From contig NZ_CP014634.1 in assembly GCF_001586215.1 (NCBI RefSeq), forward strand, positions 62,001 through 126,000: a stretch of DNA of 64,000 nt. The letters run 5' to 3'. This DNA is from Corynebacterium simulans (GTDB taxonomy: Bacteria > Actinomycetota > Actinomycetes > Mycobacteriales > Mycobacteriaceae). A program made the position numbers and the translations under genes. Under the pieces are notes generated by a model, which worked only from the letters and a program-made list of their open reading frames with translations, made no database searches and was not told the origin of the DNA. Positions 1 through 64,000 of the stretch are shown piece by piece. Within the stretch, counting starts at the first letter, position 1, and the number at the start of each line of letters is the position of its first letter.

Positions 1-876
1 TCCGTCGGCGAAGCCCTCAATCGCCTTGGTGCGTGCACCCTGGCCCTTATCGCCGTGCAGTGGAAATGCATTGATGCCCACACGGCGCAGCTTCTTGGCT
101 TGGCGGTCGACGCCATGCTTGGTGCGCATGAACATGATCGTCTTGCCCTCACGTGCGGCGATTCGCACGACGACGTCGTTTCGCGCGTCGCGGTCGCCCA
201 CGAATACCAGGTGGTGTTCCATCGTGTCCACGGCAGCCTCAACAGGCGCAGTGGAGTGTGTTACTGGGGAGTGCATGAACTGGCGCACCAGCTTGTCCAC
301 GTCTCCGTCCAGCGTGGCAGAAAACAGCAAGCGCTGGCCGTCGGCAGGCGTGAGCTTTAAAAGCTTGCGCACCTGCGGCAGGAAGCCCATGTCCGCCATG
401 TGGTCAGCCTCATCGAGCGCTGTGATGGAGACGTCCTCCAAGGAGAGCTTGCCCTGGTTGATGAGGTCCTGTGCACGGCCCGGCGTGGCAACCAAAAGGT
501 CGACGGGACGTGCCAGAGAACGGATGTGATGATTGATGTTCACGCCGCCGACCACGGAAAGCACGCGCAGGCCCAAGGCATTAGCTGGGTCGTTGAGGCG
601 CTCGTGGATCTGGGTGGCAAGCTCGCGGGTGGGCGCGAGCACTAAGCCGCGTGGCCGGGCAGGCTTCGAGGCGCCGGATTGAGCCAGGCGCGCGAGCATC
701 GGCAGACCAAAGGTGAAGGTTTTGCCGGAGCCTGTCGGGCCGCGGCCAAGCACGTCCTTGCCAGCGAGCGCGTCAGGGATAGCCGCCTGCTGGATGGGAA
801 ATGGTTCGGTGATGCCCTGTTTGTTGAGGACACACACGATTTCTTGCGGTAAGCCGAGTTCGGCGAAAGTAGTCAT
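1..876 (-). CDS. DEAD-box ATP-dependent RNA helicase (partial)
   Basis: Reading on the minus strand from ATG at 876, 292 codons stay open to the window edge, so the C-terminal part lies outside. Helicase core motifs appear in order: a P-loop GPTGSGKT near residue 48, PTRELA (Ia), the Walker B box DEAD, and SAT (III). The conserved N-terminal segment ending in IQQAAIPDAL fits a Q motif. The family unwinds or remodels RNA duplexes with ATP in the cytoplasm; which RNA cannot be told from this part. A TANNNT -10 element (TAAGAT, 885-890) ends 8 nt before the ATG, suggesting a leaderless mRNA. Family assignment is firm; the subtype (RhlE-like or other) is open because the tail is missing. Confidence 0.9.
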   Translation of the reverse strand, partial: MTTFAELGLPQEIVCVLNKQGITEPFPIQQAAIPDALAGKDVLGRGPTGSGKTFTFGLPMLARLAQSGASKPARPRGLVLAPTRELATQIHERLNDPANALGLRVLSVVGGVNINHHIRSLARPVDLLVATPGRAQDLINQGKLSLEDVSITALDEADHMADMGFLPQVRKLLKLTPADGQRLLFSATLDGDVDKLVRQFMHSPVTHSTAPVEAAVDTMEHHLVFVGDRDARNDVVVRIAAREGKTIMFMRTKHGVDRQAKKLRRVGINAFPLHGDKGQGARTKAIEGFADG

Positions 877-930
877 TGCCTTAAATCTTAGTGGCCAACG
901 CTTCTTAGACCGCAATCCAGGCAAAGCAAA

Positions 931-970
931 AGCGCTAGGCATCCTCCGCTGAAGAAGAGAACCTAGCGCC
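931..970 (-). terminator. Terminator downstream of gnd
   Basis: Inverted repeat GCGCTAGG (932-939) / CCTAGCGC (962-969), followed on the minus strand by TTTTGCTTTG. It lies just after the gnd stop codon and before the DEAD-box helicase promoter. Confidence 0.7.
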
Positions 971-995
971 TTGAAAGAAGGCTGAAAAAGCCTTT

Positions 996-2441
996 TTACA
1001 TCTCAGTCAGGCTGCGGTCGCCGGACCACTCGATGTGGAAGGTGCCTTCCTTGTCCACGCGCTTGAAGGTGTGCGCACCGAAGAAGTCACGCTGACCCTG
1101 AATCAGCGCAGCCGGCAGACGCTCAGCGCGTAGGCTGTCGTAGTAGGACAGGGAAGAGGCGAATACCGGCACCGGCAGACCCATCTGGGTTGCGGCAACG
1201 ACAACGCGACGCCACGGAGCGATGAGTTCGGCGAGCTCGCCCTTGAAGTATGGGTCGAGGATGAGAGCAGGCAGCTGCGGGTTGGTGTCATAAGCCTCGC
1301 GGATGCGATCCAGGAACTTCGCGCGGATGATGCAGCCGCCGCGCCAGATGGTGGCAAGATCGCGTGGGTCAACGTCCCAACCGAACTGCTCGGAGCCAGC
1401 CTTGATCTCATCGAAGCCCTGCGAGTACGCGATGAGCTTGGAGGCGTAAAGGGCACGGCGTACGTCCTCGATGAACGCCTGCTTGTCGACATCCGAGGGG
1501 ATGAGGCCTGCTGGCAGCTCACCGTCTTGCGCAGCTGCGCGCTGAGTAGCAGAAGAAGACAGTGCGCGGGCGAAGACTGCCTCTGCGATGGCGGTGACTG
1601 GTACGCCGAGCTCTAGGCCGTTGATGGCGGTCCAGCGGCCAGTGCCCTTTTGGCCGGCGGCGTCCAGGATGACGTCGACAAGCGGCTTGCCCGTTTCTGG
1701 ATCGTTCTGTGCGAGTACCTCAGCGGTGATCTCAATCAGGTAGGAATCGAGGTCGCCGGAGTTCCATTCCTTGAATACCTCAGCGATTTCTGCCGGCTCC
1801 AAGCCCGCGCCGTAGCGCAGCAGCTGGTATGCCTCGCCGATGACTTGCATGTCGGCGTACTCGATGCCGTTGTGGACCATCTTGACGAAGTGGCCAGCAC
1901 CATCCGGGCCGATGTGGGTAACGCACGGGGTGCCGTCGACTTCAGCGGCGATGGACTCGAGAATTGGGCCCAGAGTCTCCCAAGATTCAGCCGGACCACC
2001 CGGCATAATGGAAGGACCGTTGAGAGCGCCCTCTTCGCCGCCGGAGATGCCCGCGCCGACGAAGTGCTTGCCCTTGGCAGCTACTTCCTTCTCACGGCGC
2101 ATTGTGTCCGTGTAGAGGGCGTTGCCGCCGTCAATGATGATGTCGCCTTCATCCATGGCTTCTGCCAGCTGGTCGATGACTGCATCGGTAGCCTTGCCCG
2201 CCTGAACCATGATGATGGCCTTGCGTGGGCGCTCGAGAGAAGCGACGAAGTCCTCGATGGTCTCGGAAGGGATAAAGTTGCCTTCAGAACCGTGCTCTTC
2301 GATGAGCTTGTGGGTCTTTTCCGGGCTGCGGTTGTAGACGGCTACGGTGTTGCCGTTGTGGGCAAAGTTGCGGGCCAAGTTGGAGCCCATAACAGCCAAG
2401 CCGACAACGCCGATGTGGGCGAGTTCAGTCTTTTCAGTCAT
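996..2441 (-). CDS. gnd: 6-phosphogluconate dehydrogenase, decarboxylating
   Basis: 481 aa, the usual family length. Gnd oxidises 6-phosphogluconate to ribulose 5-phosphate and CO2 with NAD(P)+ in the cytoplasm, the second oxidative step of the pentose phosphate pathway. The N-terminal Rossmann motif reads GVVGLAVMGSNLARN, and the catalytic segment HFVKMVHNGIEYADMQ carries the proton-transfer lysine. The all-helical C-terminal domain is complete. TAGGAT (2449-2454) ends exactly 7 nt before the ATG and there is no Shine-Dalgarno, so the transcript is probably leaderless. The divergent thioesterase starts only 43 bp away, so the two promoters overlap back to back. Confidence 0.97.
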   Translation of the reverse strand: MTEKTELAHIGVVGLAVMGSNLARNFAHNGNTVAVYNRSPEKTHKLIEEHGSEGNFIPSETIEDFVASLERPRKAIIMVQAGKATDAVIDQLAEAMDEGDIIIDGGNALYTDTMRREKEVAAKGKHFVGAGISGGEEGALNGPSIMPGGPAESWETLGPILESIAAEVDGTPCVTHIGPDGAGHFVKMVHNGIEYADMQVIGEAYQLLRYGAGLEPAEIAEVFKEWNSGDLDSYLIEITAEVLAQNDPETGKPLVDVILDAAGQKGTGRWTAINGLELGVPVTAIAEAVFARALSSSATQRAAAQDGELPAGLIPSDVDKQAFIEDVRRALYASKLIAYSQGFDEIKAGSEQFGWDVDPRDLATIWRGGCIIRAKFLDRIREAYDTNPQLPALILDPYFKGELAELIAPWRRVVVAATQMGLPVPVFASSLSYYDSLRAERLPAALIQGQRDFFGAHTFKRVDKEGTFHIEWSGDRSLTEM

Positions 2442-2484
2442 GGGCTCTATCCTACGTCAGAGTTTGCAGCTACTCTGTCATGGC

Positions 2485-2946
2485 ATGAGCCAAGAAAACC
2501 CAGACAAGTTTGAACTCATGGCGAAAATGGTCGCCACCGTCCAAGAACGCCCGCTTTCCGCCGAGGAACTCGCGATTTTCAACGCCCACAACCACGGCTT
2601 TGGCGAGCTGCTCGGCCTGGATTTTACTTTTGTCTCGAAGGACGAAGTACGTGCCCAGCTTGAGGTCAAGCCTGAGCACCACCAGCCGTGGGGCGTTGCC
2701 AACGGCGGCCTTTATTGCTCCATCGCGGAATCCGTGGGCTCCATTGCATCCTTCGTTGCAGCGGCTGCACCGGTCGTTGGAATCAACAACAATACTGACT
2801 TCATCCGCTCAGTGTCTGACGGAATTCTGGAAGCAGTGGCAACACCAGTACAGCTGGGTCGGCGCACTCACATCTGGTGCATTGAGATGCGCCAAGCCGG
2901 CAAACTCATTGCGCGCACGAACCTGCGCACGATGGTCAACCCATAG
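2485..2946 (+). CDS. Hotdog-fold thioesterase (PaaI family)
   Basis: 153 aa, cytoplasmic hotdog thioesterase expected to hydrolyse an acyl-CoA. The segment HHQPWGVANGGLYCSIAE matches the family signature (helix-start Asn-Gly-Gly and the catalytic Glu). The physiological thioester is unknown; related proteins act on aromatic or dihydroxynaphthoyl-CoA, but nothing nearby fixes this. I chose ATG 2485 rather than upstream in-frame codons because those lie inside divergent gnd, and because TACTCT (2471-2476) sits 8 nt before it. It is transcribed away from gnd and ends at a hairpin terminator. Confidence 0.85.
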   Translation: MSQENPDKFELMAKMVATVQERPLSAEELAIFNAHNHGFGELLGLDFTFVSKDEVRAQLEVKPEHHQPWGVANGGLYCSIAESVGSIASFVAAAAPVVGINNNTDFIRSVSDGILEAVATPVQLGRRTHIWCIEMRQAGKLIARTNLRTMVNP

Positions 2947-2955
2947 TGCTGCGGA

Positions 2956-2994
2956 CCCTAGGGAATGCTGTGTACTCCCTAGGGCGTTTGTTTC
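2956..2994 (+). terminator. Terminator between thioesterase and corA
   Basis: CCCTAGGGA (2956-2964) pairs with TCCCTAGGG (2976-2984), followed on the plus strand by CGTTTGTTTC. It separates the convergent thioesterase and corA genes; the T-rich side favours plus-strand termination. Confidence 0.65.
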
Positions 2995-2998
2995 AGCC

Positions 2999-4072
2999 CT
3001 AGAGCCAGTGGTTGCGTCGGAACCACCACCACATGACCGCGACCACGAGCACCATGACGCCTAGCGCCATGAAGTAGCCGCCGCCCCAGTGCAGTTCCGG
3101 CATGACATCGAAGTTCATGCCGTAGATGCCGGCGACCAGGGTAGGGGCAGCCCACATGCCGACCACCGCGGAGATGGTGCGCATGTCGCTGTTTTGCTGC
3201 ATGGTCACCTTGGCAACGGAGGCGTCGATAAGCGAGGTTAAGCGCTCGTCGAAGCCCGCAACCTGGTCCTTGACCACAAGCTCGTGGTCGTTGACGTCGC
3301 GCAGGTAGGAACGGATCTGCTTGGAGATGAGATCCTTGTGATCATTGGTCATGGCCTTTAGCGCTACCGAAAGCGGGTCAATGGCGTGCTTCATCTCCAA
3401 GATCTCACGCTTAAACATGTAGATCCTGTCGATGTTGAACTTGGTCTGTGGGGTAAAGACCTCTTCCTCGATCTCATCGATCTCTATTGCGATGAGGCGA
3501 ACGATCTCGGAGTAGCGGTCCACCAGCATATCCAGAATCTTCCAGGCCATGGCTACCGGGCCGAGCTCAACCAAGTCCTGCTCGTCCTGCACGGTGTAGG
3601 CGAGATTGGGCAGCTTAGCCGAGTGGCGCACCGTAATGATGAAGTTGTTGCCCAAAATCATCTGGACCTCACCAGTGGAGATGATCTGGCGCTTATCGGC
3701 AACCTCATCATGGTCGCGGTAGTTAACCGAGCGTGCGACGACGAAGAGCTGGTCATCATAGCGCTCCAGCTTGGGACGCTGGTGCGCCTGAACGGCGTCT
3801 TCCACAATCAGCTCGTGAATACCGAACTCGGAAGCGACCTTCGTCATCTGGGATTCATAAGGCTCATGCAGACCCACCCAAACGAATCCGCGGCCATATT
3901 CCTCGACGGTCCGGAGTGCGGAGTGAGGGGTGAACTCGCCCGGTAGTGCCTCGCCGTCGACGAAGACACGGCAGTGTTCTATCGCGCGCTCAGCTGGAAC
4001 GGAGAAGGTGCGGGAGGAACTAGGAGGATCGTTTCTCTTGCGTGGCCTAAAGGGCGACGGGACAGACGGCAT
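2999..4072 (-). CDS. corA: CorA-type magnesium/cobalt transporter
   Basis: 357 aa. CorA is a pentameric inner-membrane channel for Mg2+ (and Co2+/Ni2+). The large N-terminal cytoplasmic domain is followed by the signature YGMN at the end of TM1 and a second C-terminal helix (GYFMALGVMVLVVAVMWWWF) ending in the positively charged RRNHWL. An in-frame GTG at 4090 exists, but the sequence AAGGAGG (4081-4087) sits 8 nt before the ATG at 4072, so I take 4072 as the start. It ends convergently with the thioesterase gene. No metal-responsive leader is evident in the 108 bp before the divergent methyltransferase. Confidence 0.95.
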   Translation of the reverse strand: MPSVPSPFRPRKRNDPPSSSRTFSVPAERAIEHCRVFVDGEALPGEFTPHSALRTVEEYGRGFVWVGLHEPYESQMTKVASEFGIHELIVEDAVQAHQRPKLERYDDQLFVVARSVNYRDHDEVADKRQIISTGEVQMILGNNFIITVRHSAKLPNLAYTVQDEQDLVELGPVAMAWKILDMLVDRYSEIVRLIAIEIDEIEEEVFTPQTKFNIDRIYMFKREILEMKHAIDPLSVALKAMTNDHKDLISKQIRSYLRDVNDHELVVKDQVAGFDERLTSLIDASVAKVTMQQNSDMRTISAVVGMWAAPTLVAGIYGMNFDVMPELHWGGGYFMALGVMVLVVAVMWWWFRRNHWL

Positions 4073-4180
4073 CGTTTCAGCCTCCTTCACTTCTATAACG
4101 TTTGCGCGCCAAAACAGGTTCGGCAGGCAGTTTTACTTAGCGGCTAAATCCTACACTGCTTAGGGCATATACTAGTTTTC

Positions 4181-4780
4181 ATGCCTACCTGGAAAGAAGT
4201 AACCGCAGCTAACCCCGCGCACTCGGAGAATTTCGCACGCAAATGGAAGATGCTTGCTGCGCAGGGCAAAGACATCCACGGTGAAGCACGGCTTGCCGAC
4301 GCCATGGTGGAACGCGGCTCTCGCATCCTCGACGCCGGCTGTGGCACGGGCCGCCTAGGCGGCGAGTTGGTGAGCCGCGGCCACACGGTGGTGGGCGTCG
4401 ACGTGGACCCGATCCTGATTTCGCATGCCGAGCATGACTTTCCGGATGGCCAGTGGGTAGTCGGCGACTTGTCTGAAGACGAGATTCCCGAAGGCGACTT
4501 CGACCTAGCGGTATCTGCAGGTAACGTCATGACCTTCCTGGCAGTAGATGGCCGTGAGGCAGCCCTGCGCAATATCTACAACTCGCTGCATTCCGACGGC
4601 CGTTTTGTCGTCGGTTTTGGTGAGGGCCGCGGCTGGGCATTCGATGACTTCCTGACCTTAGCTAAGGAGGTGGGCTTCCGCGTTGATTTCCTTTTCTCCT
4701 CGTGGGATATGAAGGTCTTCAAGGAAAGCTCCACCTTCCTGGTGGCGGTTCTCACGCGCCCGGGCGCTGACCTTCTCTAA
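4181..4780 (+). CDS. Class I SAM-dependent methyltransferase
   Basis: 199 aa. Motif I DAGCGTGRLGGEL (about residues 52-64), an acidic motif II (VGVDVDPILI) and the segment GDFDLAVSAGN define a Rossmann-type SAM methyltransferase. The substrate is not recognisable; small single-domain members often methylate small molecules. TATACT (4168-4173) is followed by exactly 7 nt and then the ATG, an almost ideal -10 for a leaderless mRNA. It converges on thiD with 27 bp between the stop codons. Confidence 0.88.
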   Translation: MPTWKEVTAANPAHSENFARKWKMLAAQGKDIHGEARLADAMVERGSRILDAGCGTGRLGGELVSRGHTVVGVDVDPILISHAEHDFPDGQWVVGDLSEDEIPEGDFDLAVSAGNVMTFLAVDGREAALRNIYNSLHSDGRFVVGFGEGRGWAFDDFLTLAKEVGFRVDFLFSSWDMKVFKESSTFLVAVLTRPGADLL

Positions 4781-4807
4781 ACGCGCTTGAGTAGCTGATA
4801 CGAGCTG

Positions 4808-5650
4808 CTATGAAAGCCCTGCGAGGCGTCGCAGCATATGGCCATGGTCCACCGGGCCGTGGCCTTTTCCTACGTTTAGGGCATCCGCATTGGCAATCGC
4901 CTCGTGCAGCCAGGTGGTGGACCATTCCAGAGCCTCTGCTAGATCTTCGCCGGCGCCCAATCGTGCTGCCAGTGCCGAAGACAGTGAGCAGCCGGTGCCG
5001 TGGGTGTTCTTGGTCTCTACGCGCGGGCTCGATACCTGCACTAAGACGCCGTCCGCGCTTACAGCAGCGTTTCCTGCATCGCCGGATGGCAGGTGGCCGC
5101 CTTTGACGATGACGGCAGTGCCGGTATCAGCAGCCCAGCGCTGGGCGATGACCGTAGCCTCCTCGAAGGTCTGGGCCTGCGGAGTATCTGTGAGCACCGC
5201 GAGCTCCTTCAAGTTCGGCGTAATCACGGTGGCCTTGCTGCACAGCTGCCGCACTGCGGCCTCAGCTTGCTCGTCCAAGAGGCGATCGCCACTCGTTGCG
5301 ACCATGACTGGGTCGAGAACAACCGGCGTGGAAGGTGCTAGCTGGTCTAGAAACTTTTCCACGGAGGCGGTGATATCTGCATTGCCGAGCATGCCGATCT
5401 TGACGGCGTCAACCGTGACGTCGTCAAGCACTGCGTCCAACTGGGCCTGTAGGAACTCCAGCGGCGGCGTGTGCACCGAGCGCACGCCCTGCGTATTTTG
5501 CGCCACCAGCGCCGTTACCACGGACATGCCATAAGCACCCGCAGCCATAAACGCCTTCAAGTCCGCTTGGACGCCGGCGCCGCCTGTCGGATCGGTGCCC
5601 GCAATGGTCAATACGCGCGGCAAACTACCCCGTGGATGAGAATTCTCCAC
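4808..5650 (-). CDS. thiD: Hydroxymethylpyrimidine/phosphomethylpyrimidine kinase
   Basis: 280 aa ribokinase-fold enzyme that phosphorylates HMP to HMP-P and then HMP-PP for thiamine synthesis. The N-terminal motif TIAGTDPTGGAGVQADLK and the C-terminal anion hole HGTGCSLSSA identify ThiD. The start is a GTG at 5650, lying at the 3' edge of a TPP riboswitch; GAAGGGA (5656-5662), part of the conserved aptamer 3' segment, is the only Shine-Dalgarno in range. Binding of TPP should therefore hide the ribosome site. There are no other thi genes next to it, so this is a stand-alone, vitamin-repressed gene. Confidence 0.95.
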   Translation of the reverse strand: MENSHPRGSLPRVLTIAGTDPTGGAGVQADLKAFMAAGAYGMSVVTALVAQNTQGVRSVHTPPLEFLQAQLDAVLDDVTVDAVKIGMLGNADITASVEKFLDQLAPSTPVVLDPVMVATSGDRLLDEQAEAAVRQLCSKATVITPNLKELAVLTDTPQAQTFEEATVIAQRWAADTGTAVIVKGGHLPSGDAGNAAVSADGVLVQVSSPRVETKNTHGTGCSLSSALAARLGAGEDLAEALEWSTTWLHEAIANADALNVGKGHGPVDHGHMLRRLAGLS

Positions 5651-5730
5651 AACTATCCCTTCGCTAGTGCTAACTAAGTGCAGGTTCTAAGGGTCTAATC
5701 TCAGCCGCAGGCCTGCGGCACCCCTTGTTG
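5650..5730 (-). promoter_or_regulatory. TPP (THI-box) riboswitch upstream of thiD
   Basis: On the minus strand the leader shows the TPP aptamer blocks in order: AAGGGGTGCC, a short GC hairpin arm (CGCAGGCCTGCG), GGCTGAGATTAGACCC, TTAGAACCTG, and the closing TTAGTTAGCACTAGCGAAGG. A CAAC/GTTG P1 closure (5727-5730 with 5650-5653) is possible. The aptamer's last conserved block doubles as the thiD Shine-Dalgarno and the GTG start overlaps the P1 strand, so control is most likely at translation initiation. Confidence 0.93.
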
Positions 5731-5860
5731 TAGAAGTGAGATTAACAAAGACTGGGAGTGCACGAAGGCGGTTTGCCTAGCTTATCGGCAGGTAGTGCGT
5801 TGGAGGCCCCGTCTATTATCACGCAATGTTGCGGAGTTCAGATGCATCGACAAAAGAAGA

Positions 5861-5892
5861 GTCCAGCTCCCACGGCGTTGTGGGAGCTGGAC
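5861..5892 (-). terminator. Terminator of the CAP-domain gene
   Basis: Perfect 13-bp stem GTCCAGCTCCCAC / GTGGGAGCTGGAC with a 6-nt loop. On the minus strand it is followed by TCTTCTTTTG. It lies 21 bp beyond the CAP-domain gene and insulates thiD. Confidence 0.85.
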
Positions 5893-5913
5893 AATGCATC
5901 AACCTAATGCGGA

Positions 5914-6456
5914 CTATGCCCTAGTATTCGGTACTGCAACGTCAGAGATTTTTTGAACAATGACTTTCTGGCCCTTGAATTTGCCGCTCTTCATGATAGC
6001 TACGCCATGGCCTGCGTGCTTGGCATCGTCAGCGCGCATGTTGGCGCGGTGGCCGCTGGAATTGTGCCAGCTGTTCCAGACGGCTTCGGACACATCATTG
6101 GTCATGATGATCGCAATGTTTTCGCGTTCATTGAACTTAGGGTCGTGGTAGAACTGGCCGGTCTCAGCAAGATAGTTTGCCCACTCCTGAGCGCGCTGAT
6201 CCATCGTGCTGGAGCGCTGTACCGCCTCCAAACCATACTTTGCGCGGTACTTGTTGAGCTCGTTGAAGACGCGGGTTTGATCTGCAGCCACGTTGAAGTT
6301 TCCGTTGCTAGGGCTCGTAACCGAGGGATTGCCCGGCTGCGGTGCATTGGAGCTAGAGCCCACTGAACCGCCGGTGAAAATACCGACGAGAGTCAGGATG
6401 AGAGTGAGAAGGCCGGCCAGAATCTGCGGGACCATGTTGAGCAAGGAAGTAGGCAT
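5914..6456 (-). CDS. Secreted CAP (SCP/PR-1)-domain protein
   Basis: 180 aa. An N-terminal hydrophobic segment (ILAGLLTLILTLVGIFTGG) acts as signal peptide or membrane anchor. A short Ser/Asn/Pro-rich linker follows, then a CAP domain with FNELNKYRAKYGL, QRAQEWANYLAETG, the histidine of FYHDPKF, ENIA and the VWNSWHNSSGHRANM block. Bacterial CAP proteins are exported; their biochemical role is mostly unknown. I prefer ATG 6456 (AAGGAC about 10 nt upstream) over ATG 6495, which would add a 13-residue extension before the signal segment. Strong terminator downstream; monocistronic. Confidence 0.88.
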   Translation of the reverse strand: MPTSLLNMVPQILAGLLTLILTLVGIFTGGSVGSSSNAPQPGNPSVTSPSNGNFNVAADQTRVFNELNKYRAKYGLEAVQRSSTMDQRAQEWANYLAETGQFYHDPKFNERENIAIIMTNDVSEAVWNSWHNSSGHRANMRADDAKHAGHGVAIMKSGKFKGQKVIVQKISDVAVPNTRA

Positions 6457-6562
6457 AGAGAACCGTCCTTGTAAGGAGAGAAGGGGTAGATACATTTCTC
6501 ATATAACCACCCGTCACGCGTCTTCGGACGTGGTTCCGCAGAAACGAGATCAAGGACACAAA

Positions 6563-6603
6563 ATCCCCCGCACACCAGGTGGTTTGGTGGTTGTGCGGGG
6601 GAT
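6563..6603 (-). terminator. Terminator of ndh
   Basis: Stem ATCCCCCGCACA / TGTGCGGGGGAT (6592-6603 with 6563-6574), followed on the minus strand by TTTTGTG. Located 33 bp after the ndh stop. Confidence 0.85.
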
Positions 6604-6636
6604 AGCTGCAACAGTTAGAACAGCGACTATTTGGGC

Positions 6637-7977
6637 CTACTTGTTCTTGTTGATGAAGTTGCGAGCGATGCGCTGCTGCTCGGTGATTTCGAGGTTGCCG
6701 CGGTCGCGGGAGATCATGTTCTGGATCCAGTTCACCGCGACGGTGGTGCGGTTGCGGAAGCCAAGGACGTACATGATGTGCAGTCCCATCCAGGAAACCC
6801 AAGCCGGGAAGCCATCGAACTCGGTCTTGCCCATCTTCACAACCGCGTTGAAGCGGGAGATGACGGCCATGGAGCCCTTGTCGAAGTACTCGAATGCCTC
6901 GCGCTCGTTGGCGGTGGACTCCTCGTCGACCTTTGCCTTGATGAGCTTGGCCACGTGTGCGCCACCCTGGATCGCAACCTGTGCCACGCCAGGCAGGCGG
7001 TTCAGGGAGATCATGTCGCCGACCATGTAGACGTTGGAGTGCTGGCCCACGGTCAGATCATCATTAACGGAGACACGGCCAGCGCGGTCTGCTTCGACGC
7101 CTGCCTGGTCAGCAACCATCTTGCCCAGTGGGGAAGCGGCCACACCGGCGGACCAAATCTTGGTTGCGCCCTCAATGGTGACGACTTCGTCGTTCTTCAT
7201 GTTCTTGTAAGTGACGGCGTCCTCGGTGACGTCAGTGACCATGGCATTCAGACGCACATCGACGCCAAGACGCTCCAGGGTGCGCTGCGCCTTGCGGCCC
7301 AGGCGCTTGCCGAATGGCGGAAGAACCTGCGGTGCGCCATCAAGCAGGTAGATCTTGGCGCTGGTGGTGCCGTAGTTGGAGTACTGGTCACGCAGAGTGC
7401 GGTTAGCCAGCTCGGCGATCTGGCCGGTCAACTCAACACCAGTTGGGCCGGCGCCGACGATGACGAAGGTCAGGAGACGCTCGCGCTCAGCTGGGTCGTC
7501 AACGAACTCGGCCTTTTCGAAGGCGGAGACGATTCGGGAACGCAGCTCCAGTGCGTCATCCAGGGTCTTCATACCCGGAGCGAACTCAGCGAAGTGATCG
7601 TTGCCGAAGTAGGACTGTCCAGCGCCAGCGGCGACGACGAGGGAATCGTAGGCGAAGGTACGCTGGAAGCCCTCCAGCTCAGCGGTAACGGTCTGGCCTT
7701 CCAGGTTGATGTCGGTGACTTCGCCGTTGACGAAGTGAGCGTTGGCCTGGTTGCGCAGTAGCTGACGGGTGGAAGGAGCAATCTCGCCGGCGGAAATCAT
7801 GCCGGTGGCTACCTGGTACAGCATCGGCTGGAAAAGGTGATGGTTCTTCTTATCAATCAGGGTGATCTCAACGTCAGCGTACTTCAGCTGCTGAACTGCA
7901 TTGAGGCCGCCGAAGCCGGCGCCGATGACGACTACATGGTGGCGTCCGCCTGCAGGGCGGTAAGGGGTTTCAGCCAT
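6637..7977 (-). CDS. ndh: Type II NADH:quinone oxidoreductase
   Basis: 446 aa monotopic flavoprotein that passes electrons from NADH to menaquinone without proton pumping. Two dinucleotide motifs are visible: FAD site VVVIGAGFGGLNAVQQL near the N-terminus and NADH site FVIVGAGPTGVELTGQIAEL around residue 165. VYMVGDMISL is the second FAD contact. The C-terminal amphipathic region is consistent with membrane attachment. Start at ATG 7977 with AGGAAGG about 12 nt upstream. Corynebacteria lack complex I, so Ndh is the main NADH dehydrogenase. It is divergent from the cyclopropane-synthase-like gene. Confidence 0.96.
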   Translation of the reverse strand: MAETPYRPAGGRHHVVVIGAGFGGLNAVQQLKYADVEITLIDKKNHHLFQPMLYQVATGMISAGEIAPSTRQLLRNQANAHFVNGEVTDINLEGQTVTAELEGFQRTFAYDSLVVAAGAGQSYFGNDHFAEFAPGMKTLDDALELRSRIVSAFEKAEFVDDPAERERLLTFVIVGAGPTGVELTGQIAELANRTLRDQYSNYGTTSAKIYLLDGAPQVLPPFGKRLGRKAQRTLERLGVDVRLNAMVTDVTEDAVTYKNMKNDEVVTIEGATKIWSAGVAASPLGKMVADQAGVEADRAGRVSVNDDLTVGQHSNVYMVGDMISLNRLPGVAQVAIQGGAHVAKLIKAKVDEESTANEREAFEYFDKGSMAVISRFNAVVKMGKTEFDGFPAWVSWMGLHIMYVLGFRNRTTVAVNWIQNMISRDRGNLEITEQQRIARNFINKNK

Positions 7978-8175
7978 AGTGGGGAGATACCTTCCTAAGA
8001 AAGCGAAAAGTTTTGTACCGAATCAGTCTAAACCCTAGTCACCGTACATGCATACTTTATGTAGGCTAAACAGCTCCTTCTTCGGCATGGCGGCGCATCT
8101 AGGTGGGCTTTTCACACTAGGGTTAATTGGAAGCCTTCGTGCACGTAGACGTTTGCCAAGGAGAAAACCGGACCA

Positions 8176-9489
8176 ATGGGTGATTTTCCACATCTAGCCA
8201 CCATCGATGCCAATCAGTGGCCGAGCGTAGCGACGCTTCCGGCGGTGAGCTTTGCACGTTTTAAAGCCCGGCGTGCGGAGGCGGAATTCGCCAAGGCCTG
8301 TGATCTCGCGGAGTTGGATCTGGATCCTGAATCTAAGGCAGAGGGCGGACCAGACCTTTCCGTGTTGCACGACGCCCTCTTCATTCGCATCGCAGCCACC
8401 GGCTGGCTTGGCTTTGCGGAATCTTATCTGGCGGGCGAGTGGACCACCGCTGACTCTGACAAGCTGGTCAAGGTATTGCGTGGACTGCTGCGTGCGAATT
8501 ATCGCCCGAAGGCGCGCGAGCTCGACGTCGAGCATTCCACCCCGGGTGAGTTACCCGTGGAATTGGTGCGTCTTTATGCCGGTGATGGCTATACCCATTC
8601 GGGCGGCATCTTTGCCAGCGGCGTTCCCACGACAGTCCGAGAGGCGGTGCCTAGCTTTAGTCCACAGGCTGGCCGCAAGGAACCTAAGGAGCACTTCGTT
8701 GACGTCACGCACGTTAGTGAGCCGACTGCGGTGGACCGTACCGATCTAAAGGATGGCCAAGAGCGTGCTGCGCAGTGGCTTCTCGACGCCACGCGCACCG
8801 GCGCCGGCACTCATCTGCTGGTTTATCCCGCAGCCGGAATGAATGTGGCTGTCGAAGCAGTCAACAGGCGGGCGACGGTGGATGTGCTGACTGCCGACGC
8901 CGAGCAAGTCGAGGACTTCAACGAAACCCTAGTGCTCGAGGGCGCAGCAGATTCGGTACAGGTTCAGCAGATCGATGACACCGTGCCGCATCCGAAACAA
9001 TGGCGTGGTCGCTACGACGCGATCATCAGCGTGGAAAAGCTAGAGCTGCTTACGCCTGCAGAGCGCAAGCGCTTCGTGGGGATTCTGGATCGCTCTCTGA
9101 TCCCAGAGGGCAGGGTCGCGCTCGCCTCGACTTTTGCTACCGAGACGATGACCCCGGCTGCCCGCTCGGCGTTACAGGTACTGCGCGCCTATGTCTGGCC
9201 CGGTCTGGATTACCCAACGCTCGAGGAAACGCACAAGCTTTTCGACCGCAACTCGAATCTGCGCATCGTCGCGCAGACGCACGTGGGCGGTCACTACGTG
9301 GAATCGCTACGCGAGCAGCGCAGCTATTTCGATGGTCATCTACGCGAAGCCGCGGCGGCAGGTTTCGATCCTGTGTTCCGCCGCCTGTGGACTTTCCAGT
9401 TTGCGTTGCGCCAGGCTTTGCTGGAGCTTGGCCAGGTGGATGCCGTGCAGCTCACGGCCACCCACCGCCACCGTGGTGGCCGCCGTTAA
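8176..9489 (+). CDS. Cyclopropane-fatty-acid synthase-like protein, motif-degenerate
   Basis: 437 aa, normal length for the CFA synthase/mycolic-methyltransferase family. Recognisable parts are YLAGEWTTAD in the N-terminal region, the helix LKDGQERAAQWLLDAT, the strand GRYDAIISVEKLELL, and the C-terminal LWTFQFALRQA. However, the SAM-binding glycine loop (normally LExGCGWG) reads LLVYPAAGMN, and the active-site segment normally containing SCAY is replaced by DGYTHSGGIFAS. Methyl transfer by the usual mechanism looks impossible; a structural or regulatory role, or decay, is possible. The frame is intact. Its TAA overlaps the convergent stop of the dld remnant in a shared TTAA. Confidence 0.8.
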   Translation: MGDFPHLATIDANQWPSVATLPAVSFARFKARRAEAEFAKACDLAELDLDPESKAEGGPDLSVLHDALFIRIAATGWLGFAESYLAGEWTTADSDKLVKVLRGLLRANYRPKARELDVEHSTPGELPVELVRLYAGDGYTHSGGIFASGVPTTVREAVPSFSPQAGRKEPKEHFVDVTHVSEPTAVDRTDLKDGQERAAQWLLDATRTGAGTHLLVYPAAGMNVAVEAVNRRATVDVLTADAEQVEDFNETLVLEGAADSVQVQQIDDTVPHPKQWRGRYDAIISVEKLELLTPAERKRFVGILDRSLIPEGRVALASTFATETMTPAARSALQVLRAYVWPGLDYPTLEETHKLFDRNSNLRIVAQTHVGGHYVESLREQRSYFDGHLREAAAAGFDPVFRRLWTFQFALRQALLELGQVDAVQLTATHRHRGGRR

Positions 9490-10079
9490 GGCGTGACCAC
9501 TGGGCGCGAAGCCCGCTCGAGCAGTACCGCGATTGAGTCGTAGGCCTTGCCGGAGATCATCTCCAGGCCCATCTCACAGGTGCGGTTGTCGGAGACGAAG
9601 GCATCGAAGTCTTCCGCCTCCAGGCTGGCTCGCTCCTCACGGGTGGCAGATTCCACCAGCTCCGGGTGCAGCATGACGCGGTCACCAGCGGAGCCGCAAC
9701 ACATGGCGCCCTCTGGCACCTTGGCTTCGCCGCAGAGTCCGGCCAAGGCAACGAGGTCATCGCTGATACCCATGTGGTGGGTAGAACACGTCGGATGTAC
9801 TGCGATCCTGCCCATAGAGTGCACGATCGGCAGGTGAGGGGCCACTTCATCGCGCAGCCATTCCACAACATCCATGATGCGCAGCTGATTCCACAGTTTT
9901 AGCTCGGCGTCGGAAAGCTCTTCTGGCACGTTGTCGAGCAAGCCATGAGTGCAGCTGGCGGCGTCGACAATGATCGGCAGTGCGCCCTCGTCGGACCACT
10001 GCCAGAGATCGCGCACGATCTTGGTGGCTTGGTAGGTAAAACCCTCCTTATAGCCCTTGGATGACCACGGGGTCTGGCG
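9486..10079 (-). pseudogene. 3' remnant of an FAD/Fe-S D-lactate dehydrogenase-type oxidase
   Basis: 197 codons encode only the C-terminal CCG-type iron-sulfur/quinone-side domain: TPWSSKGYKEG at the very start, VDAASCTHGLLDNV, HPTCSTHHMG and MCCGSAGDRVM. Full-length relatives have roughly 900+ residues with an N-terminal FAD domain and ferredoxin-like cysteines, all absent here. Homology stops at about 10071-10076, where sequence of a BASS symporter begins in the opposite orientation, and an in-frame TGA sits at 10080-10082. I read this as a deletion remnant, although a short in-frame GTG start at 10016 could still give a 176-aa product. Confidence 0.85.
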
Positions 10080-10295
10080 TCAGCATTAGCGCTTCAGTTC
10101 TTTACGCCGGAGGCTGCGTTGCCTGGCGTCGTTGCTGCGGTGTGGGCGAACATTACTGGCGCCGTGTTCGCGGCGCTGGTTCGCCGCAAGCCTTTGCCGG
10201 GAGAAAGCGGACCCGGAGGTGATGCCGAGACTGTCGGTGAGTCTGACTCTAGTGCACGGAGGGAGGCAGACGAGGTTTCTGTGCCTGCCGGTTAG
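10065..10295 (+). pseudogene. 3' remnant of a BASS (bile acid:Na+ symporter) family transporter
   Basis: From about 10071 the plus strand reads GLASALALQFF-TPEAALPGVVAAVWANI-TGAVFAALVRRK, which matches the last transmembrane helices of BASS-family symporters (family pattern GLA-A-AL, ALPG, VWxNITG). A hydrophilic tail then runs to TAG at 10293-10295. No start codon or upstream helices remain and the frame is closed at 10062-10064, so about three quarters of the protein is gone. Together with the dld remnant it marks a deletion joining two formerly divergent genes. Confidence 0.75.
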
Positions 10296-10320
10296 ATGGG
10301 AGATTGGCCAGCCCTGTCTG

Positions 10321-10348
10321 AAATGACATAATGTACATTATCGGACAT
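10321..10348 (-). other. Candidate dif site (XerC/XerD chromosome dimer resolution)
   Basis: A 28-bp sequence with 11-6-11 architecture. Read on the minus strand it has left arm ATGTCCGATAA (XerC-like), centre TGTACA and right arm TTATGTCATTT (XerD-like). The core ATAATGTACATTAT is a perfect 14-bp palindrome; E. coli dif has CATAATGTATATTATG. Actinobacterial dif sites share CCGATAAT and TTATGTCA as I recall them. It lies in non-coding DNA, and homologues of the surrounding genes in C. glutamicum lie about opposite oriC, where dif is expected. Confidence 0.75.
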
Positions 10349-10407
10349 TTATCAATATAGATAAACGCGATCGCCCGCCATTTTCGCGGTTGTCCGGCAT
10401 ACACTTA

Positions 10408-10446
10408 CACCACCGTTTAAAGTAACTGTGACTTTAAGCGGTGGTG
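10408..10446. terminator. Hairpin downstream of the YceI gene cluster
   Basis: CACCACCGTTTAAAGT (10408-10423) pairs with ACTTTAAGCGGTGGTG (10431-10446) with one G-T type mismatch and a 7-nt loop. No long T tract on either side, so it may be a bidirectional terminator or an mRNA end-protecting hairpin between the BASS remnant (+) and the small membrane protein gene (-). Confidence 0.55.
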
Positions 10447-10452
10447 TTTCCG

Positions 10453-10617
10453 TTACTGGCGTTTGTATGCGTTAAACAATTGGAACCCCGTCAGACATCC
10501 CAATAAGACTGCAACGCCGAGCAACAACCACATCTGTTGGATGCCGACGAATATGGCAAAGCCAATCAACACTACGAGCCTGAACCAGATGATCGGAATC
10601 AGATGTTTGGAGTTCAT
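10453..10617 (-). CDS. Small two-helix membrane protein (54 aa)
   Basis: ATG 10617 to TAA 10453, 54 codons. The product has two hydrophobic segments, IIWFRLVVLIGFAIFVGI and MWLLLGVAVLLGCLTGF, separated by a short polar turn and ending in KRQ, so a two-helix inner-membrane protein with both ends probably cytoplasmic. It begins 14 nt after the yceI stop and precedes a hairpin, so it should be the last gene of the zinc-ribbon/YceI transcript. No function can be assigned. The Shine-Dalgarno is poor, consistent with translational coupling to yceI. It is below the size cut-off of many gene finders. Confidence 0.6.
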   Translation of the reverse strand: MNSKHLIPIIWFRLVVLIGFAIFVGIQQMWLLLGVAVLLGCLTGFQLFNAYKRQ

Positions 10618-10631
10618 CACTATCTGATTTT

Positions 10632-11330
10632 CTACTTCTCGAGCGTTACACGGATATTAACTTCGCCTTCTTCGGCGATCTTTGCGGCGATTAGTTCTGG
10701 GGTCTCAATTCCATAATCCAGTCGGTTCACCGGAATGTTGCCGCCCAGGACAATCGTCTTGCCGTCACGGACAACGTCAAAATCTTCACTAACCTTCTTC
10801 GTCTTGTCCTTAATAGTAAGCTCGCCCGTCAGTGTCACCTTGGCCAACGAGCCGTCCTCAGGAACGTTCGACAAGTCAGCGGGCTCCGTCAGCTTGAAGC
10901 TGGCCTCCGGGTACTCGCGCGTGATGAAGAGCTTGTCCTTCATATTCTGGTCACGGACCTTCTTATCCGTGGTCAGGCTGGTCATATCGACAACGATTGT
11001 GCCTTCTTCAACCTTTTGGTCCTTAATTACGGCCTGACCTTCAACTTCCTTGGTGGAACCCGAGGTGCGGGTTTTCTCAGCAGGTAGGATTTCGTCGATG
11101 CTGAAGCCAACTGAGGTGAAATTATGCGGCGTACCAGCGATAACGTGCCATTTGCCGTCTAGTTCAGTGCTTGCTGGCTTGGTATGTGTGGCGTCGACAG
11201 GCTTGGTCTCTACGCCACGGCCCATGTAGATCGAGTAAAACAGCGGGCCAAGCGCCACCAAGGTTGCAATGAGGATCAGCACCACGAAAATGGAGATGAC
11301 CAGCTTGCGGTTACGTAGAAGTTTCTGCAT
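10632..11330 (-). CDS. YceI-family protein with N-terminal membrane anchor
   Basis: 232 aa. An N-terminal helix (LVISIFVVLILIATLVALGPLF) anchors or exports the protein. The rest is a YceI lipocalin-like beta-barrel: KWHVIAGTPHNFTSVGFSI near the start, repeated strand segments such as GTIVVDMTSLTT, ASFKLTEPADL and KVTLTGELTIKDKTKKV, and VNRLDYGIETP near the end. The family binds long isoprenoid or amide lipids; the ligand here is not known. It lies between a zinc-ribbon protein gene (6 nt upstream) and the small membrane protein gene (14 nt downstream), all on the minus strand. Confidence 0.88.
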   Translation of the reverse strand: MQKLLRNRKLVISIFVVLILIATLVALGPLFYSIYMGRGVETKPVDATHTKPASTELDGKWHVIAGTPHNFTSVGFSIDEILPAEKTRTSGSTKEVEGQAVIKDQKVEEGTIVVDMTSLTTDKKVRDQNMKDKLFITREYPEASFKLTEPADLSNVPEDGSLAKVTLTGELTIKDKTKKVSEDFDVVRDGKTIVLGGNIPVNRLDYGIETPELIAAKIAEEGEVNIRVTLEK

Positions 11331-11336
11331 TTGTCC

Positions 11337-11678
11337 TTATCTCAATTCCTCGAGCCGACGTGCCAGAGTGACAAGCTCCGTGCATAGCTGTTGAAGCTCT
11401 TTAGCGTCCGCGCCTTCCTGTGCGGCAATCCCGATGTCCTCTGCGGAGCAACGCAGCTCAAACAGGCCGTCGCGAAGCGCGTCAGCGCGTTCGGGCGTCA
11501 TGATGACAGCGTCTTTCGGAATCGAGGTTCCAGAGACGTTGTTGCGCTGCTCGTATGCTCGTTGTTTGCAAGATGGGCTGCAGAATTTACGAGGGCGTCC
11601 ACGCCCTCCTTGCGGGATCTCCTTGCCGCACCATTGGCATGTGGCTTGGGCGCGGTCGCGGGTAGCTTGACGGATCAC
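11337..11678 (-). CDS. Small zinc-ribbon-like protein of unknown function
   Basis: 113 aa from GTG 11678 (a TTG at 11717 would give 126 aa but overlaps the divergent rbpA promoter). I prefer the GTG because AAGG lies 8 nt upstream. Paired cysteines CQWCG and KFCSPSCKQRAYEQR flank a GRGRPRK basic patch, a treble-clef/zinc-ribbon pattern seen in small actinobacterial proteins. The C-terminal half is helical and acidic (ELQQLCTELVTLARRLEEL). DNA or RNA binding is plausible but not shown. First gene of the YceI transcript and divergent from rbpA. Confidence 0.7.
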   Translation of the reverse strand: MIRQATRDRAQATCQWCGKEIPQGGRGRPRKFCSPSCKQRAYEQRNNVSGTSIPKDAVIMTPERADALRDGLFELRCSAEDIGIAAQEGADAKELQQLCTELVTLARRLEELR

Positions 11679-11709
11679 CTGATACACCTTAGTCCATTTA
11701 TCCCGGGGT

Positions 11710-11741
11710 GGGAACAAACCCGCGGAGTACTTCGTTATACT
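11710..11741 (+). promoter_or_regulatory. SigH-type promoter of rbpA, overlapping a SigA-like -10
   Basis: GGAAC (11711-11715), an 18-nt spacer and cGTT (11734-11736) match the corynebacterial SigH consensus GGAA(T/C)-N18-20-GTT. TATACT (11736-11741) directly after could serve SigA from almost the same start. It fits the expected stress induction of rbpA. Confidence 0.7.
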
Positions 11742-11805
11742 GTTAGTTTCTTGGGTGATGTATGTCTACCCTTCCAAGCACACTTTATGAAAAGGATGAT
11801 GTTGC

Positions 11806-12180
11806 ATGGCAGATCGCGTACTCCGTGGTAGCCGCATGGGCGCCGTCAGCTACGAGACGGACCGTGACCACGATCTCGCACCACGCCAGATGGTCAAGTA
11901 CCGTACCGAAGATGGTGACATCTACGAAGTTCCTTTCGCAGATGATGCGGAAATTCCTGAGGAGTGGATGTGCAAGAACGGTAAGCTTGGCACCCTGATT
12001 GAGGGCGAAGGCGTTGAGTCCAAGCCAGCTAAGCCACCACGCACCCACTGGGATATGCTGCGTGAGCGCCGCTCCATTGAGGAGCTGGATGAGCTTCTCA
12101 GCGAGCGCATTGAGAACCTGCGCTCCCGCCGTCGTTCTGCCGCTCGCCTGCTCAAGGAACAGCAGGAGAACCAGGGCTAG
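11806..12180 (+). CDS. rbpA: RNA polymerase-binding protein RbpA
   Basis: 124 aa. RbpA binds RNA polymerase and group 1/2 sigma factors, stabilising the open complex in actinobacteria. The N-terminal tail plus core barrel (VLRGSRMGAVSYETDRD, RQMVKYRTEDGDIYEVPFA, EIPEEWMCKNG), the basic linker and the C-terminal sigma-interacting helices (HWDMLRERRSIEELDELL, RIENLRSRRR) are all present. The ATG is preceded by AAAAGGATGATG. A SigH-like promoter lies about 70 bp upstream, consistent with induction by heat or disulfide stress. Confidence 0.95.
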   Translation: MADRVLRGSRMGAVSYETDRDHDLAPRQMVKYRTEDGDIYEVPFADDAEIPEEWMCKNGKLGTLIEGEGVESKPAKPPRTHWDMLRERRSIEELDELLSERIENLRSRRRSAARLLKEQQENQG

Positions 12181-12223
12181 TGCGGCCTTCCCCAGCGGAG
12201 AAACGCAGCTAAATAGAAATAAG

Positions 12224-12291
12224 AAAGCGGCCTGTCAGCTCTCCTAGATATTAAATCTAAGTGTTAAAGGAGAAGCTCACAGGCCGCTTTT
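12224..12291. terminator. Bidirectional terminator between rbpA and ppm1
   Basis: AAAGCGGCCTGT (12224-12235) pairs perfectly with ACAGGCCGCTTT (12279-12290), with a nested AGCT/GGAGAAGCT inner arm. T-rich sequence follows on the minus strand and a short T tract on the plus strand, so it serves both convergent genes. Confidence 0.8.
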
Positions 12292-12322
12292 GCGGGCTTA
12301 GCCCGACGAAGTACTTGGTGTA

Positions 12323-13213
12323 CTACTTGGAGTTGCCGAACTGGTGCTTGAGCAGAGACTTGACCTCGTCTGCGAAGTCACCGGTCCAGGCAAGGCCTTC
12401 CTTGACCTTGGCACCCAAGCCCGGGATGTTGCTGTGGCGGTAGGTGTAGGATGCGATGTTTCCTACCTCACCGGCGAAGTTCTTGACCTGCTCAGAGCGA
12501 TGCGCGACGCCCCACTTGGTTACCTCCATCAGTGAATCCTTGACGAAAGAGCCGTCAAGCTTAGACTCGCCGTACTCGCGCTCGGTGAAGGTGATTGGCA
12601 CCTCGCGTACATCCCAGCCGTCTTTGACGGCGCGGAAAGCAAGATCTACCTGGAAGATGTAGCCAGCCTTAGACAAGTCTTCGAAGTCGATGGACTCGAG
12701 CAGCTCGCGGCTGAATGCGCGGTAGCCTGCAGTCATATCGGACAGGCCTGCGCCCAGAGCCACTGAGATGTAGATATTGCCCAGGCGAGACAGGTACTCG
12801 CGGGAAGCCGGCCAGTTGACGGTCTCGCCGCCTGGAATGTAGCGGGAGCCGATTACCAGATCAGCGCCCTTGTCGATCTCAGCGAGCAGCAGGTGCAGTT
12901 GCTCCGGTGCGTGAGAGCCGTCAGCGTCCATCTCACAGAGAACCTGGTAGTCGCGCTCTAGGCCCCACTTAAAGCCGGCGATATAAGCGCCCAGCAGGCC
13001 ACCTTTGCCCTCACGGTGCAGGACGTGCAGCTTTTCGTCTTCAGCTGCGAGCTTATCCGCTGCTTCACCGGTGCCGTCGGGAGAATTATCGTCAACGATG
13101 AGGATGTTGACCTCTGGCGTTGCCTTGCGGACGCGTCCGGTGATTAGCGGAAGGTTTTCGATCTCGTTATAAGTCGGGATGATAACCAAGGTGGAAGCGT
13201 GGGTGTTGCTCAC
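12323..13213 (-). CDS. ppm1: Polyprenol monophosphomannose synthase
   Basis: 296 aa GT2 glycosyltransferase making polyprenyl-phosphomannose, the mannose donor for late lipomannan/lipoarabinomannan and protein O-mannosylation. Family motifs are VIIPTYNEIENL at the N-terminus, LIVDDNSPDGTG, the metal-binding MDADGSH and the acceptor region PITFTEREYGESKL. No membrane domain is fused: as in other corynebacteria the Lnt-like part is a separate upstream gene (4 nt away), whereas mycobacteria fuse the two. GTG start at 13213 preceded by AGGAGC. Last gene of fxsA-lnt-ppm1. Confidence 0.93.
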   Translation of the reverse strand: MSNTHASTLVIIPTYNEIENLPLITGRVRKATPEVNILIVDDNSPDGTGEAADKLAAEDEKLHVLHREGKGGLLGAYIAGFKWGLERDYQVLCEMDADGSHAPEQLHLLLAEIDKGADLVIGSRYIPGGETVNWPASREYLSRLGNIYISVALGAGLSDMTAGYRAFSRELLESIDFEDLSKAGYIFQVDLAFRAVKDGWDVREVPITFTEREYGESKLDGSFVKDSLMEVTKWGVAHRSEQVKNFAGEVGNIASYTYRHSNIPGLGAKVKEGLAWTGDFADEVKSLLKHQFGNSK

Positions 13214-13217
13214 GTTT

Positions 13218-14765
13218 TTAAAGCTCCTCTTTGTTTGCTGCCGCTAAGACGGCAGAGTTTCTGCGTGGCGCGCTTAAACAAGGTTTCTTCCGCAATGAGC
13301 GAAGAGCCCACAACGCGCTGACTGTACCAATGATAACCATCAGCCATTGCAGGAGCGAACCAAACCTTACAGCGATCGTCGTACCCTCGCGCAGCGGAAG
13401 CGTCTCAATCAGATACTTGGGCTCAAAAATTTCGCTCTGTTGGCTCACCGTGCCATCTGGGGCGACGATGGCGGAGACGCCGGAGGTCGCCGCCACCACA
13501 ACCGCGCGGTCGGTCTCCATGGCGCGCAGACGGCTCATGGCCAACTGCTGATAGGTCATGTCGGAGTATCCGAAGGTGGCGTTATTCGTCGGCGTCGTAA
13601 GAATCTGCGCCCCATTGCGAATCGAGCTGCGGAAGGCTTGGTCGAAAGAAACCTCGTAACAGGTAGCCACCCCAACCAATACGTTGTTCATGTGGACCAC
13701 GCCGGGGCCATCGCCGGCCTTGAAATCACCGGCCAAATCCACCAAGTCGGTGATCTTGCGGAAGAAAGAACGCATCGGCATGGTCTCGCCGAAAGGCTGC
13801 AGATACTTTTTGTAGTGGTGCTCTCCTACTTCCCCATCTGCTTTAAAGACCTGCATGGTATTACGCGAGCCCGCTGCGTCCTCAGTCAGTGTGCCCACGA
13901 GGATGGGGGCCTTGATGGCGTGCACCGCGGCGTCGATAAGCGCGCTTGCTTGGGCGTCCTCAAATGGGTTTACGTCGGAAGAATTCTCCGGCCAAATGAC
14001 CATGTCCACTGGTTTGCCTGCCGCGGCGGCCTCCTTCGTTACCCGCACGTGGTTTTCCAACACCGCACGGCGCTGAGCGGCAAAGTCTAGCCCCATGCGC
14101 GGCACGTTGCCCTGGATTGCTGCAACGTTGACCTCACCTACTGTTTTGCTTGGGCGATTAACTAGACTGCCTGCAGCGAACCCAACGATAAGCGGAAGGA
14201 TGACAGCAGCGGCAGCCCCCGCACGCAACTTGCCGCGCGATCGAATCATCCCTACGAGGCCGGACGCCATTAGCACCGTGGCGAAGGTGATAAGCGCAGG
14301 CCCGCCTAGCGGTGCGAGGTTCGCAAGCGGCCCGTCGATCTGCCCCCAAGCCAGACGCACCCAGGAAAAACCGCCGAAGGGAACGCTCGAACGCAGCATC
14401 TCGACGGCGACGTAGAAGAACGCAAAGAAGATAAACCCCGTTTTATGTCGCGCTAACGCAGTGCCGCCCATGCCCAGCAGGAGGCTGTATAGCGCTAGCC
14501 AAAACGCCAAGGCGACGTAAGGAAAATTGCCCACCAATTCGCCGATCCATGGCAGCGTGAGCAGGTAGAGCACGAATCCATGTGCAAACGCGTTGCCCGC
14601 GCCGGCGCGCAAAGTAGGGGCATTACTCCCCCACGGCGTGAGCACGCCATAGAGCAACGCAATGCCTAGGATTCCCATTGGCCACCAGCCGAGTGGCTGG
14701 ACGGCTAGAAAAGTAAGACCGCTCGACAGGCAGGCTAGCGTCAGGCGGATTAAAAGGTGTTTCAT
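13218..14765 (-). CDS. lnt: Apolipoprotein N-acyltransferase
   Basis: 515 aa. About eight N-terminal membrane helices precede a periplasmic nitrilase-like domain. The catalytic Glu-Lys-Cys elements are seen in VIWPENSSDVNP, the lysine of HHYKKYLQPFGE and GVATCYEVSF. Lnt adds the third acyl chain to lipoproteins; the corynebacterial protein (Ppm2) also partners Ppm1. The final helix near residue 485 anchors the C-terminus. Start ATG 14765 overlaps the fxsA stop (TAATG), so the two are translationally coupled. Confidence 0.93.
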   Translation of the reverse strand: MKHLLIRLTLACLSSGLTFLAVQPLGWWPMGILGIALLYGVLTPWGSNAPTLRAGAGNAFAHGFVLYLLTLPWIGELVGNFPYVALAFWLALYSLLLGMGGTALARHKTGFIFFAFFYVAVEMLRSSVPFGGFSWVRLAWGQIDGPLANLAPLGGPALITFATVLMASGLVGMIRSRGKLRAGAAAAVILPLIVGFAAGSLVNRPSKTVGEVNVAAIQGNVPRMGLDFAAQRRAVLENHVRVTKEAAAAGKPVDMVIWPENSSDVNPFEDAQASALIDAAVHAIKAPILVGTLTEDAAGSRNTMQVFKADGEVGEHHYKKYLQPFGETMPMRSFFRKITDLVDLAGDFKAGDGPGVVHMNNVLVGVATCYEVSFDQAFRSSIRNGAQILTTPTNNATFGYSDMTYQQLAMSRLRAMETDRAVVVAATSGVSAIVAPDGTVSQQSEIFEPKYLIETLPLREGTTIAVRFGSLLQWLMVIIGTVSALWALRSLRKKPCLSAPRRNSAVLAAANKEEL

Positions 14766-15373
14766 TACTTCGCGGAATCCCCCGCAGAACCAGATCCACC
14801 GTCGGTGAAATCATCCGGACTGAGATTCTCGCTCCACTTGCGGATTTCTTCCTCGTCAAGGACCTCTGCCGAGCCGTCTTGGAAAGGATTCCGCACGTTA
14901 GAACCATTGTTTGTTTTGAAGCCATCGAATCCGCCGAAGCTGCCATAAGAATCGTGGTGCTGTGCCATGGGGCTAGCTTCGAAGATGCGGGTACCCATGT
15001 GCTCAATCTTGCGCACCATTGATGCTGCGAGGATAGTACGCGCCAGGGAACGGGTAGGCGCGAAGATCAGCAACGCGCCCACAATGGTGGACACAAAGCC
15101 TGGCATCGATAAGAGCATGCCGCCTGCCAGCGTGAGTCCCACGTTGCCTGCGGTCTTTCCCGCCTGCTTGCCGTCCATGTAATAGATGCCATCTTCGCCG
15201 CGGACCACCTGACGACGCATGATGCGGCGAACCTCCCATGCGGCAATGGTCATGCCGAAGAACATGGTGATAAAAAGCGCCAGCACCGCGCCCAAGATGC
15301 CTAGCCATTTAGCCACGGCCCAAAAGGCGACGGACTCGAGCAAAACATAGGCGATAAACAGAACAAAAGGCAT
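14765..15373 (-). CDS. fxsA: FxsA-family membrane protein
   Basis: 202 aa. The N-terminal helices (MPFVLFIAYVLLESVAFWAV, LGAVLALFITMFFGMTIAAW) and GLTLAGGMLLSMPGFVSTI-VGALLIF identify FxsA, an inner-membrane protein of unclear function, linked in E. coli to phage exclusion. The C-terminal tail is hydrophilic and Ser/Gly/Asp-rich. I place the start at ATG 15373: the in-frame upstream extension lacks a membrane signal, and TAGGGT (15381-15386) ends 7 nt before this ATG. First gene of the fxsA-lnt-ppm1 operon. Confidence 0.87.
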   Translation of the reverse strand: MPFVLFIAYVLLESVAFWAVAKWLGILGAVLALFITMFFGMTIAAWEVRRIMRRQVVRGEDGIYYMDGKQAGKTAGNVGLTLAGGMLLSMPGFVSTIVGALLIFAPTRSLARTILAASMVRKIEHMGTRIFEASPMAQHHDSYGSFGGFDGFKTNNGSNVRNPFQDGSAEVLDEEEIRKWSENLSPDDFTDGGSGSAGDSAK

Positions 15374-15473
15374 GGCTTCTACCCTACCTATCCGCAAACT
15401 TTGCGCGTGCGGCCAACACCCCTTGGCAGACGCGAATATTGGCGGTAGGTCGAGGAAAGTTAAGATCGCAGCC

Positions 15474-16355
15474 ATGACTGATTTGCCCCACACCCCGCCC
15501 CAAGAATCACCGCAGGGCGCTCCTCATGGCGCGCCGCTGCTGCTTGACGACGCCACCTTCGGCACCATCGCACGCTTTGTTCCGGTCGCAGGCTCGACCA
15601 CCGCGACCGACTGGGTAGAGATTGCGGCCCTGGCTCAAGATTTGGCCGATGGGAATGTGTACTTGACAGAAGGCGCCGCACTGGAGCTACGCGGCGTGCA
15701 TGATCAGCAAGAGCTGTTGGAGCGCGTTAGCGCCCCGGGTTTGCTGGCAGGTACTAAGCCGGTGCTGGCCTCTCCTCTATCTGCCGCTGCTCGTGCCGTG
15801 GCACGCGATATCGCAGCAGTAGTAGAAAGCTTGGATGCTGCGGCAAACCTGCGCCTCGGAGTCGACGGCGGCCACGGCGACATCCTGTACGAGGGGCTGG
15901 ACTTTGGTGCGATGCTGGAGGGCGAAAATAGCGCGCGCCTGATTAAAGGCGGCGCACTAGATAAAGATGTTTTCAGCATCGAGGAGCTAGTGCCAGCCCT
16001 AGTCCAGGCGCTGGAAGAAAGCGATACCCTTTCAGCTACCGTGGCGCATGGCTCCGGCAATGCCCAACACGACCGTGGGGCTTTTGAAGGCGAGCGGCCA
16101 GCGCTGCCAATTGGTTGGCTGGCTGAGCATACTCGCGAAGGAATCGTGGACCTTGGCGCGGGCCTACACAAAGGAATCATCCCGGCAGAGTTTGCGGATC
16201 TGATTGGTCGTCTCGATGTCCCGATTACCGTCACCCCGTGGCAGGGACTTATCTTCCACGACATCGCGGAAGGCGATGCCGAAGTGGTCCTGCGTGTTCT
16301 TGCGCCACGCGGGTTCATCTTCGACATCAATTCGCCGCATCTCTACAGCTTTTAA
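15474..16355 (+). CDS. CobG-like (precorrin-3B synthase-like) protein without Fe-S ligands
   Basis: 293 aa. It resembles CobG and other nitrite/sulfite-reductase-type ferredoxin repeats: GNVYLTEGAALELRGVHD (half-domain 1), VLASPLSAAAR, LRLGVDGGHGD, then VPITVTPWQGLIFHDI and VLAPRGFIFDINSPHLYSF at the end. CobG family members continue after the NSPW-like motif with a cysteine-rich segment binding the 4Fe-4S cluster. Here translation stops exactly there, and the whole protein contains no cysteine. Catalysis as precorrin-3B synthase is therefore unlikely. TAAGAT (15461-15466) plus 7 nt fixes ATG 15474. No other cobalamin genes are nearby. Confidence 0.75.
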   Translation: MTDLPHTPPQESPQGAPHGAPLLLDDATFGTIARFVPVAGSTTATDWVEIAALAQDLADGNVYLTEGAALELRGVHDQQELLERVSAPGLLAGTKPVLASPLSAAARAVARDIAAVVESLDAAANLRLGVDGGHGDILYEGLDFGAMLEGENSARLIKGGALDKDVFSIEELVPALVQALEESDTLSATVAHGSGNAQHDRGAFEGERPALPIGWLAEHTREGIVDLGAGLHKGIIPAEFADLIGRLDVPITVTPWQGLIFHDIAEGDAEVVLRVLAPRGFIFDINSPHLYSF

Positions 16356-16425
16356 GCGCGCCTATTGGCCACGCAGTTTGGCTTGGCTACAAGCTAAACT
16401 CGGCAGTCAATTCTCAACGCTGCGT

Positions 16426-17178
16426 CTAACGCGGCATATGCCGCCAGATAGGACGTGGTACAAGCCGCATGACCCATGCCAGAGCCTGCAAAGCGCGAGG
16501 AATCCAAAGCGTGCGGCTGCGAGGCATGCGGCCTTCATCTGCCGTGATGGAATCCACGACGGCGTCTGCCACGACGTCGGGAGTCACTGATAACGGCGCC
16601 GGCTTCATACCAGTGGTCATGGAGCCAATCACGAAGCCCGGGCGAGCAGTGATTAGCGCGAGCGGACCACCGTGCAAGCGATCTGCCAGTCCCTGGCAAA
16701 AGGCGTCTAGACCAGCCTTGGTGGAACCATAAACATAGTTCGCGCGGCGCGCGCGCCATCCGGCAATCGAAGAAAAAGCGACGATGTGTCCGGACTTCAT
16801 CTCATCAGCTAAGACCGTAAGCATGGACACCTGAGCGGCATAGTCCACCAGTGCGATATCGAATGCGTGTGCTTCGTCATGCTCCGCGCGTTCTTGCTCG
16901 CCCAAGATGCCGAACGCGACTACCGCCGTTTTGAGTTCTTCGCCCTCGCCAAGGCAGCGCTGCGCCGCGTGTACGAGGTCGCGATGCTTTTCTACCTGGG
17001 TGGCGTCGAAATCTAGCGTATGTACTTCGGTGGCACCCGCGGCGCGAAGCGTGGCGACGCGCTCGTCAAGGCCTTGCAGGCCACGGGCGGCCAGCACCAG
17101 TTCATTTCCCGGCGCAAGGCGCAGCGCAATCTCGCCGGCGATGTCGCTGCGACCGCCCAAGATCAAAACCCCTGCCAT
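16426..17178 (-). CDS. SDR-family oxidoreductase, DprE2-like
   Basis: 250 aa short-chain dehydrogenase. The cofactor motif is VLILGGRSDIAGEIA, the active site YVYGSTKAGLDAF (YxxxK) with a preceding SSIAGW serine. The GGRSDIA start and ARPGFVIGSMTTGM segment resemble DprE2, which with DprE1 epimerises decaprenyl-phosphoribose to the arabinose donor. No dprE1 is adjacent, and C. glutamicum is known to carry a DprE2 paralogue, so this may be the secondary copy. It follows pepQ directly (stop TAG then ATG), forming a two-gene operon. Confidence 0.78.
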   Translation of the reverse strand: MAGVLILGGRSDIAGEIALRLAPGNELVLAARGLQGLDERVATLRAAGATEVHTLDFDATQVEKHRDLVHAAQRCLGEGEELKTAVVAFGILGEQERAEHDEAHAFDIALVDYAAQVSMLTVLADEMKSGHIVAFSSIAGWRARRANYVYGSTKAGLDAFCQGLADRLHGGPLALITARPGFVIGSMTTGMKPAPLSVTPDVVADAVVDSITADEGRMPRSRTLWIPRALQALAWVMRLVPRPIWRHMPR

Positions 17179-18363
17179 CTAGCGCAGCTCCCGCGGAGCC
17201 TTGTTCAGGGACTCGTAACCATCCGCAGTGGTGTAAACGATGTCCTCCAAGCGCATGCCCCATTTGCCCGGAATGTAGATGCCCGGCTCAATGGAAAAGG
17301 CCATGCCTTCCTCCAGCACGAGCTCGTTGCCTTCCATGATGAAAGGCTCCTCGTGAGTGGAAAGCCCAATGCCGTGACCGGTGCGATGGGTGTAGTACTC
17401 GCCATAGCCCGCCTCTTCGATGATGGAGCGGGTGGCGCGGTCTACATCCTGCGCGGTGGCACCGGGCTTGGCCGCAGCGCGGCCGGCAGCCTGGGCACGC
17501 TCCAGCACTGAATAAGCTTTCTGGAAGTCCTGCGGTGCCGCGGAAACGTCGCCGCCGACGACGTAGGTGCGGGTGGTGTCGGAGTGGTAACCGGACGGCA
17601 AGGTTCCTCCGATGTCGACGACCACCGGCTCGCCTTCAGTGAGCACGCGGTCGCCGTAGTCATAATGCGGGTTCGCGCCATTCGGGCCAGAACCAACGAT
17701 GATGAAGTCGATCTCGACATGCTCGCGCAGGATCAGCTCACGCAGATCAGCGGCGACGTCGGCCTCGGTGCGGCCAGGCTGAAGCAGCTCCGGCACGGCG
17801 TTATGCACGGCGTCGATAGCCGAGCCCGCCTTGGCCAGCTCCTTGATCTCGGCGTCATCCTTGCGGGTGAAAAGCTCAGCCAAAGCGTAGGTGGCTAGTA
17901 CGTACTGCGGTTGCGCAGAAGAATTGGCGCGCAGCTTATCCTGCAAGCGCAGCACATGATCGGCAGTCAGGGAGGCGCCCAGCGCAATAGTGGGCGCCTT
18001 GTTCCCTTTGTCCCCTGTGCTTTCAGAGCCTTCCTGCTGCTGTGCAAAGGAATCGCAGGCCAGCGCATAGGGATTTTCGCCATCTTGCCAGCCGCGCAGT
18101 TCGATGCCCAGCTCCGCGACAGGAGAAGCATTCAGCGTCTCAATATCGGTTGCAGGGGCAACGATGAAAGGCGCGGCGTCCGGGCGCAAGACCAGTGCGG
18201 TCAGGCGTTCGTGGGAAGAAACCCACGAGCCGGTGAGGTAGGCAAAGTCTGCGCCGGTACCGAGAATAAGGAGGTCAATCCCCTTTTCTGCGGCGACTTC
18301 TTGCGCATGCTTAAGACGCTGCGCGTAGACCGAAACGGGAAAAGCAACTTGTGAATCAGACAT
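17179..18363 (-). CDS. pepQ: Xaa-Pro dipeptidase / aminopeptidase P-like M24 peptidase
   Basis: 394 aa cytoplasmic metallopeptidase cleaving X-Pro bonds. The M24 pita-bread metal ligands are VVDIGGTLPSGYHSDTTRT (two Asp), HRTGHGIGLSTHE (His), FSIEPGIY (Glu) and GMRLEDIVYT (Glu). The creatinase-like N-terminal domain precedes them. An in-frame upstream extension to 18510 is antisense to nothing conserved; ATG 18363 is preceded by TAGGCT (18371-18376) at 7 nt, so a leaderless start is favoured. Upstream neighbour helY ends 24 bp away in the same direction. Confidence 0.92.
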   Translation of the reverse strand: MSDSQVAFPVSVYAQRLKHAQEVAAEKGIDLLILGTGADFAYLTGSWVSSHERLTALVLRPDAAPFIVAPATDIETLNASPVAELGIELRGWQDGENPYALACDSFAQQQEGSESTGDKGNKAPTIALGASLTADHVLRLQDKLRANSSAQPQYVLATYALAELFTRKDDAEIKELAKAGSAIDAVHNAVPELLQPGRTEADVAADLRELILREHVEIDFIIVGSGPNGANPHYDYGDRVLTEGEPVVVDIGGTLPSGYHSDTTRTYVVGGDVSAAPQDFQKAYSVLERAQAAGRAAAKPGATAQDVDRATRSIIEEAGYGEYYTHRTGHGIGLSTHEEPFIMEGNELVLEEGMAFSIEPGIYIPGKWGMRLEDIVYTTADGYESLNKAPRELR

Positions 18364-18386
18364 GCCCTCGAGCCTACCTTTTTGGA

Positions 18387-21200
18387 TTAAGCTCCAATTG
18401 CCACAACGCCGCGCTGAATCGCATCCATAGCCCTGCGGGCATTGCGGCGAATATCTTCCTCGTAGCCCGTCTTCGCAATCTGCTGGAGCATATCGACCAT
18501 CTGGCGGCACCAGCGCACGAAATCACCTGGAGTAAGCTCCGCACCGGCCTCGTTGGCTGCTGCCATGCAGTAGCCCAGCGGTGCGCCCGCGGCCCACTGG
18601 TGGATGGCGAGCGCAAAGCCGGCCTCAGGCTCGCGAGTGCGCGGCAGGTTGTGGCGTGCTTCGTCTGCGATGAGCTCAGTGTAGATGCGGTAGGTTGCCT
18701 CCATCGCATCGGCCATCGCCTCCGTTGCAGCCTCCGGCTCACCGCGGGTCTCCTTGCGGTTTTCGAAGACACACAGCGAAGCCACGCCCGCGAGCTCCGC
18801 GGGATCCAACTCGTTCCAGATACCGCGCTTGAGGCACTGCGCGACTAGTAGGTCGGATTCGCTGTGGATTTGTGCAAGGCGCTCGCCCTCGTCGGTGATA
18901 ACGGGGGTACGTTCTGCGCCAAGGCCTTCGAACTCCACATAGTCCATCTCTGAAAGTAGGTCTACGATGCGGCTGAAGGTCTTGCCCAAGGTGTCGGTGG
19001 CGCGCTCGATACGAGCGTTGACCTTCTCGAGGTCACGTTCACGGCGGGCAAGCTTCTGAGCCAGGCCTGCGAGCTGCTCGCGGTCCGTGGCCGGCCACGC
19101 ATGCGCTGGGTGTTGGCGAATAGCGTCGCGCAACTGACCGACCTTTTTATTTGGTCGGTTGCGCGGCTCCAAACGCATCTTCTTCGGGCGGTCATAGTGG
19201 TTGCGCTTGAAGGAATCCTGCACGAACTTGGTGTTGCGACGGGGATTCTTCTGCACTGGGCGCGGCAGCTTCATACGCCCGACCACAATCGGCGGGTTGT
19301 TGATCCCGGAGGCGTCGATGCGACCGGACCAGCCGGTTTCAGTAGTCACCCAAGGGCGCGGATCGGTAGCCTGGTTTGCCGGGGTGACCACCACGGCCAA
19401 GATTGGGCGCTTTTTGCCTGCGATAGCAATGACTTCACCGACTTGCAGGCGGGCGAGCATCACCGTGACTTCTTGGTTGCGTTGTGCGGTGTTGTTCGCG
19501 TGCGCGGCTTTTTCTTCTTCGGTGAGCTTGCGGCGCAAACGGATATAGTCCATGAGCACCTCGGCCGGGTCCTCCCCGTCACGCGCCGGCGGTGCTAGAG
19601 CATCGATGGCGTCGTCAAGCTGATTGCGAAGCTCGCGTACGCGGTGCTCTGCCTTTTCTACCTCGCGGGTCTCCTCCACCACTGAGCCGTCTGCCTGGAA
19701 CTGTGCAAAGGACTTTTCCAGCAGGCGCAGCGATTCCTCGAAGCCCAGCATGCCGAGCAGGTTGATGGCCATGTTGTAGCCCGGCGTAAAGGTGGAAATG
19801 AGCGGGTAGGTACGCGTGGAGGCAAGACCTGCGACGGCGTGCGGATCCATCGCTGGCGCCCATTGCACCACCGCATTGCCTATGGTGTCGATGCCACGAC
19901 GGCCCGCGCGGCCAGTCAGCTGCGTGTACTGGCCCGGGGTGAGATCGACGTGCGCCTCGCCGTTGAATTTGATCAGTTTTTCTAGCACCACAGTACGGGC
20001 CGGCATGTTGATGCCCAGCGCCAGGGTTTCCGTGGCGAATACCGCGCGCACGAGACCTTTAACGAAGAGCTCTTCAACGATGTGGCGGAAAGCCGGCAGC
20101 ATGCCCGCGTGGTGGGCGGCAAATCCTCGCGACAGCGCTTCGCGCCAACGCTTGAAGTCAAGCACCTGGAGATCTTCTTCCGGAATGCCTTCTACGCCGG
20201 CATCGATAATCGCCTTGATCTCCTCGGACTCTTCCTGAGTGGTCAACACCATGCGGCTGCGCAGGCATTGATAGAGCGCGCCGTCGCAGCCAGCACGGGA
20301 AAAGATGAAGGTAATTGCCGGCAGCATGTCCATTCCTTGGAGCACCTGAAGGGTTTCCGGCCTGCCGAGCGGACGATACCGGTCTTGGGATCGGGCATTG
20401 CCAGAGCGGCCGCGCTTATCGCGGCTTCCGCCGTGTCCGCCACCCTTGTGGCGAGCGCGGCTGCGAAAACCTGCACGGTCGTTGCCAGCCGTCTTGCCGT
20501 CGTCACTATCGCCGGCTTCAAGGCGCCGGATGCGGCGCGCTAGTTCGGCGTTTACCTGTCCCTCAGTCTCTGGCTCGAAGAACGGATAGACCTTGCGGCC
20601 AATCATCATCCATTGGTCGAGCGGAACTGGACGGTGCTCAGAGACGATGACGGTGGTATCTCCGCGTACGGTAGACAGCCACTCACCGAACTCCTCCGAG
20701 TTAGAAACCGTGGCTGACAGACCGATGATGGATACGCTTTCATCAAGGTTGAGGATGACTTCTTCCCAGACCGCACCACGAGAGGCATCGGCCAGGAAGT
20801 GGATCTCGTCCATGACAACGTGGCTAAGCCGCTCCAAGGCTCCGGACTCGGCGTAGATCATGTTGCGCAGAACTTCGGTGGTCATCACCAAGATTTCCGC
20901 GCCGGAATTGATGGAGACATCGCCAGTTAGAAGCCCCACAGCATCCTCGCCGTGGGCAGCTACGAGATCGTGGTATTTCTGATTGCTTAGCGCTTTAATC
21001 GGCGTGGTGTAGAAACAGCGAGTGCCGCGCGAAAGCGCCAGGGAAACTGCAAACTCACCGACGATGGTCTTACCCGCGCCAGTAGGCGCGCAGACCAGCA
21101 CGCCGTGGTCATCTTCAACCGCACGGCAACCTTCCACCTGGAAGTCATCGAGGGGGTGGCTAAGTTCTGCGCGAAAGGTATCCAGGTGCATGGAAGTCAT
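18387..21200 (-). CDS. helY: Ski2-like DExH helicase HelY
   Basis: 937 aa. The N-terminal helicase core has APTGAGKT (Walker A), TTPIKALSNQKY, VVMDEIHFLAD (DEIH) and LSATVSN; the second RecA domain has ETLALGINMPA and QLTGRAGRRG. The Ski2/Mtr4-type winged-helix and C-terminal DSHCT-like helical domain follow. The actinobacterial family is a presumed 3'-5' RNA helicase. Residues about 232-280 form a basic Gly/Arg/Ser-rich insertion (GGGHGGSRDKRGRSG). I take ATG 21200: TAGCCT lies 8 nt upstream, and the ORF could extend only to a TTG three codons earlier. Twenty-one nt downstream of tatC. Confidence 0.92.
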   Translation of the reverse strand: MTSMHLDTFRAELSHPLDDFQVEGCRAVEDDHGVLVCAPTGAGKTIVGEFAVSLALSRGTRCFYTTPIKALSNQKYHDLVAAHGEDAVGLLTGDVSINSGAEILVMTTEVLRNMIYAESGALERLSHVVMDEIHFLADASRGAVWEEVILNLDESVSIIGLSATVSNSEEFGEWLSTVRGDTTVIVSEHRPVPLDQWMMIGRKVYPFFEPETEGQVNAELARRIRRLEAGDSDDGKTAGNDRAGFRSRARHKGGGHGGSRDKRGRSGNARSQDRYRPLGRPETLQVLQGMDMLPAITFIFSRAGCDGALYQCLRSRMVLTTQEESEEIKAIIDAGVEGIPEEDLQVLDFKRWREALSRGFAAHHAGMLPAFRHIVEELFVKGLVRAVFATETLALGINMPARTVVLEKLIKFNGEAHVDLTPGQYTQLTGRAGRRGIDTIGNAVVQWAPAMDPHAVAGLASTRTYPLISTFTPGYNMAINLLGMLGFEESLRLLEKSFAQFQADGSVVEETREVEKAEHRVRELRNQLDDAIDALAPPARDGEDPAEVLMDYIRLRRKLTEEEKAAHANNTAQRNQEVTVMLARLQVGEVIAIAGKKRPILAVVVTPANQATDPRPWVTTETGWSGRIDASGINNPPIVVGRMKLPRPVQKNPRRNTKFVQDSFKRNHYDRPKKMRLEPRNRPNKKVGQLRDAIRQHPAHAWPATDREQLAGLAQKLARRERDLEKVNARIERATDTLGKTFSRIVDLLSEMDYVEFEGLGAERTPVITDEGERLAQIHSESDLLVAQCLKRGIWNELDPAELAGVASLCVFENRKETRGEPEAATEAMADAMEATYRIYTELIADEARHNLPRTREPEAGFALAIHQWAAGAPLGYCMAAANEAGAELTPGDFVRWCRQMVDMLQQIAKTGYEEDIRRNARRAMDAIQRGVVAIGA

Positions 21201-21221
21201 AAGCACCAAGGCTACCTGTTG

Positions 21222-22283
21222 CTACAACACATCGTCGAAGAAGCTCGCGTTATTGTTCGGTGCCGACTGAGAGTTGGGAATTGATGGCTGTGAAGCCTGC
21301 GTGGGACGGGTTTGCTGCGGTGCGGCAATCGGGGTCGGAGCCGAGACTGCGGAGGCGCCGCCAATGCCGCTGGCTTGGGTATTAAGCGGTGAGGCTGTCT
21401 CGTCGTCCAAGTCCAACCACTCGGGGCGTTCGCGTTTGCGGCGCCTATCGTTGATGCGGCAGAACTGGAATGCAAGCTCTACGAGCAAGCACAGCGAGCC
21501 AGCGAGCACCAGCATCGAGAACGGATCCTGGCCAGGCGTCATAAACGCGGCAAAAATCATAATCAACACGATGATGATGCGGCGCTTGTCCTTAACGTGC
21601 TCGTACCGCAGGATGCCCAACAGGTTCAAAGCAACAACGAGCAACGGGATTTCGAAGCTGACACCGAAGATAATGAGCAAACCGAGCAAGAAACGATAAT
21701 AGTCCCCACCAGTCAACGCTGCGGTCTGGAATTCCTCACCAATGCCCATGAGGAATTCAAGGCCAACCGACAGAATGAAGTAAGCAAGAACTGCACCGGC
21801 AACGAAAAGAATCACCGCGATAGCGACGAAGCTAAAAGTAAAGCGGCGCTCATTCTTATGCAGGCCAGGAACAATGAAGGCCCAGATTTGGTAGAGCCAC
21901 ACCGGCGAAGACAGCACGGCACCCGCTAGGGCGCCCACCTTAACTCGCAGCATCAGCATCTCGAACGGGGTGGTTGCCAAAAGGCGGCACTCTCCGTCCG
22001 CGGTAAAGGACACGCGCTTTTCTTCCGGAAGCGAACAATAAGGTCCGCGCAGAATCTCACCGAGCGGTGGCATGTTAAACGGTGCCTGTTGATACCAAAT
22101 GAAACCGACGATGGTTCCTACCACCAGCGCAAGCAAGGAGATGACAATGCGGCGGCGCAACTCTTGCAGGTGCTGGACGAGCGTCATCTCCCCCAACGGG
22201 TTCTTTTTTGCCTTGCGTTGCGCGCGCAAACGCGCAAGTGCGCTCGCGGGCTTCGCGGCTTTCGCAGGAGAATTCTTCGGCAT
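21222..22283 (-). CDS. tatC: Sec-independent protein translocase TatC
   Basis: 353 aa. TatC is the polytopic receptor for twin-arginine signal peptides. The conserved N-terminal cytoplasmic motif MTLVQHLQELRRRIVIS is followed by six membrane helices, with KNERRFTFSFVAIA and the FGVSFEIPLLVVAL region typical of the family. The last about 80 residues (Asp/Ser/Thr/Gln/Pro-rich) are a long disordered cytoplasmic tail. The gene lies 85 bp after tatA with a terminator in between, so TatC level may be set by read-through. Confidence 0.95.
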   Translation of the reverse strand: MPKNSPAKAAKPASALARLRAQRKAKKNPLGEMTLVQHLQELRRRIVISLLALVVGTIVGFIWYQQAPFNMPPLGEILRGPYCSLPEEKRVSFTADGECRLLATTPFEMLMLRVKVGALAGAVLSSPVWLYQIWAFIVPGLHKNERRFTFSFVAIAVILFVAGAVLAYFILSVGLEFLMGIGEEFQTAALTGGDYYRFLLGLLIIFGVSFEIPLLVVALNLLGILRYEHVKDKRRIIIVLIMIFAAFMTPGQDPFSMLVLAGSLCLLVELAFQFCRINDRRRKRERPEWLDLDDETASPLNTQASGIGGASAVSAPTPIAAPQQTRPTQASQPSIPNSQSAPNNNASFFDDVL

Positions 22284-22306
22284 TGTTTAAAAGGATGCTT
22301 TCACAT

Positions 22307-22348
22307 AAAAAGGCGAACACCGAACCTCAGCTGAGGCTGGAGTTCGCC
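22307..22348 (-). terminator. Terminator/attenuator between tatA and tatC
   Basis: On the minus strand, outer arm GGCGAAC / GTTCGCC (22342-22348 with 22312-22318) encloses a palindrome CCTCAGCTGAGG and is followed by TTTTTATG. It sits inside the tatA-tatC transcription unit, 24 bp before the tatC start. Confidence 0.8.
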
Positions 22349-22368
22349 GTGGTTGCTAGGCCTAGTGA

Positions 22369-22632
22369 TTAGTTAGCGTTGCCGCCGTTTGGCTGGGCCT
22401 GGCCTGGCTGCGAAGAGGTACCGTTCCAGAACTCCTCGTCGGACTGCTTAGCGGCAGAAATCTGGTTTGGCTCCTGCTTTGGCTGGTTTTCCTGGTGCAT
22501 CTCGTTTACTTCAGACTTGAAGATGCGCATGGAGCGGCCCATCGAACGAGCCAGCTCCGGCAGCTTGGTAGCGCCGAACAGAAGCAAAACGACAAGCAGA
22601 ATAGCTAGAATTTCCCAAGGTCCCAGGCTCAT
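22369..22632 (-). CDS. tatA: Sec-independent protein translocase TatA
   Basis: 87 aa. TatA forms the Tat pore. A single N-terminal membrane helix (WEILAILLVVLLLFGATKLPELARSMG) contains the conserved Phe-Gly hinge and is followed by an amphipathic helix (SMRIFKSEVNEMH) and a Gln/Asn/Pro-rich tail. ATG 22632 has AGAGGA upstream. Upstream are the WYL regulators pafB/pafC; downstream a terminator-like hairpin precedes tatC. Confidence 0.95.
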   Translation of the reverse strand: MSLGPWEILAILLVVLLLFGATKLPELARSMGRSMRIFKSEVNEMHQENQPKQEPNQISAAKQSDEEFWNGTSSQPGQAQPNGGNAN

Positions 22633-22709
22633 GGGTTCCTCTTTCTTTTCAGATTATTGGTGTGGGGCGGCAGTTTTAAAAAGCAACCGCCTTCTGAACT
22701 TACGAACGG

Positions 22710-23666
22710 CTATTTAGTATAACCGCCCAGTGCCGCTAGACGGCGATCTGTAATCGCCTTCACGAGCGAATCCGGGCTGGTGACCCGCACTCTATCAGCT
22801 TGGCTTAACGCGAAACGAATAAACCACTCCTCCGATCCAATCGCCATCGTTGCAGCTACGTAGCCATTTTTTAACGTCTCGCCCAAGTCAATGTCGTGCT
22901 GTTCTGCTAACCATGTGAATTCTGGGTGAATCTCTAATGTCGCTTTCTTGGCGTGTCGCATGGCAAAGGGCTGCTCGGGATCGAAGTCAAGTTCCCGCAG
23001 GTGGGGGTAGGCCTTTTCAGCAAGCGTCTCGACCTCCTGAATGCGGTCCAAGCGAAAGGTGCGATGCGCTTTTTTCGATTCCTCCCACGCAACGAGGTAT
23101 GGCTCGGATTCATAGATAAAGATGCGCGCAGGATCCACTGTGCGTTCTTTTTCCTGGTTGCTGGAGGCGGACCAATATTTAAAGCGCACGCGGTGCCGCT
23201 TATCGACGGCGCTTGCTAGCGTGGCCTGGACTTGAGACTCATGTGGATCGGTATCCGCGAGAGAGTCATAGATAGCTGCTGTCTTTTCATCCATAATCTC
23301 CCGCAGCTTTGCGGCTGCTGACTTAACGGCCTCGGTATCGATGAGGCCAGGCATGGCCTCGAGGCTTTCGAGGGTGAGCAAAAGCGCACCGGCTTCCGTC
23401 GGAGTAAGCCGCAGCGCCTGCGTTAAGCCTTGGTCATTGTAGATTTGGATGCCGTCGCGATAATCGAAGGACAGGTCGATCAGGTCTTCGGTGTGACGGC
23501 CTACGCCTGAGCAAAAGAGGCGATCCACCGCGTCTTTAAGCTCCGCCGGCGTCATACCAAGGTCGGTGGCGGCTTCCATCGGGGTTTGGCCCGGATGATT
23601 GCGAAAGTACGGGATCAGGTTTAAAGAGCGTACTAGCGCTTGCAACTTCTGCGAACCATCAGCCAT
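22710..23666 (-). CDS. pafC: WYL-domain transcriptional regulator PafC
   Basis: 318 aa. N-terminal winged-helix segment (NLIPYFRNHPGQTPMEAATDLGM) is followed by a WYL domain (RVRFKYWSASSNQEKERTV..PARIFIYESEPYLVAWEES) and a WCX C-terminal extension. In mycobacteria PafB and PafC form a heterodimer that activates the LexA-independent DNA-damage response, sensing ssDNA through the WYL domains. Starts 2 nt after pafB stops, so the pair is co-translated. Confidence 0.88.
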   Translation of the reverse strand: MADGSQKLQALVRSLNLIPYFRNHPGQTPMEAATDLGMTPAELKDAVDRLFCSGVGRHTEDLIDLSFDYRDGIQIYNDQGLTQALRLTPTEAGALLLTLESLEAMPGLIDTEAVKSAAAKLREIMDEKTAAIYDSLADTDPHESQVQATLASAVDKRHRVRFKYWSASSNQEKERTVDPARIFIYESEPYLVAWEESKKAHRTFRLDRIQEVETLAEKAYPHLRELDFDPEQPFAMRHAKKATLEIHPEFTWLAEQHDIDLGETLKNGYVAATMAIGSEEWFIRFALSQADRVRVTSPDSLVKAITDRRLAALGGYTK

Positions 23667-23668
23667 GG

Positions 23669-24667
23669 CTACTCCCCTCCTTCCAGTGCGGCCTCATCTG
23701 TGACGCCGAGTGGCGCACTCAGCAGCTTAATTATCGCCTCGCGTACCTCTGCAGGTTCCTTAACCTCCACCTCGGGCGCATAACTTGCTGCTATTCGCAC
23801 GAGCCAATCCTTATCCACGCCGCGCATCTCCACGATTCCATCATCGCGTCGTACACCTGCTGCTTCCAGCTCCCGGGCACCGCCTTCAGGAATCGCCACC
23901 AGCGCATCGACGCGCTGACCGCGCTTAAGCGTGTCTACCACCAGCTCTTGCAGTGGCTTGGGGGCAACAAGGTGGGTTGCCTCCTGCCGGGAACGTTTCA
24001 CATTATCGATGCGAGTGGCGCGAAATACGCGAGGGGCTTGTCTGTCGACGTCCCAGCCCACGAGGTAAACGCGGCTGTCATGGTTGACTAATCCCCACGG
24101 ATCCATAGTGCGCCGGACTGCCGGCGCGGAAGGCCGCGCGTAGTAATCGAAGCTGATACGCAACCCCTTACGCACGGCCGTCAGCACTGCGGTGGTTACC
24201 TCAGGGCTAATGCGGGTGATGTCGTTAACCGCAACGTAGACCGGCGCGCCGCTGAGATCCCTTGAGGCGCCCGAGGCGGCAATCTTGGTCCAAGCAGACA
24301 GCGTGAAATCGCTGAGTCCGCCCGGCTTGCCGATGCCGCCGGCTACGCCCAACACCATCGCTTCCTCTGGGGTGAAGTGGACCGGAGGAAGTTGGTATTC
24401 CTCCTGGTTAAGACGATAGGTCGAGCCAAATTCACCACTGGTATGGACCACTGGCACGCCTGCGCGCTGGAGGGTGACGACGTCGCGCGCAAGCTGTTTT
24501 AGAAAGGCCTCGTCTCCGCGATCTTGGTAGCCTTCCACGTTCTTGCGGATCCAGGCTGCGCTGCGATCGGGACTGCCGCCGCCGTGGGCTGCGCCCTGCA
24601 GTGCAAAGGAAAGATTGGTCAATCTTTCAACGGCGGGGTCGCGTTTGCCTGGTTGAGGCTTCGCCAT
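23669..24667 (-). CDS. pafB: WYL-domain transcriptional regulator PafB
   Basis: 332 aa. Winged-helix N-terminal region (VERLTNLSFALQG), then WYL core (GLRISFDYYARPSAPAVRRTM..PWGLVNHDSRVYLVGWD) and C-terminal WCX region. It is the first of the paired WYL proteins after pafA, giving the conserved order pafA-pafB-pafC. Expected partner of PafC in DNA-damage-dependent transcription rather than in pupylation itself. ATG 24667 lies 34 nt after the pafA stop. Confidence 0.88.
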   Translation of the reverse strand: MAKPQPGKRDPAVERLTNLSFALQGAAHGGGSPDRSAAWIRKNVEGYQDRGDEAFLKQLARDVVTLQRAGVPVVHTSGEFGSTYRLNQEEYQLPPVHFTPEEAMVLGVAGGIGKPGGLSDFTLSAWTKIAASGASRDLSGAPVYVAVNDITRISPEVTTAVLTAVRKGLRISFDYYARPSAPAVRRTMDPWGLVNHDSRVYLVGWDVDRQAPRVFRATRIDNVKRSRQEATHLVAPKPLQELVVDTLKRGQRVDALVAIPEGGARELEAAGVRRDDGIVEMRGVDKDWLVRIAASYAPEVEVKEPAEVREAIIKLLSAPLGVTDEAALEGGE

Positions 24668-24701
24668 AGGCCCGTGTGCTCCTTAAAGGCAATAGGTAAA
24701 T

Positions 24702-26120
24702 TTATGCGTTGTGCTCCATGTAGTCTAACAACGCTTGCAGCCGTGCATCTTCGAAGACAAACGGGTCTGAGAACTCCTCAGTGTGCGGTTCAGGTCGGTT
24801 TACCTTCAGACGCGTCCAATCCACGGTGACGTTGGCGCCCAAGCGGCGTGCCGTCTGCAGGAATTCTCCGCGCAGGCGCGCACGCGTAGTCTGCGGCGGA
24901 GTATCGACGCAGGCCGCGATAGCCGCGTCGGTGGTCCAACGCTCAACCATCTTGCGCGATTCCAACACATTGAATAGGCCGCGGCCAGGGCGAATGTCGT
25001 GATAGGTCAAGTCAATCTGCGCCAGCTTGGGGTGGGCCCAATCGCCGCCGAGGCGCTCACGATAGCGATCCAGAAGGCTGCGCTTGATTACCCAATCGAT
25101 CTCGCGGTCTACGCCGCTGAAATCTTGGGTATCAATTGCGTGCAGCGTGCGCTGCCAGAGGTCTACTACCTTGCGCATCTCGGCATTCGGAGTGCCCTCA
25201 TCCGGGCGTTCCTCCAGCCAGCGTTGGGCTGCCTCGCACAGGGCGTACTGCACTTCCAATGCTGTGATGGTCGAGCCGTCCTTCAACCCCAATTCGGTAC
25301 GGCCAGTGGTATCGCGGGCGATGTCACGGATGCGATGAATAGGATCAACGACATCGAAACGCGGTACGTCGAAGCCTGCCTCTAGCATTTCCAGCATCAA
25401 CAACGTTGAACCAACTTTCAACGCCAGCGTGGTCTCCGACATGTTGGAATCGCCGACGATGACGTGCATGCGGCGGAAGCGTTTCGAGTCACCATGCGGC
25501 TCGTCGCGTGTGTTGATAATTGGTCGCGAACGAGTCGTGGCCGAGGACACGCCCTCCCAGACTTGATCCGCGCGTTGGGAAAGCAAAAAGCGAGCTGGCT
25601 GGTCTGCCTTAGCCGGTTGAATCTTGCCGGCGCCGCAGATGAGTTGGCGGGTGATCATGAAAGGCAGCAAGGCCAGGCCTAAGTCTTTGAGCACCGCGTG
25701 ACGGCTAATGAGGTAGTTCTCGTGGCATCCATAAGAGTTGCCTGCTGAGTCGACGTTATTTTTAAACAAGTAGACGGAAGCTGGGCGATTTTCGGCAGCC
25801 ATCGTCCCTTCAGCCTTGCGGGCGAGCTCGTCTACGATGCGGTCGCCGGCGCGCTCATAGTTGATGAGCTGAGTGAGGCTATCGCACTCGGCAGTGGCGA
25901 TTTCCGGGTGTGAGCCCACATCAAGGTAGAGCCTTGAGGCATTTGGGCTAAAGATATTCGAGGAAGAATATTGCTCCACAACGGGCCGGAACAGGATGCG
26001 CGCCACCTCATCCGGAGTCAGCGCGCGCTGATTGCCATCGACCCGTGAGGTCACGCCATATTCGGTCTCTATGCCCATGATGCGGCGGGCATAGACATGA
26101 TCCGTGTGCGCCTCGCTCAC
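24702..26120 (-). CDS. pafA: Pup-protein ligase PafA
   Basis: 472 aa glutamine-synthetase-like ligase that couples the C-terminal Glu of Pup to substrate lysines with ATP. The N-terminal MGIETEYGVTSR carries the Mg-ATP glutamates. Further conserved blocks are [47 protein letters not shown] and the C-terminal PFVFEDARLQALLDYM. The start is a GTG at 26120, two nt after the pup stop, so PafA and Pup are made from one transcript. An internal ATG at residue 15 is possible but would drop upstream conserved spacing only slightly. Confidence 0.95.
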   Translation of the reverse strand: MSEAHTDHVYARRIMGIETEYGVTSRVDGNQRALTPDEVARILFRPVVEQYSSSNIFSPNASRLYLDVGSHPEIATAECDSLTQLINYERAGDRIVDELARKAEGTMAAENRPASVYLFKNNVDSAGNSYGCHENYLISRHAVLKDLGLALLPFMITRQLICGAGKIQPAKADQPARFLLSQRADQVWEGVSSATTRSRPIINTRDEPHGDSKRFRRMHVIVGDSNMSETTLALKVGSTLLMLEMLEAGFDVPRFDVVDPIHRIRDIARDTTGRTELGLKDGSTITALEVQYALCEAAQRWLEERPDEGTPNAEMRKVVDLWQRTLHAIDTQDFSGVDREIDWVIKRSLLDRYRERLGGDWAHPKLAQIDLTYHDIRPGRGLFNVLESRKMVERWTTDAAIAACVDTPPQTTRARLRGEFLQTARRLGANVTVDWTRLKVNRPEPHTEEFSDPFVFEDARLQALLDYMEHNA

Positions 26121-26122
26121 GT

Positions 26123-26314
26123 CTATTCGCCGCCCTTTTGCACATATGCGCGTACGAATTCTTCAGCATTGTTCTCGAGCAGGCCGTCGATCTCATCAAG
26201 CAGATCATCCGTGCCCGCGCTATTGATGCTCACCTGGCCCGCGGAGAACTCCGCTGCCTCGTCACCGTTGCTACCGCCGTTGCCGGCGTTTACCTGGGAT
26301 TGGTTTCCGCTCAT
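26123..26314 (-). CDS. pup: Prokaryotic ubiquitin-like protein Pup
   Basis: 63 aa, intrinsically disordered modifier. The C-terminal half contains the Mpa-binding amphipathic helix (TDDLLDEIDGLLENNAEEFVR) and ends in QKGGE. Because the last residue is already Glu rather than Gln, activation by Dop deamidation should not be needed. N-terminal half is Asn/Gly/Ser/Gln-rich, as usual. ATG 26314 is preceded by AAGGACA. Directly upstream of pafA and 73 bp after dop. Confidence 0.96.
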   Translation of the reverse strand: MSGNQSQVNAGNGGSNGDEAAEFSAGQVSINSAGTDDLLDEIDGLLENNAEEFVRAYVQKGGE

Positions 26315-26387
26315 TGTCCTTAATCCTTCTTTCTTTCCTACTATCTTTCTATCTTTTCGGTGAATTGCTTCCTATGGATTCTTCGCG

Positions 26388-27905
26388 CTAACTGTGCCGA
26401 ATCGCTACCCCGGCCTTGTCGAGCTCAACGAGTAGTGTTTCGACGTCGTCAGCCCGCTCGATGAGCTCCGCAGCATCAGCTGCGCCTAGCTCTAGCGTGT
26501 CATCGAGAGTGACGGTCGCGATGTTGGAACCGTGACGCAGGGAGACAGACTGCCAGCTGGCGGCAACGACTTCCTCACCGTATTTTTCTATGACTCGGCC
26601 GCGGAAGAACGCACGCGTATCCCGCGGCGGGTTTTGGGCTGCCCTCGCAATCTCCTCCTCACTGACGAGCACGCGCATGCGCCCCTTTCGCACCAGCGCA
26701 TGGTAAAGCGATTTGGCGGGATCGACGTCAGTGTATTGGAGATCGATAAGCGCCAGTTTGGGATCGTCGACGGCCACGCCGCGATCCATGTATGCCTTGA
26801 GCAACTGGTATTTGGCTACCCAGTCCACCAGATGCGCCGCGGAAAGCGGCTCTGCCGCGAGCAGGCCGACGACCTCGTCCCACGCCGCCAGGACCTTCTC
26901 ATCCACGGCGTTCGTCGGAGTGACCCGCTTGCGATATTCAGCTAGCAAATCAAGTGCTGTGAGCTCGCGGCCGTCCTTGAGCTTCAGCTTGTGCTGTAGC
27001 TTGAGGTCTCGGCTGACCAAGGAGACCTCGGCTACCGCATCGCGGAGCTGTAGGTCGCTGAAATCGACGCCCGCTTCAATGGCATCAAGCACTAAGGAGG
27101 TCATGCCAAGCTTTAACAGGTTTGCTGTCTGTGACATGTTGGCATCGCCAATGATGACGTGTAGGCGGCCAAAGTCCTCAGCTACCGCGTGCGGCTCGTC
27201 GCGAGTGTTGATGATGCCGCGGTTGAGCGTTGTCTCCAGCGAGATTTCCTGCTCGATGTAGTCGGCGCGCTGGGAGATCTGAAATCCTGGCTCTTCACCT
27301 TCTTGTCCAAGGCCAACGCGGCCAGCGCCAACCACTACCTGACGTGCCACGAAGAACGGGATGAGGCCCGCGGCAATCGCGGAAAATTCGGTAGAACGCC
27401 GGTACTGGTAATTCTCGTGCGAACCGTAGGATGCGCCTTTGCCATCCACATTGTTCTTGTAGAACTTCAGTGGCGGGCACGGATCATGGTTCGCCAGCAC
27501 AGATGTGCCCTGCGCGGATAGGCGCGCTACCGCTTCGGCGGCTTGTTGCAAAACTACGTCACCGGCGGCGTCGTAAAGCATGGCGTCCCAAGCATTCGTG
27601 CATTCCGGGGAGGAATACTCCGGGTGCGCGTGGTCGACGTAGAAGCGCGCACCGTTTGCGGTCACCACGTTGGCCACGCCGATTGCATTCGGATCGACCA
27701 CGGGAACGGTTTGATAGCGCTTCAAATCAAAACCGCGGGAGTCACGCAGCGGATGCTCCTCGCGGAAGTCCCAGCGCGAACGCGCCAAAGTATGAAGCGC
27801 CGCATAAGCCACGACCGCATGGGTCGAGGTGACAATGGGCGAAAGCTCTGGACTCGTGGGAGTGGAAATCCCGTACTCAGTCTCTGTTCCTAGGACGCGT
27901 GCCAT
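26388..27905 (-). CDS. dop: Depupylase/deamidase Dop
   Basis: 505 aa, paralogue of PafA. The N-terminal [12 protein letters not shown] has the nucleotide/metal glutamates; [27 protein letters not shown] and [25 protein letters not shown] blocks recur. The longer length and the segment after residue 40 (about 30 extra residues, the Dop loop region) distinguish it from PafA. Since Pup here ends in Glu, its main job should be removing Pup from proteins. Its ATG lies within the last 16 bp of mpa, so the two are translationally coupled. Confidence 0.94.
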
Positions 27906-29449
27906 GAGGTACTCCTAAAGCCCATTAGCTCAACTCGGGTTACTTCTGCGCCAGCCTGGGTGCCGGCAACAATCTTGGTCCACTCCTCAGGGCTAGCCGA
28001 GGTCGGTACGTATTCTGACTCCGCCTGCTCCGCGGCAATGGCCTGGCGCAAGTGATCCGAAGTAATACCGTGCGTGCTCATCTCGCTATCAGCAAGCGCT
28101 TCCTTGATCGCAAGCTTCTTTGCACGCGCTACGATGTTGGCAATCATCGCGCCAGAGACAAAGTCGCGGTAGAACAACGTCCGCGGCTCATCATTGCGGT
28201 AATGCAGACGCACGAAGGGCCGCTCCGAATAGAGCTCTTCGACTGCTGAGTCAATGAGCCCCTCGAGGTCCGCCTGGTGCGGTACCTTCTGACCCAGATG
28301 CCGGCTAAAGATCTCGCGGGCGCCTTGCTTGCTGGGGCGATTGACGCGAATCTTGATGTCGAGCCGGCCCGGGCGCATGATGGCAGGATCGATGAGCTCC
28401 TCACGGTTGGTGGCGCCGATGACGATGACGTTGCCCAGCTTTTCGACGCCATCGAGCTCCGTCAGCAGCTGCGGAACCACCGTTGTTTCCATATCTGAGG
28501 AAACTCCGGAACCACGGGTGCGGAAGATGGATTCCATCTCGTCGAAGAAAACGATGACCGGGCGGCGCGAGTCCTGGGCTGCGAGCTCGCGAGCGCGTTC
28601 AAAGATCAGGCGAATGCGGCGCTCGGTCTCACCCACGTACTTGTTTAAGAGTTCAGGGCCTTTGACATTCAAAAAGAAGCTCGGGCCGCCGCTACCCATC
28701 TTGGTAGCAAGGGAGTTTGCCACGGCCTTAGCAATCAAGGTTTTGCCGCAGCCCGGCGGCCCATAGAGCAACACGCCCTTCGGCGGCTCCAAGTCATATT
28801 GCCGGTAAAGATCCGGATGCAGGAAAGGAAGCTCGACGGAATCGCGAATTTGGGAGATCTGAGCATCCAGACCGCCGATGTCGTCGTAACTGAGCTCTGG
28901 GACCTCCTCCAACGAAAGTTGCGCCACCTCGGACTTTTCAATCTTTTCGAGTGCGACACCTGCCTTGCCGTCGACAAGGACTGTGTCGCCAGTGCGAATG
29001 CCCTCGCGAAGACGTGCGGACAAGAGCACCACCTGCTCCTCGCCGGAGGAGTTCGCAATAATGACGCGGGTGGTGCCTAAAGTCTCTTGCACGGTGGCAA
29101 GGCTTCCCGTTTGCGGGTGACCACAAGCTTCGACAACGACGAAGCCCTCGCCCAAACGCACGAGTTGGCCGGCTTCGAGGCTGCCTGGCTCTAGGTTGGG
29201 CGAGACCTTAACCCGCATGGGGCGGCCGTTGGTATAGACCTCGGCGTCGCGCCGGGAATCATGCGGCTTTCCTGAGTATCCGAGGAATACACCATAGGTC
29301 GAGGCAGGCTCTGAAAGCTCATTGACCTCGGCCAACATCTGCTGCAGCTTGTTGCGGGAATCCTGCAGCAGCGAAGCGAGCTTGGTGTTGCGCTCGGCTA
29401 ACTGATCAATCTGCCTTTTGAGGGCGGCTGTGTGACTTGCGTCGGTCAT
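27890..29449 (-). CDS. mpa: AAA+ ATPase Mpa/ARC
   Basis: 519 aa. N-terminal coiled coil ([20 protein letters not shown]) that docks Pup, two OB-like interdomain folds, then an AAA module with [21 protein letters not shown] (Walker A), [16 protein letters not shown] (Walker B) and the arginine-finger region [13 protein letters not shown]. The C-terminus does not end in the proteasome-docking HbYX tripeptide (it ends STSWHAS), fitting the absence of prcBA. It probably unfolds pupylated proteins without a 20S core. TAGTGT lies 6 nt before ATG 29449, suggesting a leaderless mRNA. Confidence 0.94.
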
Positions 29450-29540
29450 AGCTACACACTAGCGCGTGAACCATGCCGACAAGTCAGGTTGGCCTAAAAT
29501 CCCCCGCGGATTCTTTGGCTCCGCTTCGTTTCTTTTGCAC

Positions 29541-30377
29541 CTACTTGCGGGCGCGGCGCTGCGGGCGGGGTGGAGTCACGCCGTCGGCAAGGCGGCGCGT
29601 CCAGATGAGGAACGCAGTGTGCGCGTTCATGCGGTGCTCTGGACGGGTGGCAAGGCCTTCCACCTTCCATTCACGCACGAGGGACTCCCAGGCCTTCGGC
29701 TCGGTAAAGCACTTCAGCTCGCGGATCCCCTCCATGACCTTCATCAGCTGCGGCACGGTAGCCACGTAGGTCATGAAAACGCCGCCTGGGATCAGGATGT
29801 CGCGAACCTTCTCCAGGTGCTCCCACGGCTCAAGCATGTCGAGGATGACGCGGTCAACCGGACCGCCGAGTTCTTCCACGGTGACGTCCGCCAAATCACC
29901 CAAGCGCGGCGTCCACCACTCAGGCTGCTCGCCGAAGTATTCCTTGACGTTGTCCACGGCGTACTCCAGGTGGTCATCGCGCACCTCGTAGGAGAAGACG
30001 TGTCCCTGCGGGCCAACGGCGCGCAGCAGCGTCATGGACAACGCACCGGAGCCGGCGCCAGCCTCCAAGACGCGTGCGCCCATGAAAATATCGCCTTCGA
30101 CCAGGATCTGCGCGGAGTCCTTCGGATAGATGACCGCCGCGCCACGCGGCATGGAAAGCACGTGGTCCACCATCAAGTGACGGAAGAGCAGGAAGTCGCT
30201 GCCCAGCGTGGAGCGCACCACGGAGCCCTCATCCAGACCGACGATTTCGTCGTGGCGGATGATGCCCTTGTGCGAGTGAAACTCGCCGCCTTCCTCAAGT
30301 ATCACCGTGTAGTGGCGGCGCTTAGCATCGGTCAGTTGGACGCGATCGCCATAGTGAAAAGGTCCGGAATAAGGCAT
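29541..30377 (-). CDS. trmI: tRNA (adenine-58-N1)-methyltransferase TrmI
   Basis: 278 aa. Makes m1A58 in the T-loop of tRNAs using SAM. The small N-terminal beta domain (FHYGDRVQLTDAKRRHYTVI) is followed by the Rossmann core with VLEAGAGSGALSMTLLRAVG (motif I), VFSYEVRDDHLEYA and VDRVILDMLEPWEHL. It sits 45 bp after apeB and upstream of mpa, an order conserved in many actinobacteria. ATG 30377 is preceded by AGGAAG about 8 nt away. Confidence 0.93.
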   Translation of the reverse strand: MPYSGPFHYGDRVQLTDAKRRHYTVILEEGGEFHSHKGIIRHDEIVGLDEGSVVRSTLGSDFLLFRHLMVDHVLSMPRGAAVIYPKDSAQILVEGDIFMGARVLEAGAGSGALSMTLLRAVGPQGHVFSYEVRDDHLEYAVDNVKEYFGEQPEWWTPRLGDLADVTVEELGGPVDRVILDMLEPWEHLEKVRDILIPGGVFMTYVATVPQLMKVMEGIRELKCFTEPKAWESLVREWKVEGLATRPEHRMNAHTAFLIWTRRLADGVTPPRPQRRARK

Positions 30378-30422
30378 GGTGTGTGCTTCCTATGCTTTCT
30401 CGTGGATTTAAAGGAGGTTTAA

Positions 30423-31682
30423 TTAACCCAACAAGTATGCCTCAATGGCCTTGGCCATCCATACTTGGTCACGTTCGCCGACCATCTCGCGTGCGGAGTG
30501 CATAGAAAGCATCGGCACGCCGACGTCGACGGTGTCGATACCTAAGCGGGTCGCGGTGATGGGACCGATGGTGGAGCCACAGGGCACGTCGTTGTTGCCC
30601 ACGAAGCGCTGGAAAGGAACCTTGGCCCGCTCGCATGCGCGCTCCCACAGGGAGACGGTCGTTGCGTCGGACGCGTAGCGCTGATTGCCGTTGATCTTGG
30701 TGACGGGGCCCTTACCGATAATCGGGTGATGCGTGGGATCGTGCTTGCCTGCGTAATTAGGGTGGACCGAATGCGCGGCGTCGGCCGACACGCAGCAAGA
30801 ACGCGCATACATTTGATACCGCTCCTCCTCGTTGGCTCCCAGCGCGCGACCAGTGCGCCCCAGGACATCGGCGAGAATCGGGCCGGCAGCACCGAAACGA
30901 GAAGCCGAGCCCACCTCTTCGTGGTCGAAGGCAGCCATGACCAAAATGTCTTCGTGTCCATAGTCCTTCTGCTGGGCGGCATTGCGCATTGCGACGAGGC
31001 TGGCAAACACGGAAGAAAGATTATCCATGCGGCCGGCCGCGATGAAGCGCTCACCGGTGCCGAATACGGCGCCCCGCTGGGCATCGGCAGTAATGAGATT
31101 GAATGCAGAGATCTCATCCTGAGCCACGCCGATGGACTCCGCTACCACGCGCAATACCGAGGCATCGGGAGTGCCCACGGAAAGCACCGGCTGCATGTTG
31201 TGCTGGCGATCCGGCTTGAACTCGTCCTTGCGGTAGAGGTGGATAGCCAGCGAAGGAAGACGCAGAATCGGGCCGGTGTTAACCAAATGATGCACGCCAT
31301 CCTTCGTTACCACCTGACCGGCAACGGTCAGCTCACGGTCAAACCAGGTATGCAGCAACGGGCCGCCGTAAATTTCTACCGCGACCTGCTGCCAGCCCGC
31401 AGCATCAAAATCGGGGGTCGGCTTGAGCACAAGGCCCGGCGAATCTGTATGAGAACCGATGATCCTAAACGCGGAGTGTTTGCCCGCGCCCTCCGGCACG
31501 AACCAAGCCATGATGGCGCCGCCGCGAATCATGTAGTGGCCGCCTGGGGCTGCTGACCATTCCGCGGCCTCATCCTGGCGGACAAAGCCCACCTCTTCTA
31601 GCTGGCGCGCCACCTCGTGGGCCGCGTGATAGGAAGAAGGAGAAGCGGCTATGAAATCAAGGAACTCATCCGAAATACTCAT
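30423..31682 (-). CDS. apeB: M18-family aspartyl aminopeptidase
   Basis: 419 aa zinc aminopeptidase with the M18 motifs: GSHTDSPGLVLKPTPDF (metal His), GRMDNLSSVFAS (bridging Asp), AAFDHEEVGSASR (catalytic and metal Glu), and NYAGKHDPTHHP plus the final MLSMHSAREM near the C-terminus. Members remove N-terminal Asp/Glu or other residues as dodecamers in the cytosol. An AGGAGG lies only 1 nt before ATG 31682, too close for a standard ribosome site; no better in-frame start is visible. Divergent from the RecB-like nuclease gene. Confidence 0.9.
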   Translation of the reverse strand: MSISDEFLDFIAASPSSYHAAHEVARQLEEVGFVRQDEAAEWSAAPGGHYMIRGGAIMAWFVPEGAGKHSAFRIIGSHTDSPGLVLKPTPDFDAAGWQQVAVEIYGGPLLHTWFDRELTVAGQVVTKDGVHHLVNTGPILRLPSLAIHLYRKDEFKPDRQHNMQPVLSVGTPDASVLRVVAESIGVAQDEISAFNLITADAQRGAVFGTGERFIAAGRMDNLSSVFASLVAMRNAAQQKDYGHEDILVMAAFDHEEVGSASRFGAAGPILADVLGRTGRALGANEEERYQMYARSCCVSADAAHSVHPNYAGKHDPTHHPIIGKGPVTKINGNQRYASDATTVSLWERACERAKVPFQRFVGNNDVPCGSTIGPITATRLGIDTVDVGVPMLSMHSAREMVGERDQVWMAKAIEAYLLG

Positions 31683-31728
31683 GCCTCCTACTTTGCCATG
31701 AATTGCGCCGCGCTAGGCTAAAAGGACC

Positions 31729-32553
31729 ATGGCTGATGCACGAAAACCTCGCCCGTTGGCGCTTTCGCCTTCTCGGGCCTCAGACTATAAACAGTGCCCA
31801 CTTCTCTACCGCTTTCGGGCAATTGACAAGCTCCCCGAGCCGAAGACCGTAGCGCAAGTAAAAGGGACGCTGGTCCACGCAGTTTTAGAAAACACCCACA
31901 AGCTGCCGCGCGAAGAGCGTGACTACCCCGCTGCAGTGAAAATGATTAAGCCGGAATGGGCCAAAATGGTCGCTGCCGACGCCGAGCTTAAAGAGCTCGT
32001 GCCCGAGGAAGAAACCCTCGATTTCTTCGTAGCGGCCCGCGAATTGCTCAAGGGCTATTTCCAGATGGAAAACCCGCAGGGCTTCGATGCTAAAGAATGC
32101 GAGATGTACGTCAATACTGTCTTGCCAAACGGCGTGCCGGTCCGCGGCTTCATCGACCGCGTGGACGTTGCCCCAACCGGTGAGGTCCGCGTCGTGGATT
32201 ATAAGACCGGCAAGAAGCCAATCCCCCGCTTTAGCCAAGACGCCCAGTTCCAGATGCGTTTCTACGCGCTTGTCTATTGGCGAATGCTGGGCGTCATCCC
32301 CGCCCAGCTGCGCTTGATGTATCTCAAGGTCATTGACTCGATGTTCCTTACCCCAACCCGCGAAGAGCTGGAGTACTTCGAGCGCGACCTAGGCGAGCTC
32401 TGGGCAAAGATCGAGGGCGACGGTAAGGAAGGTCTCTTCCGCCCGAAGACCTCGAAGCTTTGCGGCTGGTGCTCTTTCCAAGAGCTTTGTCCTGAATTCG
32501 GCGGAACCCCGCCCGAGTATCCGGGTTGGCCGGGCTCCGCCGCAGATAACTAG
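31729..32553 (+). CDS. RecB-family PD-(D/E)XK nuclease with Fe-S cysteines
   Basis: 274 aa. The nuclease core is FIDRVDVAPTGEVRVVDYKTGKK (Asp and D-x-K of PD-(D/E)XK). One cysteine near the N-terminus (SDYKQCPLLYRFRAI) and three at the C-terminus (KLCGWCSFQELCPEF) form the pattern of the 4Fe-4S staple in AddB, Cas4 and related exonucleases. No helicase partner or cas gene is near, so a stand-alone DNA end-processing nuclease is most likely. TAGGCT lies 9 nt before ATG 31729. Its stop overlaps the fhs stop in the palindrome CTAG. Confidence 0.88.
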   Translation: MADARKPRPLALSPSRASDYKQCPLLYRFRAIDKLPEPKTVAQVKGTLVHAVLENTHKLPREERDYPAAVKMIKPEWAKMVAADAELKELVPEEETLDFFVAARELLKGYFQMENPQGFDAKECEMYVNTVLPNGVPVRGFIDRVDVAPTGEVRVVDYKTGKKPIPRFSQDAQFQMRFYALVYWRMLGVIPAQLRLMYLKVIDSMFLTPTREELEYFERDLGELWAKIEGDGKEGLFRPKTSKLCGWCSFQELCPEFGGTPPEYPGWPGSAADN

Positions 32554-34217
32554 AACAGGCCGGAAATGGTGCCATCGGCGGCAACATCGATGTTGTTGGC
32601 CGCCGGCTTCTTCGGCAGACCCGGCATGGTCATGACGTCGCCAGTCAGCACCACGATGAAGCCCGCGCCAGTACGCGGCAGCAGCTCGCGCACGTGGAGG
32701 GTATGGCCCTCTGGAGCGCCCAAGGAAGCCGGGCTATCGGAGAAGGAGTACTGCGTCTTTGAGATGACCACTGGGAAGTTATCCCAGCCATTGTCCTTGA
32801 TGTACTGCAGGTCCTTCTTGGCCTTCGGGTCGTACTCGATAGAGGTTGCACGGTAGACCTCGGTGGCGATCTTTTCGATGGACTTTTCCACGCCCTCTGC
32901 TGGATCGTAGAGCTGATGTGCCTGACCCTCGGAGAGGTTTTCTAAGAGAGTTTCTGCCAACTCCTTGGCTCCTTCGCCGCCCTTTGTCCAGACATCTGCC
33001 TCAGCCAGGGCGACGCCAAAGTCCTTGGCCCAGGTCCGCATGAATTCGCCCTCGGCCTCGGTATCGCTGTAGAAGGAGTTGAGCGCAACTACTGGTTGCA
33101 GACCAAACTTGCGGATGTTTTCAACGTGGCGCTCGAGGTTGACGATGCCCTTGCGCAGTGCGTCAAGATTTTCCGTGGTCAGGTCCTCACGGGCCTGGCC
33201 GCCGTTGTACTTTTGGGAGCGGATGGTGGCAACGACCACAGCACCCGCGACGTCGAGCTCGCCAAAGCGAGCCTTGATATCCATGAACTTCTCGCCGCCC
33301 AAGTCAGCGCCAAAGCCAGCCTCGGTGAGCACAATGTCGCCGAACTTCATCGCAGTCTGTGTTGCAAGCAAGGTGTTGCAGCCATGCGCAATGTTGGCAA
33401 AAGGTCCACCATGTACGAATGCTGGGGTGCCGCCGAGAGTCTGCACGAGGTTCGGGTTGAGGGCGTCGCGCATCAAAGCGGTTAGTGCGCCCTCAGCACC
33501 AAGCTCGCGTGCCGTGACTGGCTCTTGGTCGAAGGTATAGCCAACGGTGATATCACCCAAGCGCTTCTTAAGGTCTTCGAGGTCAGTAGCCAGGCCCAAG
33601 ATAGCCATGATCTCAGAAGCTGCGGTGATGGTGAATCCAGTTTCCGCAGGCACTCCGTGTGCCGGGCCGCCGAGGCCGGTGACGATGCCGCGCAGCGCAC
33701 GGTCATTGACATCGAGGCAGCGCTGCCAGGTCACGCGGCGCGGGTCGATGCCGAGCTGGTTTCCTTGGTGTATGTGGTTATCGACGATGGCAGCCAAGGT
33801 GTTGGTGGCCGCTGCGATGGCATGGAAATCACCGGTGAAATGAAGGTTGATATCCTCCATCGGGACAATTTGGGAATAACCACCGCCGGCGGCACCACCC
33901 TTGATGCCCATGACTGGGCCTTGGGAAGGCTCACGCAAAGCGACGATGGCCTTGTGCCCCAGTAGTGCCAAAGCATCGGTTAGGCCAATCAGCGTGGTGG
34001 ACTTGCCTTCACCAGCCGGTGTTGGAGAAACACCAGTGACGAGCACCAGCTTGCCTTTAGTGGGAAGGTCCTCGAGCTTCGTGATATCCACCTTGGCTTT
34101 GGTGTTGCCATAAGGAATTAGCGCTTCCTCCGGGATTCCCGCACGAGAAGCAATATCGGTAATTGGCTCCAGTTTGTGAGCCTGTGCGATTTCGACGTCT
34201 GAGAGTTGGGTAGCCAT
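32550..34217 (-). CDS. fhs: Formate-tetrahydrofolate ligase
   Basis: 555 aa, the family length. Fhs makes 10-formyl-THF from formate, THF and ATP, feeding purine and formyl-Met synthesis. The P-loop reads SPTPAGEGKSTTLIGLTDAL; the THF/ATP region EPSQGPVMGIKGGAAGGG and HGGPFANIAHGCNT are typical. TAGCAT (34224-34229) ends 6 nt before ATG 34217, so a leaderless mRNA is likely. It sits between the nuclease gene (convergent, stop codons overlapping) and a Dcu transporter, with no other folate gene close by. Confidence 0.95.
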   Translation of the reverse strand: MATQLSDVEIAQAHKLEPITDIASRAGIPEEALIPYGNTKAKVDITKLEDLPTKGKLVLVTGVSPTPAGEGKSTTLIGLTDALALLGHKAIVALREPSQGPVMGIKGGAAGGGYSQIVPMEDINLHFTGDFHAIAAATNTLAAIVDNHIHQGNQLGIDPRRVTWQRCLDVNDRALRGIVTGLGGPAHGVPAETGFTITAASEIMAILGLATDLEDLKKRLGDITVGYTFDQEPVTARELGAEGALTALMRDALNPNLVQTLGGTPAFVHGGPFANIAHGCNTLLATQTAMKFGDIVLTEAGFGADLGGEKFMDIKARFGELDVAGAVVVATIRSQKYNGGQAREDLTTENLDALRKGIVNLERHVENIRKFGLQPVVALNSFYSDTEAEGEFMRTWAKDFGVALAEADVWTKGGEGAKELAETLLENLSEGQAHQLYDPAEGVEKSIEKIATEVYRATSIEYDPKAKKDLQYIKDNGWDNFPVVISKTQYSFSDSPASLGAPEGHTLHVRELLPRTGAGFIVVLTGDVMTMPGLPKKPAANNIDVAADGTISGLF

Positions 34218-34237
34218 GGCTTTATGCTACAGAGAAA

Positions 34238-34282
34238 AGCCGCCCGATCTGCCGGTTTCGGAGAAAAGGACAGTGGGCGGCT
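34238..34282 (-). terminator. Terminator of the Dcu transporter gene
   Basis: AGCCGCCC (34238-34245) pairs with GGGCGGCT (34275-34282); on the minus strand the hairpin is followed by TTTTCTCTG. It lies just before the fhs promoter. Confidence 0.75.
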
Positions 34283-34302
34283 AAATTGTCAAATCGCGGG
34301 CT

Positions 34303-35610
34303 CTAGGCGATGACAGCACCGAGTGCGTAACTCAGCAGAACAGCGACCACGATGGAGACCGTTCCTGGGATAAGGAATGGATGGTTGAACACGGCCTTTC
34401 CGATGCGGGTGGAGCCGGTATCGTCCATCTCAACTGCGGCCAGCAAGGTTGGGTAGGTCGGGAGGATGAACAGAGCGGAAACGGCTGGGAATGCGGCCAG
34501 TGCGGTCAGCGGACTTGCGCCCAGGGCCAGTGCGGCCGGCAGCAGCGCCTTGGTGGTAGCAGCTTGGGAGTACAGCAGTGCGGCGGCGAAGAAGAGAACG
34601 ACGGCCAGCATCCACGGAGCGGACTTGACGACGTCGCCCGCCATGGCCTGGATGTTGTCCATGTAGTGGTTGATGAGCGTGGTGCCCAGCCAAGCGACGC
34701 CGAGAACACACATGGAAGCAGACATACCGGACTTGAATACCGGGGTGTTGAGGATGTCGGCGGCTGGAATCTTGGTGATCATCACGATGAGCGTTGCTGC
34801 GGTGAGCATGACCGTCATGATGGCCTCGTTGCGTGGCAGAGTCGGTTCTGCGATGAGGCCAACCTGCTCCGAGGTCAGCGTTGCCCAAATCATGACAATG
34901 ACGATGGCAGCCAGGAAGATGTAGATGGAGGCCTTTGCACCCTTTTGCGTGCTTTGGTCGGTGTGTCCCTTCGGCATTGCGACGAGGCCCTGTGCGAGGC
35001 GCTCCTGATAGACCGGATCGTCTTCTAGTTCCTTACCCGAGTGGTTTGCTAGCCAAGCAGCCGGGAAGATGCTGAGGAATGTTGCTGGAATAAGAACGCC
35101 GAGCAGCTGGAGGTAACCGATGCCGGTTGGCTCCAGAAGTGAGGCCAGCAGGACCACAGCGGCGGAAATCGGCGAGGCACAGATTGCCATCTGGGAGGCT
35201 ACAACGGCGATGGAAAGCGGACGCGATGGGCGTACCTTGCCTTCCTTTGCTACCTCGACGATGACGGGCAGCGTAGAGAATGCGGTGTGGCCAGTACCTG
35301 CTAGAACGGTCATCAGCCAGGTGACGATCGGTGCATAGTAAGTGATGCGGCGCGGGTTCTTACGCAGGAAGCGCTCGGCCACCTGGACTAGGTAGTCCAT
35401 ACCGCCCGCGCGCTGCATGGCGGCGATGGCGGCAATAACGGTCATGATGATGCCGATGACGTCGAAAGGAATATCTTCTCGGGTAACCGGTACGCCTGTT
35501 AGGCCCAGCAAGAGGACGCCGAGACCGCCGGCGACACCGATGCCGATTGAGCCAATGCGGGCACCTAAGTAAATCGCGGCAAGGACAATGAGGATATGGA
35601 CTACAGCCAT
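34303..35610 (-). CDS. Anaerobic C4-dicarboxylate transporter (DcuA/DcuB family)
   Basis: 435 aa polytopic membrane protein. Dcu features include the N-terminal VVHILIVLAAIYLGARIGSIG helix, RKNPRRITYYAPIVTWLMT-VLAGTGHT, VASQMAICASPISAA and the C-terminal LPTYPTLLAAVEMDDTGSTRI. DcuA/B exchange aspartate, fumarate, malate and succinate. The next gene upstream is aspA, so aspartate uptake (or succinate antiport) coupled to deamination to fumarate is a reasonable inference. I place the start at ATG 35610 because GTGGAG lies 6 nt upstream; an in-frame GTG at 35622 is that same Shine-Dalgarno. Confidence 0.93.
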   Translation of the reverse strand: MAVVHILIVLAAIYLGARIGSIGIGVAGGLGVLLLGLTGVPVTREDIPFDVIGIIMTVIAAIAAMQRAGGMDYLVQVAERFLRKNPRRITYYAPIVTWLMTVLAGTGHTAFSTLPVIVEVAKEGKVRPSRPLSIAVVASQMAICASPISAAVVLLASLLEPTGIGYLQLLGVLIPATFLSIFPAAWLANHSGKELEDDPVYQERLAQGLVAMPKGHTDQSTQKGAKASIYIFLAAIVIVMIWATLTSEQVGLIAEPTLPRNEAIMTVMLTAATLIVMITKIPAADILNTPVFKSGMSASMCVLGVAWLGTTLINHYMDNIQAMAGDVVKSAPWMLAVVLFFAAALLYSQAATTKALLPAALALGASPLTALAAFPAVSALFILPTYPTLLAAVEMDDTGSTRIGKAVFNHPFLIPGTVSIVVAVLLSYALGAVIA

Positions 35611-35733
35611 GAGAATCTCCACAAGGTCGAAAAATTAAATGGCTTCCTCAGCCGAAAATAAACGAGTCAGCCATGCTCTGTCCTCCCCATTGTCCCCCAA
35701 ATCATGTGGCTTTGGTTAATTAAAACGCCCGTT

Positions 35734-35749
35734 TGTGCTTGTTCCCACA
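35734..35749. promoter_or_regulatory. GlxR/CRP-like site upstream of the Dcu gene
   Basis: TGTGCTTGTTCCCACA matches the CRP/GlxR arrangement TGTGN-N6-NCACA. It lies 124 bp upstream of the Dcu start and 73 bp beyond the aspA terminator, in an AT-rich promoter region. Confidence 0.45.
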
Positions 35750-35821
35750 AAAATAGCCTATTGCATTACGGTTGGTTGATTGAAAACCAAAGAAATCCCT
35801 GTACAGCAACAAAACGACGAA

Positions 35822-35848
35822 AGGCCATGTGGTAAAACCACATGGCCT
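35822..35848 (-). terminator. Terminator of aspA
   Basis: Perfect 12-bp stem AGGCCATGTGGT / ACCACATGGCCT with a 3-nt loop, 57 bp after the aspA stop codon. Flanks are only moderately T-rich on the minus strand (TTTCGTCGTTTTG). Confidence 0.8.
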
Positions 35849-35905
35849 AAAACCCGTACTTAATAGCTCGCGGGGGCGCTGATACATTTAGGGCTTAGGT
35901 CGGAT

Positions 35906-37438
35906 TTAGTCCTCGTCGATGTAGAGCTGGCCGCGGAACTCTGGGTGCATCAGGTTCTCAACGGACAGAACCTTGGACAGGGTTGCCTCGTCCATAAGGC
36001 CCTTCTCCAGAACGAGTTCCTTGACGCCCTTGCCGGTCTTCAGGGACTCCTTAGCGATTTCGTCACCGTTGTGGTGACCGATGAACGGGTTCAGGTAGGT
36101 GACGATACCGATGGAGTTTTCAACGTATGCGCGGCAGACATCAGCGTTGGCGGTGATGCCGGTGACGCACTTCTCGCGCAGGGTGTCAACAGCGTTGCCC
36201 ATGATACGGATGGACTGGAACAGTGCCTCACCGATGACCGGCTCCATGACGTTGAGCTGGAGCTGGCCAGCTTCAGCAGCCATGGTGACAACGTGGTCAT
36301 TGCCGAAGATCTTGAAGCAGACCTGGTTGACAACCTCTGGGATAACCGGGTTGACCTTACCCGGCATGATGGAGGAACCAGCCTGGCGAGCAGGCAGGTT
36401 GATCTCGCCCAGGCCAGCGCGTGGGCCGGAAGCCAGCAGGCGCAGATCGTTACAGATCTTGGCCAACTTCATAGCGGTGCGCTTGATGACGGAGTGCAGC
36501 AGAACGTATGCGCCGCAGTCGGAGGTTGCTTCGATGAGGTCGCGAGCGGTCTTGATCTCCAGGCCAGTGACCTCGGATAGAGCTGCGGTGACCTGGTGGC
36601 GGTAGCCAGCTGGGGTGTTAACGCCGGTACCGATTGCGGTGGCACCGAGGTTGATCTCCAGCAGGCGCTTCTGAGCGTCGCGCAGTACAGCCTGCTCCTC
36701 AGCCAGGTTATGAGCGAATGCCTTGAACTCATCACCCAGGGTCATAGGAACAGCGTCCTGCAGCTGGGTGCGGCCCATCTTCAGGATGTCCTGGAACTCG
36801 TTGCCCTTGTCGTGGAAAGCGTTCTGCAGGGAATCGATACGCTCGATCAGGGTGTCCAGGGAGTAGTACAGACCCAGGCGGAAACCGGTTGGGTATGCGT
36901 CGTTGGTGGACTGGGACATGTTGACATCATCGTTCGGGTTGATGATGTCGTATGCGCCCTTTTCCTCGCCGAGGTACTCAAGAGCGAGGTTGGCAACAAC
37001 CTCGTTGGTGTTCATGTTCAGCGAGGTGCCCGCGCCGCCCTGGAAGACGTCGAGCGGGAATTGGTCCATGCAGCGACCCTCGTCCAAGATCTGGTCACAT
37101 GCCCAGATGATTGCTTCTGCCTTCTGCTTAGGCAGAACGTGCAGACGACGGTTGGCCATTGCGGTGGCCTTCTTGACCATCACCATGCCGCGGATGAAGT
37201 CTGGAATGGTGTTGATAGTGACGTAGGAGATCTGGAAGTTGTCGATGGCGCGCAGGGTGTGGACACCGTAGTACGCGTCATTCGGGATCTCCATGGAGCC
37301 GAGAAGGTCGGTCTCGGTGCGAGACTTCTTAGAAGAAGACTTCTTAGCCTTGGCAGCGTCCTTGGCCTCGTTAGCAGAAGGTTTTACGCCCTCCTGCTTA
37401 GCGTCGATTTCTGCATCCTTCTTAGTGGTCTTAGCCAT
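35906..37438 (-). CDS. aspA: Aspartate ammonia-lyase
   Basis: 510 aa. Converts aspartate to fumarate and ammonia. Family motifs: [37 protein letters not shown] and the flexible catalytic loop [15 protein letters not shown]. The first about 40 residues are a Lys/Ala/Ser-rich, probably disordered extension ([15 protein letters not shown]), as also seen in the C. glutamicum enzyme. AAGGAG lies 10 nt before ATG 37438. Followed by its own terminator, then the Dcu transporter gene in the same direction. A perfect palindrome TTGAGTAAACTCAA lies 67 bp upstream. Confidence 0.95.
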
Positions 37439-37504
37439 TTGGCGGGACTCCTTAAGTGGTCAATACTCGCTGAAAAATCCGCGAGCATTTCGAACGATAG
37501 TTGT

Positions 37505-37518
37505 TTGAGTAAACTCAA
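37505..37518. promoter_or_regulatory. Palindrome in the aspA promoter region
   Basis: TTGAGTAAACTCAA is a perfect 14-bp inverted repeat, 67 bp upstream of the aspA ATG and just after hisG. It may be an operator; the regulator is unknown. Confidence 0.35.
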
Positions 37519-37582
37519 GGCCCATCGTAGCTAGAGCAGGCATTCCGGCGTTCAATCTGCGCAAGATCTCTAAAATTTACCC

Positions 37583-38428
37583 CTAAAAGCGGGCGATGCG
37601 TAGCTCTGATGCCAGGATAGCTTCCGCTCCCAACGCCGAAAGGTGGTCCATAATTCGATTCGCATCCTGCCGTGGGACCATCGCGCGCACCGCTACCCAA
37701 TTGTCCCTTGCGAGAGGGGCAACCGTGGGCCCGGTAAGCCCCGGTGTTACTGCCGAAGCCGCCTCCAAGTCTTCTTTGGGCACGTTGTAATCGAGCATCA
37801 AATAGTTACGCGCATTTAGGATGCCCTGGATGCGTTGGAGGACTACTTGCTCTTCATCGCTCAATCCCACGCCGGCGCGCTTGATGAGGACCGCCGTGGA
37901 CTCGGTGATGGCTTCCCCAAACGGGGCAAGCCCCTGCTGACGCAGCGTCGCTCCGGTAGAGACCACGTCTGCGATCGCATCGGCAACGCCTAAGTGGATG
38001 GAAATTTCCACCGCACCATCGAGGCGGATAACTTCAGCTTCAATCCCCCGCTGCCGCAGATCCGCGCGCACGAGATTGGGATAAGAAGTAGCGATCTTTT
38101 TGCCCTGCAGCTTCTCAATGGTCCAGTCTTCACCTTGGCGGGCGGCGTAGCGGAAAGTGGATGCGCCAAAGCCTAGATCTAGAACCTCGTTGAATGATGC
38201 GCGGGAGTCACGCGCGAGATCGCGACCAGTAATGCCTAAGTCCAAGACGCCTTGGGCGACGTAGATGGCGATGTCTTTGGGGCGCAAAAAGAAAAACTCG
38301 ACACCGTTAGCCTCGTCAACGATGTTGAGTGCCTTGGAGTGCCCGCGGCCTTTGTAGCCGGCTTCTGCCAAGATGCTAAGGGCAGCCTCGGACAATGATC
38401 CCTTGTTGGGAACGGCAACTTTAATCAT
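37583..38428 (-). CDS. hisG: ATP phosphoribosyltransferase (long form)
   Basis: 281 aa HisG, first committed and feedback-regulated step of histidine synthesis (ATP + PRPP to phosphoribosyl-ATP). [14 protein letters not shown] starts the PBP-like catalytic domain; the PRPP loop region lies in [19 protein letters not shown]. The C-terminal about 70 residues form the ACT-like histidine-binding domain of the long form, ending [21 protein letters not shown]. Good Shine-Dalgarno AAGGAG before ATG 38428. Follows hisE by 17 nt. Confidence 0.96.
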
Positions 38429-38445
38429 CTTAAGGCTCCTTCCCT

Positions 38446-38709
38446 TTAGAGATACTTGTAGATATCTTCTGGCCTAAGGCCCCGCTTTAGCATCATGACC
38501 TGTAGCCAGTAGATAAGTTGCGACATTTCCTCGGCGAGCTCTTCGTCGGATTGATACTCGGCAGCAATCCAGACCTCACCGGCTTCCTCGATGATCTTCT
38601 TGCCAAGATGATGAGCGCCCTTATCGAATGCAGTCACGGTTCCAGAGCCCGCCGCACGGGCCTGAACCTTCTCGGACAGTTCTGCAAAAAGGGACTCGAA
38701 ATTCTTCAC
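38446..38709 (-). CDS. hisE: Phosphoribosyl-ATP pyrophosphatase
   Basis: 87 aa MazG-fold enzyme that hydrolyses phosphoribosyl-ATP to phosphoribosyl-AMP. The helix motif [21 protein letters not shown] carries the metal-binding Glu/Asp pattern, followed by [17 protein letters not shown]. The start is a GTG at 38709 (protein start [11 protein letters not shown] is the conserved N-terminus). Directly upstream of hisG in a hisE-hisG pair, separate from the main his cluster. Confidence 0.94.
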
Positions 38710-38758
38710 GGATTCTATTGTTGCATAGAAACTTGGCTCCGAGGGCTAAAATCGATAA

Positions 38759-39514
38759 CTAAATAGATTTGGACGAATTAGAGCTGATCTCGCCAAACCA
38801 CGCATAGACATCGGCCGCATTAACGCCGTCTAAGTGACGCGCAGGCCGTAGCGTAGAAATTTCAGTTACTTCCGCTGGAACCACTACCCTGTCATCCTCC
38901 GGTAGGCCAATGACATGGCAGCCGGCGTCGACAGCCGCACGCATGCCCGCAGCGGAATCCTCAAAGACCAAGCAATCAGCGGGATGAAGGTCGAGGCGAC
39001 GCGCTGCCTCCAAGTACATATCGGGTGCAGGCTTTCCGGCTGGTACTTCGTCACCGCAGATTGTATCGACGAAGAACTCTTCGCCTATCTCCGGAATGGC
39101 CGAAGAAGCGACATAGCGCTCCGTATTCGTGGTGACCATCATCGGCATACCATCCGCATGCAGTTCGCGCAGAAGCTCCGGGATACCTGGGAAGATTTCT
39201 AGGTTGCCGTGGAAGAGATTTTTGACGTAGTCAAAAGTAACCTCCTGGTAACGCTGATAGTCACCGGGCATAAGCTCGACTCCAGCCAACTCAGCGCAGA
39301 CTGAAAGAGTTTTTTCAAAAGTGCCGCCAACCGTAGCAAGCCGCTCCTTCGGGGTCATTGCATGGCCCATAAGGCTAGACAGATGCAATGTGGCTTGGGC
39401 CCACAAAGGCTCAGAGTTGGTTAGTGTGCCGTCCATGTCCCAAAAGATTGCTGCGGGCCGTTTGGGTATGGCTTGACTGGATGCGAAACCTGCAGATTCG
39501 AAAGATGAGCTCAT
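38759..39514 (-). CDS. HAD-superfamily phosphatase/phosphoglucomutase-like
   Basis: 251 aa. Motif I is FWDMDGTLTNSEPLW, motif II the threonine of VTTNTERYVAS, motif III the lysine of AGKPAPDMYLEAARRL, and motif IV DCLVFEDSAAGMRAA. The helical C1 cap between motifs I and II suggests a small-molecule phosphatase or beta-phosphoglucomutase-like enzyme; the substrate is unknown. I start at ATG 39514; the TTG before it only adds one residue. It lies 17 nt after a small acidic protein gene and 49 bp before hisE, so it probably shares their transcript. Confidence 0.88.
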   Translation of the reverse strand: MSSSFESAGFASSQAIPKRPAAIFWDMDGTLTNSEPLWAQATLHLSSLMGHAMTPKERLATVGGTFEKTLSVCAELAGVELMPGDYQRYQEVTFDYVKNLFHGNLEIFPGIPELLRELHADGMPMMVTTNTERYVASSAIPEIGEEFFVDTICGDEVPAGKPAPDMYLEAARRLDLHPADCLVFEDSAAGMRAAVDAGCHVIGLPEDDRVVVPAEVTEISTLRPARHLDGVNAADVYAWFGEISSNSSKSI

Positions 39515-39534
39515 CAAAAGATAAGGGGTTACGT

Positions 39535-39918
39535 TTAGAAGTCGAGCTCAGGCAGTTGCGCCAAGGCTTCGTCATCGGCGCCGGTGGCTGCGGAGGCATT
39601 GTAGATAAGCTCAGAGAGCTCTTCCTTTTCCTCCGGCTCCAAAACTGCATCCGCGTTCTTGCGGTTGAACGCAGCCAGCTTCTCGACTGACTTGTTTACG
39701 CTCGCGGCAAGAGATTGCCCGTCTGGATCATCAGGGAGTGCATCAAGATCGTCAAGAAGCTTTTCCACAATGGAACGCAGCTCTGGAAGAACGCCGGCGT
39801 CGAAGGGCGCCTCCCAGAATTCTTTCTCTTCTTCTTTGAGGTAGCTGCCAGTGGCAAAAGACTCGAGATTGCTGATGAACTCATCGACGGTGGGCTGAAA
39901 GTCTGCGCGAATGCTCAT
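39535..39918 (-). CDS. Small acidic protein of unknown function
   Basis: 127 aa, strongly acidic and apparently all helical (EEEKEFWEAPFDAGVLPELRS, LLDDLDALPDDPDG, ILEPEEKEEL-type segments), without signal peptide, cysteines or membrane helix. I do not recognise a domain. It follows mshC by 24 nt and precedes the HAD gene by 17 nt, so it is part of an mshC-led operon. Codon usage and frame look normal for the region. Confidence 0.7.
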   Translation of the reverse strand: MSIRADFQPTVDEFISNLESFATGSYLKEEEKEFWEAPFDAGVLPELRSIVEKLLDDLDALPDDPDGQSLAASVNKSVEKLAAFNRKNADAVLEPEEKEELSELIYNASAATGADDEALAQLPELDF

Positions 39919-39942
39919 GAAGTGAATTCTGCCTGATATTTC

Positions 39943-41181
39943 TTAAACGTGCACGCCAAGTAGCGAATAAAAAGCGGTGCGCAGCAATTCAGCCGCCTGC
40001 TCGTCATCTGCGCCGCGCTCGCCCGCTGCCCACTCGTCGACGGCCTGCAAAGCTGCCGGCGTATCCAGGTCATTGGAAAGCGCGAGACGCACTGCGTCGA
40101 CAAGCGCCTGTGCGGCATCTACGCTGCCCGGATTCTCCAGAGCCTTACGCCAGTTTGCCAGGCGTTCGTTGGCCGCGTGCAGAACCTCATCGGACCAATC
40201 GCGCTCGCTGCGATAGTGGCCTGCGAAGACGCCCAGGCGAATGGCGGAGGGATCAACGCCCGCTTCAACCAGCTTGTGTACGAAAACGAGGTTGCCCAGA
40301 GACTTCGACATCTTGACGCCGTCGAGGCCAATCATGCCGGTGTGCACGTAAACCTGCGCCATACGCTCCACACCCAAGGCTGCCTCCGCATGCGCTGCTG
40401 AGAACTCGTGGTGTGGGAACTTAAGATCGCTGCCGCCGCCCTGGATATCAAACGAGGCGCCCAGGCGATTGGTGGCGATAGCAGAACACTCAATGTGCCA
40501 ACCAGGTCGGCCCGGGCCAAATGGAGAATCCCATGCCGGCTCGCCTTCACGGTTAGCGCGCCAAATCAAGGCATCCAGCGGGTTGCGCTTTCCTGGACGC
40601 TCAGGGTCCCCACCGCGTTCGGCGAAGAACTCCTCCATCTCCGCTGCGGAGTAGTTGGACTCGTAACCAAAGGCTTCCGTGGCTTCGATGGACGCATAGA
40701 CGTCGGGGTATTCGGGGTCGTCAACGATGTAGGCGGCGCCGGCGTCGAGAAGCTTGCCCACCATCTCGGTGACCTCATCGATGGCTTCCATCGCGCCCAC
40801 GTAATCCTGGGGTGGCAAAACAGAAAGCAGCTCCATATCGGAGCGGAAAAGATCAATCTGGGAGGTGCCGAGCTCACGCCAATCGACGCCGTCGCGCTCT
40901 GCACGCTCAAAGAGCGGGTCATCCACATCCGTGATGTTTTGGACGTAATGAACCTTGTAGCCGTTATCCAGGAGCTGGCGATAGGCCAGGTCAAAGGTCA
41001 AATATGTTGCCGCGTGGCCCAGGTGGGTCGAATCATAGGGAGTAATACCGCACACGTACATGGTGGCGGTGTCCCCCGTTACCTCTACCTTCTGGATCTG
41101 CTGATCCGCGGAGTCGTAGAGGCGGAGTGCGTGGGGTTTCCCTGGAACTAATTCAACATGGGGTTCAGGCCAAGAATGCAT
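39943..41181 (-). CDS. mshC: Cysteine:GlcN-inositol ligase MshC (mycothiol synthesis)
   Basis: 412 aa class I cysteinyl-tRNA-synthetase-like ligase joining Cys to GlcN-Ins with ATP, the third step of mycothiol synthesis. The HIGH-type motif is [14 protein letters not shown] and the KMSKS loop [11 protein letters not shown]; the anticodon-binding domain of CysS is missing, as expected. [14 protein letters not shown] [10 protein letters not shown] holds the zinc/cysteine site. TACGAT (41189-41194) ends 7 nt before ATG 41181, so translation is probably leaderless. A 10-bp inverted repeat overlaps the predicted -35 region. Confidence 0.95.
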
Positions 41182-41206
41182 GCGGTCTATCGTAGCGCCC
41201 TTTTCA

Positions 41207-41236
41207 TGCCTAATGCACTTTGTACAGCATTAGGCA
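41207..41236. promoter_or_regulatory. Inverted repeat upstream of mshC
   Basis: TGCCTAATGC (41207-41216) and GCATTAGGCA (41227-41236) form a perfect 10-bp inverted repeat with a 10-nt spacer and no T tract on either side. It overlaps the region where the mshC -35 should be (the -10 is at 41189-41194), so an operator is as likely as an mRNA hairpin after uppP. Confidence 0.45.
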
Positions 41237-41273
41237 TCAGGCAGGGCTAATAGCCAGTTATGAGAAAACCGGC

Positions 41274-42137
41274 CTATGGCTGAAGGTAGCCGAAAGCGAT
41301 GAGCGCCATGATGATAATGCCCACTGGGATGCGGTATGCGGCAAACCATTCGAAGGAATGGTTGCCCACGAACTTCAGCAGCCATGCAATGGAGGCATAG
41401 CCAATCGCAAAGGCGATGAGGGTGCCCACCAGCAGCTGCGCGCCGGTTGCGGACTGGCCGACAGTCGGGCCGAAGGCATCCCCCAAAGAAAACAGCCCGG
41501 AAGCCAACACGGCTGGGATTGCGAGCAAGAAGCTAAATCGAGTTGCCACCTCGCGGTCGAGGCCCAAGAAGAGACCTCCAGAGATGGTACCGCCGGAACG
41601 GGAAACGCCAGGCACCAGCGCCAAGCACTGGCATAGACCCATGACGATGGCGTCCTTCATGTTCAATTCTTCGAAGCCGCGCTCCTTTTTTCCGGTGCGC
41701 TCAGCCGTGATGAAGACAAAAGAGAAAAGGATGAGCATCGCAGCCGTAATCCACAGGTTGCGCAGATTGTCACGGATGAAATCCTTGCCCAGCACGCCCA
41801 GGATGCCGATCGGAATGGAACCGACAATGACCATCCATCCCATTCGATAGTCTTGACCCCGTTTTTCCTTGTTGAAAAGTCCAGCAAACCAGCCTTTAAG
41901 GATCTGCCAAATCATTCCGGCGAAGTAGACCAATACGGCTGCTTCCGTACCAAGCTGGATCACGGCAGTAAAGGATGCACCAGCGTCTTGACCCCAAAAA
42001 AGCTCGGAGACGATCCGCAGGTGGCCGGAAGAGCTAACTGGCAGAAACTCGGTGAGGCCTTGGACAATGGATAGGACGATGACCTGAAGCCAGGACATTG
42101 CGTCTGTTGCTGCTGCAGTATTCACTTGGGTGAGCAT
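41274..42137 (-). CDS. uppP: Undecaprenyl-diphosphatase UppP (BacA)
   Basis: 287 aa membrane enzyme that recycles the undecaprenyl-PP carrier of cell wall synthesis and can confer bacitracin tolerance. Motif 1 [17 protein letters not shown] and motif 2 [20 protein letters not shown], the active-site halves, are intact; about eight helices are visible. ATG 42137 adds a 13-residue hydrophilic start before [10 protein letters not shown]; the internal ATG at 42098 is the alternative. Neither has a convincing Shine-Dalgarno. Followed by mshC; divergent from the lipoprotein gene. Confidence 0.94.
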
Positions 42138-42192
42138 ACATAGTCTGGCGCGCTTCGGGATCTACCCACGCTGGCTGCTAGGATAAACAACC

Positions 42193-43233
42193 GTGAAACC
42201 ACTGGCCAGAACAAAGAAATTGATGCCACTGACGCTTTTTGCAAGCGCCCTAGCACTTAGTGCATGCCAGCCGGAGGTAGGCGTTGGCGGTGATCCAGAT
42301 TCAGCCCTGAAGGTAAACGCCACGCCTGCTCCTACCTCCAACGATGGGGTAAAGCCTGCAGGCAAGGTCGCGAAATTTGCGGAGAAGGTAACGGACCTCG
42401 CGGCCCACGGCAACACTATCGCCGTCCGCACCAAGGACGCACTCTACGTCGGTCAGCAGAACGAGTTCCTCGGCGGCGACGCAAAGAAGATAGACATCGA
42501 CGAAAAGTGCGGCGATTTGAACGCCTCCGAGCAGAGCTTCGTACTTGCCTGCGGCGATAAGGTCTATCTCATTGACCCAACCAAGCCCGATGCCCCGACC
42601 GAGGTAGCCATGGAAGAAGAAGCTCCGGTCACCGTCGCCACGCAACTTTCCAGCGGCGAGATCTTCGCAGGCTCCAAGGACTCGCGCACGGTTGGCATCT
42701 ATGAGGACGGCAAGCGCGATCGCGACATTGAGGTCGAGGAAGGCTCCGATCAGCTCCTAGCTGTGCCTAACGACGCCGGTGCCGACAACGTCGTGCGCAT
42801 CCTGCGCGCTGATTCCACGATCCAGAACATCGATTGGCAAAACGATCGCGCCGGCGGCCGCCTTCGCGCAGGCCAAGGCATCGGCCAGATCTCTGTTGGT
42901 GGCGGCGCCCTCGTCCTTGCCTCCGATACCTCTGGCGAGCGTCTTGCGGTATATACCGCCGACGACGTAATCCGCCTGCACCAATACGGCAACGTCGACG
43001 GCTCGCCATGGGGCGTGGCATGGGACCCACAGCGCCAGCTGGCATGGGTTACGACCACCGACAACGGCAAGGCACATGCCTTTTCCATCGTCTCCGGCGT
43101 CCCAGAGAACAAAGGTAGTGTTGACACGGTCGCAGATGCTCAAAATATCGCCGTGCTTGACGACGCCACCGTGGTCACCGCCTCTGCGAGTGGCAGCGGC
43201 ATCCAGTTTATTTCCGAACCGAATCTGAAGTAA
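42193..43233 (+). CDS. Secreted lipoprotein, probable beta-propeller
   Basis: 346 aa. A type II signal peptide with lipobox LSAC (LFASALALSAC) predicts a lipid-anchored extracellular protein. The mature part contains repeated strand units (such as AAHGNTIAVRTKDALYVGQQ, ETFAGSKDSRTVGIYEDGKR-like and QRQLAWVTTTDNGKAHAF), consistent with a WD40/YVTN-type propeller. No enzymatic motif is seen. The start is a GTG with TAGGAT 8 nt upstream (42179-42184). pyrD follows after 15 bp, so the two are likely cotranscribed. Confidence 0.82.
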   Translation: MKPLARTKKLMPLTLFASALALSACQPEVGVGGDPDSALKVNATPAPTSNDGVKPAGKVAKFAEKVTDLAAHGNTIAVRTKDALYVGQQNEFLGGDAKKIDIDEKCGDLNASEQSFVLACGDKVYLIDPTKPDAPTEVAMEEEAPVTVATQLSSGEIFAGSKDSRTVGIYEDGKRDRDIEVEEGSDQLLAVPNDAGADNVVRILRADSTIQNIDWQNDRAGGRLRAGQGIGQISVGGGALVLASDTSGERLAVYTADDVIRLHQYGNVDGSPWGVAWDPQRQLAWVTTTDNGKAHAFSIVSGVPENKGSVDTVADAQNIAVLDDATVVTASASGSGIQFISEPNLK

Positions 43234-43248
43234 GGGCCCTTTAAAACC

Positions 43249-44358
43249 ATGCAAGAAACTCGCGTCGACGCACTGCGCAAAGCCGCCTATCAATTAGCGC
43301 TCAAAGGCATGTTTAAGCTCGCGCCCGAGCGCATTCACCTCATTATGATGGGTGCTTTATCCGGCTTGCAGAAAGCACCCCTGCTGCACCGCGGTCTACA
43401 CAAGGTGGTGCCAGTCAATGATTCAGTACTGGAGCAAGAGGTATTCGGTGTAAAGTTCCCGCGTCCGCTGGGACTTGCAGCTGGTTTTGATAAGAATGCC
43501 GCAGCCGCCGATACTTGGTCTGCTGTTGGCTTTGGCTATGCAGAACTGGGCACCGTCACGGCAAAGGCGCAACCGGGAAACCCTGCCCCACGCCTTTTCC
43601 GCTTGAAGGCGGATCGCGCAATCTTAAACCGCATGGGCTTTAACAACGAGGGCGCAGCCGCTGCAGCCCGCAACCTGCGGGCACGTCGGACTTCCGACGT
43701 CATCGGCATCAACATTGGCAAGACTAAAGTCACCCCTGCCGAAGAAGCGGTCCAGGACTACCGCCAGTCAGCTTCGGTTTTGGGCGACCTGGCTGACTAC
43801 CTCGTAGTTAACGTCTCCTCGCCAAACACCCCGGGCTTGCGTGACCTCCAAGCCGTTGAGTCCCTGCGTCCGATCATGGCCGCTGTGCAGGAATCCACCA
43901 GCTCTCCAGTCCTGGTCAAGATCGCTCCAGATCTCTCTGACGAGGACGTTGACGCCGTTGCCGATATGGCGGTCGAGCTGGGCCTTGCGGGCATCGTGGC
44001 CACCAACACCACTATTTCACGTGAGCGACTCAAGACCCCCGCCGACGAGGTTGCTGCAATGGGCGCCGGTGGAATTTCGGGCGCACCGGTTGCGGCGCGC
44101 TCCTTGGAGGTCCTCCACCGCCTCCACGCGCGGGTGGGTGACAAGCTCGTGCTCATCTCCGTTGGTGGCATCGAAACCCCGGAGCAGGCGTGGGAGCGCA
44201 TTGCTGCAGGAGCCAGCCTCCTGCAGGGCTACACGGGCCTGATTTACGGCGGCCCGGACTGGATTCGCGATATTCACCGCGGCATCGCCGAGCAAATTCG
44301 TGCTCACGGCCTTCGCAACATCTCTGAGGCTGTAGGATCCGGCCTTCCTTGGAAGTAG
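43249..44358 (+). CDS. pyrD: Quinone-dependent dihydroorotate dehydrogenase
   Basis: 369 aa class 2 DHODH, membrane-attached FMN enzyme oxidising dihydroorotate to orotate with menaquinone. The N-terminal helix pair ([20 protein letters not shown]) is the class 2 membrane anchor; [14 protein letters not shown] carries the catalytic Ser of this class; [11 protein letters not shown] and GVGGIET-like [24 protein letters not shown] are FMN contacts. Immediately downstream of the lipoprotein gene. Ends at a very strong bidirectional terminator. Confidence 0.96.
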
Positions 44359-44381
44359 AAAGCTGCCAAGACAAAACCACG

Positions 44382-44430
44382 AAACGCCCGTCCCACCACC
44401 TCAACCTACAAGGTGGTGGGACGGGCGTTT
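44382..44430. terminator. Bidirectional terminator between pyrD and the PEBP gene
   Basis: Perfect 20-bp stem (44382-44401 with 44411-44430, arms beginning AAACGCCC and AGGTGGTG) with a 9-nt loop, flanked by TTTTAA on the plus strand. The strongest hairpin in the window. Confidence 0.92.
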
Positions 44431-44450
44431 TAACACGTCTTTAACGAGCC

Positions 44451-44990
44451 TTAGGTGGTCTCGTACCAACCCCAAGTGATCGCACGCCCCAGGGCGTGGA
44501 AATGAAGATTAAAGCCTAGGACAGTCGGCGTGGATTCTGGGGCGATGTCGAGCTTTTCCACATCTACCGCATGCACTACGTAGAGGTAACGGTGCGGGGC
44601 ATGCTCTGCGGGCGGATTCGGGCCGTAGTAGGTCTTCTTGCCGGAATCCCCGCGCAAGCTAACCACGCCTTCGATGCCTAGGTCCTCAGCCGAACCTGCG
44701 CCGGTTGGAAGTTCTGTAACGGTGGCTGGGATGTTAAAGGCCGCCCAGTGCCAGAAACCCGATGCCGTAGGCGCGTCTGGGTCGAAGCAGGTAACCGCAT
44801 AGGATTTCGTGCCTTCAGGCGCGCCGCTCCACTTCAGCTGTGGAGAGACATCAGAGGGGGCGCGGAAACGCTCAGCGATCTCCTCGCCCTCTACAATGTC
44901 TGCGGAGGTCAGCTCGAAGCTCGGCAGATCCTTTAACGGCGCATACGGATCGTGGCCGGGGAAACGGGAATCTTGTGCATATGAAGTCAT
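44451..44990 (-). CDS. YbhB/YbcL-type PEBP family protein
   Basis: 179 aa. The phosphatidylethanolamine-binding-protein fold is marked by SPQLKWSGAPEGTKSYAV, CFDPDAPTASGFWHWAAFNI (D-P-D-A-P and the ligand-pocket His) and the second ligand region YYGPNPPAEHAPHRYLYVVHA. No signal peptide, so cytoplasmic. Bacterial members have no established general function. It converges on pyrD across a shared terminator and stands alone on its strand. Confidence 0.9.
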   Translation of the reverse strand: MTSYAQDSRFPGHDPYAPLKDLPSFELTSADIVEGEEIAERFRAPSDVSPQLKWSGAPEGTKSYAVTCFDPDAPTASGFWHWAAFNIPATVTELPTGAGSAEDLGIEGVVSLRGDSGKKTYYGPNPPAEHAPHRYLYVVHAVDVEKLDIAPESTPTVLGFNLHFHALGRAITWGWYETT

Positions 44991-45153
44991 ATTTCAGTTG
45001 TACCTGAGGCCACACTATGCTGTCGATGAGTCTGGCATCTCAATTGGCAGCCCCCACGACATACCGCAGGCGCAACTGCCAACTTACAACGATGTACTTT
45101 TACGCGCTTTAAAGGCCTCAAAACTAAGCCATTTTCCACTACTACCTGCTGAT

Positions 45154-45183
45154 TTGTTTAATCTACGCGTTTCGCGCTACAGT
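45154..45183 (+). promoter_or_regulatory. Promoter of tRNA-Leu
   Basis: TTGTTT (45154-45159), an 18-nt spacer and TACAGT (45178-45183), 36 bp before the tRNA 5' end. Confidence 0.5.
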
Positions 45184-45218
45184 ATTCGAGTGCCCAGCCG
45201 AGAGGCTGAAAACACCCA

Positions 45219-45304
45219 GCCCGGGTGGCGGAATGGCAGACGCGCTAGCTTGAGGTGCTAGTGTCCTATTAACGGACGTGGGGGTTCAAGTCCCCCCTCG
45301 GGCA
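45219..45304 (+). tRNA. tRNA-Leu (anticodon GAG)
   Basis: 86-nt class II tRNA. Acceptor arms GCCCGGG / CTCGGGC with one G-T pair, anticodon stem GCTAGC..GCTAG with loop TTGAGGT (anticodon GAG), a long variable arm (TGTCC tattaa GGACG), and T arm GGGGG-TTCAAGT-CCCCC. The CCA end is not encoded. Reads CUC/CUU leucine codons. Confidence 0.95.
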
Positions 45305-45314
45305 CAAATGTGAA

Positions 45315-45354
45315 GTCTCGCGACATCGTTCCTATCGATGTCGCGAGACTTTTT
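45315..45354 (+). terminator. Terminator of tRNA-Leu
   Basis: Perfect 14-bp stem GTCTCGCGACATCG / CGATGTCGCGAGAC with a 7-nt loop followed by TTTTT. Confidence 0.92.
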
Positions 45355-45472
45355 CCGTAGCATCTATTGCCCTCCCTGCCTCGAGCTAAGATGAGGGCAA
45401 TTATCCAAATGTTAAAACAAGGCGCACAACTCTCGCTTGCCTCGGAAGCGCGGCCACCGCCAAGGTAGCCGC

Positions 45473-46132
45473 CTAGACGACAGCCTCCGGCTCAGCCTCG
45501 GAACCCTTAAGCTTTTTCGCTTTACGGCGTTCGATGAAGTACTTGATGATGATAGGCAGTACTGAAAGGAAGATGATGAGCAACATGATCTTCTCAATCG
45601 AGTCCGCGATTCCCGGAATATTGCCCAGGAAGACGCCCACCAGATTCATCGACACCACCCACGCGATGGCGCCAGAGACGTTCCACCCCACGAAGTTCTT
45701 ATAAGGCATCTTCGCTGTTCCAGCGGCAACCGGGATGTAGGTACGAACAATCGGTACGAAGCGGCCGAGCACAAGCGCAACCGGGCCATGCTTGGCAAAG
45801 AATTTTTCTGCCGCGACGAGGTGCTCAGTCTTCAAGATGCGTGCATCATCTTTGAATAGGCGGCGGCCGAAGCGATGGCCCAGGTAGTAACCAACTTGAT
45901 CGCCCAGCACTGCAGCCACAATACCCACGCCGAGAAGCGTCCAGATATTCACGTGCAGCTGGTCGCGCAAGATCGCCGCTGTAACCAGCAGCGAGTCACC
46001 CGGCAGGAACGGGAACAAAACGCCCGACTCAATGAATACAACGACGGCAATGCCGGCGATTACCCATGGCCCAAATGATTCCAATAGGGTCGCAGCGTCC
46101 ATGTAGGACAAAAGGTTAGAAATTGCGTCCAC
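45473..46132 (-). CDS. DedA-family membrane protein
   Basis: 219 aa. SNARE-associated/DedA fold: GIAVVVFIESGVLFPFLPGDSLLV near the N-terminus (the FxE..G..P motif), GRFVPIVRTYIPVAAGTAKM with the conserved R-x3-P arginine, and KMPYKNFVGWNVSGAIAWV. The family includes polyprenyl-phosphate or phospholipid flippases that support membrane homeostasis. I choose the GTG at 46132, which has GGAG 6 nt upstream, over an in-frame ATG at 46192. A Lys-rich cytoplasmic tail ends the protein. Diverges from a TVP38-type relative. Confidence 0.88.
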   Translation of the reverse strand: MDAISNLLSYMDAATLLESFGPWVIAGIAVVVFIESGVLFPFLPGDSLLVTAAILRDQLHVNIWTLLGVGIVAAVLGDQVGYYLGHRFGRRLFKDDARILKTEHLVAAEKFFAKHGPVALVLGRFVPIVRTYIPVAAGTAKMPYKNFVGWNVSGAIAWVVSMNLVGVFLGNIPGIADSIEKIMLLIIFLSVLPIIIKYFIERRKAKKLKGSEAEPEAVV

Positions 46133-46325
46133 TCGATACTCCAAAACATTCTTAAAGCGCCTCAACCAAAAAGGAGGCGCAGGTGATTGCATTTAAGTAT
46201 CTCCCCTGTCTTGCCACTAAGTACAGCTCGACATGGCCCTTCACGGCAAATTGTCGCGATCGACACAGCATACATTCAGCCACCGCGATTCCACATCCAA
46301 AGATTGGCCCACTACTGTTTTATCC

Positions 46326-47042
46326 ATGACTCGACTTCTTGGATGGCTGCGTAGCTTGGGCGGCTTCGTAAAAGACGTCTGTGCCTCTGCAGTCGCCGCC
46401 GTGCAAGGTTGGTCAGCCACGCGATGGTTGGTCGTCCTCACTGCTGCCATTTGCCTAGGCGTTGTCGCAGCGCTTGTCGATGTCCCTGACATCACCGCCC
46501 TGCGCTCCTGGGCAGAGAATATGGGCACCTGGTTCATTATCGCCTTCTTCCTAGGTTATGTCATATTTACGCAATTTCCGCTGCCCCGTACCTTTTGGAC
46601 CGTGGCTGCCGGCATCCTCTTCGGCCCTTGGCTAGGTCTTAGCATCTCTCTTGCGGCATTGACTGCATCTGCAGTGCTTTCGCTTTTCATCGTTCGCCTT
46701 CTCCTCGGCGACTGGATTCGCCCGCACCTCACCCACCCTGCGGTCTTCAAAATCAACACGAGGTTAGAAAGGCGCGGGTGGCTTGCCATCGCAAGCTTGA
46801 GAATGGTGGCAGGCGTGCCTTTTTCCCTCCTCAATTATGTCGCCGCGCTCACCCCTATCCCAGCCGGCCAATTCACCGTGGCCACACTTGTGGGCTCCAT
46901 TCCCACTACCGCCATCGGCGTATTCTTCGGCGATACTCTGACCGGCCAATCCGAGCCTTGGATCTTCGTCGCCATTGCCTTTCTCGCGGCCATAGGCGTC
47001 GCAGGCTTGGTTCTCGACGCCAAGTTGCCGATGCGCCCCTAG
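46326..47042 (+). CDS. TVP38/TMEM64-family membrane protein
   Basis: 238 aa. Same PF09335 superfamily as the divergent DedA gene: FTQFPLPRTFWTVAAGILFG-PWLGLSISL, LERRGWLAIASLRMVAGVPFSLLNYVA and the C-terminal helices. Function probably membrane-lipid related but not established. TACTGT (46313-46318) ends 7 nt before ATG 46326 and there is no Shine-Dalgarno, so I reject the longer in-frame extension back to 46233. Confidence 0.86.
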   Translation: MTRLLGWLRSLGGFVKDVCASAVAAVQGWSATRWLVVLTAAICLGVVAALVDVPDITALRSWAENMGTWFIIAFFLGYVIFTQFPLPRTFWTVAAGILFGPWLGLSISLAALTASAVLSLFIVRLLLGDWIRPHLTHPAVFKINTRLERRGWLAIASLRMVAGVPFSLLNYVAALTPIPAGQFTVATLVGSIPTTAIGVFFGDTLTGQSEPWIFVAIAFLAAIGVAGLVLDAKLPMRP

Positions 47043-47161
47043 TTAAACCCTCAAACGCCATGAAAGCCAAAGACCGGCGAGTCAAGTTTCACCTATAGAC
47101 TTTATGGACGCTATGCTGATTAGCACTTCGCTTTGAATATTCTTCGACCCTAGGAGGCACA

Positions 47162-47734
47162 ATGCTCGCTGTACACGCACGTTATCGCGGCCGTTCGGTA
47201 CGCCGCGCGGAACTGGTGCAGCGATCCGCCACCGCCCTTTCCACGCTCGACGGAGTCGGTGAGTTCCACGTCCTGGGTGTCGAGGACATCTGCGCGGTGG
47301 CGCACTCTGCGTCCTCCGTGTGTGACGTTGTCATGGCGCTGCTTGCCGACGGCGACTGGGCCATCGGCATCGGCGTATCCCCCGGAGCAAGCGGCGACGA
47401 AGACGCTGCCCGCCAGGTGGCCACTGCCGCGCTGAAAGGCTCGGCGCGCGCGGGCCAGGTATACGCCAAGATCAGCAAGCGAGGGCGCGCTTCGGAAGCA
47501 AACGATATTGCCGCCACATTTGCCTTGCTTGGATTCGTACTCCACAAGCGCACGATTGAGGGCCGCGAGGCAACCTCGCTAGTGCGCGCTGGGCTAAATC
47601 AGAATGAGGCAGCCGAGGAACTCGGTATCTCCAAGCAGGCAATGTCGCAGCGTCTACAGGCCGCTGGTTGGGCCGCCGAGATGGCGGGTTGGCAGCTGGC
47701 GGTCAACATCATTGAACGCGCCGATACCCTTTAA
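47162..47734 (+). CDS. Helix-turn-helix protein of unknown function
   Basis: 190 aa. AGGAGG lies 6 nt before ATG 47162. The N-terminal about 100 residues form an alpha/beta domain I do not recognise (GVGEFHVLGVEDICAVAHSA, LADGDWAIGIGVSPGAS). The C-terminal part contains a clear helix-turn-helix, NQNEAAEELGISKQAMSQRL, resembling region-4 or XRE-type DNA-binding segments. A DNA-binding regulator is inferred; targets are unknown. It converges on DUF3097 with overlapping stops (TTAA). Confidence 0.7.
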   Translation: MLAVHARYRGRSVRRAELVQRSATALSTLDGVGEFHVLGVEDICAVAHSASSVCDVVMALLADGDWAIGIGVSPGASGDEDAARQVATAALKGSARAGQVYAKISKRGRASEANDIAATFALLGFVLHKRTIEGREATSLVRAGLNQNEAAEELGISKQAMSQRLQAAGWAAEMAGWQLAVNIIERADTL

Positions 47735-48573
47735 TATCCGAGGTCAGCTTTCGAAAGCTCGGGCGTAGTCACGAAATCGACCAGCCTTTCCACTGCCCCA
47801 ATCAGCGTCGGATCTAGATCCCGGAACGTATTGACGGCGGTATAAACTCGGCTCCAGCCTTCCTTCGGGTCAGACCAGCCCACGCGCTTAACGATGCCCG
47901 TCTTCCAATCCTCACCGTATGGCACCTCCGGCCATTCGCGAAGACCCAGACGCTCGGGCTTTACTGCCGCCCAAATATCGATAAAAGGATGGCCCGTTAC
48001 CAGCACGTGCTCGCCCACACTCTGGGTAAGGCGGGTTTCCTTAGAACCTTCGACTAGATGGTCTGCCAGAACGCCGACGCGCCTGCCGGGGCCAGGCTGG
48101 AACTCAGCGAGACGTTCTTCCAAGTTGTCTAGACCCTCCAGGTATTCCACGACCACGCCCTCAACGCGCAGATCATGGCCCCAGACCTTCTCCACAATCG
48201 CGGCGTCGTGAATGCCCTCAACCCAGATGCGCGAGGGTGCCGCAACCTTTGCCTCAACATTGGCCACCCGCCGCGAACCGGAGTTGGACTTTTGCGGGGC
48301 CTGCTTTTCGACGTAGCGCGTCAGGGTAACCGGCTGCCCCTTCAACAGGAAGCCGCCTTCCACCAAGTTGAAAACACGCTCGTTTCCGTACCGATCCTCG
48401 AGGCGGACTACTTGACCAAACACGGTCTTGTCCACGCCCATCACTGCGCCGACAAAGTCGTCGCCACGTACCTCAACAACCATTCCAGGTTCTGCTGGAA
48501 CTTTTGGGTACTCCTTCTTCTGTGCGCGCTTATGGCCTGCAAAGATGTCGCCGCCGTATGGATCGATACTCAT
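47731..48573 (-). CDS. DUF3097-family protein
   Basis: 280 aa, conserved in actinobacteria, function unknown. Visible features: a beta-rich N-terminal part (PGMVVEVRGDDFVGAVMGVD, VRLEDRYGNERVFNL), VEGIHDAAIVEKVWGHDLR which resembles a TOPRIM-like segment (EGxxDA...), and VTGHPFIDIWAAVKPERL. Start ATG 48573 with TAGACT (48582-48587) 8 nt upstream; leaderless start likely. Divergent from the next gene by 33 bp. Confidence 0.78.
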   Translation of the reverse strand: MSIDPYGGDIFAGHKRAQKKEYPKVPAEPGMVVEVRGDDFVGAVMGVDKTVFGQVVRLEDRYGNERVFNLVEGGFLLKGQPVTLTRYVEKQAPQKSNSGSRRVANVEAKVAAPSRIWVEGIHDAAIVEKVWGHDLRVEGVVVEYLEGLDNLEERLAEFQPGPGRRVGVLADHLVEGSKETRLTQSVGEHVLVTGHPFIDIWAAVKPERLGLREWPEVPYGEDWKTGIVKRVGWSDPKEGWSRVYTAVNTFRDLDPTLIGAVERLVDFVTTPELSKADLGY

Positions 48574-48606
48574 GGGCCAAAAGTCTATCTACTAAACTTT
48601 GCCGTC

Positions 48607-49374
48607 ATGGATATGCGCGCCGAGGTTTGGTCTCCTTTACAAAACACCGCAGTCTGGCTGGGCGCCTGGCTGTGGGGACACGAGTCCACGGACGATCTCT
48701 TGGATGCGATGCAGGAGCTCGGCGGCTTGCAGGTGATGGAGGATGAAGCACCCTTTGTGGATTTGCTAGCTTACCTGCGGGCAGAAACTTCCGAGATTGT
48801 GCAAAACGGCGAGTGCGAGCCCGTGCTGCGTCTTGTCCTTTCCGGGCCGGGTGAGTCCCCGCTATTGCCGGCAGGCTCGAAGTCATGGAAGGCGGCGGCC
48901 GCAAGCGATGCGGGCACAATCGTTGTGCGCATCAATAATCGCAGCCGTCACTTAGTGCTCGTGCCCCACTATGGAAACTCCAGCACCACTTGGCACGTGT
49001 TTGAGGAGGAACTGCCCTTGCCTGCGCCTGCGTGGCTGAGCCCCGGCGAGGCTGACGAGCTGCTCAGCAAGGCAACCAACCAAGCCGCACTACTCATCGA
49101 AGCTGCGGGCTACAAATCGGATGCTTTGCATAATCCACGGCTAACCGTGGGCAGTCTCAGCGATTTTTATGACACACCGGGACTTCCACGAACAGTATCA
49201 CCGCGGGCCGCGAAGCTTTTCTCCCGTGCAGACCGCGTGGGCGCGATTATCGAAACCGTGACGGAAAGAATGAACGATCACAGCTTCGATCATCACCTTT
49301 TAGGTCTGTGGCGGCATATCCGTCAAGCGCGTATGGCGGGCGTTGCACACGCGCTTTCGGATTTCAGCCGCTAA
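48607..49374 (+). CDS. Conserved protein of unknown function
   Basis: 255 aa. No domain recognised. The N-terminal half (WLGAWLWGHESTDDLLDAM) and the C-terminal helix (HHLLGLWRHIRQARMAGVAH) are conserved-looking; Trp/His content is high and there is no signal peptide. The longer in-frame extension to 48175 runs antisense through DUF3097 and is rejected. TAAACT (48593-48598) plus 8 nt precedes ATG 48607. It ends 6 bp from hemH, convergently. Confidence 0.68.
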   Translation: MDMRAEVWSPLQNTAVWLGAWLWGHESTDDLLDAMQELGGLQVMEDEAPFVDLLAYLRAETSEIVQNGECEPVLRLVLSGPGESPLLPAGSKSWKAAAASDAGTIVVRINNRSRHLVLVPHYGNSSTTWHVFEEELPLPAPAWLSPGEADELLSKATNQAALLIEAAGYKSDALHNPRLTVGSLSDFYDTPGLPRTVSPRAAKLFSRADRVGAIIETVTERMNDHSFDHHLLGLWRHIRQARMAGVAHALSDFSR

Positions 49375-49380
49375 GGGCCA

Positions 49381-50454
49381 TTATTTACGCAGCGACCAAA
49401 TATCGCAGCAGCCCTCAGCGCAGGGAGCGCCGTTGGTAGTACAGCCTTGAACGGTGACGTTGCCAATGCTCTCCCACTGCTTATCCTGCTCGAGCTCCTC
49501 AATAAGATCCACGATCATCGATGCAAAAGAATCGGTCGGGCCAGCGGTACGGGTACGTTCAACGAGCACGCCCATCTCGTCGGCCGCGTTCTTAAGCTCC
49601 GTATCGAGGTCCCATACAACCTCCATATGGTCGGAAATGAAGCCGATCGGACAAACGACGACCGCCTCAACGCCATCCTTGTCATGGATTTCAGTGGTAT
49701 GATCGACGATGTCGGGCTCGAGCCATGGGGTCTTTGGGTTGCCGGAACGCGACTGCCAGACCAAGTCATAGTCAGCTACACCTGCGGCTTCTGCCACGAG
49801 ACGGGAGGCTTCGGCAACCTGGCGGGAGTAGATATTTTTATCGCCTTCGCCGCCACCGACGTTATCGTGCGCGGTAGGTACAGAATGCGCAGTAAAGAGC
49901 ATGCGTACCTGCTTGCCCTCGGGGATCTTGGCGTAGGCGTCCTTTACCGCCTGTGTCATCTCCGCGATGAACTTCGGGTGATCGTAGAACTGACGGATCT
50001 TAGTGAACTCAATCTCCGGCAGGCCTTTTTCCGCGAGGTGCTCGCGCAGCTGGCGAATATCCTCGTCGTACTGGCGGCAGGCAGAATAACCGCCCCACGC
50101 AGAGGTTGCGAGAACTGCAACGTTACGGACGCCGTCAGCAGCCATCTGCTCCACTGTTTCGGTGCCGAATGGGTGCCAATTACGGTTACCGAAGTAGACA
50201 GGTAGATTATGTCCGCGTTTTTTCAGCTCCTGCTCGACGTGATCGATGATTTCGCGGTTGAGCTTGTTGAGCGGGCTTACGCCGCCGAAATGAAAATAGT
50301 GCTCGCCCACTACCTCAAGGCGCTCACGTGGAATGCCGCGCCCGCGGGTAACGTTCTCTAGAAACGGAACGACCTCCTCGTTTCCTTCCGGGCCACCGAA
50401 AGAAAGAACGAGGAGGGCGTCGTAGTTGCAGGCAAGCTGTTGTGCGTCAGTCAT
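49381..50454 (-). CDS. hemH: Ferrochelatase (coproporphyrin III type)
   Basis: 357 aa. Inserts Fe2+ into coproporphyrin III in the actinobacterial/firmicute haem route (CpfC). Motifs: [21 protein letters not shown] at the N-terminus, [18 protein letters not shown] with the active-site His, LFTAHSVP, and [20 protein letters not shown] with the catalytic Glu. The C-terminus holds [17 protein letters not shown], four cysteines expected to bind a 2Fe-2S cluster. TAAAGT (50461-50466) ends 6 nt before ATG 50454. It directly follows the RipA-like hydrolase gene. Confidence 0.95.
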
Positions 50455-50484
50455 ACCGCAACTTTACCAACCAAAGGTTGGGGC

Positions 50485-52413
50485 TTAGAGGAGGCGCACG
50501 ACATTAGGCGTCATTCCGGACCAACGCACAGGAGAAATCTGAACGTTAGATCCAGACTGAGGGGCCTCAATCATGGTGCCGTCGCCAAGATAGATAGCTA
50601 CGTGCTGGCTTGCGCCGGGCCCGTAGAAGATAAGATCGCCGCGCTGCATCTCGCTAGCTGGGACCTGAGTACCCTTCTGGTACTGGTAGCCGGTGTAGTG
50701 CGGCAAGGAGATGCCGACACCGGCAAAGGCGTACATCGTAAGGCCAGAGCAGTCGAAGCCGACCTTGTTGTAGTCGCCGTAGGAGTCAGCCACGCCGCCG
50801 TCGCGGATACCCTTGGTGGGGCCGTTCGCGTTGCCACCGCCCCAGGCATAGGGCATGCCGATCTGGGACTTTGCGCGGGCGATGACCGCTTCAATCTTCG
50901 CGTTGCGGTCGGCATCGCCAAGCGCACTCGTTGCTTTTTCCGTGACATCATCCGTGGTGTCCAACTCGCCCAGGACGTCAGAGACCTCACCGGTCAATTC
51001 ATCGTCCTCGGTGTTGCTGGTGGTGCCGCCCTGGAGAGCTGCTAGCTGCGAAGAACCCTGCGCCAGCGAGTCCAGCTCCTCCTGGGTCAAGCCCGTATGA
51101 TTTGGCTGGGCCGCACCAACAATCGCGGCAGCCGCACCGATTGCGGTGCCCGCGAGCGCCAGTGTCGAGGAGTCGACGGAAGAACCCTGCATGCTGAATC
51201 CTTCGGAGGAAAGCTTCTGCACGTTCGGATCCGAAGACAGCTCCTGGGCCGCCTCCGCTGCCTTCTGGACGTCGCTCGCGCTAAGCTGCGAGCCAGACTT
51301 ATCCGCACGGAAGTCCCGAGTTACGGACTCCGGCTCCCCTCCCTGCATCATCGAAGCAGACTCGGTAGCAGATGTAGATGACTCCGCCGCGGAAACGCCA
51401 GAAGCAGCCGCCGCTTCGCCACCGTTGGCATTAGCATTCGCAGAAGCGCTTTCCGACGCCGACTGCGTCGCGCCCGCAGCAGTGCTTGCCGCCGCGTTAG
51501 CGGTGTTGGATGCGGATGCGTTCTGCTCAGTGGAAGCCACCGCGGACTCCTGGGAGCCTGCTGCCGGCGCCTGCGAAGTAGCCGCGCCAGAGGTCTGAGC
51601 TTCCCTCTTTGTCAAGTCATTTGACTTGACGTTTGAGCCGGGCTCCGCAGCCTTAGACTCGTTTGTATCTAGCCCCTTGGCTTGATTTAGTGCATCTTGC
51701 ACCTGGGAGCGCTGCTTTAGCAAGCTCTCGCGCTCGGAGGAAAACTCGGCCACGTTCGACTGGCTTTCTTCCAGGGTTTGACGCGCTTGAGCTTCAGCCT
51801 CGGTAGCTTTTTCCTCGCGCAGCTGTGCCAACTCCTGGGTCTTGCGAAGCTGCGATTCCTTGTTCGCCTTCTCGGTGCGCTCTCGCTCCAACCGATCCAA
51901 GACCGCCTGCTGATCCTTGGCTTGCGTATGCAGATAGGTTTGGCGCTCCAGCATGTCGCCGCGCGCATCATTTCCCGCAGCCGTGGAGACAGCGTCAGAA
52001 GTATTGGCACGGCGATAAGCAGTACGCGAAAGCTCATTGAGCTTCTTCTGAGCCTTTTCGACTTCCGACTGTGCGGAATCGAGTTCACCACGCGCCGCAG
52101 TGGTGCCACGGCGAGCCTGAGCGGCTTCCGTACGCGCGTCCTGGAGGTCGACCAAGGCACGGTTTACTGCCTCACGTCGCATTCCAATTTCTCCCTCGAG
52201 CTTCGCAATCTGCTCTTCAATGGTGGCAATGGCGCCAGCAAGGTCAGCGACAGATGCATCTTTCGAGGAAAGCAAGGACTGGATGTTGACCGGTTCTTCC
52301 GCCTGGGCGGCAACCGGAGCAAGGGTGGAAACGGTAGATAGCGTCGCGGTGGTTGCGACGGTGACTAACAGCGTCTTCAGACGCCGGGAGCCGTACTTAA
52401 AGATGGTGGCCAC
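50485..52413 (-). CDS. Secreted NlpC/P60 peptidoglycan hydrolase, RipA-like
   Basis: 642 aa. Signal peptide (LLVTVATTATLSTVSTLAPVAA) cleaved near residue 38, a coiled-coil domain to about residue 240 (IEEQIAKLEGEIGMRREAVN), a long Ala/Ser/Glu-rich linker (about 250-500), and a C-terminal NlpC/P60 domain. The catalytic Cys555 (GFDCSGL), His604 (SQHVAIYL) and Glu616 (MIEAPQ) reproduce the Cys-His-Glu triad of RipA. It should cleave stem peptides during daughter-cell separation. The start is GTG 52413 with AGGAGA upstream. Position next to DUF6676 and acn mirrors the ripA locus of mycobacteria. Confidence 0.92.
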   Translation of the reverse strand: MATIFKYGSRRLKTLLVTVATTATLSTVSTLAPVAAQAEEPVNIQSLLSSKDASVADLAGAIATIEEQIAKLEGEIGMRREAVNRALVDLQDARTEAAQARRGTTAARGELDSAQSEVEKAQKKLNELSRTAYRRANTSDAVSTAAGNDARGDMLERQTYLHTQAKDQQAVLDRLERERTEKANKESQLRKTQELAQLREEKATEAEAQARQTLEESQSNVAEFSSERESLLKQRSQVQDALNQAKGLDTNESKAAEPGSNVKSNDLTKREAQTSGAATSQAPAAGSQESAVASTEQNASASNTANAAASTAAGATQSASESASANANANGGEAAAASGVSAAESSTSATESASMMQGGEPESVTRDFRADKSGSQLSASDVQKAAEAAQELSSDPNVQKLSSEGFSMQGSSVDSSTLALAGTAIGAAAAIVGAAQPNHTGLTQEELDSLAQGSSQLAALQGGTTSNTEDDELTGEVSDVLGELDTTDDVTEKATSALGDADRNAKIEAVIARAKSQIGMPYAWGGGNANGPTKGIRDGGVADSYGDYNKVGFDCSGLTMYAFAGVGISLPHYTGYQYQKGTQVPASEMQRGDLIFYGPGASQHVAIYLGDGTMIEAPQSGSNVQISPVRWSGMTPNVVRLL

Positions 52414-53204
52414 GAGAAGTATCTCCTAGACACCCACACTTCGCCGAATCGTTTCACGGCATGCAAAAGCACATCCCTACACAATCGGCCTCAATCAGCC
52501 CAGCCAAACCCGATAGAAGCTACGAGAGTTCTCGCCTGCGACCAGCGAGGTAGACGTAGAGCATCTACCTCGGCACAAGATACAGATGTGCCTGTCGGAG
52601 AACTGGCTGGCAGAAAGCTAGCGGGTTTGCACTGTTGATTTAGATTTAGGAATGCCCGGGACTTAGCTTAAGCCAGCTTAAAAGCGCATGGCTTAATTAG
52701 CGCACCCCTTTAATCTCTTTTGCCTAATCGCACAATGGCAAAAGCTAGGGGCACGTTACCCGGCACCAGGCCGCCTGGAATAGGTGCAGATATACGCGTT
52801 AGATACGTACACTGCCCTGACAGTACGACCTTTAGGCAGGTTGTGCTTACGGTGAAAATGCGTGACGTTTATGCGCCGATCACGGGCGCGGGAGAAGCAA
52901 TGCTGTGTTGAACTCGCGCCTTAACCCCGTATGAACCGCTCTAAAATCCGTGGCCTGCCGTCGCCGCAATTCCGTTGCGCTTGCGCGCGGTCGGGAGGGC
53001 GGAAAGCAAAATCCACGAACCTTGAACGGGCCGCACGAAGCTAGCCCTACGAGTAACTCGCTATGCCGATCACATTGCCATCCCCTTACCGAGAACCCGC
53101 AGAAGCTTCTCGCCCCAGAAGGCTGAAGCTGCACCGGCACCCGGTGAGGCGACGACAAGACCAACCGGCTTGCTTGTCCCCAATCGGAATGTGGGTGTGT
53201 CAAT

Positions 53205-53596
53205 TCTTAAAAAATTCGAACACTGGAATCGGCTTCGACGAATCGTTCTTGGGGTGCCAGGTGTGTTCGAAATAAGCCAGCGCTGCTTTACGACGCCGCT
53301 GTCTCCGACACGCAACAGAGTTAAAGGCTCGCGCCTTAAAGCGTTATGCGTCAGGGCTTCAAACAACTAGGCCCCATCCCATCTGCTCATCGTGAGCCAG
53401 GCGGCGAACCTCAATCCCGCGATTTCCACTCGTGGCGTGCTTCCCCACATACCCGTGTGTCATCTCGATTGAGAGTCAAGGCTTGGCCCATGAACGTATG
53501 GAACAAGAATCAACCCGTGAGTCGATATTTGAACCATACGTCACCGACACACCGTCGCGCACACTTTCCTCAAAATTCACTCCAGTCAAGTCGCGC
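53205..53596 (-). ncRNA. Candidate GlxR-controlled small RNA (predicted)
   Basis: Predicted from signals only. Minus-strand promoter TTATTG (53626-53631), 17-bp spacer, TAACGT (53603-53608) gives a start near 53596. A CRP/GlxR-like site (53652-53667) is centred at about -63. The 3' end is an intrinsic terminator at 53209-53271. The longest reading frame with an ATG is 41 codons (53476-53601) and its ATG would precede the predicted start, so the RNA is probably non-coding. Alternatively the terminator ends the DUF6676 mRNA. Confidence 0.4.
53209..53271 (-). terminator. Intrinsic terminator inside the nongenic region
   Basis: On the minus strand TTCGAACAC (53263-53271) pairs with GTGTTCGAA (53215-53223), extended by TGG/CCA across a 3-nt bulge, and is followed by six T (53209-53214). 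About 30 nt of loop. Confidence 0.65.
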
Positions 53597-53651
53597 CACA
53601 TGACGTTACAAAGGCAGCCAACCTGCAATAATTTTGTTACCTTCCCGTGAT

Positions 53652-53667
53652 TGTGTGTTTCATCACA
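53652..53667. promoter_or_regulatory. GlxR/CRP-like site
   Basis: TGTGTGTTTCATCACA matches TGTGA-N6-TCACA at 9 of 10 conserved positions. It lies about 1.2 kb from the nearest start codon on the minus strand and 1.4 kb from acn on the plus strand, but at a CRP-like distance from the predicted promoter at 53603-53631. Confidence 0.6.
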
Positions 53668-54176
53668 CTACTAGTGAAATCTCCACGCAAACCCCCTTTA
53701 GCAGCCCCTCCCCCACCGCTTGTCAAGTCAGGGTGGTTGACTAGATCCCCTACCCCACTCTTGGAATTTGACACTCGCCAGACCAATTTCGACATCCGCC
53801 GGCGCCCAGATGTCCACAATCCCATAGCCGCCAGATGGGCATGGATTGGTTTCCGCTTTAACTAAAGGGCGCAAAACGATCGCCTCGCCCAGCGTTAAAT
53901 GGGAGGCAAATTCCCAACGGATTGAGGTCCAGATCCGCGCGAGATCGATGGCTCAGGTGTAGCCAGATCGGTAAATTTAATGGCCAACTTTCGGGTTGAT
54001 TGCAACCGCACGGTTCCCCTCATTCGGCACCCGGTGACCCCGACGGTTCACTCAGGTTCTGGGGATAGTTTTTCGAACAAATCTAAGTCTCATAGTTTCC
54101 GAAACGCTGAAAACGAGAGAAATCTTCGAGCTTCGGTTGAACCGAGGTTCGGCGGACAATCGTCCCACCGTTGGGC

Positions 54177-54674
54177 CTAGCCCATTTTCTCGGAACGCGT
54201 TTCACGCCTTGATGCAGACCTGAAAGCTATCCAAGCAACGGCGAGCGCGAGCACCATCATAATGGCGGTGAGAAACACCGAATGGACGTCAAACCTATCT
54301 ATGCCATCATAAAAGCGTTCAAGGAGCTCAACCTGATCGATACCCCTAGGAATCTTGCGTTGCACCGCTTCCAGTTCCGCACGCGACAGCGAGCTACTCA
54401 CGGCAGAGACATGCGAAGGCACTTGAACAATGACGGTATCTAATCCCGTGGCATTTTGAAGATCGACGGCAAGGTTGCGGCTTTCTGCCGCAGTGGCGGT
54501 GTAGTCATCCACAACAGCAACGCCATGGCCGGCATGCAACGCCGCAGAAATGGAGTCCTGAACGGATTGATCGTTGGCCAGGTCCGCATTAGTAAAGGCG
54601 GAGCCATCCGCACGTAGCTGCGCGGCGAGGTCAGCGATATCAATCACCGGAGATTCGGCGCTTTCCACACTCAT
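54177..54674 (-). CDS. DUF6676 (Rv1476-like) membrane protein
   Basis: 165 aa. The soluble N-terminal domain (DIADLAAQLRADGSAF, HAGHGVAVVDDYTA, TGLDTVIVQVPSHVSA) is followed by one C-terminal membrane helix (SVFLTAIMMVLALAVAWIAF) and a basic tail, so a tail-anchored protein with a TPM-like or related fold exposed on one face. Function unknown. Strong Shine-Dalgarno GGAGGAGGGG before ATG 54674. Conserved neighbour of acn and ripA genes in Corynebacteriales; here its downstream region is the 1.76-kb gap. Confidence 0.8.
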   Translation of the reverse strand: MSVESAESPVIDIADLAAQLRADGSAFTNADLANDQSVQDSISAALHAGHGVAVVDDYTATAAESRNLAVDLQNATGLDTVIVQVPSHVSAVSSSLSRAELEAVQRKIPRGIDQVELLERFYDGIDRFDVHSVFLTAIMMVLALAVAWIAFRSASRRETRSEKMG

Positions 54675-55068
54675 TGCTCCCCTCCTCCACTTCGGTTGCT
54701 AATGCTGCCTTGCCGTAACCCACCCTATAAATAGCAACCCATGGGCGCCCGTGAGCGAGCAGCTTCGATTTATAAAGTATCGCTGCCATCATCGGGACCG
54801 CCTATGTGACGCGCGGAACTTTCCAAAAAGATGAAACAGAACGCTCGTACTGTTATAGTTGACACGGTCGTCGGTCGAAACCATTAGACTGGTTTCCGAA
54901 CCTTCGCGTTCTTCTCGTTTCCAGCGCCTTGGCCTTAAACGCAAGCGCCTTATTCCTCATATATATGTGAACCATATATGTGAACATGGAAAGTGGCGGC
55001 TTACCTTTAAGGCGGTAGAGCTGGAAACCATGAACTTTTGTTCTGACAAACAAGGAATGGAGCTCCCT
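54675..55068 (+). other. Divergent acn/DUF6676 intergenic region and long acn leader
   Basis: 394 bp. It carries the DUF6676 ribosome site at its left end, the AcnR operator and acn -10 (54837-54859), and then about 200 nt of acn 5' untranslated RNA. In that leader the 12-mer ATATATGTGAAC occurs twice (54961-54972 and 54974-54985, 13-nt period). No further gene is seen. Confidence 0.7.
54837..54859 (+). promoter_or_regulatory. AcnR operator overlapping the acn promoter
   Basis: CAGAACGCTCGTACTG (54837-54852) fits the published AcnR consensus CAGnACnnncGTACTG at every defined position. TATAGT (54854-54859) follows directly as the -10, so bound AcnR would block RNA polymerase. Confidence 0.9.
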
Positions 55069-57885
55069 GTGACTGAAAGCCTAAACTCCTTCGGTGCCAA
55101 GAAGACTCTTGACGTCAACGGCAAGTCCTATGACTACTTTGACATCAACGCAGTCGCTGGCCTGGAGAAGCTGCCTTACTCCCTGAAGGTGCTTGCTGAG
55201 AACCAGCTGCGCTACGAGGACGGCAAGAATGTAACCAAGGATCACATCAACGCACTTGCTAACTGGGATCCGTCCGCTGAGCCGGACACCGAGATCCAGT
55301 TCACTCCGGCACGTGTGCTGATGCAGGACTTCACCGGTGTTCCGTGTGTAGTCGACCTCGCCACCATGCGTGAGGCAATCTCCGCTCTGGGTGGCAAGCC
55401 AGAGCAGGTTAACCCGCTGAACCCGGCAGAGATGGTCATCGACCACTCCGTTATCGTTGAGGCCTTCGGTTCCGCAGAAGCGCTCGAGAAGAACGTTGAA
55501 ATTGAGTACGAGCGCAACCAGGAGCGCTACCAGTTCCTGCGTTGGGGTGCTGAGAACTTCTCCAACTTCCGCGTTGTCCCACCGGGAACCGGCATTGTCC
55601 ACCAGGTCAACATCGAGTACCTGTCCCGCGTCGTCTTCGACAACGACGGTGTCGCATACCCAGATACCTGTATCGGTACCGACTCCCACACCACCATGGA
55701 AAACGGCCTGGGCATCCTGGGCTGGGGTGTTGGCGGCATCGAGGCTGAGGCTGCAATGCTCGGCCAGCCGGTCTCCATGCTTATCCCGCGCGTTGTCGGC
55801 TTCAAGCTGACCGGCGAGATCCCAGTCGGCGTTACTGCAACCGACGTCGTTCTAACCATCACCGAGATGCTCCGCGAGCACGGTGTTGTCCAGAAGTTCG
55901 TTGAGTTCTATGGCAATGGCGTTAAGTCCATTCCGCTGGCTAACCGCGCAACCATCGGCAACATGTCCCCAGAGTTCGGCTCCACCGCCGCAATCTTCCC
56001 GATTGACGAGGAAACCATCAAGTACCTCGAGCTCACCGGTCGCCCAATGGAGCAGATCGAGCGCGTCGAGGCTTACGCCAAGGCGCAGGGCATGTGGCTG
56101 GAGCAGGACGCTCCAGAGGCAGAGTACTCCGAGTACCTCGAGCTGGACCTGTCCACCGTTGTTCCTTCCATCGCCGGTCCGAAGCGCCCACAGGATCGCA
56201 TCCTGCTGTCCGAGGCAAAGGAACAGTTCCGTAAGGATCTGCCTACCTACGCAACTGGCGACGTCGTCGTTGACGAGTCCTCCCTTGAGGCAAAGCGCAT
56301 GACCTCCGAGGGCGACGCTGACGAGGCGCTCGTTGACGTCACCGGCGGTCTGAACAACTCCCGCGAGGGCCACGGCGAGTCCGCAGCTAAGGGCGGCTCC
56401 GGCCGTCAGTCCAATCCAGTTACCGTCACCTCCCCGAAGGGCGGCGAGTACACCCTGGACCACGGCATGGTTGCAATCGCTTCTATCACCTCTTGCACCA
56501 ACACCTCTAACCCATCCGTCATGGTTGGCGCTGGCCTCATCGCCCGCAAGGCTGCTGAAAAGGGCCTGACCTCCAAGCCATGGGTTAAGACCATCTGTGC
56601 ACCGGGTTCCCAGGTTGTTGACGGTTACTTCCAGCGTGCAGACCTCTGGAAGGACCTTGAGGCTCTGGGCTTCTACCTCTCCGGCTTCGGCTGCACCTCC
56701 TGCATCGGCAACTCCGGCCCGCTGCCGGAGGAGATCTCCGCTGCCATCAACGAGCATGACTTGGCTGCAACCGCAGTCCTGTCCGGTAACCGTAACTTCG
56801 AGGGACGTATCTCCCCAGACGTCAAGATGAACTACTTGGCTTCCCCAATCATGGTTATCGCTTATGCTATTGCCGGCACCATGGACTTCGACTTCGACAC
56901 CCAGGCTCTGGGTCAGGATCAGGACGGCAATGATGTCTTCCTGAAGGACATCTGGCCTTCCTCCGAGGAGATCGAGGACACCATCCAGAAGGCAATCTCC
57001 CGCGAGCTCTACGAGGCTGACTACGCTGACGTCTTCAAGGGCGACGATGCATGGCGCTCCCTCGATGTGCCAGAGGGCGAGACCTTCGACTGGAACGAGG
57101 ACTCCACCTACATCCGCAAGGCACCGTACTTCGACGGCATGCCGGCAGAGCCGACCCCAGTCGAGGACATCAAGGGCGCTCGCGTTCTTGCCAAGCTGGG
57201 CGATTCCGTCACCACCGACCACATCTCCCCTGCTTCCTCCATTAAGCCGGGCACCCCTGCTGCTCAGTACCTGGATGAAAACGGCGTTGAGCGTCAGGAC
57301 TACAACTCCCTCGGTTCCCGTCGTGGTAACCACGAGGTCATGATGCGTGGTACCTTCGCCAACATCCGTCTGCAGAACCAGCTGGTCGACGTTGCTGGTG
57401 GCTACACCCGCGACTTCACCCAGGAAGGCGCACCGCAGTCCTTCATCTTCGACGCTTGCGAGAACTACAAGGCAGCTGGCATCCCGCTGGTTGTTATCGC
57501 TGGCAAGGAGTACGGCACCGGTTCTTCCCGTGACTGGGCTGCTAAGGGCACCAACCTGCTTGGCGTCAAGGCTGTCATTACCGAGTCCTTCGAGCGTATC
57601 CACCGCTCCAACCTCATCGGTATGGGCGTTATCCCACTGCAGTTCCCAGAGGGCGAGTCCCACGAGTCCCTCGGCCTAGATGGCACCGAGACCTTCGACA
57701 TCGAAGGCATCTCTGCTCTCAACGAGGGTGGCATCCCGAAGTCGGTTCACGTAACCGCTACCAAGGAATCTGGCGAGACCGTCGAGTTCGACGCTAAGGT
57801 CCGCATCGATACCCCGGGTGAGGCCGACTACTACCGCCACGGCGGCATCCTGCAGTACGTGCTGCGCCAGATGGTTAAGGCTTAA
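55069..57885 (+). CDS. acn: Aconitate hydratase (aconitase A)
   Basis: 938 aa monomeric IRP/AcnA-type aconitase interconverting citrate and isocitrate in the TCA cycle. Cluster cysteines are in [13 protein letters not shown] and [12 protein letters not shown]; substrate arginines in [11 protein letters not shown] and NFEGRISP. The C-terminal swivel domain is complete. I start at GTG 55069 (GGAG 6 nt upstream); the ATG 12 bp earlier has its AAGGA touching the start codon. Expression is expected to be repressed by AcnR at the upstream operator. A terminator separates it from acnR. Confidence 0.96.
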
Positions 57886-57929
57886 GGTCTTCACACCATC
57901 TAATTCCTAGGTAAAACCCTAGGTAGAGC

Positions 57930-57963
57930 GGGGACCGCAAGTTATCTTGCGGTCCCCCTTTTA
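57930..57963 (+). terminator. Terminator of acn
   Basis: GGGGACCGCAAG (57930-57941) pairs with CTTGCGGTCCCC (57946-57957), 4-nt loop, followed by CCTTTT. Lies 45 bp after the acn stop. Confidence 0.9.
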
Positions 57964-58039
57964 GACTTGACCAGGGGAATCCAAGCTCCGGTTAGAACTT
58001 AATATTTTTAACTTGCCATCTAGAAGAAACGGATTTTCT

Positions 58040-58612
58040 ATGCCCATCGTGAGTGATGCTGAGCTCAACCGACGTCGACATGACATCCTCGTCGGTGCAC
58101 GCAAGTGTTTCGCCGAGCATGGCTACGAGGGAGCTACGGTCCGCCTTCTAGAAGAGGCCACGGGCAAGTCCCGCGGCGCCATCTTCCACCACTTCGGCGA
58201 CAAAGAGTCATTGTTCTTGGCGCTGGCGCGTGAAGACGCTGCCCGCCAGGCGGAGGTCGTTGCGAATAACGGCTTGGTCGAAGTAATGAGTGAAATGCTC
58301 CGCCACCCAGAGCGCCACGATTGGCTGGCTACTCGGTTGGAGATCTCATCGCTGCTGCGGACCGATCCTTCGTTCCGCGCGCGGTGGGTGGACCAACAAT
58401 CGGTGCTTTCCGACGCAGTCCGTGCCCGCCTACAGTCCAACGCTGAGGAAGGTCGAATGCGCGACGACGTCAGCGTGGACACGTTGGTGCTCTACCTCGA
58501 GACCTTCATGGATGGCTTCATTTCCCGCCTGGCTCTCGGTGACCACGCTGGTCTTAGCGCTGTGCTAGACCTCGTGGAGCAAACCATCCGTAAAGATAAA
58601 GCGGGTGCCTAG
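58040..58612 (+). CDS. acnR: TetR-type repressor of aconitase, AcnR
   Basis: 190 aa. The N-terminal helix-turn-helix region (FAEHGYEGATVRLLEEATGKS-RGAIFHHFGDKESLFLALARE) and the all-helical ligand domain closely resemble AcnR of C. glutamicum, which represses acn and binds citrate-Mg. Start ATG 58040; an in-frame upstream ATG at 58013 would add nine residues not seen in that family. It follows the acn terminator, so its expression depends on read-through or a promoter in the 150-bp gap. Confidence 0.94.
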   Translation: MPIVSDAELNRRRHDILVGARKCFAEHGYEGATVRLLEEATGKSRGAIFHHFGDKESLFLALAREDAARQAEVVANNGLVEVMSEMLRHPERHDWLATRLEISSLLRTDPSFRARWVDQQSVLSDAVRARLQSNAEEGRMRDDVSVDTLVLYLETFMDGFISRLALGDHAGLSAVLDLVEQTIRKDKAGA

Positions 58613-58617
58613 CCGGC

Positions 58618-59286
58618 TTAAATACTGCTGACTGGATTCTCGCCATCGATGAAAGCCAACGGGCTAGCCGGAAGGCTCTCGCGGCCAACAACTTCAGTAA
58701 TCACCTCGGCAACCAGCTCACGGCTAGTCTGGCCGTGAGGATTCGTATCCTCGATTACCTCGATGCCGCCCGCTGGCTCTTCCGTAAGCGCAGAAGGGCC
58801 GAGGATGACATAGTTCAGTTCAGAAGAATTCAGGCGGTTGTCTACCGCCTTCTTTGACTCAACGTAGGCGTACCAAGACTCATCATTGGGATCGGTCTCG
58901 TTGTGCGTTGCGCCAACGTAGGAGATCATCACGTAATCAGGTACCTTTTTGCCCTCTGCTTTGAGCAGCTCTAGGGCGTCGATAGTTGCCATTGCGCCAT
59001 CGCGATCTACAGCCCAGGTAAGGTCTGCGCCGCCACGTCCGCCGTTACCGGCACCCCACACCACGACGTCGAAGTTTGCGAAGAGCTCAGCCCATTCTTG
59101 CGCGCTGGTTTTTGTGATGTCCTTCAGCACTGCGGTAGCGCCTAGGTTTTCAATCTCTTCCACTTGGGACTCGGAGCGGATCAGCGAATGAACGCTGTGG
59201 CCCGCTTTGACCATCTTCGGGGTGGCAAGCAGACCGACCTTTCCGTGTCCGCCAATGTACAGTACTTTCTTTTTCGTCAAAGTCAT
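58618..59286 (-). CDS. Atypical NAD(P)-binding SDR-family protein
   Basis: 222 aa. KVLYIGGHGKVGLLATPKMVKAG is an atypical SDR cofactor loop (GGxGxVG), followed by the VVVWGAGNGGRGGADLTWAVD segment and WYAYVESKKAVDNRL, where YVESK supplies a Tyr/Lys pair. Similar proteins (NmrA/BVR-B-like) reduce small molecules or act as redox sensors; the substrate is unknown. TACGGT (59293-59298) ends 6 nt before ATG 59286. It converges on acnR (stops 5 bp apart) and is divergent from the ACT-domain gene. Confidence 0.82.
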   Translation of the reverse strand: MTLTKKKVLYIGGHGKVGLLATPKMVKAGHSVHSLIRSESQVEEIENLGATAVLKDITKTSAQEWAELFANFDVVVWGAGNGGRGGADLTWAVDRDGAMATIDALELLKAEGKKVPDYVMISYVGATHNETDPNDESWYAYVESKKAVDNRLNSSELNYVILGPSALTEEPAGGIEVIEDTNPHGQTSRELVAEVITEVVGRESLPASPLAFIDGENPVSSI

Positions 59287-59323
59287 GGCCCCACCGTACG
59301 TGAAAGGCGATAGAATTTAATCC

Positions 59324-59593
59324 ATGATTGCCATCATGACTGTTACCGGTGCGGATAGCACCGGAATTATCGCTTCTGTTACAACCAGTCTCGCTGAACT
59401 TGGAGTCAACATCGTTGACGTCTCCCAGACCTTGATGTCTGGCTTCTTCACGATGATTCTGCGCGTGGAATTCGATGAATCGCAGGTTACGATTCAGCAG
59501 ATTCAGGAGGCCATGAACAAGGTGGGTGAAGACATTAACCAGTCCATCCGCGTTCAATCCGAGGCGCTGTTTACAGCGATGAACGAGATCTAA
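59324..59593 (+). CDS. ACT-domain protein (UPF0237 family)
   Basis: 89 aa single ACT domain: [22 protein letters not shown] at the N-terminus and [20 protein letters not shown], the usual beta-alpha-beta-beta-alpha-beta layout for small-ligand (amino acid) binding. It lies 2 bp before the UPF0210 gene, an association conserved across bacteria, so it probably regulates or senses for that partner. TAGAAT (59311-59316) plus 7 nt precedes ATG 59324: leaderless start. Confidence 0.9.
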
Positions 59594-59595
59594 AT

Positions 59596-60960
59596 ATGCT
59601 CAATCGATTCAATACTGCAAGCATCCTCGACACAATCGAGATGATCGATAAGTACCGTCTCGATATCCGTACCGTCACCATGGGCATCTCGCTGCTTAGC
59701 TGCACGCGCTCTTCTATGGACGCTACAGCACAGGCTGTCTATGACTTGGTCACCGAGCGTGCCAAGCACTTAGTTGAGGTCTGCGAAGGCATCGAGCAAG
59801 AGCTCGGCATCCCGATCGTGAACAAGCGCATCTCGGTGACCCCGGTCAGCCTGATCGTTGCTGGGGTCGACGGCGACCCAGTCGAGGTAGCCAATGCGCT
59901 CGATCGCGCAGCGGCTGAGACCGGTGTGAACTTCGTCGGTGGTTACTCTGCTCTCGTGGAAAAGGGCGCCACCACTGCGGAAAAGCGCCTTATCAATTCC
60001 ATTCCCGAGGCGCTTTCCACAACTGAGTTGGTCTGTTCTTCGGTGAATATTGCCTCCTCCCGCGCGGGCATCAACATGAACGCAGCCAAGCGCATGGGTG
60101 AAGTCATCAAGGAGGCCGCCGAACTGACCAAGTATCAGTCGGCGATCGCCTGCGCCAAGCTGGTGGTCTTTGCAAACTCCGTGGGCGACAACCCGTTCAT
60201 GGCGGGTGCCTTCCACGGCATCGAGGAACCGGATTGCGTGGTTTCCGTGGGCGTTTCCGGCCCCGGCGTAGTTGACCGTGCGTTGGGCAACCTCGAGGGT
60301 GCCACCCTGGATCAGGTTGCCGAGGAGGTCAAGAAGGCCGCGTTTAAGATCACGCGTGCTGGCCAGCTCGTGGGCAACATGGCCTCCGAGCGCCTTGGCG
60401 TTCCCTTCGGCATCATTGACCTTTCCCTGGCGCCAACCGCCGAGCTCGGCGATTCCGTGGCACACATTCTGGAGCACATGGGCCTTGACCAGGTCGGTAC
60501 TCATGGCACGACAGCCGCGTTGGCACTGCTTAACGACGCCGTGAAGAAGGGCGGCATGATGGCATGCTCGCGCGTCGGCGGCCTTTCGGGTTCCTTCATC
60601 CCGGTCTCCGAGGACAAGGGCATGATCGACGCAGTGCGTTCCGGTGCCATCTCCATGGACAAGCTGGAAGCCATGACCGCAATCTGCTCGGTCGGCTTCG
60701 ACATGATTGCGCTTCCTGGCGATACCTCTGCGGCAACTATTGCCGGCATGATCGCGGATGAAGCCGCCATCGGTGTGATGAACCATAAGACCACCGCAGT
60801 ACGCGTCATCCCGGTTCCGGATGCGGAAATCGGTGACGAGGTCAACTTTGGCGGCCTGCTAGGTTATGCGCCGGTCATCCCCGTGAACAAGGTGGGAAAC
60901 TCCACGTTTGTCAACCGCGGCGGCTTTATCCCCGCCCCGGTCCACGGATTCCGCAATTAA
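59596..60960 (+). CDS. UPF0210/DUF711 (PFL-like) family protein
   Basis: 454 aa, the family length. It belongs to the pyruvate-formate-lyase-like DUF711 group (segments [66 protein letters not shown]). No glycyl-radical motif is present, so it is not a PFL. Function unknown; always paired with the small ACT protein, which suggests ligand-controlled enzyme activity. Ends before a weak hairpin at 60976-60997. Confidence 0.9.
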
Positions 60961-60975
60961 TGGCGTGTGGGTAAT

Positions 60976-60997
60976 GGTGAAGGTTTCACCCTTCACC
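60976..60997 (+). terminator. Possible terminator after the UPF0210 gene
   Basis: GGTGAAGG / CCTTCACC with a 6-nt loop, followed by GTTTCCCG. Short T tract; weak. Confidence 0.45.
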
Positions 60998-61045
60998 GTT
61001 TCCCGCGCTCCACGGATTCTCATCCTTGAGGTTTCGGGCGCTGCG

Positions 61046-62110
61046 TCAGTTCGCTAGGTTTATTTCGTCTACCTTTGCGTAGGAGGCGACCTCGGCCACG
61101 AATGCGGGATCGTGGCAGGTCAATACTATTGACGCCGATGCGGAGAGCGCGTTGTGAATGAGGCGATGGACCATCACTCTGCCACGGGCGTCGAGAAGCG
61201 TGTCCGGCTCATCAAGGATGAGAATACTGCGGCGCAGTGCCACCGCATGCGCTACCTGCGCGACCCGCAATTGCGACGCCGAGACGTCCAGTGGGTGCTC
61301 TTCTAGAGGTAGGTCAGGTATGAGATCTGGCTCCTGCACCCACGCTCCAATGGTGGGTTCGAGCACTTGGTCCATGGGCGATTGCAGCGCCATCGCGATG
61401 CTGGGATGGGCGGGTTCATTGCTGTCGAGGCCAGCGGCTGCGCGCAGCAACGTGGTCTTGCCTGAACCGTTTCCGCCACGCAGCCACAGCACTCCTCCGG
61501 GCCGCAGTTTCAAGTCCACCGGGCCAACCTCGAAAGAGCTGGATTCCGGAGCTTTGAGGTGCCACCAGCGCCTGGGTTTCGCACCGCGCTTGGCACGCAA
61601 CTGGGATATCGTGATGCTTTCCGAACTCGGAGCCACGCGGGCAAGGTCTAGATTGCCGTCTGCGCTGGAGTCATGCTCGACGAGGATGACCGCGGTTTCC
61701 TTCAGCGTTCCGAGATAACTGGCGATGCGCTCGCGTGAATCGAGATCGAGGCCCGCCCACGGCTCGACCACGATGAGCACGGGTGGCTCGGCTATCGCGA
61801 CCTGCGCGAGCGCAAGCCGGCGTGTTTGACCACCAGACAGGCTGGAGGGTTTGCGCATGCCGTCGAGGGCGACGTCGCAAAGCGCCTGCTCTATCCTGGC
61901 TTCCATGTCCTGCGGATCCATCCCAAGGTGTTCCAACGCAAGCGCTAGTTCTTCCCTGACTGTCTCGCGCAGGAGAGATACGTGTGCTGCCGCATCGGCG
62001 CCGATTACTGTGTCAACACCCAAAATCTCTGCGAGTTGATGCGCAACGTCGTCGGCATTTTCGCTAAAGCCCACGCGGACGGTCTTGCTTGTTCCTGGGA
62101 CTAAATCCAT
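61046..62110 (-). CDS. ECF-type ABC ATPase, two fused domains, first lacking Walker A
   Basis: 354 aa. Two ABC halves are fused. The first (residues about 1-150) has a signature SLSGGQTRRLALAQ and Walker B VLIVVEPWAGLD but no P-loop: the expected GxxGxGKT is replaced by GFSENADDVAHQ. The second has Walker A LRGGNGSGKTTLL and Walker B ILILDEPDTLLD but a degenerate signature DVSASQLRVAQ. The two halves therefore make one complete ATP site (second P-loop with first signature) and one dead site. I start at ATG 62110, which overlaps the stop of the T-component gene. Confidence 0.82.
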   Translation of the reverse strand: MDLVPGTSKTVRVGFSENADDVAHQLAEILGVDTVIGADAAAHVSLLRETVREELALALEHLGMDPQDMEARIEQALCDVALDGMRKPSSLSGGQTRRLALAQVAIAEPPVLIVVEPWAGLDLDSRERIASYLGTLKETAVILVEHDSSADGNLDLARVAPSSESITISQLRAKRGAKPRRWWHLKAPESSSFEVGPVDLKLRPGGVLWLRGGNGSGKTTLLRAAAGLDSNEPAHPSIAMALQSPMDQVLEPTIGAWVQEPDLIPDLPLEEHPLDVSASQLRVAQVAHAVALRRSILILDEPDTLLDARGRVMVHRLIHNALSASASIVLTCHDPAFVAEVASYAKVDEINLAN

Positions 62111-62784
62111 AGCAATACTCCAAGAACGCTGATGATGGGCAGTGCCCACCGTACGATGCGCTGAACCAGGCTGTCTGGAACGGGGACCAAAACTGTGCGT
62201 CGGCCTGGTCTGTCGAATCCGATCGCGGCTAAGGCCTGGCCCCGTTGCGCGCCCTGGGTGAGCAGGCGTGCGATGACCGGGATGATGACACGGGAGGCAA
62301 CGTTGCGAAAGGAAACCTTCACGCCGCTGAGGCGGTTAGCGTCGCGTACCGCGGCGATGGCGCGCGCACCCTCGGGCAGGGATTGAAGGGAGGCACCCAC
62401 CACGTAGGCGGCTTTGTGGCCGAGGCGAGAGGTTTGGAGCCACTTGGCGACGTCGCTGACCTTAACCATGGCGGCAGCCGCCACGATACAGCCCATCAAG
62501 GCGGCGAAACGTAGGGAAAGTTGGCCTGAAAGAAGCAGGCCATCACTGGTGAGTAATGGGAATATACGGGCAGTGCCGTAGGGCGCGTGAATGAGCACCA
62601 TCGATGCCGCGGCGGGAAGTGCAAGCACCGTGGTGGTAGCGACCACCGCTATTGAGCGTGATGCGATGGTGCCAAATATGAGCCACATGATGAACACAGC
62701 CGCATTGAGTAGGGGTGAGTTGACGGCCACGATGAGAAACCAGGTGGAGGCTGCGGCGCTAAAAACAGTGGCTGGGTGCATCAT
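62101..62784 (-). CDS. ECF transporter T component (EcfT-like)
   Basis: 227 aa membrane protein with four to five helices (FLIVAVNSPLLNAAVFIMWL, VLALPAAASMVLIH, LRFAALMGCIVAAAAMV). The cytoplasmic coupling region contains VSDVAKWLQTSRLGHKAAYV and MVLARLLTQGAQRGQALAAIGF-like segments with the Arg-rich EcfT motifs. ATG 62784 shares its A with the S-component stop (TAATG), so the three genes are translationally coupled in the order S-T-A. Confidence 0.87.
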   Translation of the reverse strand: MMHPATVFSAAASTWFLIVAVNSPLLNAAVFIMWLIFGTIASRSIAVVATTTVLALPAAASMVLIHAPYGTARIFPLLTSDGLLLSGQLSLRFAALMGCIVAAAAMVKVSDVAKWLQTSRLGHKAAYVVGASLQSLPEGARAIAAVRDANRLSGVKVSFRNVASRVIIPVIARLLTQGAQRGQALAAIGFDRPGRRTVLVPVPDSLVQRIVRWALPIISVLGVLLWI

Positions 62785-63530
62785 TAACGCGGGCGCAGGC
62801 TTTCGAGGGTGCGCTTCGGCAGTGCCTTGATTGCTGCCCACACGATGAGGAAGACGATGGCCTTATCGAGCGGATCGGAAATGAAGGACTGCAGGGTCAC
62901 CGAAGCGATAAGCGAGTTTCCGAGCTCGCGGAAGAGCGAGACCACGGCGCCTGTTCCCAGGCCAGCGGTGCCGCCGTAAACGAATGCTGCGACGGGCGCG
63001 GCCAGCATGCCGGAAATGATTCCGATGATGGCGCCGGAAAGGATGACGGCCCACCACTTTTTGAAGGCGCCCTTGTTGATCGCCCAACCCGCAAGGAAAC
63101 CTGTCGCAGCCGATACAGCCGCAAATGGCAGGGCTGCCGGGTTGAGAAGACCCCACACCACGGAGGATAAAGTACCCGTAGCCAGGCCAGCGATAGGGCC
63201 GGCAATGGCGGCGACGAGGATGGTACCCACGGAGTCGATGTAGAGCGGTACACCAATGGAACCGATGATCTCGCCGACGACGATGTTGAGGACCAACGCG
63301 ACAGGGATGATTGCGATGGTTCGGGCGGGAAGCGCTGGCAGCGCGCCTGCAAGCAGTAAGGCGGCACCGAGCAAGTAGCCGACCAAGGTGATGAGTGCTT
63401 CAGTGGAGCCCGCGACGGACTCCCAGGAAGTCGGACGAACCAAAACGAGATAGATCCAGGTGGCTACGACGATGAGCGCACCGGCGATTACCAGGCCTTT
63501 GCGGGCTGGCGATAAAGAGATCTGTGACAT
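62784..63530 (-). CDS. ECF transporter S component (substrate-binding)
   Basis: 248 aa with about six to seven helices. The region LVLNIVVGEIIGSIGVPLYIDSVGT-ILVAAIAGPIAGLATG resembles ECF S components. The substrate is not readable from sequence. Because the gene upstream encodes a nucleoside hydrolase on the same strand, nucleoside or base uptake is the best guess. ATG 63530 is preferred over an upstream in-frame TTG/GTG extension (to 63575) that lacks membrane character. Confidence 0.8.
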   Translation of the reverse strand: MSQISLSPARKGLVIAGALIVVATWIYLVLVRPTSWESVAGSTEALITLVGYLLGAALLLAGALPALPARTIAIIPVALVLNIVVGEIIGSIGVPLYIDSVGTILVAAIAGPIAGLATGTLSSVVWGLLNPAALPFAAVSAATGFLAGWAINKGAFKKWWAVILSGAIIGIISGMLAAPVAAFVYGGTAGLGTGAVVSLFRELGNSLIASVTLQSFISDPLDKAIVFLIVWAAIKALPKRTLESLRPR

Positions 63531-63621
63531 GAAACTTTCACTTTGGGAAGTAGTAGATGTACAAAGTGTTGGCAAAATTCTGCCCTATGTCACCTCGGGC
63601 AGCCCATCAATAATAAGCGCA

Positions 63622-64000
63622 CTAAACGCGACGAGCCAAAATCCCGGCCGCACGGGTGAGCTCTGCGTGCGCGCCTACGATATCTACGGCGGTCACCATG
63701 TGTGCGTTGGCCGGCGCATCCCAATGTCCCCGTAGGTCCGCCACGGATGTTCCGCGCAGCAACTGCGACTCAGCCTCCACATCCACGGTGGTGTTGTGCT
63801 TAAGGAAGTCCACCTTGCCAAGCGCGATCATGCAGGTGAGCAAGTCATGGATTTGAGCTTGGTAGCCCTCCCCTTGCTCTTGATGGAACTCGAAATAGAA
63901 GCGCAGGATCTCTGGAAGGTGGTGGGCCACCGGATGCTCGCCAAGCTCCGCGATGAGTCGCTCCAAGCGCGGCGGCGCAATGAGAAACTGCTCGGTCACT
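63622..64000 (-). CDS. Inosine/uridine-type nucleoside hydrolase (partial)
   Basis: Only the C-terminal 125 codons are inside the window; the 5' part lies beyond 64000. VTEQFLIAPPRLERL, FYFEFHQEQGEGYQAQIHDLL with the active-site His-Asp, and LRGTSVADLRGHWDAPAN are typical of the IunH/RihA family, which cleaves ribonucleosides to ribose and base. The gene lies 91 bp upstream of the ECF importer genes and is read in the same direction. Confidence 0.87.
   Translation of the reverse strand, partial: VTEQFLIAPPRLERLIAELGEHPVAHHLPEILRFYFEFHQEQGEGYQAQIHDLLTCMIALGKVDFLKHNTTVDVEAESQLLRGTSVADLRGHWDAPANAHMVTAVDIVGAHAELTRAAGILARRV

Follow-up and report, generated by a model that had tools for sequence, protein, structure and literature searches.

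The 28-bp sequence at positions 10321-10348 of the window, the whole 64,000-nucleotide stretch of DNA analysed here, is almost certainly the chromosomal dif site of this genome. This had been the original prediction, and it is supported by a single copy in the genome, a location near the antipode of dnaA, converging polarity motifs, conservation throughout the genus and a fixed synteny, all of which agree with a chromosomal dif. The genome consists of one contig of 2,737,971 bases, of which the window covers 62001-126000.

As far as sequence can tell, the anatomy of the site fits every requirement of a dif: it is 28 bp long and holds two 11-bp arms flanking a 6-bp centre. Read on the minus strand it gives ATGTCCGATAA / TGTACA / TTATGTCATTT, that is, XerC arm, centre and XerD arm, an orientation that the original prediction did not contain. 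The features of the site and its main landmark are as follows:

10321..10348, minus strand: 28-bp chromosomal dif site, almost certain from its sequence, its sole perfect copy in the genome and its conservation in the genus
10338..10348, minus strand: putative XerC-side arm ATGTCCGATAA, named by alignment with the E. coli dif
10332..10337, minus strand: 6-bp central region TGTACA
10321..10331, minus strand: putative XerD-side arm TTATGTCATTT, named by the same alignment
11806..12180, plus strand: rbpA (PF13397), a landmark that holds its place beside dif genus-wide

The predicted 28-mer and its perfect core palindrome are both present, the latter being the 14-bp ATAATGTACATTAT at 10328-10341, and 23 of the 28 positions match an actinobacterial consensus. 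The site is also intergenic, as had been claimed, since the plus-strand relic frame to its left stops at 10295 and the minus-strand YceI-family gene to its right has its 3' end at 10632. A mechanically called plus-strand frame of 64 aa (10132-10326) covers the first 6 bases of dif; it is probably not a real gene.

Allowing up to two mismatches, the window contains the palindrome ATAATGTACATTAT a single time, where 100 shuffles averaged 0.02 occurrences, and the whole genome contains it at one place only. The genome was also searched with both arms fixed, the centre free and up to two mismatches, using the reversed pattern as control. The only perfect match is the site at 10321-10348, two further matches with one mismatch have unlike centres, and the total of 14 matches compares with 9 for the control, so that only the 10321-10348 site stands out. 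A second or better copy, which was to be looked for as a check, is thus found nowhere else in the genome, and the site has the one copy per chromosome expected of a chromosomal dif.

The dnaA gene of the same genome was used as origin landmark, in place of a mapped oriC. The match to the DnaA domain covers 1,466,195-1,466,680 on the minus strand, 1,394,346 bases from dif, which is therefore only 25,360 bases (0.93% of the genome) off exact opposition and sits near the antipode of the match, as a terminus site should. Six equal-scoring matches to the DnaA domain, in frames of 257 codons, are also found at 58883, 204582, 329232, 848971, 1370605 and 1955363 of the same genome; they are probably IstB proteins of an IS21-type insertion sequence, and one of them sits about 3 kb to the left of the window.

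GC skew was taken on 28% of the chromosome in 39 blocks of 11-20 kb, skipping remnants of 2 and 4 kb, and the tally leaves out one block holding dif and one holding dnaA. On the left arm 16 of 19 blocks have positive skew, the exceptions lying at 2,055, 2,329 and 2,683 kb; on the right arm 16 of 18 have negative skew, the exceptions lying at 82 and 274 kb. This leaves 5 of 37 blocks with the wrong sign. Over the terminus stretch of 351,971 bases (352 kb), which is continuous if the contig is circular, the cumulative skew reaches its maximum at genome position 99,338, or 37.3 kb of the window, and is nearly flat between dif (4117) and this maximum (4373). The extremum had been predicted at 10.3 kb of the window; it is near, 27.0 kb (1.0% of the genome) to the right of dif, but not exactly there, and the far-away extremum named as evidence against a dif did not occur. 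According to Kono et al. (PMC3025954), dif positions and skew shift points are strongly correlated but not exactly the same.

Polarity motifs (KOPS/AIMS) converge on the site as well. Using the actinobacterial AIMS octamers as defined in PMC2830990, 44 of the 47 octamers in the 352-kb stretch point to dif, while the best switch point, 21.8-34.4 kb to the left of dif, accounts for 45. Of the GGGNAGGG copies, 22 of 26 point to dif, with a best interval of -1.2 to +33.3 kb that includes dif; of the GGGGGA copies, 69 of 75 do, and one of the two best intervals contains dif. Over all sampled stretches, AIMS octamers with and against the expected orientation number 41 and 18 on the left arm, and 48 and 5 on the right arm.

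Across the genus, the 21-bp core (up to two mismatches) was found in 149 of 151 genomes, as one copy in 146 and as two in three (G044, G051 and G128). The remaining two, G112 and G118, have no RbpA match either, so their assemblies probably miss the dif region. Synteny was followed in 147 genomes, leaving out G065 and G073 and, wherever a genome has two sites, counting the one that shares a contig with rbpA or is closer to it. Both dif and rbpA could be placed in 146 of these and lie on one contig in 144, in all of which (144/144) dif is upstream of rbpA in the same order and orientation, at a distance of 1,203-9,035 bases (median 1,787). A second, overlapping set made of the best 80 of 298 RbpA relatives, 79 of them labelled Corynebacterium, has exactly one dif (up to one mismatch), upstream and in the same orientation, in 78 loci; of the two exceptions, L149 starts 1.7 kb before rbpA and L179 has no site. 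On contigs longer than 1.8 Mb, drawn from 30 loci and assumed to start at dnaA, the relative position of dif is 0.45-0.54 in 20 of 23 relatives, and 0.38, 0.43 and 0.72 in the other three.

In an alignment of 31 sites, whose inner 21 columns had been used for site finding and whose outer ones had not, conservation is concentrated in the 28 bp. Most of these columns hold 1.2-1.9 bits and three outer ones 0.10-0.64; outside, the next-but-one column to the XerD arm reaches 0.95 bits, and none of the rest exceeds 0.66, most being near zero. The main core forms among 78 sites are TGACATAATGTACATTATCGG (49 sites) and TGTCATAATGTATATTATCGG (18 sites), and the window carries the commonest genus-wide core unchanged. 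Between these two forms, an arm change GAC/GTC is coupled to a centre change GTAC/GTAT throughout the genus.

The stretch beside the XerD arm is often rich in G. This was counted in 78 sites, comprising the window and 77 named loci, after one too-short locus had been dropped. On the XerD side, at about 8-40 bases from the core, 43 of 78 sites have GGGG pointing toward dif and 8 have CCCC. On the XerC side, 2 sites have CCCC, which there is the sense toward dif, and 12 have GGGG. With growing distance on the XerD side, the number of sites with GGGG drops from 23 and 17 to 3-7 of 78. The longer GGGGAG occurs in the XerD-side stretch of 14 sites, against 0-2 in nine control stretches, and the window itself has only GGGAG in its own stretch (about 10284-10316). 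The pattern resembles polarity motifs of the GGGGGA type. It was picked after viewing the 31-site alignment and the loci are related, so the G-rich stretch counts as a lead.

The proteins that act on a dif site are also encoded. Among four tyrosine-recombinase matches in the genome, one at 22.5 kb is a XerD-type protein (355.9 bits, cut-off 329.6). The protein at 2,482.6 kb scores highest with the XerC model, at 312.8 bits, below the curated cut-off of 335.15, and passes the tyrosine recombinase model NF001399 (289.4, cut-off 279). For a third match, at 43 kb, no NCBIfam model scored within the limit set. FtsK is best matched in a 1,154-codon open frame at 2,537 kb, where PF01580 exceeds its cut-off. 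XerC-type, XerD-type and FtsK-type genes are thus all present, the first with a score under the XerC cut-off.

These components would act in a well-known order. An odd number of crossovers would join the replicated circular chromosomes as a dimer, and septal FtsK would then pump the DNA along the polarity motifs toward the terminus, bringing two dif copies together and activating XerC and XerD, which would exchange strands around the 6-bp centre TGTACA to give two monomers. XerCD binding, synapsis and strand exchange at this site are predicted by analogy with the known E. coli pathway. In PMC11898615, FtsK is described as reading polar sequences to the terminal dif and activating XerCD, with the crossover at dif resolving dimers.

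Two relatives hold additional dif-like sites (L076:8399-8428 in G044 and L079:1824-1853 in G051), each upstream of a related helix-turn-helix (HTH) gene. These extra sites, at 1,244,405 in G044 and at 1,830 of contig 35 in G051, are alike in 28 of 30 bases, and a blastn comparison of 18 kb of G044 with 8 kb of G051 (E 1e-3) found no similarity beyond the site. The HTH genes just downstream of them show 45% identity. In G044, an integrase-family match covers residues 1-317 of an island protein and scores 27.3 bits (cut-off 27.1); the contig of G051 has genes for an integrase-family protein (52.1 bits), a Prim-Pol protein and a D5-type primase/helicase protein. A 37.7-kb element spanning the two dif copies of G044 was considered and rejected, as many of the genes inside look chromosomal (judged by reading only as secA-, pflB-, NDH-2- and CMAS-like); an island-like gene run of about 8-9 kb at one end of this interval contains the extra site. 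The HTH protein has a match in 63 of 242 genus genomes, and among the 30 HTH loci inspected a dif-like site was present only in G044 and G051. The extra site of G128, with two mismatches and its outer arms missing, may be due to chance.

It is conceivable, if rather doubtful, that small corynebacterial islands with a tyrosine integrase of their own, as in G044 and G051, also bear an internal dif and use the host XerCD as a second recombination route. If so, the host XerCD would resolve multimers of an excised, self-replicating form of the island, or would move the islands. A literature search for mobile elements that use dif turned up only a paper on Lactobacillus amylovorus. Six stretches on viral contigs also have a dif-like site. 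Three are the same sequence, phage-labelled and on contigs of up to 48.6 kb (L113:4306-4329, L114:4950-4973 and L118:1367-1390), with the site some 1.1 kb away from an ORF of 885 aa that has terminase and intein-splicing matches. The others (L115, L116 and L117) are phage-labelled contigs of 86-187 kb, one of which has an imperfect second copy 3.9 kb away. The extra sites of G044 and G051 and those of the viral contigs are leads only.

Such sites near integrase-family genes lend some substance to the idea that the window site is a dif mimic, left by a mobile element that uses the host Xer recombinases, with the true dif elsewhere. This reading is rejected as extremely unlikely, being contradicted by the single copy and by the synteny: the own genome has no better or second site, and the place beside rbpA is the same in 144 of 144 genomes. 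Neither a second site nor adjoining phage or plasmid genes, the marks of an IMEX attachment site, were found. Among ten proteins scanned at 5.9-14.8 kb of the window, no integrase was found; two matched no family and eight belong to families of chromosomal type (CAP, Pyr_redox_2, CMAS, CCG, YceI, RbpA, Glycos_transf_2 and LNT_N). The window DNA had no match among plasmids, and only one weak match among phages (E = 0.08).

A perfect palindromic core between genes could in principle belong to an operator bound by a regulator, or be an inverted repeat that arose by chance, and not mark a site of recombination. There is hardly any probability of this, given that the asymmetric arms are conserved too, that exactly one copy is present in 146 of 151 genomes and stands beside rbpA wherever the two share a contig, and that only about 3e-7 exact 21-bp cores are expected per genome by chance (at an assumed G+C of 58.2%). 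The skew maximum at 99,338 could in turn suggest that the window holds a decayed dif and that the working resolution site has shifted about 27 kb to that point. This is again most improbable, and is contradicted by the lack of any dif-like sequence (up to two mismatches) at the maximum; the nearest listed match, at 121,329, has two mismatches and an unlike centre. Neither does a core identical to the commonest form in the genus suggest decay, and dif suits the polarity motifs almost as well as their own best switch does. A chromosomal dif at 10321-10348 is therefore the reading retained.

The flanks of this dif site hold some further features:

10071..10073, no strand: deletion junction, with about 3.3-3.5 kb lost relative to three relatives (blastn against G050, G064 and G084)
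9486..10016, minus strand: remnant, C-terminal 176 aa of an FAD/Fe-S oxidase (PF02754), 5' part gone
10071..10295, plus strand: remnant, C-terminal part of a sodium/bile-acid-symporter-family gene, 5' part gone
10407..10447, no strand: hairpin with a 17-bp stem, 58 bp from dif, between converging genes (fold z-score)

Two divergent genes lost their 5' parts to this deletion, which lies about 250 bp from dif; their 3' ends remain. In G050 both are intact: the oxidase has 973 aa (PF02913, PF01565, PF13183 and PF02754; D-lactate dehydrogenase-like by reading), and the symporter-family gene, divergent from it, encodes 353 aa (PF01758). The remnants are 87.5% (over 176 aa) and 93% (over 44 aa) identical to them, respectively. 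Five relatives were fetched for this comparison and three show the break, with the sequences on either side of the junction lying 3,547, 3,254 and 3,253 bases apart in G050, G064 and G084; G011 matches the left remnant only and G108 matches neither. The two alignments overlap by three bases at the junction, which suggests a deletion by microhomology. The hairpin has a z-score of -4.72, with none of 200 shuffles as stable, and it is perhaps a terminator between the converging genes. An inverted repeat abutting dif in the window was also considered; such a repeat is present in 2 of 78 sites, within the range of the controls (0-9 of 78), and is thus nothing special.

The site locates the terminus of replication in this genome and, with a median distance of 1.8 kb upstream of rbpA, provides a landmark across the sampled genus. 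It leaves the understanding of chromosome segregation unchanged; modest leads come from the dif-bearing elements of two relatives and from the G-rich run that many show beside the XerD arm.

The site is a genuine, ordinary dif, and corynebacterial sites like it have been reported before. Dif sites have been published for Corynebacterium aurimucosum, C. ulcerans and C. pseudotuberculosis (PMC2830990, PMC3164646 and PMC3022926); they are also 28 bp long, found by GC skew and the same AIMS octamers, and lie about 180 degrees from oriC, a likeness drawn from their description. The E. coli dif has the same 11-6-11 layout and similar inner arms. The closeness to it that had been claimed holds for the core but not for the full length, where just 18 of 28 bases are identical, so that the resemblance is mainly confined to the core; the XerC side of the window site has the actinobacterial CCGATAA form. 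The difSL/XerS system of streptococci and lactococci, as described in PMC2731167, likewise resolves dimers by a tyrosine recombinase, but it relies on a single recombinase and another site, whereas this genome encodes both XerC- and XerD-type proteins.
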